A DNA stretch of 64,000 nucleotides. Source: Pelagibacterales bacterium SAG-MED50. GTDB taxonomy: Bacteria; Pseudomonadota; Alphaproteobacteria; Pelagibacterales; Pelagibacteraceae. Below, piece after piece: positions 1 to 64,000 of this stretch; position 1 is the stretch's first letter; each line of letters opens with the position of its first letter. The stretch is from contig JACWER010000008.1 of the NCBI GenBank assembly GCA_014653385.1, positions 1 to 64,000 of the forward strand. The letters run 5' to 3'. A model generated the notes under the pieces. That model was not told where the DNA came from and did not search any database. It saw only the letters and a list, made by a program, of their open reading frames with translations. Both the position numbers and the translations under genes were made by a program.

Positions 1-37
1 CATTTCCCGTAAATACATTCTAATTGGATCATCACTT
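1..37 (-). repeat. 37-bp exact inverted copy of rpoD internal sequence (positions 3200-3236)
   Basis: Reverse complement of 1..37 is aagtgatgatccaattagaatgtatttacgggaaatg, identical to 3200..3236. Confidence 0.95.
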
Positions 38-526
38 AATTGTTGAGTTGGTTAATTTACTGATATTAAATTTACCAGTTTTAGAATAAGCAATCGTTCC
101 TTTTGGAGCACCTTTATCTCTGATAAAATTGGTTAAACTTCTAGTATCTAATCCTGTAATTCCAACTATTTTATTTTTTTTAAGCCAGCCATCTAAATGA
201 AGAAAAGATCTATAATTTGATGGAGAGGTTATTTCAGTATTAAAAATTACTCCTTTAGCCCATATTTTATCAGACTCGTGATCTTCTTTATTAGTTCCAA
301 CATTTCCTATGTGGGGGAACGTAAAGTTAATAATTTGTCCAGCGTAAGAGGGATCTGATATAATTTCTTGGTATCCCGTTAATGATGTATTAAAGCAAAC
401 TTCTCCAGTAGCTTCTCCCTGGTAACCAATTCCTATTCCTTTAAAAACCTTATTGTTTTCTAGAACTAAAACGCCTGTATGAATTTGTGAATTTTTTGAG
501 TTAGTTTTTTTTGCTTTTTTGGTCAA
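32..526 (-). CDS. carA: Carbamoyl-phosphate synthase small subunit, N-terminal part only (3' end lost at window edge)
   Basis: Protein contains LVLENNKVFKGIGIGYQGEATGEVCFNTSLTGYQEIISDPSYAGQIINFTFPHIGN and GLDTRSLTNFIRDKGAPKGTI, typical of the CarA N-terminal domain. The stop at 32-34 lies in a stretch that is an inverted copy of rpoD (see findings). Confidence 0.9.
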   Translation of the reverse strand: MTKKAKKTNSKNSQIHTGVLVLENNKVFKGIGIGYQGEATGEVCFNTSLTGYQEIISDPSYAGQIINFTFPHIGNVGTNKEDHESDKIWAKGVIFNTEITSPSNYRSFLHLDGWLKKNKIVGITGLDTRSLTNFIRDKGAPKGTIAYSKTGKFNISKLTNSTIK

Positions 527-653
527 TTACAACTCATGAGTTAAAGGTTAATACAATAAATGCATTATTATCGCAACAGAGATGTATTATAAAATTGTAA
601 AAAAACAATTTTTCTTTTGAAGAATTTTTTCTTTGCAGTAGATTAAAAAAATT

Positions 654-1115
654 ATGGCATTAAAAGAAACAATCGAAACTGAATATAAAAACGCTTTAAA
701 AGCTAAAGAGAAAACTAAAATATCAACCTATAGGTTAATATTATCTTGTATTAAAGATTTAGACATTGTGAACAGGTCAGGCCCAAATAAAAAGGACACG
801 GATGACGAGGATATTAAGAAGCTTTTAAAAAAAATGGTTAAGCAAAGAACCGAATCGATAGATATTTATAAGAAAAATAACAGGACAGATCTTTTAGAAG
901 TTGAACAAAATGAACTTGATATTTTATCAGGTTTTTTACCGAAACAACTTGGTGAAGAAGAAACAAAAAAAATATGTGCTGATGTTATTTCAAAACTTGG
1001 GGCAAGTTCAGTAAAAGATATGGGCAAGGTAATGGGAGAGCTAAAAAACACACATGCTGATGAAATTGATTTTGCAAAAGCAGGTCCTCTAATTAGGGAA
1101 TTATTAAATAGTTAA
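654..1115 (+). CDS. GatB/YqeY domain-containing protein
   Basis: ~150 aa, LSGFLPKQLGEEETKKI and ...KDMGKVMGELK typical of YqeY; directly upstream of dnaG. Confidence 0.85.
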   Translation: MALKETIETEYKNALKAKEKTKISTYRLILSCIKDLDIVNRSGPNKKDTDDEDIKKLLKKMVKQRTESIDIYKKNNRTDLLEVEQNELDILSGFLPKQLGEEETKKICADVISKLGASSVKDMGKVMGELKNTHADEIDFAKAGPLIRELLNS

Positions 1116-2890
1116 TGAAATACCCAAAAGAGTATCTTGATGAAATTAAAACAAGGCTCAAAGTTTCAATAGTTGTATCAAAGTCAGTTGCTTTAAAAAA
1201 AAGAGGCAAAGAATATGTTGGTCTCTCTCCTTTTAAAACAGAAAAAACTCCATCATTTACTGTTAATGATGAAAAAGAATTTTATCATTGTTTTGCAACT
1301 TCAGAGCATGGAAACATCTTTGACTTTGTAATGAAAACCCAAAATTTTAAATTTGGCGAAGCTGTTAAACACTTAGCACAATTAGCAGGCATGCAGCCAT
1401 ATATGTTTTCAAAACAAGATGAAGAAAGAGAGAAAAAATGGAAAGAGTATTTATCAATCTATAGTCAATATGTTTATTTTTATCACAGTGAATTGTTAAA
1501 AAATGAAAGTTATTCAAATGCTAGAGATTATTTAAAAAATAGATCTTTAGGAAAGGAAGAAGTTAAAAAATTTAAAATTGGCTATATTGAAAAAAATCCT
1601 AATTTTTTTGAAAAATTAAAAAATCAATTTAGTGAACAAACTTTAGTTGAAAGTGGCCTGTTTTATCTTGATGAAAAAAAAAATTCATATATTGAAAGAT
1701 TTAAAGGTCGATTAATCTTTCCTATAAATAATATTTCTGGTCAACCTATTGCTTTGGGTGGAAGAATAATAGAAAACTTAGATTATTTAGCAAAATACAT
1801 CAATTCACCCGAAACTAATTTTTTTAAAAAAGGTTCAAATTTATACAATTTAGATTCAGCTAGAAAATTTTCTAATAAATTAGATCATATTTATTTAGTT
1901 GAAGGTTATATGGATGTTGTTGGTTTAAGTAAAAATGGAATTGAAAATGTTGTTGCAAATTTAGGTACATCCTTAACGGATAAACAAATTTTAACTTTAA
2001 ATCAGTTCTTTGACGATATTATAATTTGTTTTGACGGTGATGAAAGCGGCTATAAAGCTGCGGTTAGAGCTGCAGAAAATTCTATTAAAGAATTGAAACC
2101 TGAAAAGCAAATATCATTTTTATTTTTACCAGATAAAGAAGATCCTGATAGTTATGTAAATAAACATGGTAAAAACTATTTTGTTGATTTTACAAAACAA
2201 AGTAAATTATCTATTCATCAATTTATTTTTAGTCATTATAAAAAACAAACTGAAAATAATCCTTCTTCAATGGCAATATTTGAGAAAAAACTTAGATCTA
2301 TAGCGAACACTATTAAAGATGATTTTATTAAAAAGTATGTTCTTGAATATTTTTTGGAGAAAATCGCAGAGTTAACACCTCATTCAAACCAAAATAAGAA
2401 AAGGTTTTATGTAAAAAAAACTAAATCACTTGATTCAACTAAAAGATATTTTAACGAAAGCCAGTCTATAACAGGTGTAGAGTTAAAGGAATTCTCTTTA
2501 CTATATTTACTTCTTAATAATTTATCTTTTTTTCAAGTAAATATTCACCTCGTTGAAAATATTAAATTATTTACAGAAATAAATAAGCAAATATTTAATT
2601 CTATTATAGAAAGATCAAAGTCTGGTGAGCAAATTAGCATTGAAAGCCTAAATTTGGACCGGCAATTACTAGATAAAATAAATAAGTTTGCTCCCATTAA
2701 ATATATTCTTAAAAATAAACTTGATAATGATGATCAAGTCATTGAGTTACTGGATGATATTTCAAAAGATTTATTTAATTATGATCTAGAGTTTAGAATC
2801 CAAGAATTAGAATCAAGGTTTTCAAAGGATATGAGCGAAACAACTTTTAATGAGTTAAAAGAGCTCAAAAATGAGAGAAAAATCAACTAA
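1115..2890 (+). CDS. dnaG: DNA primase
   Basis: TOPRIM region (YLVEGYMDVVGLSKNGIENVVANLGTSLT ... CFDGDESG) and N-terminal primase domain (GLSPFKTEKTPSFTVNDEKEFYHCF); followed by rpoD. Confidence 0.95.
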   Translation: MKYPKEYLDEIKTRLKVSIVVSKSVALKKRGKEYVGLSPFKTEKTPSFTVNDEKEFYHCFATSEHGNIFDFVMKTQNFKFGEAVKHLAQLAGMQPYMFSKQDEEREKKWKEYLSIYSQYVYFYHSELLKNESYSNARDYLKNRSLGKEEVKKFKIGYIEKNPNFFEKLKNQFSEQTLVESGLFYLDEKKNSYIERFKGRLIFPINNISGQPIALGGRIIENLDYLAKYINSPETNFFKKGSNLYNLDSARKFSNKLDHIYLVEGYMDVVGLSKNGIENVVANLGTSLTDKQILTLNQFFDDIIICFDGDESGYKAAVRAAENSIKELKPEKQISFLFLPDKEDPDSYVNKHGKNYFVDFTKQSKLSIHQFIFSHYKKQTENNPSSMAIFEKKLRSIANTIKDDFIKKYVLEYFLEKIAELTPHSNQNKKRFYVKKTKSLDSTKRYFNESQSITGVELKEFSLLYLLLNNLSFFQVNIHLVENIKLFTEINKQIFNSIIERSKSGEQISIESLNLDRQLLDKINKFAPIKYILKNKLDNDDQVIELLDDISKDLFNYDLEFRIQELESRFSKDMSETTFNELKELKNERKIN

Positions 2891-2897
2891 TCTGAAT

Positions 2898-2924
2898 AAA
2901 TTAGCAATGGATTTTTGCTAATTT
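2898..2924 (+). promoter_or_regulatory. Perfect 10-bp inverted repeat (hairpin) between dnaG and rpoD
   Basis: AAATTAGCAA-tggattt-TTGCTAATTT. Confidence 0.6.
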
Positions 2925-2957
2925 GATATTATATAAGTCTCTCAAACTAATATTGCT

Positions 2958-4784
2958 GTGGAAAGAATAATTACTAAATCATTTGCTAGATTGATGGGTC
3001 GCGGAACTCATAGAGGTTTTATTACCTATGAAGAATTAAGCAAATCTCTTGGAAAAAGAAATTTGTCTGATGAAAATTTATCACAAGCTTTTATTCACAT
3101 TTTAGATGATGGTGTAGCATTAGTAGAAAAAAAATCTGATTATAAAGTTTTAAGAAAAAAAGAAGGATCCTCCAAAGAAGAAGGCAAGACAATGGAGAAA
3201 AGTGATGATCCAATTAGAATGTATTTACGGGAAATGGGAGGTGTAGAGCTACTTTCAAGAGAAGGTGAGATTGCAATTGCAAAAAGAATTGAAGCCGGGA
3301 AAGATGTTATGTTGATTGCTTTATCACAAAGCCCGATGACCGCTCAACAGTTTTATGATTGGAATGATCAACTACAAAAAGATGAAATTTTAGTCAGAGA
3401 AATTATTGATATTGATACAAATTATATGGAAGATGAGTCTACTGGCCCTAGCGCAAAACAAAAAAATGCAGGCGAAACAGATAAAGATGAAAACTCTTCT
3501 GATGGTGAGGATGATGATTTTAATCCAACGCTTGCTGCTATGGAAACTGAAATAAAACCCAAAGTTTTAAAAACAGTAAATACTTTAACAAAAGAATATA
3601 CAAAATTAATTAAATATCAGAACGAAAAGTTAAATTCTGTTTTAAATTCTCAAAACTTTTCTTCTGCAAAAGAAAAAGGATATCAAAAAATTGTAGATGA
3701 TATTTTAGAAAATATTAAATCACTTCAATTATCTCCTTCCGTTTTAGAGGTGTTGGTACAAAAACACTACGTTGAAAATAAAAAAATTATATCTTTAGAG
3801 GGTAACCTTTTAAGGCTAGCAATGGATCATAATATTCCAAGAAATGAGTTTATTAAGTTTTATATTGGTAATGAGATAAATCCAAATCTTAAAAAATTTT
3901 TAGATACCAACTCGATTTGGAAACAATTTTTTGTTAAAAATAAAGATGAGTTTAAAAATATAAGAGAGAGATTAATTGAGATTAGTCATAAGTTAGGAAT
4001 TTCTGTAACTGACTTTAAGAAATTAGTCAGTAGAGTTCAAAAAGGTGAGAAAGAGTCTAGAATAGCAAAAAAAGAGATGGTTGAGGCTAATTTGAGATTA
4101 GTAATATCAATTGCTAAAAAATATACTAATAGAGGTCTCCAGTTTTTAGATTTAATTCAAGAGGGAAACATTGGTTTGATGAAAGCTGTAGATAAATTTG
4201 AATATAGAAGAGGTTATAAATTTTCTACTTATGCAACTTGGTGGATTAGACAAGCAATCACAAGATCAATAGCTGATCAAGCAAGAACTATTCGAATTCC
4301 AGTCCACATGATTGAAACAATAAATAAAATTGTAAGAACTCAAAGATTAATTTTAAGTGAGTTTGGCAGAGAAGCTACACCTGAAGAACTTGCTCAAAAG
4401 CTTAGAATGCCATTAGATAAAGTTAGAAAAGTTTTAAAAATTTCTAAAGAACCTGTCTCGCTAGAAAAACCAGTTGGTGACGAAGAAGATAGTAGTTTAG
4501 GAGATTTTATAGAGGATACAAAAGCATTAGCTCCCTTAGAACAAGCAATTAAATCTAACCTTGGAGAAGCTACAACAAAAATTTTATCTACTTTGACTCC
4601 AAGGGAAGAAAGGGTTTTAAGAATGAGATTTGGTGTTGGAATGAATACAGATCATACTTTAGAAGAGGTTGGTCTTCAATTTTCTGTTACAAGAGAAAGA
4701 ATCAGACAAATCGAGGCAAAAGCTCTTAGAAAATTAAAGCACCCTAGTAGATCTAAACAATTAAAAAGTTTCTTAGAAAGTTAA
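2958..4784 (+). CDS. rpoD: RNA polymerase primary sigma factor (sigma-70), GTG start
   Basis: [21 protein letters not shown]; region 2 [40 protein letters not shown]; region 4 [14 protein letters not shown]...[23 protein letters not shown]. Confidence 0.97.
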
Positions 4785-4791
4785 TTTTACT

Positions 4792-4866
4792 GGGCCGTTA
4801 GCTCAATAGTAGAGTACTGCATTGACATTGCAGGGGTAGTTGGAGCGTAACCAACACGGCCCACCA
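4792..4866 (+). tRNA. tRNA-Val(GAC), structurally atypical
   Basis: Acceptor GGGCCGT/ACGGCCC, anticodon arm CTGCA-TTGACAT-TGCAG, T-stem GTTGG/CCAAC, A-CCA 3' end; T-loop AGCGTAA is non-canonical. Confidence 0.8.
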
Positions 4867-4907
4867 TCATTGTCAAGGTTTTTAAGTATGATATAAACAT
4901 TTTTTTT

Positions 4908-6779
4908 ATGTGTGGTCTTCTTCTCTATGTAGGTAAAAAAAAAATATCTTCTCAATTATTTAAAGAGTCTTTGGAACTTCAAAATCATAGAGGCCCAGAT
5001 AACTCACAAATTTTTGTGAAGAATAATTCTACAAATAAATTTTCCAAAAATTATAATAATGAGGAATACAACTTTTTAATAGGACATAATAGATTATCTA
5101 TAATTGACTTGTCAGAAGAATCTAATCAACCAATTTTTAATCAAAATGGTAAAAATTTTTTATTATTTAATGGTGAATTTTATAATTTCAGAGATTTTGT
5201 AAATCAAGAGAATAAATTTTCTGATACCAAAACTCTTTTTAGTGGTTTGGAGTCAGAAGGGGTTAGATTCTATGAAAAAGTAAATGGCCCATGGGCTTCA
5301 GTTTATGGTATTTCAGATAGACTTTTATTTCTTTCTAGAGATTTATATGGCAAGAAACCACTCTATTATTATAAAGATAATTATAGGTTTATTGTTAGTT
5401 CTGAGATTAAATCGATATATAAAATTCTGAATGTTAAGAGAGAAGTAAATTTAGATAATCTAGTATATTTTTTAGGCAATAAACTATCACCCTATGTTAC
5501 TGATGGAACCACATTCTATAAAAACATACATTCTGTTAAACCAGGACAAAGTCTAGCATATGATTTGATTGAAAATGATATTAAACACTATTCACAAATC
5601 AATTTAGAGCATCCGCAATCTTATTCTTTTGGAAAAGACCCAATTGAAACTATATCTCAATTTGAAAATGAATTACAAAATTCAATAGACTTAAGATTTG
5701 AAGCAGATGCAAAAGTTGGAATGTCGGTAAGTGGTGGTGTTGACTCACTCTTAATATTAAGTTTTCTAAATAAAAAAAAATTAAATGATACTAATTTTTA
5801 TACTATTTATGATGATACTAGTAATGAAGATTATAAGTATGTTGCAAAACTAAGAAATAAGTTAAATTTTAAATTAATAGAAATTCCATTAACTTATAAT
5901 TTTAACTTATTTGAAAATTATTTAAATATTTTATCTCAAAAAATGGAGGTACCTGTTAACTTTCATGCAACGGCAATTCCAACATTAATAATATCTGATC
6001 AAATGAAAAAAGATAAAATCAAAGTATGTATTGATGGCATAGGTGGTGATGAAATAATGGGTGGCTATCCAATTTTCGCAGATCTTGCAAGAGCAAATTT
6101 GAAAAAAAATAATTTATTTGAGTCAATAAAAAATCTAACTAGATATTATAATTTTAAAAGACCAAATTTTGGATCTTTCTTATATACTGCGATAAGTATT
6201 TTAAATTATGGATTTTTTAATAAATCTAAATTGCATTCAGGGCAAAAAAAAAATCAATCAATAATTGATGTTATATCTAATATTGAAATAAAAGATAGAT
6301 TTACAAGGCTTAATCATAATTTAATTTCAGATAAAGTTTTAAATCTTAAGGATCATCAACTCTTAAATATAAAATCAAATTTACTTCCTTATTACATTGG
6401 AATTGCAGACTCAGTTAATATGACAAGTAGTATAGAAAATAGATCACCTTTTTTAGATAAAAGATTATTCAAATATGTTTTTATGAGTGAGAGTTTAAAA
6501 TATAGAAAAGGGTTTAATAAGTATATGTTAAGAAAATTATTATCCTCCAAAATTGGAACTTATTATGGATTTAGAAAAAACAAATCAGGATTTAAAACTT
6601 TTCATGGAGAAAAATTTGTTAATGAAAAGAAAAACTTAGAGATAATTTTTGACAGTGCTTTTATTAGAAATATATTTTCCTCTGATATAAATAATGTGCT
6701 AAAAGGTCAAAATCCTTTTGTTAAAAGACAATTGTTATCCTTAGCTTATTTAGATAATAGCTACAATTTGAATATATAA
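4908..6779 (+). CDS. asnB: Asparagine synthase (glutamine-hydrolysing)
   Basis: N-terminal MCGLLLYVGKK...HRGPD Ntn domain; MSVSGGVDSLLIL PP-loop. Confidence 0.92.
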   Translation: MCGLLLYVGKKKISSQLFKESLELQNHRGPDNSQIFVKNNSTNKFSKNYNNEEYNFLIGHNRLSIIDLSEESNQPIFNQNGKNFLLFNGEFYNFRDFVNQENKFSDTKTLFSGLESEGVRFYEKVNGPWASVYGISDRLLFLSRDLYGKKPLYYYKDNYRFIVSSEIKSIYKILNVKREVNLDNLVYFLGNKLSPYVTDGTTFYKNIHSVKPGQSLAYDLIENDIKHYSQINLEHPQSYSFGKDPIETISQFENELQNSIDLRFEADAKVGMSVSGGVDSLLILSFLNKKKLNDTNFYTIYDDTSNEDYKYVAKLRNKLNFKLIEIPLTYNFNLFENYLNILSQKMEVPVNFHATAIPTLIISDQMKKDKIKVCIDGIGGDEIMGGYPIFADLARANLKKNNLFESIKNLTRYYNFKRPNFGSFLYTAISILNYGFFNKSKLHSGQKKNQSIIDVISNIEIKDRFTRLNHNLISDKVLNLKDHQLLNIKSNLLPYYIGIADSVNMTSSIENRSPFLDKRLFKYVFMSESLKYRKGFNKYMLRKLLSSKIGTYYGFRKNKSGFKTFHGEKFVNEKKNLEIIFDSAFIRNIFSSDINNVLKGQNPFVKRQLLSLAYLDNSYNLNI

Positions 6780-6867
6780 TATTTAAAAGATAGATAAAAC
6801 TGCCTAATGTTTAATTATTATCTTTAATTGATAACTCTTAAAAAATGATATAATTAAGCTGTTGTTT

Positions 6868-6944
6868 GGGCCTGTAGCTCAGTTGGTTAGAGCAGTACAC
6901 TCATAATGTATTGGTCCCAGGTTCGAGTCCTGGCGGGCCCACCA
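6868..6944 (+). tRNA. tRNA with CAT anticodon (elongator Met or Ile2)
   Basis: GGGCCTG...CGGGCCC acceptor, D-loop AGTTGGTTA, anticodon loop CTCATAA, T-loop TTCGAGT, ACCA end. Confidence 0.93.
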
Positions 6945-6953
6945 AAATAACTA

Positions 6954-7538
6954 CTAGTTTTTTGCAAAATTTTCTAATGTTTTAAATAAAGTTTTTATGT
7001 CACTATCATTAGAGTTTAGAATTGATGCAAACTCTTCTTTCTGTGTCCTTGCTAAACTAAGTCCTTCTATTATTAAATCTCTGATTAAAGGATTGTCAGG
7101 GTTTTTTGTATAAATTCTCCAATCAATTTTTACCTCAGGTCTTTCGGATGTGCTAACCAATACACTATTAACAATCGTATAATTTCTATTTAAGACTTTT
7201 TCGCCCTTAACTTCAATTTTGGGATTAGTATATTCAGATAATCTACTAGAAAAACTTTTTAAAAAATATTTTTCAAATAAATCAAAATATACTCTTTTTT
7301 GAGTATCATCTAAATTTTTTCTAGCTGAACCTAGAGAGTAAAATCCTATTCCTGTTATATCTACTGTTTCCTTAGCTATAATTTTTAGTCCATTCATTTT
7401 TTCTTCTTTTGATATATTCTTAGACAGAACTTGTGATGCCTTATTGACAGTAGATTGAACAAATTTTTGAGGTTCAATTGAATAAGCATGAGTATTACTG
7501 AGATTAAAAAATAGTACAATTATAAGAAATTTTTTCAT
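6954..7538 (-). CDS. mlaC: MlaC/Ttg2D-family phospholipid-binding ABC transporter protein
   Basis: Signal peptide; ~190 aa; F..YFLKSFSSRLSEYTNPKIEV...VKIDWRIYTK...IRDLIIEGLSLARTQKEEFASIL typical of MlaC. Confidence 0.85.
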   Translation of the reverse strand: MKKFLIIVLFFNLSNTHAYSIEPQKFVQSTVNKASQVLSKNISKEEKMNGLKIIAKETVDITGIGFYSLGSARKNLDDTQKRVYFDLFEKYFLKSFSSRLSEYTNPKIEVKGEKVLNRNYTIVNSVLVSTSERPEVKIDWRIYTKNPDNPLIRDLIIEGLSLARTQKEEFASILNSNDSDIKTLFKTLENFAKN

Positions 7539-7561
7539 GTTAACTTTTTTATTTATTTGAA

Positions 7562-8359
7562 TTATTTATTATCTATTTCTTCCCAGTCTTCTTCATCTTC
7601 ATAAATAACTTGAATTCTTCCTCTTTGATTATTCTTAATTTTATTTTCTCTATCTTGTAAATACAAACTTCTTAGGGATGCATAAAAGTCTATTGAGTTT
7701 TTTTCAAGATTATCAAATGAATCAAGATTATTAGACCTAAAGTCAATACCACTTAAAGCTTTTGACACTATAAAAACACCTTCACCTAGAAATTCATTAT
7801 TACCATGTACTGATACATTATACCCTGGGTCTCCACCCATTACATTTACAAAAGAACCAGCAGTATCCCTGATAGTTGATGGCCCCAAAACTGGAAGAAC
7901 AAGATAACAGCCAGGACCCACGCCCCACGCACCCAGAGTTTGACCATAGTCTTCTTTTTCATATTTTGGAAAACCCATTTTATTGGCAACATCAATAGTA
8001 CCTAAAAGTCCAACAGTTGTATTAACCACTAATCTTCCAGTATTTATTATTGCTGTCTTAACATCTCCCTGCAAAATGTTGTTAGGTATTGTTATAAGAT
8101 TAGATAAATTTCTAGCAGCATTACTAGTACCCCTTTGAATTGGATCTGGTAAATTTTTATATCCTTTAGCAATTGGTTTAATTAGCGCTTTATCTAAACC
8201 TTGATTAAATGCAAAAGTGGCTCTGTTCAAATTTTCAAAACAATCTTTTATTTTTTCAGGCTGATCTTTTTTTAGGGCCAATTCACCATCAGACCCAGCA
8301 TTTGCATGAAATGCTAGTAAGAAGATATAAATTATAGTTATCGTTAATTTTTTAAACAT
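7562..8359 (-). CDS. mlaA: MlaA/VacJ family lipoprotein
   Basis: ENLNRATFAFNQGLDKALIKPIAKGYKNLPDPIQRGTSNAARNLSNLITIPNNILQGD... and GVGPGCYLVLPVLGPSTIRDTAG, the VacJ signature. Confidence 0.92.
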   Translation of the reverse strand: MFKKLTITIIYIFLLAFHANAGSDGELALKKDQPEKIKDCFENLNRATFAFNQGLDKALIKPIAKGYKNLPDPIQRGTSNAARNLSNLITIPNNILQGDVKTAIINTGRLVVNTTVGLLGTIDVANKMGFPKYEKEDYGQTLGAWGVGPGCYLVLPVLGPSTIRDTAGSFVNVMGGDPGYNVSVHGNNEFLGEGVFIVSKALSGIDFRSNNLDSFDNLEKNSIDFYASLRSLYLQDRENKIKNNQRGRIQVIYEDEEDWEEIDNK

Positions 8360-8457
8360 GATTAAATATATATTATATAATTATATTTTATTAAATAATA
8401 TTTAATTTAAAAAAATGTCTATAAAGTGTTTATAAATAGTCTAAATTTATACCCAAG

Positions 8458-9201
8458 ATGAGTATGGATACAATTCTGAATTATTCTCCCAATTTTAATA
8501 TAAAAAAAAGAAAATCAAATCAAATTAAATTTATCATTTTTCATTATACAGGAATGAAAAATGAATCAGAGGCAATAGAAAGACTTACAAGTATTAAATC
8601 AAAAGTAAGTAGCCATTATTTAATTAAATATAATGGAGAAATAGTTGTTATGGTACCAGATCTATACGAAGCATGGCATGCTGGAATATCGTCTTGGAAA
8701 AATTTTAAATCTCTAAACAAGTGTTCAATTGGAATTGAAATAAGCAATCCAGGTCATAACTTTAATTATAAAAAATTTTCTAAAAAACAGATTCAATCTA
8801 TAAAATATCTCAGTAAATTTTTAATTAGAAAGTATAAGATTAATAAAAAAAATATTTTAGGTCATTCCGATATTGCTCCTGATAGAAAAAAAGACCCTGG
8901 TGAAAAGTTCCCATGGGAATATTTAGCTAAATTTAAAATTGGTAATTGGCATTCCCTTTCTCAAAAAACTCTTTTTAAAAACAGAGGAAAAAAAATAACT
9001 CTAATAGATAAAAAGAATTTTTTTATAAATTTATCAAAAATTGGATACTTATCTAAAAACTCAAAAAGAATAAGAAAAGATAAATTTTTAAATCCTATAA
9101 TTTGTGCATTCCAGAGAAGATTTAGACAAGATTTGATAAATAGCAAAATTGACCAAGAGTGTTTGCTTATAAGTCAAAATTTAGCAAAAAAATTGAATTA
9201 A
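8458..9201 (+). CDS. N-acetylmuramoyl-L-alanine amidase (AmpD/AmiD-like, Amidase_2)
   Basis: FIIFHYTGMKNESEAIERL..., SSHYLIKYNGEI, GIEISNPGH, GHSDIAPDRKKDPGEKFPW. Confidence 0.9.
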   Translation: MSMDTILNYSPNFNIKKRKSNQIKFIIFHYTGMKNESEAIERLTSIKSKVSSHYLIKYNGEIVVMVPDLYEAWHAGISSWKNFKSLNKCSIGIEISNPGHNFNYKKFSKKQIQSIKYLSKFLIRKYKINKKNILGHSDIAPDRKKDPGEKFPWEYLAKFKIGNWHSLSQKTLFKNRGKKITLIDKKNFFINLSKIGYLSKNSKRIRKDKFLNPIICAFQRRFRQDLINSKIDQECLLISQNLAKKLN

Positions 9202-9240
9202 AATTTCTTGCAGTTTTGTAGTTTAGTAATAAATTGATAC

Positions 9241-9595
9241 TGCCAGATAAATGATTTATCGCTTTAATTTATTAAAGAGGAAAGTCCGGGCTCCACAAGG
9301 ATACAGTGCCAGATAATACCTGGCGGGGGTAACCCTAGGGATAGTGCCACAGAAAATAAACCGCCATAACATGGCAAGGGTGAAAAGGTGTGGTAAGAGC
9401 ACACCGGTTCTATTGGTAACAATGAACGCTGGAAAACCCCACTGGGAGCAAGACTAAGTAGAGATGACATTGTTGAAAAACTAAAAGCCATCCTTGGCTA
9501 GTCATCAGGGTTAGTTGCTTGAGCTTAAGAGTGATCTTAAGCCTAGACAAATGATAAGTTTAAATGACAGAACCCGGCTTATAGTTTATCTGGCA
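9241..9595 (+). ncRNA. rnpB: RNase P RNA
   Basis: Conserved gaggaaagtccgggctcc, acagtgccagataat, and 3' gacagaacccggctta; termini TGCCAGATAAA/TTTATCTGGCA form a perfect 11-bp P1 helix. Confidence 0.93.
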
Positions 9596-9641
9596 AAAAT
9601 GTTAACAGTCTAAATAGCATCTAAAAATAAATATTCACGTT

Positions 9642-9661
9642 TTGACTCACCAATGAGTCAA
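9642..9661. promoter_or_regulatory. Perfect 8-bp inverted repeat TTGACTCA-CCAA-TGAGTCAA downstream of rnpB
   Basis: Direct reading; possible rnpB 3' hairpin or operator; T7 run lies ~11 nt downstream. Confidence 0.45.
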
Positions 9662-9777
9662 TAATGTTCATTTTTTTAATCTATGACACTAAGTACTTCA
9701 TTATCACTTAAATTAATTATCAAATTAGATATAAAAAAAGTGTTTCAAATCAGTCAAAAATGAGCAAGATTCAAGAT

Positions 9778-9806
9778 TTGACAGTAAATTAAATTACCCA
9801 TATATT
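9778..9806 (+). promoter_or_regulatory. Putative sigma-70 promoter of mraZ: TTGACA-N17-TATATT
   Basis: -35 at 9778-9783, 17-nt spacer, -10 at 9801-9806, ATG at 9849. Confidence 0.65.
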
Positions 9807-9820
9807 CCCATATATTCCCA
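9796..9820 (-). promoter_or_regulatory. Putative MraZ operator: three NCCCA boxes with 5-nt TATAT spacers
   Basis: accca-TATAT-tccca-TATAT-tccca; reverse complement TGGGA-ATATA-TGGGA-ATATA-TGGGT fits the TGGGN-N5 direct-repeat rule for MraZ boxes. Confidence 0.7.
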
Positions 9821-9848
9821 ATTATGGAATTTATAAATTATAAAATAT

Positions 9849-10316
9849 ATGTTTTTATCTACTTACGAGAACAAACTAGACAAAAAGGGAAGGGTTTCTG
9901 TGCCTGCTAGCTTTAGATCTCATTTATCAAATCTAGGTTACAATGGTATTATTTGTTATCCTTCATTTAATAATGCTTCAATTGAAGTTTGCTCTCAAGA
10001 TAGAATAGAAAAAATTTCTTCTGCTATAGACTCTTTAAATCCATTTGAAGAAAAAAGAGATTTTTTTGCAACATCAATTTTATCAGAAAGTATTAATTTA
10101 CAATTCGATAGTGAGGGCAGAATTTCACTTTCATCAAAATTATTAAAGCATGCAAAAATAAAAAATAGCATTTTGTTTGTTGGTCAAGGCCAAACCTTTC
10201 AAATTTGGGAACCAACAACATTTGAAAAATTTAAGGTAATAGCAAGAAAAAAAGCAAATCTAAATCGAGCAAACCTTAAATGGGAAAAACATTTAAACAA
10301 TAACGAGGGGAAATAA
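9849..10316 (+). CDS. mraZ: Transcriptional regulator MraZ
   Basis: MFLSTYENKLDKKGRVSVPASFRSHL and second repeat FDSEGRISLSSKLLKHAKIKNSILFVGQGQTFQIWEP. Confidence 0.95.
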   Translation: MFLSTYENKLDKKGRVSVPASFRSHLSNLGYNGIICYPSFNNASIEVCSQDRIEKISSAIDSLNPFEEKRDFFATSILSESINLQFDSEGRISLSSKLLKHAKIKNSILFVGQGQTFQIWEPTTFEKFKVIARKKANLNRANLKWEKHLNNNEGK

Positions 10317-10319
10317 CAG

Positions 10320-11798
10320 ATGACAATTAACTTTAAAGCACCAGAAATTAAAGAATTACAACCACGACTTTTAGTAATGGGAGTTGGTGGAGCAGGTGGA
10401 AATGCAATTAATGAAATGATTGAAAATAATCTACAAGGTGTAGAATTTATTGCAGTTAATACTGATGCACAGGATTTAAAGTTAAGTAAATGTAAAACAA
10501 GAATTCAAATTGGTTTAAATTTAACCAAAGGACTTGGTGCTGGTGCCAAATTAGATATTGGTCAAGCAGCAGCTGATGAGTCTTTAAATGAAATTGTAAA
10601 TACTTTGCAGGGCGCAAATATGGTTTTTATTGCTGCTGGAATGGGTGGTGGAACAGGCACTGGTGCTGCTCATGTCATTGCCAGAGCTGCTAAAGAATTA
10701 AATATTTTAACTGTAGGAGTTGTGACTCTTCCATTCTTATATGAAGGCCCCTCTAGAATGAGAAGAGCGCAACAAGGTTTGGAAGAATTAAGAAAACATG
10801 TTGATACAATAATAGTTATTCCAAATCAAAACTTATTTAAAATTGCCAATGAACAAACAACATTTGAAGATTCATTTAATCTTTCAAATAACGTTTTAAT
10901 GCATGGTGTTCAAAGTATAACTGATTTAATGGTCAGACCAGGTTTAATCAACCTAGATTTTGCTGATGTGGAAACTGTTATGGCTTCTATGGGTAAAGCA
11001 ATGATGGGAACAGGTGAGGCTGAAGGAGAAGGTAGAGCTCTTAAAGCTGCAGAGATGGCAGTAAGCAATCCATTAATTGATGACTACACTCTTAAAGGTG
11101 CAAAAGGACTATTAGTTAATATTACTGGTGGAAAAGATCTTAAACTTTTTGAAGTTGATGAAGCAGTCAATAAGGTTAGAGCTGAAGTTGATCCAGAAGC
11201 AGAATTAATTATTGGAGCAATTACAGATTCTGAATTAGATGGAAAAATGAGAGTTTCAATTGTTGCGACATCCTTGGATGGTCAGCAGCCAGAGACAAAA
11301 TCTGTGATTAATATGGTACACCGTATCCAAAATAGAAATCCAGGTTATTCAGATTTTTCAAACATAGGATCATCCTCATCTTTTGATTTTTCAAACTCAA
11401 TTTCTAACCCTGTTTCACATGGTGCAAATGCTCTCAAACTTGAGAATGAAATTGTTCAAGAAAATAATCAAGAACATATAAATTCAAGTATTACAAATGA
11501 AGAGACAATTCAAAGTAATAGTCTTGAAACGGAAAGTGTTGTTGAAGATAGTTCTGTAAATGAAATGGAAAAGTCTTTTACTCAAGAAGCAATAGAACCA
11601 CCTCAAGAGCAAATAGTTGAAGAAAGTATTGAAGAGGATGTTTCTAACAATTTAAAAGAATTTGGTGTGGACTCTGATGCGCCAGATTTATTTAGTTCAG
11701 AAACTGAAAATTCAAGCTCAGATGATTTATTATCTTCAAATGATGATGAAGATGACGATCTTGAGATACCAGCATTCTTAAGAAGACAAAAAAATTAA
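10320..11798 (+). CDS. ftsZ: Cell division protein FtsZ
   Basis: [28 protein letters not shown] tubulin signature; C-terminal peptide [13 protein letters not shown]. Confidence 0.98.
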
Positions 11799-11816
11799 TG
11801 GTCTTCAAAGAAATAA

Positions 11817-12827
11817 ATGGACGCCACCATAGTACCGGAAGTACAAAAGCATTATCCGGTACTGCTAAAAGAAATTATTAGCATTATTTCCCCTCAATAT
11901 GGTGGCACATTTATTGATTGTACTTTTGGTCAAGGTGGTTATTCAAAAAAAATATTAGAGTTTAAAAATACTAAAGTAATTGCTTTAGATCGTGACGTTG
12001 AAAGCGAAGTAAAAGCTAATCAGATAAGAAATAAATTTGAAGATAGGTTTTTATTTAAAAACATTAAATTCAGTCAGTTAAATAATTTAAAACTAAAAAA
12101 TGAGAATATTAAAGGAGTAATATTTGATCTTGGTTACTCTTACGTTCAAATTAAGGATCCCAAAAAAGGACTATCTTTTCAATCTAAAGGGAACCTTAAT
12201 ATGCAGATGGGTTTGAATAATTATTCTGCCGAAGATGCAATTAATAAATTAGATGAAAAAGAATTAGATAAAATATTTAAATTTTTTGGAGATGAAAAAG
12301 AGAGTAAATTTTTAGCTAGAAATATTATTAAGGAGAGATCTAAAAAAAAAATAGACACCCAAACACTTGTTGAGATCATAGATAATACAAAAAGAAAAAA
12401 AAACTTTAAAGTTCATAGTGCTACAAAAGTTTTTCAAGCTTTAAGAATTTTAGTTAATAGAGAAATAAGTGAATTAATCTTTGGACTAATTAATGCAACT
12501 AAGGTTTTAAAGAAAGATGGTGTATTAGCTGTAGTTACGTTTCACTCTTTAGAGGATAAAATTGTTAAATATTTTTTTAAAAGTCTTTCTGAAAAAAAAA
12601 GTATATCTAGATATGCTCCTATTACAGAACAGCCAGAAACATTACTTAAATTAAATGAAAAAAAAGCAATTAAACCCTCTGATGATGAGATTAGCGAAAA
12701 CTTACCATCAAGATCGGCAAAACTTAGATATGCGATTAAAAAAACTGACTTTTATGATTTTAAAACCGATATTCTTGATCAATTTAGCAACTTAATTGAG
12801 ATAGAAAATTTTGGGAATAAATTATGA
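11817..12827 (+). CDS. rsmH: 16S rRNA m4C1402 methyltransferase
   Basis: [62 protein letters not shown]. Confidence 0.95.
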
Positions 12828-13129
12828 AAAAAATTGCATTAGTATTAGTTATTTTTTCATTAATTTTATCTACTGCAATTATTAAAAATTCTGCAAAAAA
12901 AAACGAAGATAAAATTTTTACAGCAAAAGAAAATATTAGAATTTTAAATTCAGAACTTGAGAAAATTAAATTAGAATTTGATTATCTCAGTTCTTCAGAC
13001 AAGCTATTAGAGTTTCAATCATTATATTTTGAAAATGATTTAGTGCAAAAAAAAATTGAAAATATAAAAGTCTTTAAAATTACAAACAAAGATAAAAATA
13101 TTAAAAACTTAAAAATAATTGAAGATTAA
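12824..13129 (+). CDS. ftsL: FtsL-like small membrane protein
   Basis: Position between rsmH and ftsI; ~100 aa, one N-terminal TM segment then coiled-coil. Confidence 0.65.
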
Positions 13130-14820
13130 TGAAAAAATTAAGACCAAAAATTATTATCGAAGATTATAAAAATAATTTTGATTATAAAAAAAATTATACA
13201 AACTTAAATATTCAATTTAATAGAGTGGCGTTTGTATTCTTCTTCTTTTTTATTATTTATTTAATTTATACCATTCATCTAATCCATCTTGGATCACGTA
13301 AATCTAAGATAGAATTAAATAATAATGTGCCAACTTTTTCTAATAAACTCTATAGAGCTGATATAATTGATGTAAATAGTAATTATTTAGCTAAAACGGT
13401 AAAATCTATTGATATAGGCATAAAGACATCAGATGTAATAGATAAGAAAAAACTTTTATTAAGCTTAAATATCATTTTTCCAAATAAAGATTTTAATAAA
13501 ATTAAGAAACAACTCGATACAAAAAAGTTCTTTTGGTTAGAAAAAAAAATCTCAGAGGAAAATTATGAAAAATTAATGAATCTTGGAGATAATTCTATAA
13601 AACCTGAGGAAAAGGTTTTAAGGATGTATCCTCAAAAAAATCTTTTTAGTCACATCATTGGTCAAATAGATAATGAAAACAATGGAATTTCAGGTTTAGA
13701 AAAATCATTTGATGAGGTTCTTAGAAATTCAAAAAAACCAATAAAACTTACAGTTGATAAGGATGTTCAGTTTTTAATAAGAAAAGAACTAATCAAGTAT
13801 CAAGAAATTTTTAAAAGTAAAGGTAGTGCTGCAATACTCATGAATGTGAATAATGGAAATATACTTTCACTTATTTCATTACCTGATTTTAATCCTAATG
13901 AAAGACAAAATATAACTGATGTTAATTTTATTAATAGAGTAACTAAAGGAACTTATGAGCTTGGCTCAGTTTTTAAACCATTCACATTTGCAAGTGCTTT
14001 AAACGAAGATTTAATAAAACCAGAAACTGAGTTTTTAGATTTACCAAAATCTATTCGATGCGACAAACATAGAATTGGAGAATATGATAATAAAATTCCC
14101 TCTGATCTCACAGCAGAACAGATTTTGATTAGATCAGGTAATATTGGCTCTGTTAGAATTGCTCAGCTAGTAGGACCAGAAAAACATAAATCCTTTTTAA
14201 AAAAAATAGGTGTATTGAGTTCAATTGATTTTGATATAGGTGAAATAGCTCCTCAAAAAGATTATAATTTTGGTAAATGTAGATTAGCCACAGCTTCATT
14301 TGGTCATGGTGTTGCAACAACAATTCTTCAGTTAGCAAAAGGTTATGCAGTAATATCTAATGGAGGTTATGATATTAAGCCCAGTTTAATTAAAAAAATT
14401 ACTGAAACTGAAAAAAAAAAAATTAGATTAATTAATAAAGGAGTTTCCGACCAAGTTGTTAAGACTTTAAGAAAAATTGTAAATACAGAAGAGGGTACCG
14501 CAAAATTTGCTGACGTATTAAATTATGAAATTGGCGGCAAAACAGGAACTGCTGACCAACCAAAAGAAGGATCTTATTCTGAAGCTAAGATAAATACTTT
14601 TGCTTCAATATTCCCGACATCAAATCCACAATATGTATTTGTTGTTATGTTGGACACACCCCAAAAAGCGAAAGATTATTATTATAAATATAGGCACCAA
14701 AAAGGAGGCTGGAAAGGAACCTTGTATAATACAGCAGGTTGGACTTCAGTAGAGGTAGTTGGAAAAATAATGGATAAAATTGGGCCTATTTTAGCCACAA
14801 AATATCTAGAAATTAATTAA
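13129..14820 (+). CDS. ftsI: Peptidoglycan D,D-transpeptidase FtsI (PBP3)
   Basis: GTYELGSVFKPFTFASALN (SxxK), RSGNIGSVRIA (SxN), EIGGKTGTADQP (KTG). Confidence 0.95.
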   Translation: MKKLRPKIIIEDYKNNFDYKKNYTNLNIQFNRVAFVFFFFFIIYLIYTIHLIHLGSRKSKIELNNNVPTFSNKLYRADIIDVNSNYLAKTVKSIDIGIKTSDVIDKKKLLLSLNIIFPNKDFNKIKKQLDTKKFFWLEKKISEENYEKLMNLGDNSIKPEEKVLRMYPQKNLFSHIIGQIDNENNGISGLEKSFDEVLRNSKKPIKLTVDKDVQFLIRKELIKYQEIFKSKGSAAILMNVNNGNILSLISLPDFNPNERQNITDVNFINRVTKGTYELGSVFKPFTFASALNEDLIKPETEFLDLPKSIRCDKHRIGEYDNKIPSDLTAEQILIRSGNIGSVRIAQLVGPEKHKSFLKKIGVLSSIDFDIGEIAPQKDYNFGKCRLATASFGHGVATTILQLAKGYAVISNGGYDIKPSLIKKITETEKKKIRLINKGVSDQVVKTLRKIVNTEEGTAKFADVLNYEIGGKTGTADQPKEGSYSEAKINTFASIFPTSNPQYVFVVMLDTPQKAKDYYYKYRHQKGGWKGTLYNTAGWTSVEVVGKIMDKIGPILATKYLEIN

Positions 14821-14822
14821 TT

Positions 14823-17660
14823 ATGCTCCTAGGCGATTATTTTCAAAACATTCAAGCAAGCTATAAAAAATTTTTTTTTTCAGGGATTTCTTTTGACAGC
14901 GCTCAAGTAAAAAAAAATAATATTTTTTTTGCAATTAAAGGAAATAAAATAGATGGAAATGACTTTATATCATCTGCAATCTCTAATGGTGCAAAAATAG
15001 TAGTAACTGAAAAAAAAATTAATGGAATAAAAAATGATATTCTATTTATTCACTCAAATAATATCAGAAAGTTATTATCTGAAGTATCATTCAAAATTAA
15101 TAACAAAATTCCAAATAATATTATTGCAGTTACAGGTACGAATGGAAAATCTTCTATTGCAGATTTTTACTATCAAATATTAGATTTAAATAATAAAAAA
15201 GTTGCATCAATTGGAACTTTAGGGATTAAAACAAGAAAATATAAAAAAAATTTATCTAATACTACTACAGATCCAATTCAATTAAGTAAAATTTTAAATA
15301 AATTAAAAAAACAAAATATTAACAATGTTATTATGGAAGCATCTAGTCATGGTCTAAGTCAAAACAGGCTAGATGGCTTATTATTTGATACAGGAATATT
15401 TACAAATTTATCACAAGATCATTTAGATTATCATAAAAATACAAAAAATTATTTAAAAGCAAAATTATATCTATTTGAAAAATTAATTAAAAAAAAGGGC
15501 AATATAATAACTGATGAACAAATACCAGAATTCAAAAAAATAAAAGATATAGCAACCAATAAAAATTTAAATCTTTTTTCATTATTAGATAATAAAAATG
15601 ATTTTCAATTTTTATCTCATCAATATGATGATGAGTCTCAATTGTTAGAGATAAAATATAAAAATTCAATTCATAAAATTAAACTTAATCTGATAGGAAA
15701 AGCTCAATTTAAAAATGTATTAATGGCAGTCATTGCCTCAATCAAAAGCAGTATCAATACTAAAGACATACTTAGAGTAATACCAAAAATTAAGTCTGTA
15801 GAGGGAAGATTTGAAAAAGTTGGTAAAATAAAAAATAACTCAAAGGCAATCTTAGACTATGCTCATACACCAGATGCTTTAAAAACTTGTCTTACAAATA
15901 TAAAAGAACAATTTCCAGGAAAAAAAATAACATTAGTATTTGGTTGTGGTGGAAATAGAGATCAAAATAAAAGAGCTAAAATGGGTAAAATTGCTGATCT
16001 TTTTTCAGATAAAATTTATCTTACTGATGATAATCCAAGACTAGAACAACCTAGCAAAATAAGAAAAGACATAAAAAAAGGAATAAAAAAACAAAAAGTA
16101 TTAGAATTTTCTAATAGAGCAAATGCAATATCAGAAGCAATAAAACATTTAAATACAGGAGATATTTTACTTGTAGCTGGAAAAGGTCATGAAAAAGCAC
16201 AGGAAATTGGTTTAAAAAAATTTTTTTTTTCAGATAAAAAAAATATCCTTGATGCAATAAAAATTAAAAATTTAAAATTATCAAATAATTTAAAGGTCAA
16301 TATAATTAACGAACTTAGTACAGAAAAAAAAATTTCCAACCAAATCTCTTTTGAGAAAGCTAGAATTAATTCAAAAGAAATAAAAAAAAATGATATCTTT
16401 TTCGCAATCAAGGGAAAAATAAATGATGGTAACAAATTTATAAGTGAAGCTTTCAAAAAAAAAGCATCAATTGCAGTAGTTAATAAAATTGAAAAAAAAA
16501 TAAATATTTCTCGTCAAATTAAAAGAAAAGACACTTTAAAATTTTTAAAAAAAAGTTCTGAGTTGTATAGAGAAAATATAAAAACAAAAATTATTGCTAT
16601 AACGGGAAGCTGTGGAAAAACTACATTAAAAGAGTTGTTGGGTAATTCATTGAAACAGATATCCACAGTTGGTATTTCACCTAAATCTTATAATAATAAG
16701 TATGGAGTTCCGTTAAGTCTTTTTAATTTAGATCAAAAAAATAATTATGGAGTTTTGGAAATTGGAATGGATAAAAAGGGTGAAATTGATTATTTATCTA
16801 AAATTGTAAAACCAGATGTTAGTGTGATTACCAATATTAATTATGCACATGCTAAGAATTTTAAGAATATAAAACAAATTGCTTTAGCAAAATCAGAAAT
16901 AATTAATAATACAAAAATTAATGGAGTTGTTGTTCTAAACGCAGATGATAATTTTTATACTTTGCATAAAAGAATAGCAAAAAAAAGAAAACTTAAAATC
17001 TTATCATTTAGTATTGATACTCAAAATGCCAATATAAAATTGGTAAGTATTAAAAAAATTACGAATAAGTTTAAAGCAACAATTAAAATAAATAATTTAA
17101 AAACTTATTTTTTTATTTCTAATAATTTTCAAAATAATATCTTAAATATTTTAGCTGCTTTAGCTGTAATAAGTGTTTTTATAGATATATCTAAATTGAA
17201 AAAAAATATTTTTATGGGATTTAAAACACCAGAAGGTAGAGGAGATATTACTAAAATTGAGATTAATAATAAAAGATTAAACCTAGTAGATGAAAGTTAT
17301 AATTCAAATCCGTTGTCTCTTAAATCTGCAATTTTAAATTTTGATAAAATTAAAATTAACAAAGAAAAAAAATACCTATTATTGGGTGATATGTTAGAAC
17401 TAGGAAAACACTCAAAAAAGCTTCATCAAACTATAGGAAAAATAATCAATAACACAAAAATAGACAAAGTCTTTGTTAAAGGAAATAAAGTTTTATTTAC
17501 ATACAATTCTGTTTCAAAAAAGAAAAGAGGTAGGGTGTTGAATAACAACTCACAAATTATTGATTTGATTAAAAATGATTTAAATAATAATGATTATCTT
17601 ATGATTAAGGCCTCAAATGCAACAGGATTCAATAAGATAATAAGGGAAATCAAAGGATAA
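14823..17660 (+). CDS. Bifunctional MurE-MurF ligase fusion (945 aa)
   Basis: Two Mur ligase modules: first VTGTNGKSSIADFYYQIL ... DYAHTPDALKTCL ... LTDDNPRLEQP (MurE), second ITGSCGKTTLKELLGN ... NINYAHAKNFKNIKQIALAKSEI ... VDESYNSNPLSLKSAI (MurF). Confidence 0.93.
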   Translation: MLLGDYFQNIQASYKKFFFSGISFDSAQVKKNNIFFAIKGNKIDGNDFISSAISNGAKIVVTEKKINGIKNDILFIHSNNIRKLLSEVSFKINNKIPNNIIAVTGTNGKSSIADFYYQILDLNNKKVASIGTLGIKTRKYKKNLSNTTTDPIQLSKILNKLKKQNINNVIMEASSHGLSQNRLDGLLFDTGIFTNLSQDHLDYHKNTKNYLKAKLYLFEKLIKKKGNIITDEQIPEFKKIKDIATNKNLNLFSLLDNKNDFQFLSHQYDDESQLLEIKYKNSIHKIKLNLIGKAQFKNVLMAVIASIKSSINTKDILRVIPKIKSVEGRFEKVGKIKNNSKAILDYAHTPDALKTCLTNIKEQFPGKKITLVFGCGGNRDQNKRAKMGKIADLFSDKIYLTDDNPRLEQPSKIRKDIKKGIKKQKVLEFSNRANAISEAIKHLNTGDILLVAGKGHEKAQEIGLKKFFFSDKKNILDAIKIKNLKLSNNLKVNIINELSTEKKISNQISFEKARINSKEIKKNDIFFAIKGKINDGNKFISEAFKKKASIAVVNKIEKKINISRQIKRKDTLKFLKKSSELYRENIKTKIIAITGSCGKTTLKELLGNSLKQISTVGISPKSYNNKYGVPLSLFNLDQKNNYGVLEIGMDKKGEIDYLSKIVKPDVSVITNINYAHAKNFKNIKQIALAKSEIINNTKINGVVVLNADDNFYTLHKRIAKKRKLKILSFSIDTQNANIKLVSIKKITNKFKATIKINNLKTYFFISNNFQNNILNILAALAVISVFIDISKLKKNIFMGFKTPEGRGDITKIEINNKRLNLVDESYNSNPLSLKSAILNFDKIKINKEKKYLLLGDMLELGKHSKKLHQTIGKIINNTKIDKVFVKGNKVLFTYNSVSKKKRGRVLNNNSQIIDLIKNDLNNNDYLMIKASNATGFNKIIREIKG

Positions 17661-17666
17661 AAATAA

Positions 17667-18752
17667 ATGCTTTATCAATTTTTACTTACTTTCGTCGATA
17701 CTTTTGGTTTTTTAAACGTTTTTAAATACATCACTTTTAGAACAGGACTATCCTTATTTACTTCATTAATCATAGTTTTGTTAATTGGAGGACCTTTTAT
17801 AAATTTTTTTTCAAAAAGAAAAATTGTTAATCCTATACGTGATGATGGTCCACAAGATCATATTATAAAAAAAATTGGTACTCCAACAATGGGAGGAGTA
17901 ATCATTTTGTTCGGATTACTACTTTCTGTATTATTCTGGGCAGATTTATCAAACACAAGTGTTTTATTTTGTATCTACATTTCCATTTCATTTGGTTTGC
18001 TTGGAGCCTTTGATGATTATAATAAAATAAAACATAATAATTCTTCAGGAATTTCATCTAAATTTAAAATATTATCACAAGTTATATTAGCTATATTAGG
18101 AACCAGTTTATTTCTTTATTTTGTTGATTATCAAGAAATTAGAAATTTATATTTTCCATTTTTTAAAAATTTAATAATTAATCTTGGATGGTTTTTTATT
18201 CCTTTTTCTGTATTTGTAATTGTAGGTTCATCAAATGCAGTTAATTTAACAGATGGACTTGATGGATTAGCTACAGTCCCTGTAATTTTAGTTGCAGGTT
18301 GTTTTGCATTTATAAGTTATGTAACTGGAAATATTGTTTTTTCTAATTATTTACAAATTCCATACATTGAAGGAACTGGTGAGGTTTCAATTTTTTGTGG
18401 TGCAATAATAGGATCATGTTTAGGGTTTCTATGGTTTAATGCTCCGCCTGCTAAAATTTTTATGGGTGATACAGGCTCTTTAGCGCTTGGGGGCTCTTTA
18501 GGTGCTGTTGGAATAATTACAAAGCATGAAATAGTATTAGCGATTACAGGCGGGTTATTCGTTCTAGAGGCTGTTTCAGTAATGGTACAAGTAATTTCTT
18601 TTAAATTAACTGGAAAAAGAATTTTTAAAATGGCACCAATACATCATCATTTTGAAAAAAAAGGATGGCCAGAGTCAACTGTGGTAATTAGGTTTTGGAT
18701 CATTTCAATCATTTTAGCAATGATAGGTTTGGCCACTTTAAAATTAAGATAA
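17667..18752 (+). CDS. mraY: Phospho-N-acetylmuramoyl-pentapeptide transferase
   Basis: DGPQDHIIKKIGTPTMGGV; NAVNLTDGLDGLA; FMGDTGSLALGG; MAPIHHHFEKKGWPE. Confidence 0.97.
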   Translation: MLYQFLLTFVDTFGFLNVFKYITFRTGLSLFTSLIIVLLIGGPFINFFSKRKIVNPIRDDGPQDHIIKKIGTPTMGGVIILFGLLLSVLFWADLSNTSVLFCIYISISFGLLGAFDDYNKIKHNNSSGISSKFKILSQVILAILGTSLFLYFVDYQEIRNLYFPFFKNLIINLGWFFIPFSVFVIVGSSNAVNLTDGLDGLATVPVILVAGCFAFISYVTGNIVFSNYLQIPYIEGTGEVSIFCGAIIGSCLGFLWFNAPPAKIFMGDTGSLALGGSLGAVGIITKHEIVLAITGGLFVLEAVSVMVQVISFKLTGKRIFKMAPIHHHFEKKGWPESTVVIRFWIISIILAMIGLATLKLR

Positions 18753-20053
18753 TGATTGAAAATAAAAATATTTTTTTAGAAAAAAAAATATTAATTTATG
18801 GTTTGGGAAAAAGTGGAATTGCCTCATATAAATTTTTAAAGAATAAATCTAAAGTATATTTATTTGATGATGATTTAACAAAAAAATTTATAAATCGATC
18901 ATATCAAAGGGTAAAAAGTATTCAGGCAATTTCTAAAATTAAGTTTGATAGTATTATTATCAGTCCAGGAATTGATGTTTTGAAATGTAAATTATCTCAA
19001 TTTCTTAAAAAGAATAAATCTAAAATTTATACAGATTTGGATGTATTCTACTCTTTTTACAAAAATAAAAGTATTACTATTACTGGAACTAATGGAAAAT
19101 CAACCACTGCTAAAATATTACATGAAGTTTTATTAGACCAAAAGTATGACTGTAGATTGGTTGGAAACATTGGAAATCCAGTATTATGTGAAAAAAAAAT
19201 TACTAATAATACTTTTTTTGTCGTCGAAGCTTCATCATATCAATTAGATTATAGTCAATTATTTACCTCTAAATACTCAGCAATACTTAATATAAGTCCC
19301 GATCATATAGAGAGGCATAGAAATTTAAAAAATTATATTAATGCTAAATTTAGGTTATTACTTTCACAATCTAGGGAATCTATTGCATTTGTAAAAAAAA
19401 ATGATGTGCTAATAAATAAAAAGTTAAATAGCAAAAGATATAATCCAAAGATTATTAAAGTTGATTTAAAAAAAGCTAATAAAATAATTAAACTAATAAA
19501 AAATAAATACTTTTTATCTGCAGGTAACCTAGAAAATCTATCATTTATTTTAAAGATTTCAGGAAAATTAAATTTAAATAATAAAATATTAATTAAAACT
19601 TTAAATAGATTTAAAGGATTAAAATATCGACAACAAATTATCTATGAAAATAAAAATTTAACAATAATTAATGATTCGAAATCAACAAGTTTTGCCTCAT
19701 CAGAAAATTTGTTAAAAAATTTAAAAAATGTTTATTGGATTTTAGGTGGTATCCCTAAAAAAGGTGATAAATTAAATCTATCTAAAATACATTGTAAGAA
19801 TTTTAAAACATTTGTGTTTGGTAACCACTATAAAGAATTTAAAAAAAATATTAGAAATAAAATTCGTATCAATCATTTAAAATATTTAAAAGATATATTA
19901 AAAGAAATATTTTCTGATTTAAAAAATAAGAAGTTAAAAAAAAATATCATACTTTTCAGTCCAGCTGGGGCATCATTTGATAGTTTTAAAAATTTTGAAG
20001 ATAGGGGAAAATATTTTAATCAATTAATTAAAAAATTTCTTAATGCAAAGTAA
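18752..20053 (+). CDS. murD: UDP-N-acetylmuramoylalanine--D-glutamate ligase (ATG overlapping mraY stop preferred over ORF-track start at 18695)
   Basis: ILIYGLGKSGIASYKFL; ITGTNGKSTTAKIL; VVEASSYQLDYSQLF; NDSKSTS. Confidence 0.92.
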   Translation: MIENKNIFLEKKILIYGLGKSGIASYKFLKNKSKVYLFDDDLTKKFINRSYQRVKSIQAISKIKFDSIIISPGIDVLKCKLSQFLKKNKSKIYTDLDVFYSFYKNKSITITGTNGKSTTAKILHEVLLDQKYDCRLVGNIGNPVLCEKKITNNTFFVVEASSYQLDYSQLFTSKYSAILNISPDHIERHRNLKNYINAKFRLLLSQSRESIAFVKKNDVLINKKLNSKRYNPKIIKVDLKKANKIIKLIKNKYFLSAGNLENLSFILKISGKLNLNNKILIKTLNRFKGLKYRQQIIYENKNLTIINDSKSTSFASSENLLKNLKNVYWILGGIPKKGDKLNLSKIHCKNFKTFVFGNHYKEFKKNIRNKIRINHLKYLKDILKEIFSDLKNKKLKKNIILFSPAGASFDSFKNFEDRGKYFNQLIKKFLNAK

Positions 20054-21170
20054 TATTTTTTTTTATAAATTTTATTATCAATGGTGGAAGAATATAGATA
20101 AATCAATATTTTTAATTATTAGTTTATTATTTGTAATTGGACTTTTTTTCTCATTAGTTTCCACATCATTAATTGCTTCTGATAAATTAGATACAAATAG
20201 TTACTTCTTTTTTTTTAGGCATTTAATATATATTTTTATTGGAATATTTATAATTTTTATTTTTTCTTCTTTAAAAACTAATCAATTATTTTATTACTCA
20301 TATTTTCTTTTTTTTATTACTTTGGTTACTTTACTTTTAGTTCCCATTATTGGTGTTGAAGTTAAAGGATCAAAAAGATGGATAGATTTATTTTTTTTAC
20401 CAAGATTTCAACCCATTGAATTATTAAAACCCTTTTTCATTATCATGATTTCAACTATTTTATGTAGTGTCAGAACTTCAAATATTTATTTAAAATATTT
20501 ATTATCAACAATCTTGGTATCTATAATTGCTTTATTTCTTATAATGCAGCCAGATATAGGTCAAACTCTTCTCGTTATTTTCTCTTGGGCAGTTTTAATT
20601 TTTACATCTGGAGTAAATATCTTTCTTCTTTTTGGTCTTTCCACTATTGCTATTATTTCATTAGTTTACTTAATTATGTACGTACCTAAGTTTGATTATA
20701 TTCAAGGTAGGATTTTTTCTTTTTTTAATAGAGATACAGGAACACATAATTTTCAATCTGACAAAGCTATCGAGTCTATTACAAGTGGTGGTTTCTTTGG
20801 TAAAGGAATTGGTGAAGGAACTTTAAAAAATCGAGTACCAGAAGCACACACTGATTATATAATCTCTGTAATTTCTGAAGAGTTTGGTGTTGTTGCCATA
20901 ATATTAATATTATTATTATTTTTAATCTTTATTTATATGGTTTTTAAAAAAATAAACTTTGAAAAAGATGATAAAATTAAACTTGTTTTAATCGGATGTG
21001 TGAGCTTAATTTTAATGCAAGCAACTATTCATATAGGTGTTAATATCAGATTGTTTCCCACCACAGGTATGACCTTACCATTTTTAAGTTATGGAGGTTC
21101 TTCAATAATAAGTATCTCAATAATATCAGGCATAATCTTAAATTTAACAAAAAGAAAAATAGAAAATTAA
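20043..21170 (+). CDS. ftsW: Lipid II polymerase / SEDS protein FtsW
   Basis: Polytopic; VEVKGSKRWIDLFFLPRFQPIELLKP; LPFLSYGGSSI. Confidence 0.93.
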   Translation: MQSNIFFYKFYYQWWKNIDKSIFLIISLLFVIGLFFSLVSTSLIASDKLDTNSYFFFFRHLIYIFIGIFIIFIFSSLKTNQLFYYSYFLFFITLVTLLLVPIIGVEVKGSKRWIDLFFLPRFQPIELLKPFFIIMISTILCSVRTSNIYLKYLLSTILVSIIALFLIMQPDIGQTLLVIFSWAVLIFTSGVNIFLLFGLSTIAIISLVYLIMYVPKFDYIQGRIFSFFNRDTGTHNFQSDKAIESITSGGFFGKGIGEGTLKNRVPEAHTDYIISVISEEFGVVAIILILLLFLIFIYMVFKKINFEKDDKIKLVLIGCVSLILMQATIHIGVNIRLFPTTGMTLPFLSYGGSSIISISIISGIILNLTKRKIEN

Positions 21171-21171
21171 A

Positions 21172-22239
21172 ATGAAAAGTAAGATTTTAATTTCTACTGG
21201 AGGATCTGGTGGCCATGTTATTCCTGCAATTACAATCCATGATCATTTAAAGGAAAATTACGATATATCAATTTCAAGTGATGTTAGAGGTCTTAAATAT
21301 CTTGATGATAAATTTTATAAGATACTAGTTATTGATACACCTAAGTTAAATAATTTAATTTTATTTCCATTATCAATTTTAAAAGTATTTTATTTAGTTT
21401 TAAAATCATTGATAATACTAAAAAAAGAAAAAATTCGAATTCTTATTTCTACTGGTGGGTATATGTCACTACCATTATGTATAGCAGCTTGGATATTAAA
21501 TATAAAAATTTATTTGCTAGAACCTAATATGGTAATTGGAAGGGTAAATAAATTTTTTCTTAAATTTTCTAAAAAAATTATATGTTATTCAGAGAATATT
21601 ATTAATTTTCCGAAAAAATATAAAAATAAATTAAATATTATAAATCCACTAATAAGAAAAAAATATTATTTTAAAAAATCAAAAGAAAATAATAATAATA
21701 AATTTACTTTAATAATAATAGGAGGTAGTCAAGGTGCACAAATATTTGATAAAATTTTGCATGAGACAATTATTAAAGTTTCGAAGTTTAAAACTTTAAA
21801 GGTAATTCATCAAACAAATCAAAAAAACATAAATAATCTCAAAAATCTATATTCAGAAAATAAGATTGATAATACTGTTTTCAGTTATGATCAAAATCTT
21901 AATTTATTAATAGATCAAGCTGATTTGTGTATTACAAGATCTGGTGCCTCTAGTTTAGCTGAAATTTCTTTATCTAAAAAACCATTTATTGCCATTCCAT
22001 TACCAAGTTCTAAAGATAATCATCAATTAGAAAATGCTAATTATTATAAAAATAAAGGTTGCTGCTGGGTTGTTGATCAAATTAACTTTGATAAAAAAAA
22101 ATTTGAAGATTTGTTATTAAACATATTGAGTAATAAAGATGAAATACTTATAAAAAAAAATAATTTAGAAAAATTAAATTATCAAAACACCTGGAATAAT
22201 GTTAATCAAAATTTATTAAATATTATTAATGAAAATTAA
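21172..22239 (+). CDS. murG: UDP-GlcNAc--MurNAc-pentapeptide-lipid GlcNAc transferase
   Basis: ISTGGSGGHVIPAITI; STGGYMSLPLCIAA; GGSQGAQIFD; CITRSGASSLAEI. Confidence 0.95.
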   Translation: MKSKILISTGGSGGHVIPAITIHDHLKENYDISISSDVRGLKYLDDKFYKILVIDTPKLNNLILFPLSILKVFYLVLKSLIILKKEKIRILISTGGYMSLPLCIAAWILNIKIYLLEPNMVIGRVNKFFLKFSKKIICYSENIINFPKKYKNKLNIINPLIRKKYYFKKSKENNNNKFTLIIIGGSQGAQIFDKILHETIIKVSKFKTLKVIHQTNQKNINNLKNLYSENKIDNTVFSYDQNLNLLIDQADLCITRSGASSLAEISLSKKPFIAIPLPSSKDNHQLENANYYKNKGCCWVVDQINFDKKKFEDLLLNILSNKDEILIKKNNLEKLNYQNTWNNVNQNLLNIINEN

Positions 22240-23623
22240 ATTAGCAAAATCAGAAATTATTCATTTTATTGGAATTGGTGGAATAGGCATGAGTGGATTA
22301 TCTCTTATTATGAAGGGTAAAGGATTTAAAGTTCAGGGCAGTGATATTGCTAGCAACAAAAATATTGAGAGATTAAAAAAAGATAAAATTAAGATTACAA
22401 TTGGACATAAAAAGCAAAATATTAACAAAGCAACAATTGTAGTAGTTTCTTCTGCAATTAAAAAAAATAACCCTGAATTAATAGAGGCAAATAAAAAACA
22501 ACTACCGATTTATAAAAGAGGTGAAATGCTGGCTAATATTGTTTCTTTAACAAAAAATATTGTAGTTGTTGGCTCTCACGGAAAAACAACTACGACATCA
22601 CTAATAGCTTCGATTTTTCAAGAAACCAAAATAGATCCAACCATTATTAATGGAGGTGTAATAAATTCTATCAATAATACTGCAAAACTTGGTAAAAGTG
22701 ACTGGTCTATCTTAGAAGCTGACGAGTCTGATGGTAGTTTTGTTCACGTTCCACCAACATATTCGATAATTACCAACATAGATAGAGAGCATATGGATTT
22801 TTATAGTTCTTTTGATGAGTTAAATAATTATTTTATTAAATTTATAAAAAAAGTTCCATCCTTTGGAAAATCTTTTATTTGTATTGATGATAAGAATAAT
22901 AAAAATTTGATTAAGAGGCTGAGTAATAAAAATTTTTATACATATGGAACAGATGCAAAATCAAATTTTTGTATTAGAAATATTAAACAATCAAAAGATT
23001 ATTCTGAGTTTGATTTAAAGATAATTTTGCCAAATATAAAAAAAAAATTAATTAAAAAAATTAAAATACCTTTATTAGGAATACACAATGTTAGAAATTC
23101 AGTTGCAGCCTCAGCTTTGGCTATTACAGTTGGATTAACAGTTTCAAGTATTAAAAAAGGATTAAAAAACTTTAAGGGTGTTCAAAGAAGATTTAATAAA
23201 ATTTTCACATTTAATAAAGTTGACTTTTTTGATGACTATGCCCATCATCCAACTGAAATCAAATTTGTGTTAGAAGGAGTAAATAAAGTTTATAAGGGGT
23301 ATGAAAAAATATGTATTTTTCAACCACATAGAATATCAAGGTTAAAAGACTTAAAAAAAGATTTCACTTATGCATTTAAAAATGCAGATAAAGTAATCTT
23401 ACTTCCTATTTATACAGCAGGAGAAAAAATATCATTAGGTTTTAAATATGAAAATTTTGCAAGAGAAATAATCAAAAACTCAAAAATAAAACTATTTTTA
23501 GCAGATGATAGATTTCAATTAGCTAAATATATTAAAAATAATATTTATGGAAAAAAAATAGTTATTGGAATGGGTGCAGGGACAATCTCAACTTGGATGA
23601 GAGAAATGCCTAAATATTTATAA
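22229..23623 (+). CDS. murC: UDP-N-acetylmuramate--L-alanine ligase
   Basis: HFIGIGGIGMSGLSLIM; VVGSHGKTTTTSLIAS; EADESDGSF; FDDYAHHPTEIKFVL. Confidence 0.96.
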   Translation: MKIKLAKSEIIHFIGIGGIGMSGLSLIMKGKGFKVQGSDIASNKNIERLKKDKIKITIGHKKQNINKATIVVVSSAIKKNNPELIEANKKQLPIYKRGEMLANIVSLTKNIVVVGSHGKTTTTSLIASIFQETKIDPTIINGGVINSINNTAKLGKSDWSILEADESDGSFVHVPPTYSIITNIDREHMDFYSSFDELNNYFIKFIKKVPSFGKSFICIDDKNNKNLIKRLSNKNFYTYGTDAKSNFCIRNIKQSKDYSEFDLKIILPNIKKKLIKKIKIPLLGIHNVRNSVAASALAITVGLTVSSIKKGLKNFKGVQRRFNKIFTFNKVDFFDDYAHHPTEIKFVLEGVNKVYKGYEKICIFQPHRISRLKDLKKDFTYAFKNADKVILLPIYTAGEKISLGFKYENFAREIIKNSKIKLFLADDRFQLAKYIKNNIYGKKIVIGMGAGTISTWMREMPKYL

Positions 23624-24528
23624 TGAGCATTAACCAAAATGATTTGTTATCAGAATTTAATAAGAATATTAAATTTGATTATAATTTAAAAAAAAGGAAT
23701 TGGTTTAACATAGGTGGTAATGCTAAAATTTTCTATAAAGCTGAAAATTTGAAAGAATTAATTAAATTTTTAAAATTAATAAAAAATAAGGAGAAAATAT
23801 TTATTCTAGGAGGTGGCTCGAATACTCTTATTACTGACAAAACTTATGATGGTATTGTAATCAAGTTATCAAATAATTTTAATAATATTTCCCTACTTTC
23901 AGAAGACATAATTATTGCTGGAAGTGCCGTTAGTGATAAATCACTTTCAGAATTTGCAATGGATAATAGTTTGGGTGGATTTGAGTTTTTATCTTGTATA
24001 CCTGGTACAGTTGGAGGAGGTATAAAAATGAATGCTGGTTGTTTTGGAAGAGAATTTAAAGATATCCTAATCTCAGTACAAGCTATAAATAAATCAAGAC
24101 AAGTTGTTACAATTCCAGCAAAAGAAATTGATTTTAAATATAGAGATAGTGGATTACCTAATGATTTAATTTTTCTTAGTGCATCTTTTAAGGGTTTCAG
24201 AAAAAAATCAGATTTGATTAAGAAAGAAATGATAGAATTAAAAGAAAAAAAAGAAAAAGCACAACCTACAAAAATTAAAACAAGTGGAAGCACTTTTAAA
24301 AATCCATTAGGTCAATCAGATAAAAAAGTTTGGCAATTAATAAAAGAGTCAGTTCCTCTAGAAAAATCATTTGGGGACGCTGGTATTTCTGAAAAACATT
24401 GTAATTTTTTTATAAACAAAGGTAATGCTAAATTTGATGATATGAAAAAATTAATAGAATTTGTGTCTGAAAGTGTTTTAAAAAAAACTGGTGTAAAGTT
24501 GCAAACAGAAATAAAAATTTTAGAATAA
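23623..24528 (+). CDS. murB: UDP-N-acetylenolpyruvoylglucosamine reductase
   Basis: NWFNIGGNAKIFYKA; LGGGSNTLITD; IPGTVGGGIKMNAGCFGREFKD; SGSTFKNP. Confidence 0.95.
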   Translation: MSINQNDLLSEFNKNIKFDYNLKKRNWFNIGGNAKIFYKAENLKELIKFLKLIKNKEKIFILGGGSNTLITDKTYDGIVIKLSNNFNNISLLSEDIIIAGSAVSDKSLSEFAMDNSLGGFEFLSCIPGTVGGGIKMNAGCFGREFKDILISVQAINKSRQVVTIPAKEIDFKYRDSGLPNDLIFLSASFKGFRKKSDLIKKEMIELKEKKEKAQPTKIKTSGSTFKNPLGQSDKKVWQLIKESVPLEKSFGDAGISEKHCNFFINKGNAKFDDMKKLIEFVSESVLKKTGVKLQTEIKILE

Positions 24529-24529
24529 A

Positions 24530-25444
24530 TTGAAAAAAAAAATATTAATACTTGCTGGTGGAATTTCAAAAGAAAGATTAATTAGCCTTGATACAGGCTT
24601 ACAAGTTTCAAAGGAGCTTAAAAAAAATGGTTACAAAGTAAAAATTTCTGAACCAGATGGCAGTTTGTCAAAAAATATTAATCAATTTAAACCTAATGTT
24701 ATATTTAATGCTTTACATGGACAGTTTGGTGAGGATGGTTATATACAAACTATTTTGGAAGGGTTTAAAATACCTTATACTCATTCTGGAGTCATTGCTT
24801 CTTCATTAGCAATGGATAAAGCAATATCTAAAAAAATTTTTATACAAAATAAAATTAATACTCCAAAATATATTAAATATTCTTATGAAGAAAATAATTT
24901 TGATTTAATAAAAAATATTGAAAAGAAGTTCAAATTTCCAGTTGTAGTTAAACCAATTAATGAGGGTTCAAGTGTAAATGTTTTTATTTGTTCAAAAAAA
25001 AGTATTTCAGGAATTTTAAATTCATTGAAAGTTTATAAAGAGATAATGATAGAAGAATTTATTGGTGGAAGAGAAATTCAAGTTGCAATTATGGGTAATA
25101 AAAAGTTAGGAGCAATAGAACTAAAACCAAAAAGAAAATTTTATGACTATAAAGCTAAATATAGTGCTAATGCAAAAACAGAGCATATAATTCCAGTAGA
25201 TCTTCCAAAAAATAAATTAAATGAGATAATGAATATATCACTAAAAGCTCACAAGATTATTGGTTGTAAGGGAGTTACCAGATCAGATTTTAAATTTTAT
25301 AAAAATAAGTTTTACTTACTAGAGATTAATACTCAACCAGGCATGACAAAACTATCTCTTGTTCCAGAAATAGCAAAGTATAATGGAATATCCTTTATAA
25401 AACTGATTGAGTGGATTTTAAAAGATGCAACAACGAAAAAGTAA
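24530..25444 (+). CDS. ddl: D-alanine--D-alanine ligase (TTG start)
   Basis: LHGQFGEDGYIQTILE; YTHSGVIASSLAMDKAISK; VKPINEGSSVNVF; LLEINTQPGMT. Confidence 0.95.
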   Translation: MKKKILILAGGISKERLISLDTGLQVSKELKKNGYKVKISEPDGSLSKNINQFKPNVIFNALHGQFGEDGYIQTILEGFKIPYTHSGVIASSLAMDKAISKKIFIQNKINTPKYIKYSYEENNFDLIKNIEKKFKFPVVVKPINEGSSVNVFICSKKSISGILNSLKVYKEIMIEEFIGGREIQVAIMGNKKLGAIELKPKRKFYDYKAKYSANAKTEHIIPVDLPKNKLNEIMNISLKAHKIIGCKGVTRSDFKFYKNKFYLLEINTQPGMTKLSLVPEIAKYNGISFIKLIEWILKDATTKK

Positions 25445-26081
25445 AAAAATTTTAATATATTTTTTTTTACTGATAGTAGTTGGCTCAATAAATAATATTA
25501 ATTTTAATGGTTTAATATTTCAAAAAATTAATAACATTAATATTATTGGATTAGATATTAAGGATAAATTAATTTTACTTAAAAAAATAGAAAAGTTTAA
25601 TCTAAATAATATTTTTTCAATCAGGAAGATTGATCTAGCAAATGAAGTTGAATCAAATTCTTTGGTAGAAAATTATTCTATTTTTAAAAGATATCCATCT
25701 TCACTAGATATCAATATAAAGAAAACTAAATTTTTGGCAAAAATAAATAAAGATGGTCAAATTCTTTACATAGGCTCAAATGGAAAATTTATAAAAAATG
25801 ATTCTTTAAATAATCAATTACCTTTTATTTTTGGAAATCCAGAGGCAATTGATTTTTTTAATATAAAAGAAATTATTGATAAATCTAAAATTTCTTACAC
25901 AAAGATAAAAAATTTATATTTTTTTCCATCTAAAAGATGGGATCTAGAATTAAGAGACGATACTATAATAAAACTACCAAATGATAATATTAGTATTGCC
26001 CTTAATTTAGCAACAGAATTTTTAGATGATAATAAATTAATAGATGCGAGAATTAAAAATCAAATTATTTTAGATGATTGA
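25425..26081 (+). CDS. ftsQ: FtsQ-like cell division protein
   Basis: Position after ddl, single N-terminal TM, POTRA-like region, RWDLELRDDTIIKLP near C-terminus. Confidence 0.8.
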   Translation: MQQRKSKKILIYFFLLIVVGSINNINFNGLIFQKINNINIIGLDIKDKLILLKKIEKFNLNNIFSIRKIDLANEVESNSLVENYSIFKRYPSSLDINIKKTKFLAKINKDGQILYIGSNGKFIKNDSLNNQLPFIFGNPEAIDFFNIKEIIDKSKISYTKIKNLYFFPSKRWDLELRDDTIIKLPNDNISIALNLATEFLDDNKLIDARIKNQIILDD

Positions 26082-26760
26082 AGATATAGACTTTGAAACT
26101 TTTCTTTATATTTCTAAAAACAAGTATCAAATATTTGTTTATGATAAAATTAATTTAAAGAATTTATACAATGAAGAAATAAAAAATGACGATGAGATTG
26201 AGTTAACTAATCTTTCAAAATTTCTTGATAATAATATTTATAAAATTGAAAAAATGATAAAAAACTTTATTAGTAATATCATTTTAATTATAGAAGATGA
26301 TAAAGTTTTAGATGCAGGTATCTCATTAAAAAAAAAAAATTATGAAAAAAATATAGATCATAAATATTTAGAAAACAGCTTAGTCGAAGTCAAAGATATT
26401 TTTAAAGAAAATTACCAAGATCAGATAATTATGCATATGATCATTGTTGAAAATGAAAATAATTTTTTATTAAATAACACAAATAACAATGATGATTATT
26501 TGTTTTTAGAGGTAAATTTTATTTCTATTACAAATAACTTCACTATTAATATTGATAAGTTGTTAGCAAATCATCAAATTGAAATTAATCGCTACATGTC
26601 AGGCAGCTATATTAAAAATTTTCTTGATGATGATTTAAATGAGTTGCCAGCTATTGCAAATAAATTAAAAAACGGTCTAAATAAAAATGAAGTTCAATTA
26701 GTCTCGAAAAATAAAGAAAATAAAGGTTTTTTTGAGAGATTCTTTCAACTATTTAGTTAA
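26074..26760 (+). CDS. Protein at the ftsA locus; candidate ATPase-less FtsA remnant (1A/1C region plus C-terminal amphipathic helix)
   Basis: 228 aa, overlaps ftsQ end and precedes lpxC; central KYLENSLVEVKDIF...LFLEVNFISITNNFTINIDKLLANHQIEINRYM parallels the FtsA SHS2 (1C) pattern; ends NKGFFERFFQLFS. No actin-fold nucleotide-binding motifs seen. Confidence 0.5.
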   Translation: MIEDIDFETFLYISKNKYQIFVYDKINLKNLYNEEIKNDDEIELTNLSKFLDNNIYKIEKMIKNFISNIILIIEDDKVLDAGISLKKKNYEKNIDHKYLENSLVEVKDIFKENYQDQIIMHMIIVENENNFLLNNTNNNDDYLFLEVNFISITNNFTINIDKLLANHQIEINRYMSGSYIKNFLDDDLNELPAIANKLKNGLNKNEVQLVSKNKENKGFFERFFQLFS

Positions 26761-26824
26761 AAGTGTTTTTTCTAGTAATATTTGTTGTTTTCAAAATTTG
26801 TTAAAAGCAAATTAAAAGACTCAT

Positions 26825-27745
26825 GTGTCTTATTTAACTCAAAAAACAATTAAAAATAATGTTTCATTTAGTGGTGTAGCTTTACACAGTGGAGTAGATG
26901 TGAATGTATGCATTAAACCAGCTGAGCCAAATTTTGGAATTGTTTTTAAAAGAGTTGACTTCAAAGAAAATAACTTAGTTTACCCAAATTTTATGAACGT
27001 TACTAATACTTCACTTAACACAACTATTGAAAATGAATTTGGAGTTAAAGTTTCAACTATTGAACATTTAATGGGAGCATTATTTGGATTGGGAATTGAT
27101 AATGCGTTAATAGAAATAGATAATGAGGAAGTTCCAATTCTAGATGGATCTGCAAAAGAATTTATTGAAAAGATTATTGGTTCTGGATTAGAAGTAAGTG
27201 AGGCTCCTATTAAGATTATTAAAATCAATAAAGAAATAAAGTTTACAGATGGTGAGAGATTCATTTCAATAGAGCCATCTACTTTGAGTTTGGATATAGA
27301 CTTTGAATTAAAGTACAAAAATCCAATAATTGGAAATCAAACTAATAAAGTTAAAATTTTTGAAGATGATTTGACTGATATTTATAATTCAAGAACCTAT
27401 TGTTTGTTCGAAGATATTGAGTTGATCAAAAAAAATGGACTGGCAAAAGGTGGAAGTTTGCAAAATGCTATAGTTGTTAAAGATAATGAAATTTTAAATC
27501 CTAAGGGTTTAAGAAATGATAAAGAATTTGTTAATCACAAAATACTTGATTGCATAGGGGATCTTTATACGACTGGATATAGAGTAATTGCTAAAATAAA
27601 ATGCTCTCAAGGAGGTCATTATCTTACCAATCAGTTGCTTAGAAAAGTATTTGAAAATAAAGATAATTTTTCAATTCTTGAAATAAAAGAAAAAAACTTG
27701 CCTCATACTTTAATAGATAGAAAATTATTGAAATCCATAGCTTAA
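26825..27745 (+). CDS. lpxC: UDP-3-O-acyl-N-acetylglucosamine deacetylase (GTG start)
   Basis: TQKTIKNNVSFSGVALHSGVDVNVCIKPA; STIEHLMGALFGLGIDNALIEID; VNHKILDCIGDLY. Confidence 0.95.
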   Translation: MSYLTQKTIKNNVSFSGVALHSGVDVNVCIKPAEPNFGIVFKRVDFKENNLVYPNFMNVTNTSLNTTIENEFGVKVSTIEHLMGALFGLGIDNALIEIDNEEVPILDGSAKEFIEKIIGSGLEVSEAPIKIIKINKEIKFTDGERFISIEPSTLSLDIDFELKYKNPIIGNQTNKVKIFEDDLTDIYNSRTYCLFEDIELIKKNGLAKGGSLQNAIVVKDNEILNPKGLRNDKEFVNHKILDCIGDLYTTGYRVIAKIKCSQGGHYLTNQLLRKVFENKDNFSILEIKEKNLPHTLIDRKLLKSIA

Positions 27746-27791
27746 GCTAAACATATATTTTAAAAGATATAAATTAAAGGTATAATCAAAC

Positions 27792-28631
27792 ATGGTCTGT
27801 CGTAATTTTTTTAATTTTTTTTTTATTATGTTGTTTTGTATTTCTTGTTCAAAAACAGATATTGAAAAATCTAAAATTAATGAAGTAAATCTAGAGTCTC
27901 AAATGATTGAAGCCTACGAAGAAGGTTTAAAAGAACTTGAAAATGGTGATGTTTTGTTAGCAGCTCAAAAATTTAATGAAGCAGAAATTTTATTTCCTCA
28001 ATCAGAGTATGCACCTAAATCTGCTTTAATGGCTGCCTATTCATATTATACCCAAAATTATTATGCAGATGCGATAGCTGAATTAGAAAGATTTTTAAGA
28101 ATTTATTCTAATCATAAAGATATTGTTTATGCCGAATATTTATTAGGATTGTGTTATTATGAGCAAATTGTTGATGAAAAAAAAGATCTTGAATCTCTGA
28201 TAAATGCTAAAAAAACATTTAAAAGTTTAATATCAAAATATCCTAAAACTGAATTTGCAACCGATGCTATGTTTAAAATTAATCTTATAAATGAAATTTT
28301 AGCAGCTAAAGAAATGTATTTAGGTAGATATTATCAAGGTAAAAAAAAATGGGTCCCAGCAATAAATAGATTTAGAGTTGTTGTTGATGATTATGAAACT
28401 ACTATTTATGTGGAAGAGGCAATTCATAGATTGGTTGAAATATATTATACGCTTGGAATAGATAAAGAAGCAATAAAATATGCAAATTTACTAGGTTATA
28501 ACTATCAATCATCCACATGGTATAAACAGTCATTCAAGATATTTAATATAAATAATAATGAAAATAAGAAAAGAGATATTAAAAAAGAAAATAATTCTAT
28601 ATTGAAAAAATTTAAATCTCTATTTAGTTGA
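27792..28631 (+). CDS. bamD: Outer membrane assembly lipoprotein BamD
   Basis: Lipobox LFCISCSK; TPR repeats ALMAAYSYYTQNYYADAIAELERFLRIYSNHKDIVYAEYLLGLCYYEQI. Confidence 0.9.
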   Translation: MVCRNFFNFFFIMLFCISCSKTDIEKSKINEVNLESQMIEAYEEGLKELENGDVLLAAQKFNEAEILFPQSEYAPKSALMAAYSYYTQNYYADAIAELERFLRIYSNHKDIVYAEYLLGLCYYEQIVDEKKDLESLINAKKTFKSLISKYPKTEFATDAMFKINLINEILAAKEMYLGRYYQGKKKWVPAINRFRVVVDDYETTIYVEEAIHRLVEIYYTLGIDKEAIKYANLLGYNYQSSTWYKQSFKIFNINNNENKKRDIKKENNSILKKFKSLFS

Positions 28632-28632
28632 G

Positions 28633-30663
28633 ATGAATAAAAAAAAAATAGAATCTGAATATAAAAAAAAAATAAAATTAGTAACAGATTATAATAATAA
28701 TTATTATAATCTTAGTAAACCATTAGTTGCTGATAGTGAATATGATAATTTAAAAAATGATATTTTAGTTTTAGAAAGAAAATATTCATTTTTAAGTTCA
28801 GAAAACTCACCATCAAAAGTTGTTGGATTTAAACCATCTAAAAACTTTCAAAAGATACCTCATAAAATTCCAATGTTATCTTTGGCAAATGCGTTCGGAA
28901 GAGAAGATCTAATTAATTTTGAAAAAAGGATATTAAACTTTTTATCTAAAAATAAGGATTTCAATTTATCTTATAGTGCGGAGCCAAAGATCGACGGTAT
29001 TTCTGCTTCACTGATATATAAAAATGGTGAATTTAAAATTGGTTTATCTAGAGGTGATGGAAAAGAAGGTGAAGATATAACAACTAATCTTGCTACGATT
29101 AAAGATATTCCAAAAAAAATTAAGTCAAAAGATTTTCCTGAAGAAATTGATATCAGAGGTGAAGTGTTTATACAAAATAGCGACTTTGAAAATTTAAAAG
29201 AAAAATTTGCAAATCCAAGAAATGCAGCATCAGGATCTTTACGACAAAAAAATCCAGATGAAACAAAAAAAATTCCTTTGAAATTCATAGCTTATACTTT
29301 TGGGTATGAAAAAGGTCTTAAAGCAAAAAATCAAACAGATTTTTTAAAAAATTTAGATGACTGGGGCTTTAAAACAAATCCATTGAATAAACTAGTTGCA
29401 GGTGTTGATAATTTATTGACAAATTATTCTAAGATAGAAAAGGACAGAACAAAAATTGATTTTGATATTGATGGTATAGTTTATAAAATTAATAACTTTG
29501 AAATTCAAAAAAGACTTGGAAATGTTGCAAATTCACCAAGGTGGGCTATTGCTCATAAATTTGCATCTAATAAAGCTATATCTAAAATTCTTAATATTGA
29601 AATTCAAATTGGCAGAACAGGAGCATTAACGCCAGTTGCAAAAATCAAACCAATTAATATTGGAGGGGTAATCGTATCTAATGCAACTCTGCATAATGAA
29701 GATGAAATTGAAAGAAAAGATATAAGAATTGGAGATTTAGCAACTATTGAAAGAGCTGGAGATGTAATACCTCATATTCTTTCAGTTGATAAAACTAAAA
29801 GAAATAAAAAATCACCAAAATTTATTTTTCCAAAGAAATGTCCATCATGTAATTCAAAAACAATTAAAGAATTTAATAATATTACTAAAAAAGAAGATGC
29901 GGTAAGAAGATGTTCTAGTGAAGGATATGAGTGTGAAAAAATTGCAATTGAAAAATTAAAACACTTTGTTTCTAAAGATGCATTGAACATTGAAGGATTT
30001 GGTAAAAAAATAGTAGAAAACTTTTGGAACCTGAATTTAATAAAATTACCACAAGATATATTTAATTTAGATTTTAATAAAATTGAAACTCTTGAAGGTT
30101 GGGGTAGTCAATCAATGGAAAATTTAAAATATTCAATTAATCAAAAAAAAAATATTTCTTTAGATAGATTAATCTATTCATTAGGTATTAGACATATTGG
30201 TTTAGAAAATTCAAAAATTTTATCAAAATATTTTAAATCATTTTCAAAGTTCATTAGTTTTTCAAATGAGACAATTTCAGACGATATATTAAATATTGAT
30301 GGAATAGGACAAACTCAGTTAAAGTCGGTAAAAAATTTTTTTGATAATAAAGTTAATCTAAATATCTTAAAGCAATTACAAAAAATTTTAGCTGTAAAAG
30401 ATGCAATAACTAAAGATAAAAATGGATTATTAAACGAAAAAACATTTATGGTAACTGGAAAGTTAAATGGTATCAGTAGAGCAGAAGTAAAATCTTTGAT
30501 AGAAGAAAATTCTGGTACTTCAGTGAGTACTGTAACTAAAAAATTAAATTATTTAATTATTGGTGAAAAACCAACAAAAAAGAAAGTTGATAAGGCTAAA
30601 GAATTCAAAATTTCTATAATAGATCAAAGCCAGTTTTTGGAAATGTTAAATATAACTAGCTAG
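28633..30663 (+). CDS. ligA: NAD-dependent DNA ligase
   Basis: Adenylation site AEPKIDGISASLIYKNG; CPSC zinc motif; HhH and BRCT domains. Confidence 0.97.
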   Translation: MNKKKIESEYKKKIKLVTDYNNNYYNLSKPLVADSEYDNLKNDILVLERKYSFLSSENSPSKVVGFKPSKNFQKIPHKIPMLSLANAFGREDLINFEKRILNFLSKNKDFNLSYSAEPKIDGISASLIYKNGEFKIGLSRGDGKEGEDITTNLATIKDIPKKIKSKDFPEEIDIRGEVFIQNSDFENLKEKFANPRNAASGSLRQKNPDETKKIPLKFIAYTFGYEKGLKAKNQTDFLKNLDDWGFKTNPLNKLVAGVDNLLTNYSKIEKDRTKIDFDIDGIVYKINNFEIQKRLGNVANSPRWAIAHKFASNKAISKILNIEIQIGRTGALTPVAKIKPINIGGVIVSNATLHNEDEIERKDIRIGDLATIERAGDVIPHILSVDKTKRNKKSPKFIFPKKCPSCNSKTIKEFNNITKKEDAVRRCSSEGYECEKIAIEKLKHFVSKDALNIEGFGKKIVENFWNLNLIKLPQDIFNLDFNKIETLEGWGSQSMENLKYSINQKKNISLDRLIYSLGIRHIGLENSKILSKYFKSFSKFISFSNETISDDILNIDGIGQTQLKSVKNFFDNKVNLNILKQLQKILAVKDAITKDKNGLLNEKTFMVTGKLNGISRAEVKSLIEENSGTSVSTVTKKLNYLIIGEKPTKKKVDKAKEFKISIIDQSQFLEMLNITS

Positions 30664-32340
30664 CCATTTTTTCTCTTTAATAGAAAGATACTTCGAAAGT
30701 TTTGAATAAACATCTAAATGATATTTAAAAAGATAATTTTTTTCTAATTTAGTTAAAAGGTTAAAATTAATTAAATCCTTTTCTATTGGAGCAAGTGTTA
30801 AATTTTCAAAACATATTTTATTTTTAATTTTTTTAACAAAAACAAGATTCTCTATTCTGATACCATAAGAACTTTTTTTGTAGTAACCTGGTTCATTACT
30901 TAAAATCATACCTTCTTGAATTTTGACTTTATTTAGTTTGGAAATTGATTGAGGTCCTTCGTGAACATTTAAAAAAAAACCAACACCATGTCCTGTACCA
31001 TGTGCATAATCTAATTTACTTTGATTCAAATATTTTCTTGCTCTTTTATCTATTTTTATGCCTGTATTATCCACTCTCAAATCTGTATTCGCTACAGCTA
31101 TATGTCCTTTTAATACTTTAGTGTAAATATTCTTGATGCTTGGTTTTTGCTTTGTAAAACAGATAGTTCTAGTAACATCTGTAGTGCCATATTTATATTG
31201 ACCGCCCGAGTCACATAAAAAAATATCACTCTTTCTTATTGTTCTGCAATTTTCTTTTTTTGCTCTGTAATGAACAATTGCACCATTTTCACCAGATCCT
31301 GCAATCGTTTCGAAGCTAGGATATAAATAATTCTTACTTTTTTTTCTAAATTTTTCTAATTTTATCTGAGCATCAACTTCTGTAATTTTTTTTTTATTAA
31401 CTTTTTTAATCCAATAAATAAATTTTGTTAGTGCGACACCATCTATAACATGAGATTTAATCATATTATCAATTTCGGTATTATTTTTTATAGCTTTTAG
31501 TAAATAAGATGGATCTTCTTTTTTTATAATTTTAAATTTAGATTTAATAATATTTTCAAAAAAAATAGAGCAAGATTTATTATCGATTATGAAACTTTTA
31601 CCTCCTAAAGCCAAAATTTCTTTTGGCAGATCACTTGTGAGCATTAATTGATTTTTTTTAATTTTTTTTTCCTTTATTAATTTTTTTGCTTTTTGAGGTT
31701 CTGTAATTAAAAATATTTTTTTTGACTTATTAATGATTAATCTCGAATTAGGTATAGGGCTATTTGGGCCATCACCACCTCTAATGTTTAAAATCCAAGC
31801 TACATTTTCTGGAGCAGTTACAAATAAATTATCAGCTTTATTTTTTTTTAAGTAATTTATAATCTTATTAATTTTTGATTTACTATTTTCTCCTATTATT
31901 TCATCTTTGAGTGAAAAAAAAGGAATATTATTATTAACTTTTTGAGTTTTAATTTCATCAATTAAGTTATTCGATAGAAATTTTACTTTATTATGTTTTA
32001 AAAAATAATTTTTTATTTGGTTATGAGTAAATAGTTTTGGGTCTAGTCCTAATTTTAAATTTTTGAATAAATTACAATTAATTATTTTTTCATAACTAAT
32101 TATCTTAAAATGTTTTCCACTCTCTATTTCGCTTTGAATAGTGTATCTGCCATCTGTAAATAAGTAGTTCTTATCTTTTAAAACAACAGCCAAACCAGCA
32201 GAGCCACTAAAATTTGAAATAATTTTTAATCTATTTATTTTTGAATATTCTGTAAAATAATCATCATTTTTAGGTATAACATATCCATCGATATCGTATT
32301 TTTTAAATTTTTGTCTTAATTCTTTTATTTCTTTGTTCAT
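30646..32340 (-). CDS. Xaa-Pro aminopeptidase (M24B)
   Basis: DGVALTKFIYWIK; DSGGQYKYGTTDVTRT; YAHGTGHGVGFFLNVHEGPQSI; GMILSNEPGYYK. Confidence 0.92.
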   Translation of the reverse strand: MNKEIKELRQKFKKYDIDGYVIPKNDDYFTEYSKINRLKIISNFSGSAGLAVVLKDKNYLFTDGRYTIQSEIESGKHFKIISYEKIINCNLFKNLKLGLDPKLFTHNQIKNYFLKHNKVKFLSNNLIDEIKTQKVNNNIPFFSLKDEIIGENSKSKINKIINYLKKNKADNLFVTAPENVAWILNIRGGDGPNSPIPNSRLIINKSKKIFLITEPQKAKKLIKEKKIKKNQLMLTSDLPKEILALGGKSFIIDNKSCSIFFENIIKSKFKIIKKEDPSYLLKAIKNNTEIDNMIKSHVIDGVALTKFIYWIKKVNKKKITEVDAQIKLEKFRKKSKNYLYPSFETIAGSGENGAIVHYRAKKENCRTIRKSDIFLCDSGGQYKYGTTDVTRTICFTKQKPSIKNIYTKVLKGHIAVANTDLRVDNTGIKIDKRARKYLNQSKLDYAHGTGHGVGFFLNVHEGPQSISKLNKVKIQEGMILSNEPGYYKKSSYGIRIENLVFVKKIKNKICFENLTLAPIEKDLINFNLLTKLEKNYLFKYHLDVYSKLSKYLSIKEKKWLASYI

Positions 32341-34373
32341 TTAATTCTCTTTTGATATCGTATCCATCCAGGACTTCTTGTTCCTTCTTCAATTTCAAAG
32401 TCTTGATTAAAATCAAAATCTTGATCATCGTCAACTTCTTCCTCAAAAAATGAATTTTTTTCTAAATATTTTTCTGGTAATTCTTCTATGAATCTAGAGG
32501 CCATGCTATCAATCCAATCACCTTGGTAAAACCTATTCATTGAAAAAGAAATTATAGCTTTTTTTTTAGCTCTAGTTATACCGACATACGCTAAACGACG
32601 TTCTTCTTCCAATCCACTTTGACCTTTTTCTTCAATTGATTTTTGATGAGGAAACAGACCTTCTTCCCAGCCAGGAAGAAAAACTACTTCAAATTCAAGT
32701 CCTTTCGCTGCATGCATGGTCATCATATTAATTTTTTCACCATCCCATTCTTGATCAATAGATGTGGCTAGAGAAACATGCTCTAAGAAGCTTTCTAGAT
32801 TGTCGAATTCTTTCATTGCACTTAATAATTCTTTTATGTTTTCTAATCTATTCTCATTATCTAAGTCTTTTTTATTTTTAAGCATTGCTGAGTAGCCGGA
32901 CTCGTCTAAAACTATTTGTAATAATTTTATGTGATTAATTTTTTTAATATTAAGATCATTTCTCCATTTATTTAATGCTTTAAGAAAAAAACTAAGACCT
33001 ATTTTTGTTTTTGGTTTAATTAAATTTTGTTCAAGCATTTTATTTGCAGCAGACTCTAAACTTAAATTATTTTCTTTTCCAAACTCATGAACAGTTTTTA
33101 ATGTTGTATCACCAATTGACCTTTTAGGATTATTTACAATTCTTTCAAAGGCAAGGTCATCTTTTTCTTGATGAATTAATCTTAAATAGGCAACACAATC
33201 TTTAATTTCAGCTCTTTCATAAAATTTTGTTCCACCCAAAATTCTATAAGGCATTCCAATTTTAAGAAATCTTTCTTCAAATTCTCTTGTTTGAAATATA
33301 GCTCTAACTAAAATAGCCATTTCATTAAATGAATATTTCTTTTTTAATTTTTTTTCTATTTCATCTGAAATTCCAATTGCTTCATCTTTTCCATTTTTAA
33401 AACAATTAAGTTTAACTAAATCTCCTTCTTCCATAGTAGTTGTAAGTGTTTTGCCAACTCTATTCTGATTATTTGAAATAAGATTGGAGGCAACTGATAA
33501 AATATTTTGTGAAGATCTATAGTTCTGTTCAAGTCTTATTACTTTCGTATTTTCATATACTTGATCAAATTCTAAAAAATTTTTAATTTCTGCTCCTCTC
33601 CAACTATAAATAGATTGATCATCATCTCCTACGCAACATAAATTTTTATTTTTTTCTGATAATAAATTTAGCCATTTACTTTGAATAAAGTTTGTATCTT
33701 GATACTCATCTACTAAAATATATTTAAAGTTTGTTGAATAGATCTGTCTAATGTCAGGATAATTCTCTAGAATTTTTACAGCATGTAAAATTAAGTCACC
33801 AAAATCACATGAATTTAAATCAATTAATTTTTGTTGATAAATTTTATATAAGGGGAGTATTGTTTTTTCATAAACATCTTTGTTATTTATTACAACTTCT
33901 GAAGGATAGTATCCCTTGTTTTTCCATCGATCAATAATTGCCAGTATAAATCTAGGTGCTAATTGTTTAATATCTATATTTTCACTTTTACAAATATTTT
34001 TAATAAGTCTTGTTTGATCATCAGTATCTATAATTGTAAAATTTGAATTTAGATTTGCAGCTGTTGCGTGTTTTCTTAATATTTTGGCACAAATTGAATG
34101 AAATGTTCCAAGCCATGAAAGCCCTATTGCTGCAGATCCAAGCATTTTACTTACTCTGTTTTGCATTTCTTTTGCAGCTTTATTAGTAAAAGTTACTGAC
34201 AAAATTTGATTTGGAAATGCTTTCTTTTCTTTAATTATATGAGCAATTCTTGAAGTTAGAACCTTTGTTTTTCCAGATCCTGCGCCTGCAACTATTAATA
34301 ATGGGCCATCTAAATGTAATACAGCTTCTTTTTGAGCATTATTTAGGTTTTTTAAATAATCAGAGTTTATCAT
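32337..34373 (-). CDS. UvrD/PcrA/Rep-type ATP-dependent DNA helicase
   Basis: LNNAQKEAVLHLDGPLLIVAGAGSGKTKVLTSRIAHII; VDEYQDTN; GDDDQSIYSWRGAEI; TMHAAKGLEFEVVFLPGWEEGLFPH. Confidence 0.95.
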   Translation of the reverse strand: MINSDYLKNLNNAQKEAVLHLDGPLLIVAGAGSGKTKVLTSRIAHIIKEKKAFPNQILSVTFTNKAAKEMQNRVSKMLGSAAIGLSWLGTFHSICAKILRKHATAANLNSNFTIIDTDDQTRLIKNICKSENIDIKQLAPRFILAIIDRWKNKGYYPSEVVINNKDVYEKTILPLYKIYQQKLIDLNSCDFGDLILHAVKILENYPDIRQIYSTNFKYILVDEYQDTNFIQSKWLNLLSEKNKNLCCVGDDDQSIYSWRGAEIKNFLEFDQVYENTKVIRLEQNYRSSQNILSVASNLISNNQNRVGKTLTTTMEEGDLVKLNCFKNGKDEAIGISDEIEKKLKKKYSFNEMAILVRAIFQTREFEERFLKIGMPYRILGGTKFYERAEIKDCVAYLRLIHQEKDDLAFERIVNNPKRSIGDTTLKTVHEFGKENNLSLESAANKMLEQNLIKPKTKIGLSFFLKALNKWRNDLNIKKINHIKLLQIVLDESGYSAMLKNKKDLDNENRLENIKELLSAMKEFDNLESFLEHVSLATSIDQEWDGEKINMMTMHAAKGLEFEVVFLPGWEEGLFPHQKSIEEKGQSGLEEERRLAYVGITRAKKKAIISFSMNRFYQGDWIDSMASRFIEELPEKYLEKNSFFEEEVDDDQDFDFNQDFEIEEGTRSPGWIRYQKRIK

Positions 34374-34405
34374 TTAAAATATTTCTTTATAAGTTTCATA
34401 GTTTT

Positions 34406-35896
34406 ATGAATAGCCATAATCATTTTGTTAAAATCTTAAAAAAGATCAATAACTTTATAGATAGTCTATTAAAAAGAAATTTAAACAAATTAAATGCCAC
34501 TAATTTAAAAAAATTAATAGTTAATAACAAATTTTTTTTAATTATTTTTGGGGCTATTATTTTATTTTTTTCATATCTTTCTATACCAAATATTTTTAAT
34601 CAAAATGAAATTTCAGCTAAAATTAAAAAGAATTTATTAAATGAATTAAACCTGGAGTTTAATTTTGAAAAAAAATTACATTATAAATTTTTTCCTAGAC
34701 CACATTTTATAACAAATGAATTATCAATAATATTTAATGATAATAAAATTTCAGAAATAAAAAAGATAAAGATCTATGTGTCTTTAGATAATTTATTTTC
34801 ACTAAAAAAGATGAAGGTGAAAGATATTATAATTGAGAATGGAAATTTTAATTTAAATAAAAACAACTACAGCTTTTTTATTAAACTTTTAGATAGTAAT
34901 TTTAAAGATATTAAATTTGAAATACTTAATAGTAACATTTTTTATAGAAATTTGCAGAATGAAGTTTTGTTTGTAAATAATATTATAAATGCAAATTATG
35001 TTTATGATCTTAATGAGTCTAAAAATATACTCTATTCAAAAAATAAAATTTTTAATTTACCTTATTCAATAGAATTATTTACTGATAAAGAAAAAAAAAC
35101 ACTTAATTCAAAAATAAATTTAGAAAGTTTAAGACTTCAAATTGAAAATCAATTTTTAGATGGTGAAGAATTTAATTCAGGATTATCAAGATTTAATTTA
35201 TTAAATTTAAAAAGTATTGCTGAATACAAATCTAATAAAAATTATTTTGAATTTAAACTATTTAATGATGCACAAAATTCAAAATTTTCTTATAATGGAA
35301 AATTAAATTTTAGACCTTTTCATTCTTACTTAAATGGCTCGGCAAATGAGCTAAATTTTTCTCACTTATTTTCTAACAATGCAATTATTAAACAACTTTT
35401 AAAAACTGAAATATTAAATAATACAAACGTTGATTTTGAATTAAACATTACTGCAAATAAAATTAAAAATTTTGATAATTTTACAAATATTTTTTTAAAG
35501 TCAAAAATTCAAGAAGGATTAATTGATTTAGATCAAACCAAATTTAGTTGGAAAAATCTTGTTAATTTTGATTTAACTGACAGTCTAATATATGTAAAAG
35601 ATGGAAAGTTAATTTTAGATGCAAGTTCTGAAATAAATATATCCAATATAGATGAAGTATATAAATTTTTACTTACGCCAAAAAAATATAGAAAAAAAAT
35701 AAATACAATAAATATTAACTTTACTTATTTATTTGACGAAAAAATTATAAATATAAGCAATATAAAAGTTGATGATATAAATGATGAAAATTTAAATAAT
35801 AATTTAAATAATATTTATCTGAAAGATGACAATTTACAGAATAAGATTTATTTTAAAAACTTGTTGAATGATGCAATTAAAAGTTACGCAGGGTAA
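34406..35896 (+). CDS. AsmA-like protein (internal ATG preferred to ORF-track start at 34250, which overlaps the divergent helicase)
   Basis: N-terminal TM then long beta-rich region, LNLEFNFEKKLHYKFFPRPHFITNELSII typical of AsmA N-termini. Confidence 0.7.
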   Translation: MNSHNHFVKILKKINNFIDSLLKRNLNKLNATNLKKLIVNNKFFLIIFGAIILFFSYLSIPNIFNQNEISAKIKKNLLNELNLEFNFEKKLHYKFFPRPHFITNELSIIFNDNKISEIKKIKIYVSLDNLFSLKKMKVKDIIIENGNFNLNKNNYSFFIKLLDSNFKDIKFEILNSNIFYRNLQNEVLFVNNIINANYVYDLNESKNILYSKNKIFNLPYSIELFTDKEKKTLNSKINLESLRLQIENQFLDGEEFNSGLSRFNLLNLKSIAEYKSNKNYFEFKLFNDAQNSKFSYNGKLNFRPFHSYLNGSANELNFSHLFSNNAIIKQLLKTEILNNTNVDFELNITANKIKNFDNFTNIFLKSKIQEGLIDLDQTKFSWKNLVNFDLTDSLIYVKDGKLILDASSEINISNIDEVYKFLLTPKKYRKKINTININFTYLFDEKIINISNIKVDDINDENLNNNLNNIYLKDDNLQNKIYFKNLLNDAIKSYAG

Positions 35897-37272
35897 ATCA
35901 TTTTTTTAGGATCAACAATTTTTTTGTAATCTTTTTCACTAATTAATCCAGTTTTTAATGTTTCATGTTTTAAAGTGGTATTATTTTTCAAAGCTTTTTT
36001 TGCAATTTTAGCTGCATTATCATAACCAATATGTGGTGCCAATGCCGTCACTAACATCAAAGAATTATCCAAATGTTCTTGAATTTTTTTCTTATTAGCT
36101 TTTATCCCCTTAACACAATAAAAAGCAAAATTTTTAGTGCTGTCAGCTATTAAATCAATTGATTGTAAAATATTATGAGCAATTAAAGGTTTGAAAACAT
36201 TTAATTCAAAATGTCCATGAGAACCCGCTATAGTGATACCATTATGATTACCAATCACTTTAACACATACCATAGTAACAGCCTCACATTGTGTGGGGTT
36301 AACTTTTCCTGGCATAATTGAAGAGCCTGGTTCGTTCTCAGGTAAAATAAGTTCTCCGTATCCTGCTCTAGGACCTGATCCTAAAAATCTAATATCATTC
36401 GAAATTTTCATTAAAGCAACAGCACAAGTATTTAAAGTTCCTGAAAAATTAACAATAGAGTCATGAGCTGCAAGTTCTGCAAATTTATTTGCAGCTGGTT
36501 TGAAAGGAATTTTTGTAAATTTGGCAATTTCTTTAACTATCTTTTTATCAAAATTTTTCCTTGAATTTATACCAGTGCCTACAGCGGTCCCACCTTGTGC
36601 AAGATATAAAATTTCTTTTAATGCATACTCTATCCGTTCAATACTTTTTTTAACTTGTACATGATATCCAGAGAATTCTTGTCCAAGAGAAAGTGGAGTT
36701 GCATCTTGAAGATGTGTTCTTCCAATTTTTACTATACTTTTAAATTCAATAGATTTTCTTTTTAATTCCTTTTCTAAAATTTTTAAACTAGGTAATAGTT
36801 TGCTGATTGTTTCCTTGGCAACTGAGATATGCATTGCAGTTGGAAAGACATCATTAGTTGATTGCGATTTATTTACATGATCATTTGGATGTACTGGTTT
36901 CTTCGTTCCTTTTTTACCACCTAAAATTTCAATTGCTCGATTAGCAATTACCTCATTAACATTCATGTTAGTTTGAGTGCCAGAACCAGTTTGCCATACT
37001 TTAAGAGGAAAATTTTTATCTAATTTTCCTTTGATAACCTCATCTGAAGCCCTGATAATTGCTTTAGAAATTTTGTTTGTAATTAATTTATCTTTAGAAT
37101 GAACAATTGCAGCTGATCTTTTGATGATAGCTATAGATTTAATTATTGAAATATTTACTAGAATTTTACCAATATTAAAAAATTTATTTGATCGTTGTGT
37201 GGATGCACCCCAATATTTATCATTTGGCACATTAACACTTCCAATACTGTCGAATTCTTTTCTTAATTTCAT
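35884..37272 (-). CDS. fumC: Fumarate hydratase class II
   Basis: DKYWGASTQRSNKFF; SGTQTNMNVNEV; GSSIMPGKVNPTQCEA. Confidence 0.97.
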   Translation of the reverse strand: MKLRKEFDSIGSVNVPNDKYWGASTQRSNKFFNIGKILVNISIIKSIAIIKRSAAIVHSKDKLITNKISKAIIRASDEVIKGKLDKNFPLKVWQTGSGTQTNMNVNEVIANRAIEILGGKKGTKKPVHPNDHVNKSQSTNDVFPTAMHISVAKETISKLLPSLKILEKELKRKSIEFKSIVKIGRTHLQDATPLSLGQEFSGYHVQVKKSIERIEYALKEILYLAQGGTAVGTGINSRKNFDKKIVKEIAKFTKIPFKPAANKFAELAAHDSIVNFSGTLNTCAVALMKISNDIRFLGSGPRAGYGELILPENEPGSSIMPGKVNPTQCEAVTMVCVKVIGNHNGITIAGSHGHFELNVFKPLIAHNILQSIDLIADSTKNFAFYCVKGIKANKKKIQEHLDNSLMLVTALAPHIGYDNAAKIAKKALKNNTTLKHETLKTGLISEKDYKKIVDPKKMIYPA

Positions 37273-37338
37273 TGATTAATTTGTAAGTAATAAATAATTA
37301 TAACATACAATAATTTTAAAAAAACTTACAGGAGCAAA

Positions 37339-37710
37339 ATGTCGAATTTTAACAAAGTTGGAACTTTTATGAAAACTTTTGGCCAAGAGGTCAAAAGCAA
37401 ACCTTCATTTAGTAGTAATAAAATCAATAAATTAAGAATAGATCTAATTAAAGAGGAATTAGATGAGCTTCAAGAAGCAATGAAAAACAATGATTTATTA
37501 GAAGTAGCTGATGCACTAACAGATATTTTATATGTCACTTATGGAGCAGGCCATGCTTTTGGAATTGATTTAGACAAATGTTTTGACGAGGTTCAAAATT
37601 CAAATATGAGTAAACTAGGCGAAAATGGTGAGCCTATTTATAATGATTCAGGAAAAGTAATGAAAGGTCCAAATTATTTTAAACCTAATTTATCAAAATT
37701 TGTATCTTAG
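37339..37710 (+). CDS. MazG/HisE-like nucleotide pyrophosphohydrolase family protein
   Basis: IKEELDELQEAMKNNDLLEVADALTDILYVTYGAG, an all-alpha NTP-PPase EExxE...D motif. Confidence 0.8.
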   Translation: MSNFNKVGTFMKTFGQEVKSKPSFSSNKINKLRIDLIKEELDELQEAMKNNDLLEVADALTDILYVTYGAGHAFGIDLDKCFDEVQNSNMSKLGENGEPIYNDSGKVMKGPNYFKPNLSKFVS

Positions 37711-38540
37711 ATTTCTAATTTAAAATCAATAGCTGCAGCACTATGAGTTATGCTTCCTATAGAAATTCTATTTACTCCTGTTTTGGCAACTCCTTTAACT
37801 GTTTTTAAATTAATATTTCCTGAAGCTTCAGTTATATAATATTTTTTAGCATGTTTAACCCCTGCTTTTAGATTTCTAACTGACATATTGTCAAATAAAA
37901 CAGTATTGAATTTTAGACCCATGATTTCATTAAGTTGTTTCAAATTATCAACTTCAACTGTTATTTTTCGTCCTTTCTTATTTTTAATAGCTAAAGAAAC
38001 TAAGTTTTTAATATTTGATGAAGCGATATGATTATCTTTAATTAAAAATTCATCGCTAAGATTAAATCTGTGGTTAGTACCACCTCCTAATTTAACTGCA
38101 TATTTTTGAATAACTCTCATATTAGGTATTGTTTTACGCGTACAACAAATTTTGCATTTTTTACCAGCAAGTTTTACAAATTGATTTGTTTTTGTAGCAA
38201 TACCTGAAATATGAGATAGAAAATTTAAAGCAACCCTTTCAGCTATTAATATATTTTTTGCCTTGCCCTCTATTGTAGCAACTAAAGATCCTTTTTTTAC
38301 TTGTGTGCCATCTTTCTTTTTAATTAGAAATTTAATTTTACTGTCTATTAAATCAAAAGCTTGTTTTGCAAATAACAAACCTCCAACAATTGCATTCTCG
38401 TTTAAAAGAAGTTTAACTTTAATAATCTTATTATTTTTTACTAAACTTGATGTGATATCTCCTGAAGGGTAGAGATCTTCATTCAACGCTCTCTTAACTG
38501 TATTGCGAATAAAATCTTTGCTAAGTTTTATTTTTGACAC
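37707..38540 (-). CDS. nadC: Nicotinate-nucleotide pyrophosphorylase (carboxylating)
   Basis: DLYPSGDITSSLV; AERVALNFLSHISGIAT; CTRKTIPNMR; GGGTNHRFNLSDEFLIKDNHI. Confidence 0.96.
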   Translation of the reverse strand: MSKIKLSKDFIRNTVKRALNEDLYPSGDITSSLVKNNKIIKVKLLLNENAIVGGLLFAKQAFDLIDSKIKFLIKKKDGTQVKKGSLVATIEGKAKNILIAERVALNFLSHISGIATKTNQFVKLAGKKCKICCTRKTIPNMRVIQKYAVKLGGGTNHRFNLSDEFLIKDNHIASSNIKNLVSLAIKNKKGRKITVEVDNLKQLNEIMGLKFNTVLFDNMSVRNLKAGVKHAKKYYITEASGNINLKTVKGVAKTGVNRISIGSITHSAAAIDFKLEI

Positions 38541-38544
38541 TTAA

Positions 38545-39549
38545 TTATCTGCCAATGGCTGCCATTTTTTCAACTGATATTCTGGCTTTTTCAATTGTCT
38601 CTTTATCCATAATTATTTCACCAGTTTCATTTTCAAGGCAATCTAATATTTTTGGAAGTGTAATCTTTTTCATATGGGGACACATATTGCAGGGCTTTAT
38701 AAAATCAACATTAGGATTTTCTACTTGTATATTATCACTCATTGAACATTCAGTAACCATCATAACTTTTTTAGGTTGGTTATCCTGAACATATTTTATC
38801 ATACCAGAAGTTGAGCCTGCAAAGTCACTTGCTTTGATTACATCTGGAGGACATTCTGGATGGGCAATAATTTTTATTCCTGGGTTATTTTTTCTAATAT
38901 CATGTATTTCTTTTTCGTTAAACTGATCATGGACAATACAAATTCCTTTCCATGATATTATTTCTACATCAGTTTGCGAAGCTACATATTTTGCAAGATA
39001 ATCATCAGGTAAAAATATTACTTTTTTTACACCAAGAGATTTTACAATTTTAACTGCATTTGCAGATGTACAACATACATCAGTTTCAGCTTTTACTTCT
39101 GCTGATGTGTTTACATAAGATACAACAGGAACTCCTGGGTATTTTTCTTTTAATAATCTTACATCTTTTCCTGTAATCGAAGATGACAAAGAGCAACCAG
39201 CATCCATATCTGGTAAAATAACTTTTTTATCAGGACTCATTAGTTTTGCTGTTTCTGCCATAAAATGAACTCCAGCCATTAAAATTATATCTGCAGATGT
39301 TTTTGATGCTTCAATTGCTAATGCTAGGGAGTCTGCAGAAAAGTCTGCAACACCATGATAAATTTCTGGAGTTTGATAGTTATGAGCAAGTATTACTGCG
39401 TTCTTTTTCTTTTTAAGTTCATTAATTTTGTGAATGTATGGAGCATGCACTGACCACTCAATTTCAGGCATTACTTTTGAAATCTTTTGATAAATAGGAT
39501 CTGTTGCTCTTTGTACTTCTTGAGTAAATTCCATGGTGGTTTTTACCAA
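38545..39549 (-). CDS. nadA: Quinolinate synthase
   Basis: ILAHNYQTPEIYHGVADFSADSLALA; CPPDVIKASDFAGSTSGMI; CNMCPHMKKITLPKI. Confidence 0.96.
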   Translation of the reverse strand: MVKTTMEFTQEVQRATDPIYQKISKVMPEIEWSVHAPYIHKINELKKKKNAVILAHNYQTPEIYHGVADFSADSLALAIEASKTSADIILMAGVHFMAETAKLMSPDKKVILPDMDAGCSLSSSITGKDVRLLKEKYPGVPVVSYVNTSAEVKAETDVCCTSANAVKIVKSLGVKKVIFLPDDYLAKYVASQTDVEIISWKGICIVHDQFNEKEIHDIRKNNPGIKIIAHPECPPDVIKASDFAGSTSGMIKYVQDNQPKKVMMVTECSMSDNIQVENPNVDFIKPCNMCPHMKKITLPKILDCLENETGEIIMDKETIEKARISVEKMAAIGR

Positions 39550-39589
39550 TTTGAAAGATGGTTGTCATTCATTTATTATGACACACACT

Positions 39590-39675
39590 GCGGTCGTGCT
39601 GAAATTGGTAGACAGGCACGGTTGAGGGCCGTGTGGACCTAGTCCATGAGAGTTCGAGTCTCTCCGACCGCACCA
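39590..39675 (+). tRNA. tRNA-Leu(GAG)
   Basis: GCGGTCG/CGACCGC acceptor, anticodon arm CACGG-TTGAGGG-CCGTG, long variable arm, GTTCGAGTC T-loop, ACCA. Confidence 0.95.
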
Positions 39676-39869
39676 AAATCTAATATTTATCGATCATGTT
39701 TTTGGGTTTTTGTGTTATATTTTTGTTTTATGAAAATAAATCAAATATTTAACTTCTGGAAACACTGGAACTGTAATTTATTTGTTAGGCTTCATTACTC
39801 TTTTTATTAAATAGAAATCTCTTTTAACACTTTTAGCTAATATTCAATAATTTTAATAAAAGGATTTCA

Positions 39870-40067
39870 ATGACTAAAAAAATATTATTTTATAAATCAA
39901 TTATCTGGCAAGTGATTGGTATGATATGGATATCTTTATTATCCTATCTATGGTTTGGTGATTTAATTCAATCTTTAAGCTTTACTCTTGTGGTTGTGGT
40001 TGTGAGTATTTTTGTTTATGTGTTTTATGAGATGGCATGGGAAAAATTTATGAAAAAAAAGCGTTAA
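39870..40067 (+). CDS. DUF2061-like small membrane protein
   Basis: 65 aa, two hydrophobic segments, KSIIWQVIGMIWISLLSYLWFGDLIQSL...YVFYEMAWEK. Confidence 0.7.
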   Translation: MTKKILFYKSIIWQVIGMIWISLLSYLWFGDLIQSLSFTLVVVVVSIFVYVFYEMAWEKFMKKKR

Positions 40068-40091
40068 GAGACAACAATTCTTTTTTTATTA

Positions 40092-40982
40092 TTAAGATTT
40101 AATCCAATCTGGTTTTTTAATATCAATTGAAGCATTCTTGGTATTAAAATCAGACTTTCCATTAAAATTTTCATCTAAATATTTAATTAAAGCAAATGGA
40201 TAATCCTTCTCAATTAATACTTTTCCAACATCATTTTCATTGTAAAAAATACTTTCACCTTCAGTTAATTCACCTTTAATAATATTTATTGGTAATAATC
40301 TTTTTGAAAGCTTATTTTTTAGTTTGATTCTAGCTGTATTTTCTTGTCCAACATAACAACCTTTCTTAAAATCAATTCCATTTAACTCCTCATAATTACA
40401 TTCAATTCCAAATAATTTATTTTGTAATTTATTTAAGTCTTTTGGAACAATCCCAAGTTTATGGCTAAATGAATAATAATCATCTAAATTTGCATCATAT
40501 AAGTCTAGTTTTTTTAATGATAAATAAAGTTTTTCTAAATTGATAATTAATCTTGCTCCCAATCTTTTATTTCTTGGATCTAAAAAAATAGGATCTTCTC
40601 TATATTTTAAAGTAAAACCAGGAATATCTTTAGCATCATCAAAAGTTAGGAATTTTTCTTGGCTAAATGCAGCAACTACAAACTCATTGCTAAGGTTAAG
40701 AATTTCTACTTTTGATCTTAATTTATAAATACTTAATTGTTTAAATAATCCATCTGCTTGAGATTTTTCACAGTCAATCAGATAACCAGATTTATGTTTG
40801 ATGATAATAAATTCATATAAAAATTTACCTTGAGGCGACAATAAAGAAGTAAAACATGTATCTTTATCACTTACTTTATTTATATCATTACTAATTAGAT
40901 TTTGTAGAAACTCTTTTGTATCTTTACCATTTAGGTAAAGGATGGCTCTATCTTCTAAAATGTAAACATTTTTAATATTCAT
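40092..40982 (-). CDS. ygfZ: YgfZ/GcvT-like folate-binding protein
   Basis: GIDFKKGCYVGQENTARIKLKNKLSKRLLPI, the KGCYxGQE signature. Confidence 0.9.
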   Translation of the reverse strand: MNIKNVYILEDRAILYLNGKDTKEFLQNLISNDINKVSDKDTCFTSLLSPQGKFLYEFIIIKHKSGYLIDCEKSQADGLFKQLSIYKLRSKVEILNLSNEFVVAAFSQEKFLTFDDAKDIPGFTLKYREDPIFLDPRNKRLGARLIINLEKLYLSLKKLDLYDANLDDYYSFSHKLGIVPKDLNKLQNKLFGIECNYEELNGIDFKKGCYVGQENTARIKLKNKLSKRLLPINIIKGELTEGESIFYNENDVGKVLIEKDYPFALIKYLDENFNGKSDFNTKNASIDIKKPDWIKS

Positions 40983-41025
40983 AATTGATTAGTTATATTT
41001 TTTAATATAATAACTTTTTTCTCAA

Positions 41026-42330
41026 ATGTTAGATCTTATAATTAAAAATGGACAATGTTACATCGATGGTGAATTAAAAGATGTTGATGTTGCTATTAAA
41101 GAAGGTAAAATTCATAAAATTGGTGATGTTTCTGAAGAAGCAAAAAAAATTATAAACGCCGAAGGGCAAACAGTTTTACCTGGATGCATAGATACTCAAA
41201 CTCATTTTAGAGAACCAGGATCAACTGATACAGAGGATCTGCACTCAGGAAGTAGAGCTGCAATAGCTGGAGGAATTACTAGTGTATTTGAAATGCCCAA
41301 CACAAATCCACCAACATCGACAAAGGCAGAATTTCAAAGAAAGTTAGATCTTGCTAAGGATAGAATGTATTGTAATTATGCATTTTATTTTGGTGCTACA
41401 GCAGACAATGGCAGTGAGTTAGCAGAATTAGAAAATTTAGAAGGTTGTTGTGGAATTAAACTTTTTGCAGGATCATCAACAGGTAACTTATTAGTAGCTG
41501 AAGAAGAAGATATAGATACGGTATTTAAAAATAGCTCAAAAGTTGTTGCTGTTCATTCTGAAGATGAGGCAATCCTGAACATGAATAAAAAATTAATTAA
41601 AGATGGAGATGTGCATTCTCATCCGATTTGGAGAAGTGCAGAATGTGCAATCTCTTCTACTAGACGAATAGTTAGAATTGCAAATAAATATAACAAGAAA
41701 GCTCATGTTCTTCATATAACAACAAAAGATGAGATAGACTTTTTATCACAACACAAAGGAAATATTACTTTTGAGATAACTCCTCAACATTTAACAATTT
41801 ACGCTCCAGATTGTTATGACAAGCTTGGAACTTATGCCCAAATGAATCCACCTCTTAGAGACAAATCTCACTATGACAGATTGTGGTATGCAGTTAAAAA
41901 CAATTTAAATGATACAATAGGCTCCGATCACGCTCCACATTTAAAAGAAAATAAAGATAAAGTATATCCTAACTCACCATCAGGTATGCCAGGTGTTCAA
42001 ACTTTAATGCCAGTTATGCTTAATCATGTAAATGATGGAAAGCTTACCCTTAATCAATTAATGAACCTTATGTGTGAAAATCCGATTAAGATTTTTGGAA
42101 TTCAAAATAAAGGTTTTATTAAAGAAGGTTTTGATGCCGACTTTACAATTGTAGATATGAATAAGACAATTGAAATTAAAAATGAAAATATTGAAAGCAA
42201 ATGTGGTTGGACACCATTTGATGGATATAAATTTAAAGGGATACCAACATCAACAATCGTTGGTGGAAAGATTAAAATGCAAGATGGTAAGATTTTAGGA
42301 GATCCTGAAGGAAAACCTCTAGTCTTTTAA
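41026..42330 (+). CDS. pyrC: Dihydroorotase / cyclic amidohydrolase
   Basis: PGCIDTQTHFREPGSTDTEDLHSGSRAAIAGGITSVFEMPNTNPPT; GSDHAPHLKENK. Confidence 0.85.
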   Translation: MLDLIIKNGQCYIDGELKDVDVAIKEGKIHKIGDVSEEAKKIINAEGQTVLPGCIDTQTHFREPGSTDTEDLHSGSRAAIAGGITSVFEMPNTNPPTSTKAEFQRKLDLAKDRMYCNYAFYFGATADNGSELAELENLEGCCGIKLFAGSSTGNLLVAEEEDIDTVFKNSSKVVAVHSEDEAILNMNKKLIKDGDVHSHPIWRSAECAISSTRRIVRIANKYNKKAHVLHITTKDEIDFLSQHKGNITFEITPQHLTIYAPDCYDKLGTYAQMNPPLRDKSHYDRLWYAVKNNLNDTIGSDHAPHLKENKDKVYPNSPSGMPGVQTLMPVMLNHVNDGKLTLNQLMNLMCENPIKIFGIQNKGFIKEGFDADFTIVDMNKTIEIKNENIESKCGWTPFDGYKFKGIPTSTIVGGKIKMQDGKILGDPEGKPLVF

Positions 42331-44217
42331 TATATTATTTTTAATAAGATCTTCTTTAATTTCAGTTAGTATAGCAGGATCATCAATAGTAGGAGGCACT
42401 TTATATTCTACGTTATCCGCAATTTTTCTAATGGTTCCTCTTAAAATTTTTCCAGATCTTGTTTTGGGCAATCTTTTAATAACAATTGCAATTTTAAATG
42501 CTGCAACTGGTCCAATTTTATCTCTAACCATTTGAATACATTCTTTAGAAATTGTTTCATGATCTTTATCTACACCTGATTTTAAAACTACTAATCCAAT
42601 TGGTAGTTGTCCTTTTAATTTATCAGCAATACCAAGCACCGCACATTCAGCAACGGATTGATGTTCGGATAATACTTCTTCAATCGCACCAGTTGATAAT
42701 CTATGACCTGCAACATTAATAATGTCATCTGTTCTGGACATAATCCAAATATAACCATCCTCATCAATATGCCCTGCATCATAAGTTTGGTAATAACCTT
42801 CATAATTTGTCATATAATTTTCTTTATATCTTTGATCTGCATTCCATAATGTTGGAAAAGTACCTGGTGGAAGTGGAAGTTTTACTACAATATCTCCCAT
42901 TTCATTTGGTTTAGCTAATGACTGGTCTGGTTTAATAATTTTTACATCATACCCTGGAACTGCTTTACAAGCTGAGCCGTATTTAGTCTCCATCATTTCA
43001 ATTCCAGTACAATTTGAGCTAATTGCCCAACTCGTTTCAGTTTGCCACCAATGATCAATTACTGGAACTCTTAATAAATTTTCCGCCCATTTAATAGTAT
43101 CTGGGTCTGCTCTTTCTCCTGCAAGGAATAAGCTTTCAAAACTACTTAAATCATACTTTGAGAAAAACTTACCTTCAGGATCTTCTTTCTTAATAGCCCT
43201 AAAAGCAGTAGGGGCTGTAAATAGAGATTTTACTTTGTAGTCAGATATGATTTTCCAGAAAGCTCCAGCATCAGGAGTACCTACGGGTTTTCCCTCAAAT
43301 AGAACAGTAGTGCATCCTTTAAATAATGGGGCATACACAATATAAGAATGTCCAACGATCCAACCAATATCACTAGCTGACCACCAAATATCACCAGTAT
43401 CTATATTGTAGATATTTTTCATAGTCCATTTTAGAGCAACTATATGACCCCCAATATCTCTAACTATTCCTTTAGGAGTACCGGTTGTGCCAGATGTATA
43501 AAGAATATAAGCAAGTTCATTTGAATTCATCTCAACACAATCAGCATCAGATGCACTTGAAATAACTTCTTCCCAACTAACTTCAATTGGAGCATTTAGT
43601 TTTACTTCATGACCTGGTCTTTGGAATAAAATCATCTTATCAATTTTATGATTAGCTAGTTTAATAGCCTCATCTACCAGAGGCTTATATTCAACAGTTC
43701 TTCCTGGTTCAAAACCACAAGAAGCTGTAACTAATAGTTTTGCTTTACTGTCATCTATCCTGCTTGCAAGTTCGCTTGAAGCAAAGCCACCAAAGACAAC
43801 TGAGTGAATAGCGCCAATTCTTGCACATGCCAGCATTGCAATTACTGCTTCAGGGATCATTGGCATATAGATTATTATTCTATCTCCTTTAACAACACCC
43901 TGATCTTTAAGAGCTCCAGCAAATTTTGAGACTTTTGATCTTAGTTCTTCGAAACTAAACTGACATTTGTTACCTGTAATAGGACTATCATAAATTAAAG
44001 CAGTCTGTTTTCCTCTTCCTTGATCAATATGAATATCTAATGCATTATAACATGTGTTGGTTATCCCATCCTCAAACCATTTGTAAAATGGTGGATTAGA
44101 TTTATTTAAAATTTTAGTTGGTTTTTTAAACCAAAAGATATCATTTGAAGCTTCTTGCCAAAATGTTTCGGGATTATTTAAGGATTGGTCATAAATTTTT
44201 TGAAACTTTTCTGACAT
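42319..44217 (-). CDS. prpE: Propionyl-CoA synthetase-like acyl-CoA synthetase
   Basis: AMP-binding YTSGTTGTPKGIVRDIGGH; TRSGKILRGTIRKIAD; NDIFWFKKPTKIL...FYKWFEDGITNTCYNALD. Confidence 0.85.
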   Translation of the reverse strand: MSEKFQKIYDQSLNNPETFWQEASNDIFWFKKPTKILNKSNPPFYKWFEDGITNTCYNALDIHIDQGRGKQTALIYDSPITGNKCQFSFEELRSKVSKFAGALKDQGVVKGDRIIIYMPMIPEAVIAMLACARIGAIHSVVFGGFASSELASRIDDSKAKLLVTASCGFEPGRTVEYKPLVDEAIKLANHKIDKMILFQRPGHEVKLNAPIEVSWEEVISSASDADCVEMNSNELAYILYTSGTTGTPKGIVRDIGGHIVALKWTMKNIYNIDTGDIWWSASDIGWIVGHSYIVYAPLFKGCTTVLFEGKPVGTPDAGAFWKIISDYKVKSLFTAPTAFRAIKKEDPEGKFFSKYDLSSFESLFLAGERADPDTIKWAENLLRVPVIDHWWQTETSWAISSNCTGIEMMETKYGSACKAVPGYDVKIIKPDQSLAKPNEMGDIVVKLPLPPGTFPTLWNADQRYKENYMTNYEGYYQTYDAGHIDEDGYIWIMSRTDDIINVAGHRLSTGAIEEVLSEHQSVAECAVLGIADKLKGQLPIGLVVLKSGVDKDHETISKECIQMVRDKIGPVAAFKIAIVIKRLPKTRSGKILRGTIRKIADNVEYKVPPTIDDPAILTEIKEDLIKNNILKD

Positions 44218-44359
44218 AGTATTTTGATTCGATTTATTAAAATAAGTTGGTTTTTAACTTATAAATTGTATTTAATTTTAAAATATAAGTAAAATCAATG
44301 TTTATTAGTGTTAATTAACTCTTCATTAATCTAAATTTATTTGTTATTTAACCTCCTAT

Positions 44360-44398
44360 CTTGGTTAGGGGAAACCTTAGCCTAGTTTATATAAACTA
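44360..44398 (+). promoter_or_regulatory. Structured leader of the rhodopsin gene: GGTTAGGG-GAAA-CCTTAGCC hairpin followed by 16-bp palindrome TAGTTTATATAAACTA
   Basis: Helix 44363-44370 with 44375-44382 (two G-U wobbles), GAAA loop 44371-44374; palindrome 44383-44398; SD-like GAGGGAG just before ATG 44432. Confidence 0.6.
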
Positions 44399-44431
44399 AT
44401 AAATAAAAACTAACTAAAGAGGGAGTTTTTT

Positions 44432-45199
44432 ATGAAAAAACTTAAATTGTTTGCGCTTACAGCTGTTGCACTTCTAGGTGTTACAGGTGTTGCAAACGCA
44501 GACGCCACGTTAGCTCAAGATGATTTCGTAGGAATCACGTTTTGGGTTATCTCTATGGGAATGTTAGCAGCTACTGCTTTCTTTTTCATGGAAGCAGGTA
44601 ATGTAGCATCAGGCTGGAGAACTTCAGTTATTGTTGCTGGTCTAGTAACTGGTATTGCATTCATACACTACATGTACATGAGAGAAGTATGGGTGACTAC
44701 TGGAGACTCACCAACAGTTTACAGATACATTGACTGGTTAATTACAGTTCCATTACAAATGGTTGAATTCTATTTAATTCTTGCTGCCATAGGTAAAGCA
44801 AACTCTGGAATGTTCTGGAGATTGTTACTTGGTTCAGTTGTAATGCTAGTAGGTGGATACTTAGGAGAAGCTGGATACATCAACGCTACACTTGGTTTTA
44901 TTATCGGTATGGCAGGTTGGGTATACATTCTTTATGAAGTATTCTCAGGTGAAGCTGGTAAAGCTGCTGCAAAAAGTGGAAACAAAGCACTTGTTACCGC
45001 ATTTGGAGCAATGAGAATGATTGTTACAGTAGGTTGGGCAATTTACCCATTAGGTTATGTATTTGGTTACCTAACTGGTGGTGTAGATGCTGAGTCACTT
45101 AACATCGTTTACAACTTAGCTGACTTCGTTAACAAAATTGCATTTGGTCTAGTAATTTGGGCTGCTGCAACTAGTTCAAGCGGAAAAAGAGCTAAGTAG
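44432..45199 (+). CDS. Proteorhodopsin (blue-type, Gln at tuning site)
   Basis: RYIDWLITVPLQMVEFYLILAAIG (Asp acceptor, Thr, Glu donor; Q at tuning position), retinal Lys in NLADFVNKIAFGLVIW; N-terminal signal peptide. Confidence 0.97.
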   Translation: MKKLKLFALTAVALLGVTGVANADATLAQDDFVGITFWVISMGMLAATAFFFMEAGNVASGWRTSVIVAGLVTGIAFIHYMYMREVWVTTGDSPTVYRYIDWLITVPLQMVEFYLILAAIGKANSGMFWRLLLGSVVMLVGGYLGEAGYINATLGFIIGMAGWVYILYEVFSGEAGKAAAKSGNKALVTAFGAMRMIVTVGWAIYPLGYVFGYLTGGVDAESLNIVYNLADFVNKIAFGLVIWAAATSSSGKRAK

Positions 45200-45214
45200 T
45201 TTTTCTTAAAATTT

Positions 45215-45254
45215 AAAAAGGGCAGGTACCATTTGTGTACTTGCCCTTTTTTTT
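45215..45254 (+). terminator. Intrinsic terminator after proteorhodopsin
   Basis: aaaagggcaggtac-catttgt-gtacttgcccttttttttt, long stem with T-tract. Confidence 0.85.
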
Positions 45255-45273
45255 GCCTGTAATATTTTAAGGT

Positions 45274-46275
45274 ATGGATGTAAAGCTTGAAAAATGGCAC
45301 AAATGCAAAGTGGATATCGAAGTTCTTAAAGAACTTTCAAAAAAATCAGATTTAAAAGGACTACAGCACATTTCAGTTTTTTTTGGATTATTAATTATAA
45401 CAGGACTGCTAGCTTATATTACATGGGGCACTTGGTGGTCAGTATTTTGGTTTTTAGTTTATGGAAACATATATTCTTTTTCAAATCCATTGTGGCATGA
45501 AACAGGTCATAAGACTGCTTTTAAATCAAAATTTTTAAATGAATTTTTTTATTATCTTTCTTCTTTCATGGCAAACTTTGAACCGACTAGATGGAGATAC
45601 AGTCATTTTGTTCACCATGGAAACACTTATTCAATAGAAAATCCTTTTGATCATGAGATAGAATACGGGAATGATTTAAAAGAAACACCAAAAAGATTAA
45701 TTATAAATATAATTCCATTTTTAGATTTAGTTTTTATTAAAAAACATATTTCATTTGAAATATTTCAACACGCTTTTGGAATAAAAACAAAAGTAATGGA
45801 AGATTGCATTCCAGAAAATGCGCAAGCTAAAGCAATATTTATCTCTAGAATTTATGTTGCTATCTGGTCTTTAATCGTTTTATGGTCAATATTAATCTCA
45901 TCTTGGATGCCGATGCTTTATTTTTTACTGCCACAATTTTATGGGAAAACTTTACATAAACTTGTTGCGTTTACTCAACATGCAGGACTTGCAAGAAATA
46001 TTAAAGATCATAGGTTTTCATCAAGAGAAATGTATTTAAATCCAATACTAAGTTTTTTATATTGGAAAATGGAATACCATTTAACTCACCATATGTTTCC
46101 AACAGTTCCATCTTATAATTTAGATAAACTTCATCATCATATTAAAGACCAGTTGCCAAAACCAAATAATGGATTGATAGATGCTTATAGAGAGATAATA
46201 CCAGCTCTAATTAAACAGAAAGAAGATACAAGCTATTTTATAAAAAAAGATATACCTCAATTACAAAATGTCTAA
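45274..46275 (+). CDS. Membrane fatty acid desaturase family protein
   Basis: Three His boxes HETGH, HFVHH, HLTHH in a polytopic protein. Confidence 0.87.
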   Translation: MDVKLEKWHKCKVDIEVLKELSKKSDLKGLQHISVFFGLLIITGLLAYITWGTWWSVFWFLVYGNIYSFSNPLWHETGHKTAFKSKFLNEFFYYLSSFMANFEPTRWRYSHFVHHGNTYSIENPFDHEIEYGNDLKETPKRLIINIIPFLDLVFIKKHISFEIFQHAFGIKTKVMEDCIPENAQAKAIFISRIYVAIWSLIVLWSILISSWMPMLYFLLPQFYGKTLHKLVAFTQHAGLARNIKDHRFSSREMYLNPILSFLYWKMEYHLTHHMFPTVPSYNLDKLHHHIKDQLPKPNNGLIDAYREIIPALIKQKEDTSYFIKKDIPQLQNV

Positions 46276-46336
46276 AAATAGACTAAGTATGATTTTACTT
46301 ACTTGTTCTATTTAAATAAAAACATATATATAGCCC

Positions 46337-46657
46337 ATGGCAAAAGTTACTTACAATACTCACGATAGCAAAACACATACAATTGATATTCAAAACGGAC
46401 TGTCAGTTATGGAGGGTGCGGTTCAAAATGATATCCCTGGTATTGATGCTGATTGTGGAGGTGGTATGGCATGTGCTACTTGCCACGTTTATGTAAATGA
46501 AGAATGGTTAGATAAACTTCCTACCAAAGAAGATGGAGAGGAAGATATGCTGGATATGGCATTTGAGCCTAAACAGAATAGTAGATTGAGTTGTCAGTTA
46601 ATTATTTCAGACGAATTAGATGGTCTAGTTGTAAATATTCCATCAAAGCAAGCTTAG
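46337..46657 (+). CDS. 2Fe-2S ferredoxin
   Basis: [26 protein letters not shown]...[21 protein letters not shown]. Confidence 0.94.
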
Positions 46658-47674
46658 ATGAATAAAACAGATGTATTAATAATTGGAGCAGGACCTACTG
46701 GTTTATTTTGTGCTCATCAATTAGGAATTATAGGATTAAGTTGTGAGATAGTAGATAATCTTGATAAAGCAGGAGGTCAATGTATTGAGCTTTATCCAGA
46801 TAAACCAATTTATGATATTCCAGCGATACCTGAGTGTACTGGTGAAGAGCTAACCAATAATTTATTAAAACAAATAAAACCTTTTAATGCCAAATTTCAT
46901 TTAAATGAGAGAGTAGAGGAACTTAAAAAAGTTGAGAATAGATGGCATGTTAAGACAAGTGGTAAACAAGAATTTGATGTAGCAAGTATAGTTATTGCTG
47001 GTGGTGTCGGATCATTCGAGCCTAGAAAATTCCCATTAAAAGAATGTGAAAAATTTGAAGGAAAATCTTTATTTTATTCAATTAAAGATAAATCAATTTT
47101 TAAAGATAAAATAATCTCAATTTTTGGGGGAGGAGACTCAGCGTTAGATTGGGCAATTGAACTATCAAATACATCTAAAGTAAATTTAATCCATAGAAGA
47201 GATGGATTTAGCGGTGCAGAGTCTAGTGTTCAAAAAGTAAAAGAACTTAATGATCAAGGAAAATTAAATTTATATACAAAATATCAAATAGGCTCATTAA
47301 CAGGTAATGAAAAAATAGATTCAGTTAGCATTAAACATGATGATGGAGAAGTAAAAGAATTTAAAACAGATTATGTGCTTGGTTTCTTTGGTTTAATTAT
47401 GCAACTTGGGCCAATATTAGATTGGGGATTAAATATTAATAAAAAAACAGTTGAAGTAAATACAGAAAATTTTGAGACAAATATTGATGGTATATTTGCT
47501 ATTGGCGATATCTGTTCTTATCCAGGTAAACTAAAATTAATTTTATCAGGTTTTCATGAAGGCGCATTAGCTGCAAGAGGTTGCTTTAAGTACGCAAAAC
47601 CAGATGAAAAACTAAGATTTGAATTCACAACTACATCAAAAGCCGCACAAGAAAGACTTGGTATTAAGAAGTGA
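46658..47674 (+). CDS. Ferredoxin--NADP reductase (thioredoxin-reductase-like)
   Basis: IIGAGPTGLFCAHQLGIIGLSCEIVDNLDKAGGQCIELYPDKPIYDIPA; no CxxC redox motif; IDGIFAIGDICSYPGKLKLILSGFHEGALAA. Confidence 0.88.
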   Translation: MNKTDVLIIGAGPTGLFCAHQLGIIGLSCEIVDNLDKAGGQCIELYPDKPIYDIPAIPECTGEELTNNLLKQIKPFNAKFHLNERVEELKKVENRWHVKTSGKQEFDVASIVIAGGVGSFEPRKFPLKECEKFEGKSLFYSIKDKSIFKDKIISIFGGGDSALDWAIELSNTSKVNLIHRRDGFSGAESSVQKVKELNDQGKLNLYTKYQIGSLTGNEKIDSVSIKHDDGEVKEFKTDYVLGFFGLIMQLGPILDWGLNINKKTVEVNTENFETNIDGIFAIGDICSYPGKLKLILSGFHEGALAARGCFKYAKPDEKLRFEFTTTSKAAQERLGIKK

Positions 47675-48300
47675 TAGAGCTTTTTACTGCTGATACGCCA
47701 AATGGTAAAAAAATTTCTATCATGCTTGAGGAAATTGGTTTTGAATATAAAGTAACCAAAGTTGATTTAGGTAATAATGATCAATTTAAACCAGAATTTG
47801 TAAAAATAAGTCCATTTAGTAAAATTCCTGTAATTACTGATCATGAAATCAATGAAAGCATATTCGAGTCTGGTGCAATTTTAATGTACTTAGCTGAAAA
47901 AAGTGGAAAGTATTATGATCAGCAAGATAGATTAATAATTAATCAGTGGCTAATGGCTCAAATGGGAACTGTAGGTCCTATGATAGGTCAGCATCACCAA
48001 TTTCATCACTATAATCCTGGTAAAAGTGAATTTGGAGAAGAGAGATATTTCAAAATCACAAAGAGAATATATCAAGAATTAGACAACAGATTAAAAGATT
48101 CTAAATTTCTTGCAGGAGAAAAATACACAATTGCTGATATAGCAACATGGCCATGGCTTGCAAGACATGAATGGCACGATATTGGTTTAAAAAATTATAA
48201 AAATTTATCAAGATGGTATTTAGAGATTGCTGAGCGAGATGCTGTGATCAAAGGATATAGATTTATGGATAAAGATTTAAAAATTCCTGACCTTGTTTAA
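47671..48300 (+). CDS. Glutathione S-transferase family protein
   Basis: TPNGKKISIMLEEIGFEYKVTKVDL; PFSKIPVITDHEINESIFESGAILMYLAEKSGK; YTIADIATWPW. Confidence 0.92.
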   Translation: MIELFTADTPNGKKISIMLEEIGFEYKVTKVDLGNNDQFKPEFVKISPFSKIPVITDHEINESIFESGAILMYLAEKSGKYYDQQDRLIINQWLMAQMGTVGPMIGQHHQFHHYNPGKSEFGEERYFKITKRIYQELDNRLKDSKFLAGEKYTIADIATWPWLARHEWHDIGLKNYKNLSRWYLEIAERDAVIKGYRFMDKDLKIPDLV

Positions 48301-48305
48301 TTAAA

Positions 48306-49133
48306 TTATATATTTTTTAAAATAGTTGAATGGTAACTAATATGATCTTTGATAAATGAATTAATGAAATAGTAACCATGATCATATCCTTCATGTTTAT
48401 TTATAATTAAATTTTGTCCAACAGCATTACACTCACTAATAAAATCATCAATATAAAGATCTTTTAAAAATTCATCTTTTAAGCCAACATCAATTTTAAT
48501 ATTCTCAAATTTTTTATTAGATTTTTTTATTAATGTTATTGGATCATACAGATCTAGTTGATCATGATTATTTCCTAAATAGTTATCAAACATTTCTTTT
48601 GCAAATTCAGTTTTGTGAAGTGAACATATTGGAGAAAAAGCAGAGACCGTTTTGTATAAATCATTTTTAAGAGCACATTGAATGGCTCCACCACCACCCA
48701 TTGAATGACCGAAAATACCTACTTTAGACTTACTAAATTGAAAGTTATTAGAAATTAAATTAGGCAAATCTTTAGTAATATAATCATACATTTTATAATT
48801 TTTCGACCATGGGTCTTGAGTTGCATTAAGATAAAAACTTGCACCACACCCAAGTTTATAGTTTTCATTATCAGGAATATCTTCACCTCTAGGACTGGTA
48901 TCTGGAACAACAACAGCAATTTGATTTTCTGACGCAAATTTTTGAAAACCAGATTTTTGAATAAAGTTTTGTTCTGTGCACGTTATTCCACTTAAAAAAT
49001 ATAATAAGGGACAATCTTTACTCTCATCAGGCGAGTATACAGCAAAATTCATATTACAATTAGTTGTTAATGAAAAATGTTTATAAACTTCTTGATACCC
49101 TCGATGGGATCGATGCTTTTCAATTAATTCCAT
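48306..49133 (-). CDS. S-formylglutathione hydrolase
   Basis: PLLYFLSGITCTEQNFIQKSGFQ; GIFGHSMGGGGAIQCAL; NKHEGYDHGYYFINSFI. Confidence 0.95.
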   Translation of the reverse strand: MELIEKHRSHRGYQEVYKHFSLTTNCNMNFAVYSPDESKDCPLLYFLSGITCTEQNFIQKSGFQKFASENQIAVVVPDTSPRGEDIPDNENYKLGCGASFYLNATQDPWSKNYKMYDYITKDLPNLISNNFQFSKSKVGIFGHSMGGGGAIQCALKNDLYKTVSAFSPICSLHKTEFAKEMFDNYLGNNHDQLDLYDPITLIKKSNKKFENIKIDVGLKDEFLKDLYIDDFISECNAVGQNLIINKHEGYDHGYYFINSFIKDHISYHSTILKNI

Positions 49134-49135
49134 TA

Positions 49136-50269
<1,134 letters not shown>

Positions 50270-50295
50270 TTAATCATTATTGTTATCAAAAATTT

Positions 50296-51369
50296 TTAAT
50301 TAGGTAACCAAGAATTATACAGTGGATTACCTTTTTTTATTGGAAGGTAGATATTTTTTCCCTCTCGTGATGAATTGTAAACTGCAGTAACAAACTCTAA
50401 AGATTCTCGTGCATTTAGTAAGGTGACTTCATCACTAGTATGTCCATCTAATTTTTTTGCTATTTCATCAAACATTCCTGCATACCAAGATTTTGTTAAT
50501 TCTACTTTAGACAAAATTTCATCAACTTGATTTTGTGTTACGGGTTCTCTTGCTAAAAATTTCCAGTCATCATCAGCTGGATTATAAGGTTTGTCAGGGG
50601 AACCACCAGATTCAACAGTTAAATTATTAAAACAAATTTTAATTCTACTAACATCTTCTGCAGCACCCAGTGTAATAGAGCTTGTAACCAATGCACCATT
50701 GCCCATTTCTATTGAAAGAGCAGCACAATCTTCTACTTCAATATTGTTTACTCGAGTTGTTAATTTTGCAAACACATTTGAAACTGGGCCAAAAATCATA
50801 CTTATAAGATCATGAATATGAATTGAATGACTTAAGATTGCACCTCCTTGTTCACCTTCCCATGTTCCTCTCCAAGCTTTAGAATAATATTCTTTTCCTC
50901 TATTCCAGTGAGTTTCTAATGAAGCAACCAAAGGTTTACCAGCCAATCCAGATTTAATAAGTGCTTTTAATTTTGAAAATCCAGGGCCATATCTATATTG
51001 AAAAACAGGGAAAATAATTTTGCCAGTCTCTTTGCTTATTTGACTTAATTTATCCACTTCTTCAAGACTTGATACCAATGGTTTTTCACAAATAACATGT
51101 TTGCCAGCTTTAAGTGATTTTTTACAAGCTGAAAAATGCAAATGAGGTGGAAGACAAATATCAATAATATCAATTTCTTTAATTTTTAATACATCTTCAA
51201 AATTAAGTGAAATTTTAATATCAGAGTTTGATGGTATTATATTATCGATAGATTGTTTTGTTAGTCCACAAATTGTATGAACATTAAATCTATCCGAAAC
51301 TTTTTTAAAATCTTCATAATGTTTAGCACCTATGTTGGTTCCTATAATGGCTACTTGATATTTACTCAT
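50296..51369 (-). CDS. Gfo/Idh/MocA family oxidoreductase
   Basis: DIIDICLPPHLHFSACKKSLKAGKHVICEKPLVSSLEEVDKL. Confidence 0.88.
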   Translation of the reverse strand: MSKYQVAIIGTNIGAKHYEDFKKVSDRFNVHTICGLTKQSIDNIIPSNSDIKISLNFEDVLKIKEIDIIDICLPPHLHFSACKKSLKAGKHVICEKPLVSSLEEVDKLSQISKETGKIIFPVFQYRYGPGFSKLKALIKSGLAGKPLVASLETHWNRGKEYYSKAWRGTWEGEQGGAILSHSIHIHDLISMIFGPVSNVFAKLTTRVNNIEVEDCAALSIEMGNGALVTSSITLGAAEDVSRIKICFNNLTVESGGSPDKPYNPADDDWKFLAREPVTQNQVDEILSKVELTKSWYAGMFDEIAKKLDGHTSDEVTLLNARESLEFVTAVYNSSREGKNIYLPIKKGNPLYNSWLPN

Positions 51370-52376
51370 TTCTTTTCTGCTATTTCTTGGGCTTTAATTG
51401 CAAGTTCCATTGTTAAATAGGTAAGTTCTTGAGAGCAAGCTGACTCAGTTCTATTTAATACATCATTAATTAAATTTCCAAAATATGGAAGCTTAACATC
51501 ACTACAATCTATATGTTTTACCTCTTCATTATTTGCATAATACAAATGATTTCCAGAATCAGATTTTGCTAGATCTGTATATTTTCTAATTTCAATAAAA
51601 CCTTTATCTCCAAATATAAATAATCTTCCATCTCCCCAAGTTGGAAGAGCATCTGGGGTAAACCAATCTAATCGAACGTATCCATACCCACCATTTCCAG
51701 TAAGATTAATTTCACCAAAATCTTGAAAACCTGGAAATTCTTTTTTAGTTGTATTTTCTACCATTGAATGAGTAATTTTAGCTTCATTAGAATTAGTAAA
51801 TACTAAAAATTGGTGAATTTGATGAGAACCTATATCGGTAATAATTCCACCATAACTTTCACGCTCATAAAACCAATCAGGTCGTTCATAATTTCCCTGC
51901 CTATGTGGGCCAGTGCCCATTGTTTGTTTTACTTTTCCAATTTTACCCTCAGCAACTAATTCTTCAGCTTTTGCAACTGCAGCTACATGAAATCTTTCTG
52001 AAAAATTTACCGACCAAATTTTCCCTGTTTTTTTTACGGTACGTTTTAAATCCTCAAGCTGATCTAATGTTGTGCAACCTGGTTTATCTACCATTACATC
52101 TTTACCTGACTTTAATGCTTCAATAGAAAGAGTTGCTCTATCTTTAGGAATTGATGAGATCAAAATCATATCTATTTTATTATCTTTTAAAATTTCACTT
52201 TTATTTTCTGCTCTTTTTATATTTGGATATTTTTTGTTAAATTCTTTTAATGTTAATGGAGAACCTTCAGTCCAAAAATGATTGCATTTACAACCTTCTT
52301 TGATCATTTCATCTAGCATGTCAAATATATGCCCGTGATCAATTCCTAATACTGCTAAATTTAAAGATCTTTTCAT
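51366..52376 (-). CDS. Gfo/Idh/MocA family oxidoreductase
   Basis: DMILISSIPKDRATLSIEALKSGKDVMVDKPGCTTLDQLEDL; ITDIGSHQIHQFL. Confidence 0.88.
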   Translation of the reverse strand: MKRSLNLAVLGIDHGHIFDMLDEMIKEGCKCNHFWTEGSPLTLKEFNKKYPNIKRAENKSEILKDNKIDMILISSIPKDRATLSIEALKSGKDVMVDKPGCTTLDQLEDLKRTVKKTGKIWSVNFSERFHVAAVAKAEELVAEGKIGKVKQTMGTGPHRQGNYERPDWFYERESYGGIITDIGSHQIHQFLVFTNSNEAKITHSMVENTTKKEFPGFQDFGEINLTGNGGYGYVRLDWFTPDALPTWGDGRLFIFGDKGFIEIRKYTDLAKSDSGNHLYYANNEEVKHIDCSDVKLPYFGNLINDVLNRTESACSQELTYLTMELAIKAQEIAEKK

Positions 52377-52379
52377 AAA

Positions 52380-53207
52380 CTAGTATGTTCCTTTTTTTGA
52401 CGATCCTTTATAAAAAATTTCTTGAAGATTGTCATTTTCTTGTTTTTTTATTTTAAGATCATTCTTATCCATCAATGATTTAGGTCTTTCAATTATTTCA
52501 TGGAAGTTATAATTATCTTTTCCTCTAGCTATTTGTACGCCATTTTTTCCTAATACTTGTTCAACATTAGTTCCAATATAACTCTGTATTACAAACCCTA
52601 TTCTTCTGTCGTCACTTTTATTAAGATCGGATCCATGAACTACAGTTGGATGATGTAAAGACATTTGGCCAGCTGTTAAAATTAAAGGTGTTGTTTCTTC
52701 TCTAGGCACATCTTTTACTGTTTGACCTCTAGTCAACAGGTTTCCTTCATTAAAATTTTGATCGTGTTGTTTAAGATTTTCTTTATGAGAACCTGTCCAC
52801 ATTCTCATACAACCATTGTGTTCATTAGAGTCAGTTATTGCAACCCATGCAGTTACCCAATTGAGTGGATCTAAACCAATATATTTTGCATCTTGGTGAT
52901 AACTAACAAATCCTTTTTCGTTTGGATTTTTTATAAAAAGAGTTGTTCCACATACTAGTATATTTTCACCAATTAAACTTTGAACAGCATCTAATATTTT
53001 AGGATTATGTGTAACCTCATCTAATAAAGGTGAAATTAAATGTGCATTATATCTGCCAGATTTTTCTAACTCACCAGGCATTTCTTTCTCAATCATTTCA
53101 ATTTCATCTCTGATTTGTTTTGCTTTATCTTTTGAAAAAATATTAATTGGAGAAACAAATCCTTTATCTTCATATTGTTTAAGTTGATTTGATGAAAGAT
53201 AAGTCAT
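52380..53207 (-). CDS. Phytanoyl-CoA dioxygenase (PhyH) family Fe(II)/2-oxoglutarate oxygenase
   Basis: HQDAKYIGLDPLNWVTAWVAITDSNEHNGCMRMWTGSH ... SLHHPTVVHGSDLNKSDDRRIGF (HxD...H...R). Confidence 0.9.
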   Translation of the reverse strand: MTYLSSNQLKQYEDKGFVSPINIFSKDKAKQIRDEIEMIEKEMPGELEKSGRYNAHLISPLLDEVTHNPKILDAVQSLIGENILVCGTTLFIKNPNEKGFVSYHQDAKYIGLDPLNWVTAWVAITDSNEHNGCMRMWTGSHKENLKQHDQNFNEGNLLTRGQTVKDVPREETTPLILTAGQMSLHHPTVVHGSDLNKSDDRRIGFVIQSYIGTNVEQVLGKNGVQIARGKDNYNFHEIIERPKSLMDKNDLKIKKQENDNLQEIFYKGSSKKGTY

Positions 53208-53269
53208 ATTATTTTAAAAATTTTATATGAGCTCAATAATTTCTTCAATAAATTATCTTAATTAAGTGT

Positions 53270-53719
53270 ATGCCAGAAGTATATAAACTTGGAATTTCAA
53301 ATAAAAGCAATCAACAAATCAACGAAGTAAACTCAATTGATGTTTTGGCTAATCAAGGGGTAGTTGGAGATAGACATTTTAAAGAATTTAATGACCCTTA
53401 TAATCAACTATCACTGATTGAGTCTGAAAATATAGATTATTATAATATTAAATTTGGATCAAATATCCCCTACTTAGATTTTAGAAGAAATGTTGTCACT
53501 AAAGGAATTCAATTGAATGATTTGGTAGGTAAAAAATTATTAGTTGGTAATGTAGAAGTTGAAGGTATTGATTTATGTCGCCCATGTAGACATTTAACAG
53601 AAGTTCTTGGACAAGATAATATTTTAAAAGAATTTTTAAGAAGAGGTGGTCTGAGATGCCAAGTGCTATCTTCTTCTAGTATTAAAATAGGTGATAAAAT
53701 AAAAGTTTTAGATTATTAA
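53270..53719 (+). CDS. MOSC domain protein
   Basis: GVVGDRHF..., NVEVEGIDLCRPCRHLTEVLG...RGGLRCQVLSSSSIKIGDKI. Confidence 0.85.
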   Translation: MPEVYKLGISNKSNQQINEVNSIDVLANQGVVGDRHFKEFNDPYNQLSLIESENIDYYNIKFGSNIPYLDFRRNVVTKGIQLNDLVGKKLLVGNVEVEGIDLCRPCRHLTEVLGQDNILKEFLRRGGLRCQVLSSSSIKIGDKIKVLDY

Positions 53720-53814
53720 TTACCAATTAATTTGTAAAAAGAAGTCAAAATACCATTTCCCGACAATTCAATAGCTAAAACAATAACGATGATTAGTATT
53801 AATTTTTTATTCAT
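53716..53814 (-). CDS. Possible small membrane peptide (32 aa) MNKKLILIIVIVLAIELSGNGILTSFYKLIGN
   Basis: Short ORF read manually; ATGA-overlaps the upstream short ORF. Confidence 0.3.
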   Translation of the reverse strand: MNKKLILIIVIVLAIELSGNGILTSFYKLIGN

Positions 53815-53927
53815 CTAGTAAATACATATAATAACAGAACTATCCAAATAATGGGATAATAAATATAAATATATTTTTTAGCAAAAAGAAAAGAAATTGA
53901 GTTTGGCTTAGAATTTTTCTTTTTCAT
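53811..53927 (-). CDS. Possible small membrane peptide (38 aa) MKKKNSKPNSISFLFAKKYIYIYYPIIWIVLLLYVFTR
   Basis: Short ORF read manually just downstream of the dksA-like gene; one predicted TM segment. Confidence 0.3.
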   Translation of the reverse strand: MKKKNSKPNSISFLFAKKYIYIYYPIIWIVLLLYVFTR

Positions 53928-53935
53928 TTTTTTAA

Positions 53936-54457
53936 TTAATCATCAGCATGAACTTTTTCATTTTTTTCATGCTTTTCTTGAGCTGCAATAGTGTATTTTG
54001 CTACAGGTCTTGCAATTAATCTTTTTAATCCAATTGGCTCAGCTGTATCTAAGCAATATCCATAAATATCTTCCCTAATTCTAGCTAGCGCTTTATCAAT
54101 TTCAGAAATTAATTTAATTTGTCTGTTAATAGCTTTCATTTCTACATTTTTATCTGTGTATGAGCTTGCTTGATCTACTACATCTGCAGAAATGCTATTA
54201 TCATCCATACTTCCAAAATAAAGCGCTTCATTATTAGCTTTAACCAATTCTTTTTTCCATTCTGTTAATTTTATTCTGAAAAATACTTTATGTTTTTCAC
54301 ACATATATTTTTCAGTGTCTTTTGGAACGTAAGTTTTTGAAATTTTTATAGGAGCTTTAGAAACAGCTTTAGCTTTACTTGCAATTTTAGGCTTCGCTTT
54401 TTTAACTTTAGTTTTTGGCTTTGAAACTTTTTTTTTAACTTTAGTAGTCTTTGGCAT
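53936..54457 (-). CDS. dksA: DksA/TraR-family RNA polymerase-binding protein with Lys-rich N-terminal extension
   Basis: KWKKELV..., DQASSYTDKNVEMKAINRQIKLISEIDKALARIREDIYGYCLDTAEPIGLKRLIARPVAKYTIAAQEKHE. Confidence 0.85.
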   Translation of the reverse strand: MPKTTKVKKKVSKPKTKVKKAKPKIASKAKAVSKAPIKISKTYVPKDTEKYMCEKHKVFFRIKLTEWKKELVKANNEALYFGSMDDNSISADVVDQASSYTDKNVEMKAINRQIKLISEIDKALARIREDIYGYCLDTAEPIGLKRLIARPVAKYTIAAQEKHEKNEKVHADD

Positions 54458-54535
54458 AGTTTAAATTTGAATTTCCGGAGTATATTCAGCAAATTAGGGG
54501 TGTCAAGCAAGCCTAATTGTTATAAATATTTATTA

Positions 54536-55858
54536 ATGACTAATAATACGAGAAATATAAATAATATTTATTATATTTTTATTATATCTCATCTTATATT
54601 CTGGACTTTAGTTCCATACTTAACAAATCATAATTTACCATTAGATACTATTGAGCATTTAGCTTGGGGTAGTGATTTAAATTGGGGATTTAATAAACAT
54701 CCTCCGATGGTTGCTTTTTTTCCAGAAGTTTTCTTTCAAATTTTTGGATCTCAAGATTGGGCATACTATTTGCTTAGTCAAATTTTTGTACTTATCTCTT
54801 TTTATTACGTATTTAAATTCTCTAAAGAAATTTTTAATAACGACTTATTAGGTTTAATCTCTTTATTATTAATTGAAGCAATTTATTTTTATAATTTCAC
54901 TACACCAGAATTTAACGTAAATGTATGTCAGTTACCTTTTTGGTCATTAACAGTATATTTTTCTTGGAAAATTTATAATAGTAGAGAGATAAAATTTACT
55001 GATTGTTTTTTAGTTGGATTGTTTGCAGCAGTAGGTTTTTTATCAAAATATTTATTTATCTATCTCTTAGCATCAATTGATCTTCTATTTATCTACCTAA
55101 TTTTTATTAAAAAAGAGAGAAAATTTGATTTTAAATATTTAATAACTGTAGAGGTATTTTTAATAGCTTTAGTCCCTCATCTAATTTGGCTGAATAACAA
55201 TGAATTTATTACTATAACATATGGACTTGCTAGAACTGGGTTAGAACAATCTAGTTTAATTGATCATATTAAGTTTCCACTTATTTTTTTGATAAAACAA
55301 ATTGGATTACTCACTCCATTCTTAATTTTGGTTTGGTTGCTAGTAAAAAAAGTAAAATTTAAGTTAAATCTTAAAGATAAGAAGTTACTTTTTTTATTAG
55401 CTATTAATATTCTTCCGATCATATTGATGTTTCTAACATCAGTCGTTACTGGATCTAAGATTAGAACAATGTGGATGACACCATTTTATTTATTTTTTGG
55501 AACTTTATTTGTCTATTTATTCCAAGCACAAATAAATATTAAAAAGTTAAAACCTTTTATGGTTGGATTTATCTTTTTATTTTTTTTATCACCTATACTT
55601 TATGCGTACGTTTCAATATCAAAAGATGATAAAAGAACAGATTATCCAGGTAAAGAAATTGCTATTAAAACTCAGTATGCATGGGATCAACAATTCAATT
55701 CTAAAATAAATGTTGTTTATGGAAATGAGTGGAATGCAGGTAATTTGTCATATCATCTTGAATCAAGACCAAAATGGGAAGGTTTAGTTGAAAGAGAAAA
55801 ACTTGATCAATTGAAAGATTATATGTGCCTTGATAATATTTGTGTTGGTTCAAAATAG
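54536..55858 (+). CDS. Glycosyltransferase family 39 (PMT/ArnT-like) membrane protein; internal ATG preferred
   Basis: LDTIEHLAWGSDLNWGFNKHPPMVAFFPEVFFQIFG...GFLSKYLFIYLLAS. Confidence 0.82.
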   Translation: MTNNTRNINNIYYIFIISHLIFWTLVPYLTNHNLPLDTIEHLAWGSDLNWGFNKHPPMVAFFPEVFFQIFGSQDWAYYLLSQIFVLISFYYVFKFSKEIFNNDLLGLISLLLIEAIYFYNFTTPEFNVNVCQLPFWSLTVYFSWKIYNSREIKFTDCFLVGLFAAVGFLSKYLFIYLLASIDLLFIYLIFIKKERKFDFKYLITVEVFLIALVPHLIWLNNNEFITITYGLARTGLEQSSLIDHIKFPLIFLIKQIGLLTPFLILVWLLVKKVKFKLNLKDKKLLFLLAINILPIILMFLTSVVTGSKIRTMWMTPFYLFFGTLFVYLFQAQINIKKLKPFMVGFIFLFFLSPILYAYVSISKDDKRTDYPGKEIAIKTQYAWDQQFNSKINVVYGNEWNAGNLSYHLESRPKWEGLVEREKLDQLKDYMCLDNICVGSK

Positions 55859-55860
55859 TC

Positions 55861-56733
55861 ATGAAAAAATACATAATTTTAATTCCAATTTATAACGACA
55901 GAGAAAGTTTAACTAAATTAATTGAAAATATTAATTCTGAAATAAAAGATCTTAATTCAGAGATATCAGTTATTGTTATTAATGATGCATCTTCTCAACA
56001 AATAATTGATCAATATCAAAATACTGAAAATATTAGCTCTATTGAAATTATAAATATGAAAGAAAATAGGGGGCACGCAAGATGTATAGCTTCAGGACTT
56101 AAATATATTTTTGAAAAAAAAGAATTTGATTATGTAATACCAATGGATGGAGACGGAGAAGATAGACCAGAAGAAATTAAAAATTTTATTGAACTTGCAG
56201 AACAATCAAAAGATCAATCTATAACAGGAGAAAGAGTTAAAAGATCTGAAAGTTTATTCTTTAAATTTTGTTATCAATTTCATAAATTTTTAACTTTAGC
56301 ATTTACGGGACAATCTATTAAATTTGGAAATTTTACATGTTTATCAAAGTCAACTGTAGAAAAAATGCTTAATGAAAAAGCAACTTGGAACAGTTTTTCA
56401 GGTTCATTAAAAAAAACTGAAAAAAATTTATTATCTATTCCATCTATAAGAGGTACTAGATATTTTGGTCTATCTAAGATGAGTTTTTTTAATTTATTAA
56501 AACACTCACTTTCAATAATAAGTGTCTTTAGAAAAACAGTTTTAATTCGTTCAGCTTTATTTATAGTTTTTTATATTTTATTAATTAAAAGTAATGCCTC
56601 AATTATCACTTCACTACCTCTAGTTTTATTATTAATAATGATTTATTCAATTTCCAATTTAGCTTTAAGAGAAAATATAGATGAACTTGATAAATCTCTA
56701 GAAAATATTTTTGATATTGAAAAAATTAAATAA
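55861..56733 (+). CDS. Glycosyltransferase family 2
   Basis: IILIPIYNDRESLTKLIENI; VIVINDASS; GHARCIASGLKYIF; YVIPMDGDGEDRPEEI. Confidence 0.9.
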   Translation: MKKYIILIPIYNDRESLTKLIENINSEIKDLNSEISVIVINDASSQQIIDQYQNTENISSIEIINMKENRGHARCIASGLKYIFEKKEFDYVIPMDGDGEDRPEEIKNFIELAEQSKDQSITGERVKRSESLFFKFCYQFHKFLTLAFTGQSIKFGNFTCLSKSTVEKMLNEKATWNSFSGSLKKTEKNLLSIPSIRGTRYFGLSKMSFFNLLKHSLSIISVFRKTVLIRSALFIVFYILLIKSNASIITSLPLVLLLIMIYSISNLALRENIDELDKSLENIFDIEKIK

Positions 56734-56757
56734 AAAGAACCTATTTTGGGTTTTTTT
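56732..56757 (+). terminator. Putative intrinsic terminator after GT2
   Basis: aaaaagaacc-tattttg-ggtttttttt stem-loop with T-run. Confidence 0.65.
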
Positions 56758-56847
56758 CCATTTGATTATATAATTCAAAAGAAATAATCTTAACTTAATC
56801 AAGTCTGGTTGTGCTGACTTGTAAATAAAGGGACAACAAAAAATTAT

Positions 56848-58298
56848 ATGAAAAATTTTTTTAGAAAAGTTGCTTTTGGTTTAAAACCAGATGAAAAAAT
56901 TTCATCAGATCCATTAGTTTGGGCTCAAAAACAAGTTGAGACAGTTCCAGAATTAAATTGGAAGGGCAAACATATTTACTCAGAAAAAGAAATGAGAAAA
57001 TATTGGATCACACAACGTGTTGAAGAAAACACAACTTTAAGAAAAAAATATAAAAATGATCCAAAAGGTTTTGAGAGAGCGGAGAAACAACTAGAGTATG
57101 ATACTGGTGGAAAATATTGGCCTACCAATGAAATTTGTATAAGGCATGCAGAAGGGATCAGAAGCGATCACCCTGTACTTGCAAAACTTTGGTATTTTTG
57201 GACTAACCATTTCACAATAAGTAAAACACAAAGACTGCATCAATATTCAACTGGGGCTTATCAAAGAGAATTCATAAGAGCTAACATGGATAAAACTTTT
57301 GAAACAATGGTTTATGAAGCAACTGTTGCGTGGCCAATGATAATGCATTTGGACAATAAAGATAATATTGGTCCTAAATCTGAGAGTGCAAGACAAGAAT
57401 GGAGAAGAAAAGAAAAAAGGCCTGCTACACTTAATGAAAATCATGCAAGAGAATTAATGGAACTTCACACTATATCTCCAAAGGGAGGATATACCCAAGA
57501 AGATGTTCAAGAGCTTGCAAAAATTATGACTGGGTGGAGACCTAAGTGGACTAAAAAATCAGATCAAGGAACAGATATAAGATTTATGTCTGATCGTCAT
57601 GAGCCAGGAAAAAAAACAGTTCTAGGAAAAACATATAAAAATGGAAGAAAAAGTTTAAAAATTGCTATTAAAGATTTAGTAAATCATCCTTCATGTCGAG
57701 AATTTATTGCAACAAAACTATGTAGATATTTAATAACTGATCAACCTACAAAACAAATGATTGCTCCAATTATCAAAGCATGGGAACTATCGGATGGATA
57801 TTTGCCTGAAGTTCATAAAGCTGCGATTAAAGTTGCATTCGAATATAATGATAAATACAAAAAATTTCAAAATCCAGAAAATTGGTGGATACAAACAATT
57901 AATATGTCAGGGGCCTCATATGCTTATCCAATACCTGAAAAAAAGATGGATAGATTTAAATTAGGATTTCTTGTTACCCAAGAGTTAAAAGAGCCTGACT
58001 GGCGATTAGAAAATATAGGTTATCATCCTTATAAAGCAAAACAGCCTAACGGATATTCAGATTTATCAACTGATTGGTTATCGACTGAGCTAATTATAAG
58101 AAGATTAATGTATGCAAAAGAAGCTTTTCATCAATATAAAGTAAAGTAAAGGATCAAATAGATGACACTATTCATGAAAAAATCATTATAGCTAATTTTG
58201 ATAACCCAGATAAAATCTTAAAGATAGTTTCAAAAGCTAAAACCAATGAGGAAAAGCATATGATTTTATTTAATCTACCAGAGGCATTAAGAGCATGA
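56848..58298 (+). pseudogene. DUF1800 family protein, copy 1, frameshifted near 58137-58151 (intact ORF ends at 58149)
   Basis: ENHARELMELHTISPKGGYTQEDVQELAKIMTGW, homologous along its length to the ORF at 59461. Residual C-terminus DQIDDTIHEKIIIANFDNPDKILKIVSKAKTNEEKHMILFNLPEALRA is in another frame up to 58298. Confidence 0.85.
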
Positions 58299-59461
58299 AG
58301 ATATCAAGAAGAGATTTTTTAAAAGGTACGGCTACTACTTTATTTTTAGCAGGATTTAATCTTCCAGCATTAGCAACTACATCTAAAAAAAAGAACTTAG
58401 TAGTAATTATGTTACGAGGGGGAATGGACGGTCTTTGTGCGGTACCTATAATTGGTGATAAGCGTTTTGAGAAAAAAAGAAAAAGCATTTTAATTGAAAA
58501 TACTATTAAACTTAATTCTGATTTTGCATTACACCCAAGATTAATAGGATTTAATAAGTGTTGGAATGATAATACAGGATCAATAGTGCATGCAACAAGC
58601 ATTCCATATACTCAAAGATCACATTTTGAAGGTCAAAATTTAATGGAGTCGGGTGGAAGAACACCTTATCAAGAAAAAACTGGATGGGTTGGAAGAGCCA
58701 TGAAGCTCGCAAACCTTCAAGGGGATGGATTAGCTTTATCTTTACCAATGCCATTATTATTAAGAGGTATTCCAAAAAATAATAATTATTTTCCTGCTGA
58801 CGGAAGACTCCCACGAAAAGATACATTGGATCTATTAAGATCAGTTTATGCTGATAGTTCAGAAGATGAACTTTTAGAGATGATGGATTTCATCAAAAAA
58901 AGAAAAGATGAACAAATGATGGGTGGCACATCGGGTCGTGGTAAAAGAAAAAATAAAAACCTTGCAAGACAAGCAGCCACATATTTGAGAAAATCAGATG
59001 GCCCAAGAGTTGCTGTATTTGAAGTTAATGGATTTGATACTCATGCAGCTCAAGGGGGAGTAGATGGCACTCATACAAAATGTTTAGTTGAGATGGATGA
59101 GATTATTAATAATCTAAGGGATAATCTTCAAGAAGCTTATAAAGATACAATTATTTTAACGGTGACAGAATTTGGAAGAACCATAAAACAGAATGGTGGA
59201 AATGGAACTGAGCACGGTTATGGAACTGCAATATTTATGGCAGGTGGTTTGTTAAAGAAAAGCCAAGTTCATACTGACTGGCCAGGTTTAAAAAGAAAAG
59301 AAATGTATGAAGGAAGAGATCTTAACGCAACAATTGATGCTAGATCTGTTTATGCATCAGCTATGTCGACTGTATTTGACTTAGATTTCAAGCGTATCCA
59401 AAAAGATGTGTTCTGGGGTGAAGATTTACAAAATCTCTCAGACAAACTTTTTAAAGCTTAA
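58295..59461 (+). CDS. DUF1501 family protein with Tat signal, copy 1
   Basis: MKISRRDFLKGTATTLFLAGFNLPALA; VVIMLRGGMDGLCAVPI; FDTHAAQGG; TEFGRTIKQNGGNGTEHGYG. Confidence 0.92.
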   Translation: MKISRRDFLKGTATTLFLAGFNLPALATTSKKKNLVVIMLRGGMDGLCAVPIIGDKRFEKKRKSILIENTIKLNSDFALHPRLIGFNKCWNDNTGSIVHATSIPYTQRSHFEGQNLMESGGRTPYQEKTGWVGRAMKLANLQGDGLALSLPMPLLLRGIPKNNNYFPADGRLPRKDTLDLLRSVYADSSEDELLEMMDFIKKRKDEQMMGGTSGRGKRKNKNLARQAATYLRKSDGPRVAVFEVNGFDTHAAQGGVDGTHTKCLVEMDEIINNLRDNLQEAYKDTIILTVTEFGRTIKQNGGNGTEHGYGTAIFMAGGLLKKSQVHTDWPGLKRKEMYEGRDLNATIDARSVYASAMSTVFDLDFKRIQKDVFWGEDLQNLSDKLFKA

Positions 59462-60879
59462 TGAAAAATTTTTTTAGAAAAGTTGCATTTGGAATTGGTC
59501 CTAATGAAGAAGTGCCTTCCGATCCCTTAGCATGGGCTCTTAATCAATTAGATGATGTTCCTGATTTAACCTGGAAAGGTAGAATTCCTTCTGGGAAAGA
59601 AATGATTGAAAAATATGCCAGAAAAAATGAAATCGAACTAAAAAAAGTAAGAAAAAAATACAAAGATGATAAGAAGCTTTTAAAAATTGGAATTGAAAGA
59701 TTGAACAATGAAACTGGACTTCATTTTTGGCCATCATTAGAATTGAGTATCAGGCATACGGAAGCGATGTATAGTAATTCACCTGTTTTAGCAAAATTAT
59801 GGTTTTTCTGGTCAAATCATTTTGCAATAGTAGACGGAGGTTTTAGAACTGCATTTTATACAGGGCCATATGAAAGAGAGATTATCAGACCAAACTTAAA
59901 TCAGACCTTTGAAAAACTTGTTTATGATGCAACAACTTCGCCGGCTATGATTTCTAGTTTGGATAACAGTGAAAATATAGGACCAAAAAGCAAAATTGGA
60001 AAAAAGAATAAAAAATCATCTTCAATAAATGAAAACCACGCAAGAGAATTATTAGAACTTCATACAGTTTCACCAGCAGCAGGATATACGCAAGAAGATA
60101 TTACACAATTAGCCTACATCATGACAGGTTGGATGAATGGCTATAGCAAATCAACTGGTGACACTCTGCCAGTAGAATTTAACAAAGACCGTCATCAACC
60201 AGGAAAAAAAACCATCTTTGGTAAAACTTATAAAAGTGGAAAAAAAGGTTTGGCAAATGTTATTAAAGATTTAGTAAATCATCCAAACTGTAGAGATTTT
60301 ATAGCAACAAAGTTATGTAGATATTTGATTACTGATAATCCTACAGAAGAAATGAAAAGACCAATAATAAAAGCTTTTAAAGATTCTGATGGTTTTTTAC
60401 CTGAAATTCATAAAGCAGCTATCAGAGTTGCTTTTGAATATAATGATCAATACCAAAAATTTCAAAAACCTGAAAATTGGTTTTTACAAATGGCTAAATT
60501 AGCTGATTTTAGTTGGCCATCATCACCAACAATAATGGATTTGTATGAAGTAGGTAATAAACCCCAATTAGCTCATACCCAACCTCATGGTAAACTTTGG
60601 AGTTTGGGACATAATCCCTACGGTTCCAAACAACCAAATGGATTTTCCGATTTTGAAGTTGATTGGATATCACCAGAATTATTAATTAGAAGATTAGTTT
60701 TTGCAAAAGACTGTTTTGAGCTTACAAAATCAAAAAATAATAATTTCAAATTTTACAAAAACATAGTTAAAAAAAATTTTGATAATCCCGAGAGAATATT
60801 TAAATACTTGGAAAAAGCTAACAAACCTTACGAAATACAAATTTTATTATTTAACCATCCGGAGTTTTTAAGAGCATGA
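59461..60879 (+). CDS. DUF1800 family protein, copy 2 (full length)
   Basis: ENHARELLELHTVSPAAGYTQEDITQLAYIMTGW; HQPGKKTIFGKTYKSG; N-terminus nearly identical to copy 1. Confidence 0.92.
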   Translation: MKNFFRKVAFGIGPNEEVPSDPLAWALNQLDDVPDLTWKGRIPSGKEMIEKYARKNEIELKKVRKKYKDDKKLLKIGIERLNNETGLHFWPSLELSIRHTEAMYSNSPVLAKLWFFWSNHFAIVDGGFRTAFYTGPYEREIIRPNLNQTFEKLVYDATTSPAMISSLDNSENIGPKSKIGKKNKKSSSINENHARELLELHTVSPAAGYTQEDITQLAYIMTGWMNGYSKSTGDTLPVEFNKDRHQPGKKTIFGKTYKSGKKGLANVIKDLVNHPNCRDFIATKLCRYLITDNPTEEMKRPIIKAFKDSDGFLPEIHKAAIRVAFEYNDQYQKFQKPENWFLQMAKLADFSWPSSPTIMDLYEVGNKPQLAHTQPHGKLWSLGHNPYGSKQPNGFSDFEVDWISPELLIRRLVFAKDCFELTKSKNNNFKFYKNIVKKNFDNPERIFKYLEKANKPYEIQILLFNHPEFLRA

Positions 60880-62021
60880 AGATAAATAGAAGAGATTTTT
60901 TAAAGACTACGGCCGCAACCTCATTATTTTTTGCTGGCTTTGGATTACCATCTTTTGCAAGTCAAAATAAAAAAAACTTAGTTGTTATAATGCTTGAAGG
61001 TGGAATGGATGGGCTCTGTGCAGTTCCTATTAGAGGTGACAAAAATTTTAAAAAATTAAGAAGTAAAATTAATTTAAAAAAAACTCTTAAATTAACTTCT
61101 GATTTTGATTTACACCCTGCATTAGAAAATTTTAAAGCATGCTGGGACCAAAATGCAGCATCTGTGTTTCATGCAACTAGCATTCCTTATAAAGGAAGAT
61201 CTCATTTTGAAGGTCAAGATATGATGATGTCTGGTGGAACAGTGCCATATCAAGAGAAAACAGGATGGTTAGGAAGAGGTATGAACCTTGCAGGTTTAAA
61301 AGGAAATGGGCTTGCCATGTCACTTCCGATGCCATTGCTTATAAGAGGTGTTCCATTAAATAATAATTATTTTCCTATAAGATCTTCTCTACCACAAAAG
61401 CGTCTTTTAAATATTATTGAAGAAGAATTTAATCAATATTCTGAAAAAGATTTGAGCGAAACATTATCAATAATAAGAAATAGAGATTTAAATTATTTTC
61501 CAGGAACAAACGCTAGCACTTTAGCTTTAGAAGCAGGCAAACTACTTTCTGATCCGAATGGACCAAGAGTGGCAGTTTTTAAAGTAGAAAATTTTGATAC
61601 TCACGCAGCCCAAGGTGGAGAGAATGGCGCACATGCAGATTGTTTAAAAGAATATGATCAAATATTAAAAGCACTAAAAGCTTCTTTAGGCTCTACCTTT
61701 AAAGATACTTTAATACTAACACTCACTGAATTTGGAAGAACAATTAAGCAAAACGGTGGAAATGGAACAGAACATGGATATGGAACTGCAGTTTTAATGG
61801 CAGGAGGTTTAATTAAGAAATCAAAAGTTCATGGTGACTGGCCTGGACTAAAGAACAAAGAATTATTTCAGGGCAGAGATCTAAATGCTACGATGGATGC
61901 AAGATCCATATATGCTTCAGCTATGTCCACTGTTTTTGATCTAGATTTTAAACGTATTCAAAAAGATGTTTTCTTTGGAGACAAATTAGAAAACTTATCT
62001 GACAAACTATTTAAAGCTTGA
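60876..62021 (+). CDS. DUF1501 family protein with Tat signal, copy 2
   Basis: MKINRRDFLKTTAATSLFFAGFGLPSFA; FDTHAAQGG; TEFGRTIKQNGGNGTEHGYG. Confidence 0.92.
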   Translation: MKINRRDFLKTTAATSLFFAGFGLPSFASQNKKNLVVIMLEGGMDGLCAVPIRGDKNFKKLRSKINLKKTLKLTSDFDLHPALENFKACWDQNAASVFHATSIPYKGRSHFEGQDMMMSGGTVPYQEKTGWLGRGMNLAGLKGNGLAMSLPMPLLIRGVPLNNNYFPIRSSLPQKRLLNIIEEEFNQYSEKDLSETLSIIRNRDLNYFPGTNASTLALEAGKLLSDPNGPRVAVFKVENFDTHAAQGGENGAHADCLKEYDQILKALKASLGSTFKDTLILTLTEFGRTIKQNGGNGTEHGYGTAVLMAGGLIKKSKVHGDWPGLKNKELFQGRDLNATMDARSIYASAMSTVFDLDFKRIQKDVFFGDKLENLSDKLFKA

Positions 62022-62613
62022 TGAAGAAAATCTTATTAATTGCTTTTATATTAATATTTTCAACTACAGCTTTTGCTTCAAAATTTGGAAGCAAAGAAGA
62101 AGTGGTAACTACCCTTAAAAAAGGTGGAAATATTGTTTTTATTAGACACGCCTATGCACCAAGAATAAATAACAAGTTTGAACCTGATGATTTTTATAGT
62201 GGCTCATTAAAGAAAAAAGATTGCTCAGTTCAAAGAGATTTAGATAATAGAGGATTAACTCAAGCAAAGATAATTGGTAATTTATTCAAAGAAAATAATA
62301 TTCAAATAGATAAAATTTTAACAAGCATTTATTGTAGATGTTTTAAAACAGCTAATGAAATTTCAGAAGATTATGAAATATCCAAAATGATAATTTCTGT
62401 CGGCAGAGGAAATGTAAGTAAAAAGAAAAAACAATTAAAAAAGATAAGAAAATTTGTTGAAAAATGGGATGGTAAAAAAACTTAGTAATTGTGAGCCATT
62501 TTAATGTCATCAATCCTCTTTTTGAAAAAAGTTTGCTTTCTATAAGTTCTGGTGAGATTGTTGTCTCTGACAAAGATTTTAAAATTTTGGCTAATTGGAA
62601 AGTTCCTTACTAA
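62021..62613 (+). pseudogene. Secreted histidine phosphatase (phosphoglycerate mutase-like), frameshifted at A7 run 62474-62480
   Basis: Signal peptide, GGNIVFIRHAYAP (RHG-type), DNRGLTQAKIIGNLF; continuation in another frame NLVIVSHFNVINPLFEKSLLSISSGEIVVSDKDFKILANWKVPY up to taa 62611-62613. Confidence 0.8.
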
Positions 62614-62711
62614 ACAATGAAAAAAATTGTCCATTCAGTAATTAAAAGTTAAGTAAAGAAATACTAATATTTTTAATTAGATTTAATTATTATTAAGTAA
62701 TATTATTTTTT

Positions 62712-64000
62712 ATGGGAAAAGTTCAAAATATTCTTTTTATAATGGCCGATCAATTAAGATGGGATTATCTATCTTGCTATGGTCACCCTCATTTAAAAAC
62801 TCCTAACATTGATAGTTTAGCAAAAAGGGGAGTTCAGTTTGAATCTGCTTTTGTCCAATCACCTGTATGTGGTCCTTCAAGAGCATCTTACTATACGGGA
62901 AGAACAGTTTTTAGTCATGGTTCAACTTGGAACCAAGTTCCACTTCCAATAGGAGAGCTAACTATTGGAGATTATCTTCGTCAATCAGGAATAAGAACTG
63001 GAGTTGTTGGTAAAACGCATATGAGACCAGATTTAGAAGGCATGAGTAGATTGGGCATTACTAAAGATACTGAAATAGGATTAATTGTTAGTGAGCCAGG
63101 TTTTGATCCTTATGAAAGAGATGATGGACTTCATCCAAATAATCAAATTAAAAACTCAAAAAAAACTTTATCTTATAATGAATGGCTCAATAAACTTGGA
63201 TATGATGGACCAAATCCTTGGAATGATTGGGCCAATTCTGCTGAAGGTGAAAATGGAGAAATCTTAAGTGGTTGGAGATTAAGAAATTCTAATAAGCCTG
63301 CTAGAATTCCTGAAAAACATTCTGAAACAGCTTTCATGACTAATCGTGCAATGGAATTTATTGAAGAAAGTAAAGATAAACCATGGTTTTTACATTTGTC
63401 TTATATTAAACCGCATTGGCCTTATATGGCACCAGCTCCTTATCATAATATGTACTCAGCTAATGAATTTTATCCTGTGCATAGAAATGATACAGAACGA
63501 AATAATGATCATCCAGTTTACAAAGCATTTATGGAAAACAGTATTTCAAAAACCTTTTCAAAAGATGAGGTTAGAAATACAGTTTTATCTGGATACATGG
63601 GTTTAATTAAACAAATTGATGATAATTTAGGAAGATTATTTAAATTTTTAGAAGACGCCGGTCATATGGAAGACACTATGATTGTATTTACCTCAGATCA
63701 TGGTGATTACCAAGGAGATCATTGGTTGGGTGAGAAAGAATTATTTCATGAACAATCTGTAAGAGTTCCAATGATAATTTATGATCCAAGTGAACATGCA
63801 AATAAAACTAGAGGAACTAAAGAAAAAAGATTTATTGAAGCAATAGATTTACTTCCAACTTTTTTAGATGCAGTAGAAAGTCCGGTAAGCAAACATAGAT
63901 TAGAAGGAAATTCTTTAATGCCTGTAATAAAAGGAGAAGATGTAGAGAATTGGAAAGATTTTGTATTTAGTGAAATTGATTATTCATTTAATGAAGCTCG
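62712..64000 (+). CDS. Sulfatase / phosphonate monoester hydrolase-like protein, C-type (partial, runs off window; absent from supplied ORF track)
   Basis: MGKVQNILFIMADQLRWDYLSCYGHPHLKTPNIDSLAKRGVQFESAFVQSPVCGPSRASYYTGR (CxPSR formylglycine motif); FTSDHGDYQGDHWLGEKELFHEQSVRVPMIIYDP. Confidence 0.93.
   Translation, partial: MGKVQNILFIMADQLRWDYLSCYGHPHLKTPNIDSLAKRGVQFESAFVQSPVCGPSRASYYTGRTVFSHGSTWNQVPLPIGELTIGDYLRQSGIRTGVVGKTHMRPDLEGMSRLGITKDTEIGLIVSEPGFDPYERDDGLHPNNQIKNSKKTLSYNEWLNKLGYDGPNPWNDWANSAEGENGEILSGWRLRNSNKPARIPEKHSETAFMTNRAMEFIEESKDKPWFLHLSYIKPHWPYMAPAPYHNMYSANEFYPVHRNDTERNNDHPVYKAFMENSISKTFSKDEVRNTVLSGYMGLIKQIDDNLGRLFKFLEDAGHMEDTMIVFTSDHGDYQGDHWLGEKELFHEQSVRVPMIIYDPSEHANKTRGTKEKRFIEAIDLLPTFLDAVESPVSKHRLEGNSLMPVIKGEDVENWKDFVFSEIDYSFNEA

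Follow-up and report, generated by a model that had tools for sequence, protein, structure and literature searches.

A reduced FtsA lacking subdomains 2A and 2B at the ftsA locus of many SAR11 bacteria

Introduction

The proteins of known structure that most closely resemble the product of the gene considered here, in both sequence-profile and fold comparisons, are the FtsA proteins of Thermotoga (1e4f/4a2a), E. coli (7q6d) and Vibrio (7q6f/7q6i). In known FtsA, the nucleotide pocket is formed by subdomains 1A, 2A and 2B (PMC8998562), the tail of FtsZ is bound by subdomain 2B (PMC9098913), and FtsN binds in the cleft between 1A and 1C, the longitudinal contact being made by 2A-2B and the lateral contact by 1C (PMC7613929). 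PilM, like FtsA, binds the tail of a bitopic protein in its 1A-1C cleft (PMC7613929). This protein and the cytoplasmic domain of GspL/EpsL likewise have actin-like folds, and they belong to pilus and secretion systems. Other membrane anchors of FtsZ, viz. SepF and ZipA, are possible functional analogues of the protein described below and are unrelated to it in sequence. How much of the need for FtsA in division comes from its ATP cycle and its polymerization, and how much from its membrane-adaptor role, is an open question.

The SAR11 bacteria are among the most abundant in the ocean. Among the papers found for FtsA or FtsZ in SAR11 or Pelagibacter, neither the titles and abstracts nor a term search within one paper gave a description of a reduced FtsA. 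Here we describe a gene, referred to as mini-ftsA, from a 64,000-nucleotide stretch of DNA of Pelagibacterales bacterium SAG-MED50 (the window, i.e. the whole stretch that was analysed), together with its counterparts in related genomes.

Results and discussion

A short gene between ftsQ and lpxC

A first-pass annotation of the window had reported a 228-aa ORF between ftsQ and lpxC, with a characteristic middle segment and the tail GFFERFFQLFS, and it had also claimed that FtsZ keeps a canonical C-terminal peptide. The ORF is real and is found at this place, the middle segment and the tail are both present as described, and the FtsZ peptide is retained (Table 1). The ATG of mini-ftsA overlaps the stop codon of ftsQ (ATGATTGA), and 64 bp separate the end of the gene from lpxC, so that the rest of a longer gene could not lie there in another frame. 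The position after ftsQ within the dcw cluster, which is that of ftsA, is seen in the window as well as in the relatives, where the order is again ftsQ, mini-ftsA, lpxC. The gene for FtsZ lies away from ftsQA, towards the beginning of the dcw cluster, in a region (window positions 9837-12824) where it is flanked by putative mraZ and mraW genes.

Table 1. Coordinates in the window of mini-ftsA, its parts and the neighbouring or related genes
Feature	Position	Strand	Basis
mini-ftsA, whole gene, 228 aa	26074..26760	+	ORF; orthologues at the locus; AlphaFold2 model
N-terminal part of subdomain 1A, residues 1-77	26074..26304	+	model; column counts
Subdomain 1C (SHS2_FTSA), about residues 78-168	26305..26577	+	short-form profile alignment to E. 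coli FtsA 54-193; PF02491
Return to subdomain 1A, residues 169-182	26578..26619	+	model; column counts
Deletion junction, about residues 183-190	26620..26643	+	profile-profile alignment with a single gap; joint alignment
C-terminal 1A helix 191-199 and linker	26644..26715	+	model; column counts (G201 and N203 conserved, E206 invariant)
Predicted amphipathic membrane-targeting helix GFFERFFQLFS (helix 219-227)	26716..26757	+	conservation; hydrophobic moment
ftsQ	25425..26081	+	PF03799 8.3e-6, PF08478 4.1e-4; overlaps the start of mini-ftsA
lpxC	26825..27745	+	locus anchor; query used for finding the locus in relatives
ftsZ	10320..11798	+	C-terminal peptide at 11757-11789

The distribution of the short gene was surveyed with lpxC as an anchor in 200 genomes (from the same genus, and some from elsewhere in the family Pelagibacteraceae), the ORF between ftsQ and lpxC being read wherever the contig held the locus. 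Its length is bimodal within Pelagibacteraceae: 59 genomes (that of the window and 58 others, with the short form at the same place) encode a protein of 220-244 aa, and 49 genomes, 39 of them from the same genus, encode one of 368-419 aa (e.g. 369 aa in G026). None of these 59 short and 49 long forms has a length between 245 and 367 aa. The short form is present in three single-contig genomes (G003, G017 and G035, with 233 aa in the last), and a separate scan found relatives of it in many Pelagibacteraceae genomes, single-cell and other. Among the matches listed from a scan of 290 alphaproteobacterial genomes, a single FtsA frame fell below 340 aa, and that one was truncated by the end of its contig. 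Of 16 non-Pelagibacter genomes that were unmatched in the scan of the class, 10 have FtsA-like frames of at least 396 aa when the SAR11 FtsA profile is used. In six alphaproteobacterial genomes (G310, G378, G446, G449, G461 and G521; the first, third and last of these are single contigs) FtsA was detected neither by PF02491 nor by the SAR11 FtsA profile.

Identification of the short protein as FtsA

The homology to FtsA that had been claimed from pattern and gene order is supported by sequence profiles, by the fold and by the locus. When a profile of the 59 short forms was aligned with a profile of the 49 long forms, the two were collinear essentially from end to end (P 99.9, E 3e-36), with a single long gap, and a second alignment pair of short and long forms gave an E value of 7.7e-29. 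The gap opens after the strand and helix that follow 1C and closes before the last helix of 1A; a gap in this position removes 2A and 2B. At the junction the long forms carry these two subdomains, with the phosphate-2 motif, the FtsZ-tail site and the adenosine motif GxGS. A search of the PDB with the short-form profile found FtsA structures (7q6d, E 5e-4, over E. coli residues 54-193). Profiles or sets of many short forms are needed for such results, since the single protein of the window gave no meaningful match in Pfam or NCBIfam. The family PF02491 (SHS2_FTSA) matches 6 of 26 short forms, with a best value of 1.2e-5, but not the window protein itself; in G067 its match passes the cut-off when the neighbours in the frame are counted. 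The insertion of 1C within 1A, which is a trait of FtsA, is thus indicated by PF02491, by the profile match to 7q6d and by Foldseek. In contrast, PF14450 matches 17 of 17 long forms, the matched region in one long form being domain 2, and it matches no short form.

The structural match to FtsA 1A and 1C that was to be expected of a true homologue was found as well. The AlphaFold2 model of the window protein has a mean pLDDT of 82.9 and a pTM of 0.78, and in a Foldseek search with it the ranks 1-18 are all taken by FtsA chains (E from 6.9e-11). The model of a 368-aa long form (pLDDT 83.8) matches FtsA over its full length; the main secondary-structure elements of its first 189 residues, as well as its final two helices, have equivalents in the short model, whereas residues 195-324 are without a counterpart. 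In the short model, the N-terminal part of 1A is predicted to consist of strands 7-14, 17-24 and 29-37, helix 44-62 and strand 68-74, and the returning part of 1A consists of strand 170-176 and a short helix, 177-181, which holds the conserved Y179. The other near-invariant residues of the short forms are E59-K60, H121, F220, F224 and F227, and E206 of the linker is invariant. The three phenylalanines of the tail are found in 58/59, 59/59 and 56/59 short forms, respectively. An FtsA-like amphipathic helix had been proposed for this tail, and its sequence is consistent with a putative membrane helix of the FtsA type: the motif GFFE[KR]FF is conserved and is common to short and long forms, and the hydrophobic moment is raised, being 0.6 in the window protein and 0.58 on average in the short forms, compared with an internal mean of 0.36; about 10% of internal segments reach such a level.

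The next matches in the Foldseek list, after FtsA, are PilM and GspL/EpsL, and the GspL chains, with about 225-240 aa, come close to the short protein in length. One could thus ask if the short protein is a degenerate PilM- or GspL-like actin fold that was recruited to the ftsA site. This is exceedingly improbable, as these proteins score lower in the fold comparison and are not encoded at the dcw locus, whereas the short forms show ftsA synteny, group with SAR11 FtsA in a phylogenetic tree and share an FtsA-type tail helix with the long forms. The 228-aa ORF encodes a true orthologue of FtsA from which a single clean deletion within the gene has removed 2A and 2B, while 1A, 1C and the predicted membrane helix are kept. 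Among its nearest relatives is the group of full-length SAR11 FtsA proteins of 368-378 aa. The full-length proteins (368-419 aa) share with it the locus, a collinear sequence and the tail, and they differ from it in that they possess domain 2, which bears the phosphate-2 and adenosine motifs and is recognised by PF14450.

Loss of domain 2 and of the nucleotide-binding motifs

The ATP-binding motifs of FtsA (phosphate 1, phosphate 2 and adenosine) are lacking in the short forms, in agreement with what the first-pass annotation had stated for the window protein. Neither a phosphate-2-like motif nor a GxGS adenosine motif is present in any of the 59 short forms. The D-x-G of the phosphate-1 loop, which lies on the 1A side, is well preserved in the long forms of the same genus (D in 36/39, G in 39/39), but in the short forms D is not among the common residues and G is found in 6/59, i.e. 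this loop has decayed. Compared with known FtsA, mini-FtsA, having no 2A/2B, is without a nucleotide cleft, without the 2A-2B filament contact and without the known site for the FtsZ tail, although such a site may possibly be located elsewhere in the protein.

It had also been asked if an intact ftsA exists elsewhere. Neither this nor a convincing domain 2 was found, be it in the genome of the window (86% complete) or in relatives whose genomes are nearly complete. A domain-2 profile, which in three long-form genomes gives E values of 3e-48 or better, had no match below E 0.03 in eleven short-form genomes. The best match in a short-form genome, that in G149, covers 32 positions at E 0.036 and was regarded as due to chance, and the sole PF14450 match in the genome of the window is MreB rather than an FtsA domain 2. 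Since MreB is present, one might suppose that a different actin-like protein, or the product of a split gene, contributes domain 2 in trans, and in this regard the long ftsA of G069 (L101, reverse strand, about 1543) has an in-frame TAA between 1A/1C and 2A, beside a run of A, which may be an intermediate or an error. However, nothing convincing was found outside the locus in the eleven short-form genomes, and 1A has lost its phosphate-1 loop as well, which speaks against a nucleotide cleft being reconstituted. It is therefore very unlikely that domain 2 acts in trans in these bacteria.

Selection on the short gene and origin of the deletion

The dN/dS values of close pairs are 0.10-0.29 for the short forms, compared with 0.12-0.27 for the long forms, and mini-ftsA is hence not a pseudogene. 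These values bear upon the suggestion that the short ORF may be what is left of a full-length ftsA in decay, or may have arisen from such a gene by faulty assembly. Such a suggestion could draw on the complete genome G071, in which the short ftsA is frameshifted at T/A homopolymers (L084:1570-1680), due either to a sequencing slip or to a real change. However, 59 genomes carry intact frames of nearly equal lengths, in single-contig and other assemblies and with relatives in single-cell genomes, and the start codon overlaps the end of ftsQ. Thus, no frameshift or assembly error, which had been named as a possible objection, accounts for the short form, and there is hardly any chance that it is a remnant or an artefact. 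The gene is kept under purifying selection since the deletion.

In a tree of FtsA based on the shared columns, the short forms make up one clade with moderate support (SH-aLRT 87), grouped with the long forms of the same genus, and they are thus nested in, or sister to, the full-length FtsA of SAR11. A tree based on LpxC, BamD and LigA mixes short and long forms, yet a single clade of short forms is not rejected by it (p-AU 0.21). Several independent losses, which this neighbour-gene tree suggested at first, were not retained in view of the single clade in the FtsA tree and this p-AU value. The deletion probably took place a single time, within the Pelagibacter group, and it is simplest to assume that the locus later underwent some recombination. 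In two genomes, G189 and G233 (L110, L114; L193, L196), FtsA joins the main short clade, whereas LpxC, BamD and LigA do not, which is likely a result of recombination between ftsA and lpxC.

Possible function of mini-FtsA and the attachment of FtsZ

The reading that we favour, with a probability of about 0.7, is that mini-FtsA is an FtsA orthologue that, after one internal loss of 2A and 2B, now serves as a nucleotide-independent, membrane-bound 1A-1C adaptor, where we infer its function, its partners and the manner in which FtsZ is anchored. Such an adaptor would hold membrane proteins of the divisome through the 1A-1C module, the part with which known FtsA engages bitopic proteins of the divisome (e.g. 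FtsN), and would be placed at the membrane by its targeting helix. Adaptors of this kind may pair through 1C, and the attachment of FtsZ would fall to another protein or to a new surface. Mini-FtsA is unable to close an actin-type nucleotide cleft, to make the 2A-2B longitudinal filament contact, or to bind the tail of FtsZ as known FtsA does. We consider it reasonably probable that SAR11 cells with the short form divide without an actin-like FtsA filament, without the FtsA ATP switch and without the canonical FtsA-FtsZ link, the FtsA that is left being a membrane-bound 1A-1C adaptor and FtsZ relying on another protein or on a new surface. It would thus appear that, in many SAR11 bacteria, division proceeds with no functional FtsA ATPase switch. 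With the nucleotide and filament half deleted, and the remainder under selection across 59 sampled genomes, this constitutes a natural experiment on how far the ATP cycle and the polymerization of FtsA are required.

A role as passive FtsZ tether, one of those proposed in the first-pass annotation and the weak part of it, is unlikely in its usual form, since mini-FtsA has lost 2B, the subdomain that binds FtsZ. It is somewhat doubtful, but more plausible than the other alternatives, that mini-FtsA still tethers FtsZ by a different route, the tail binding to a new surface, on 1A or 1C, that became accessible when domain 2 was lost, so that the protein would be a passive, nucleotide-independent anchor. 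In favour of this, few parts of the protein are as well conserved as its membrane helix, and the FtsZ tail is essentially the same in short- and long-form species. The latter indicates that FtsZ still binds something in the short-form species, perhaps mini-FtsA, which counts against the adaptor reading. Further, no SepF was found in the 13 genomes searched, and ZipA is not known from alphaproteobacteria, so that another anchor is not in sight. However, the unchanged FtsZ tail, standing beside a radically changed FtsA, suggests that its binding partner is another protein, and mini-FtsA is without 2B, where the site known for this tail lies (PMC9098913). A further point against the adaptor reading is that no FtsN-like partner was found: FtsN was not identified by a SPOR search of these genomes, as the SPOR matches considered as candidates look like an RlpA-type lipoprotein beside dacA. 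In one case (L308, G000:C12 near 119940), the SPOR protein adjoins dacA and a lytic-transglycosylase-like gene and is RlpA-like rather than FtsN. ZapA was found in all of the 13 genomes searched.
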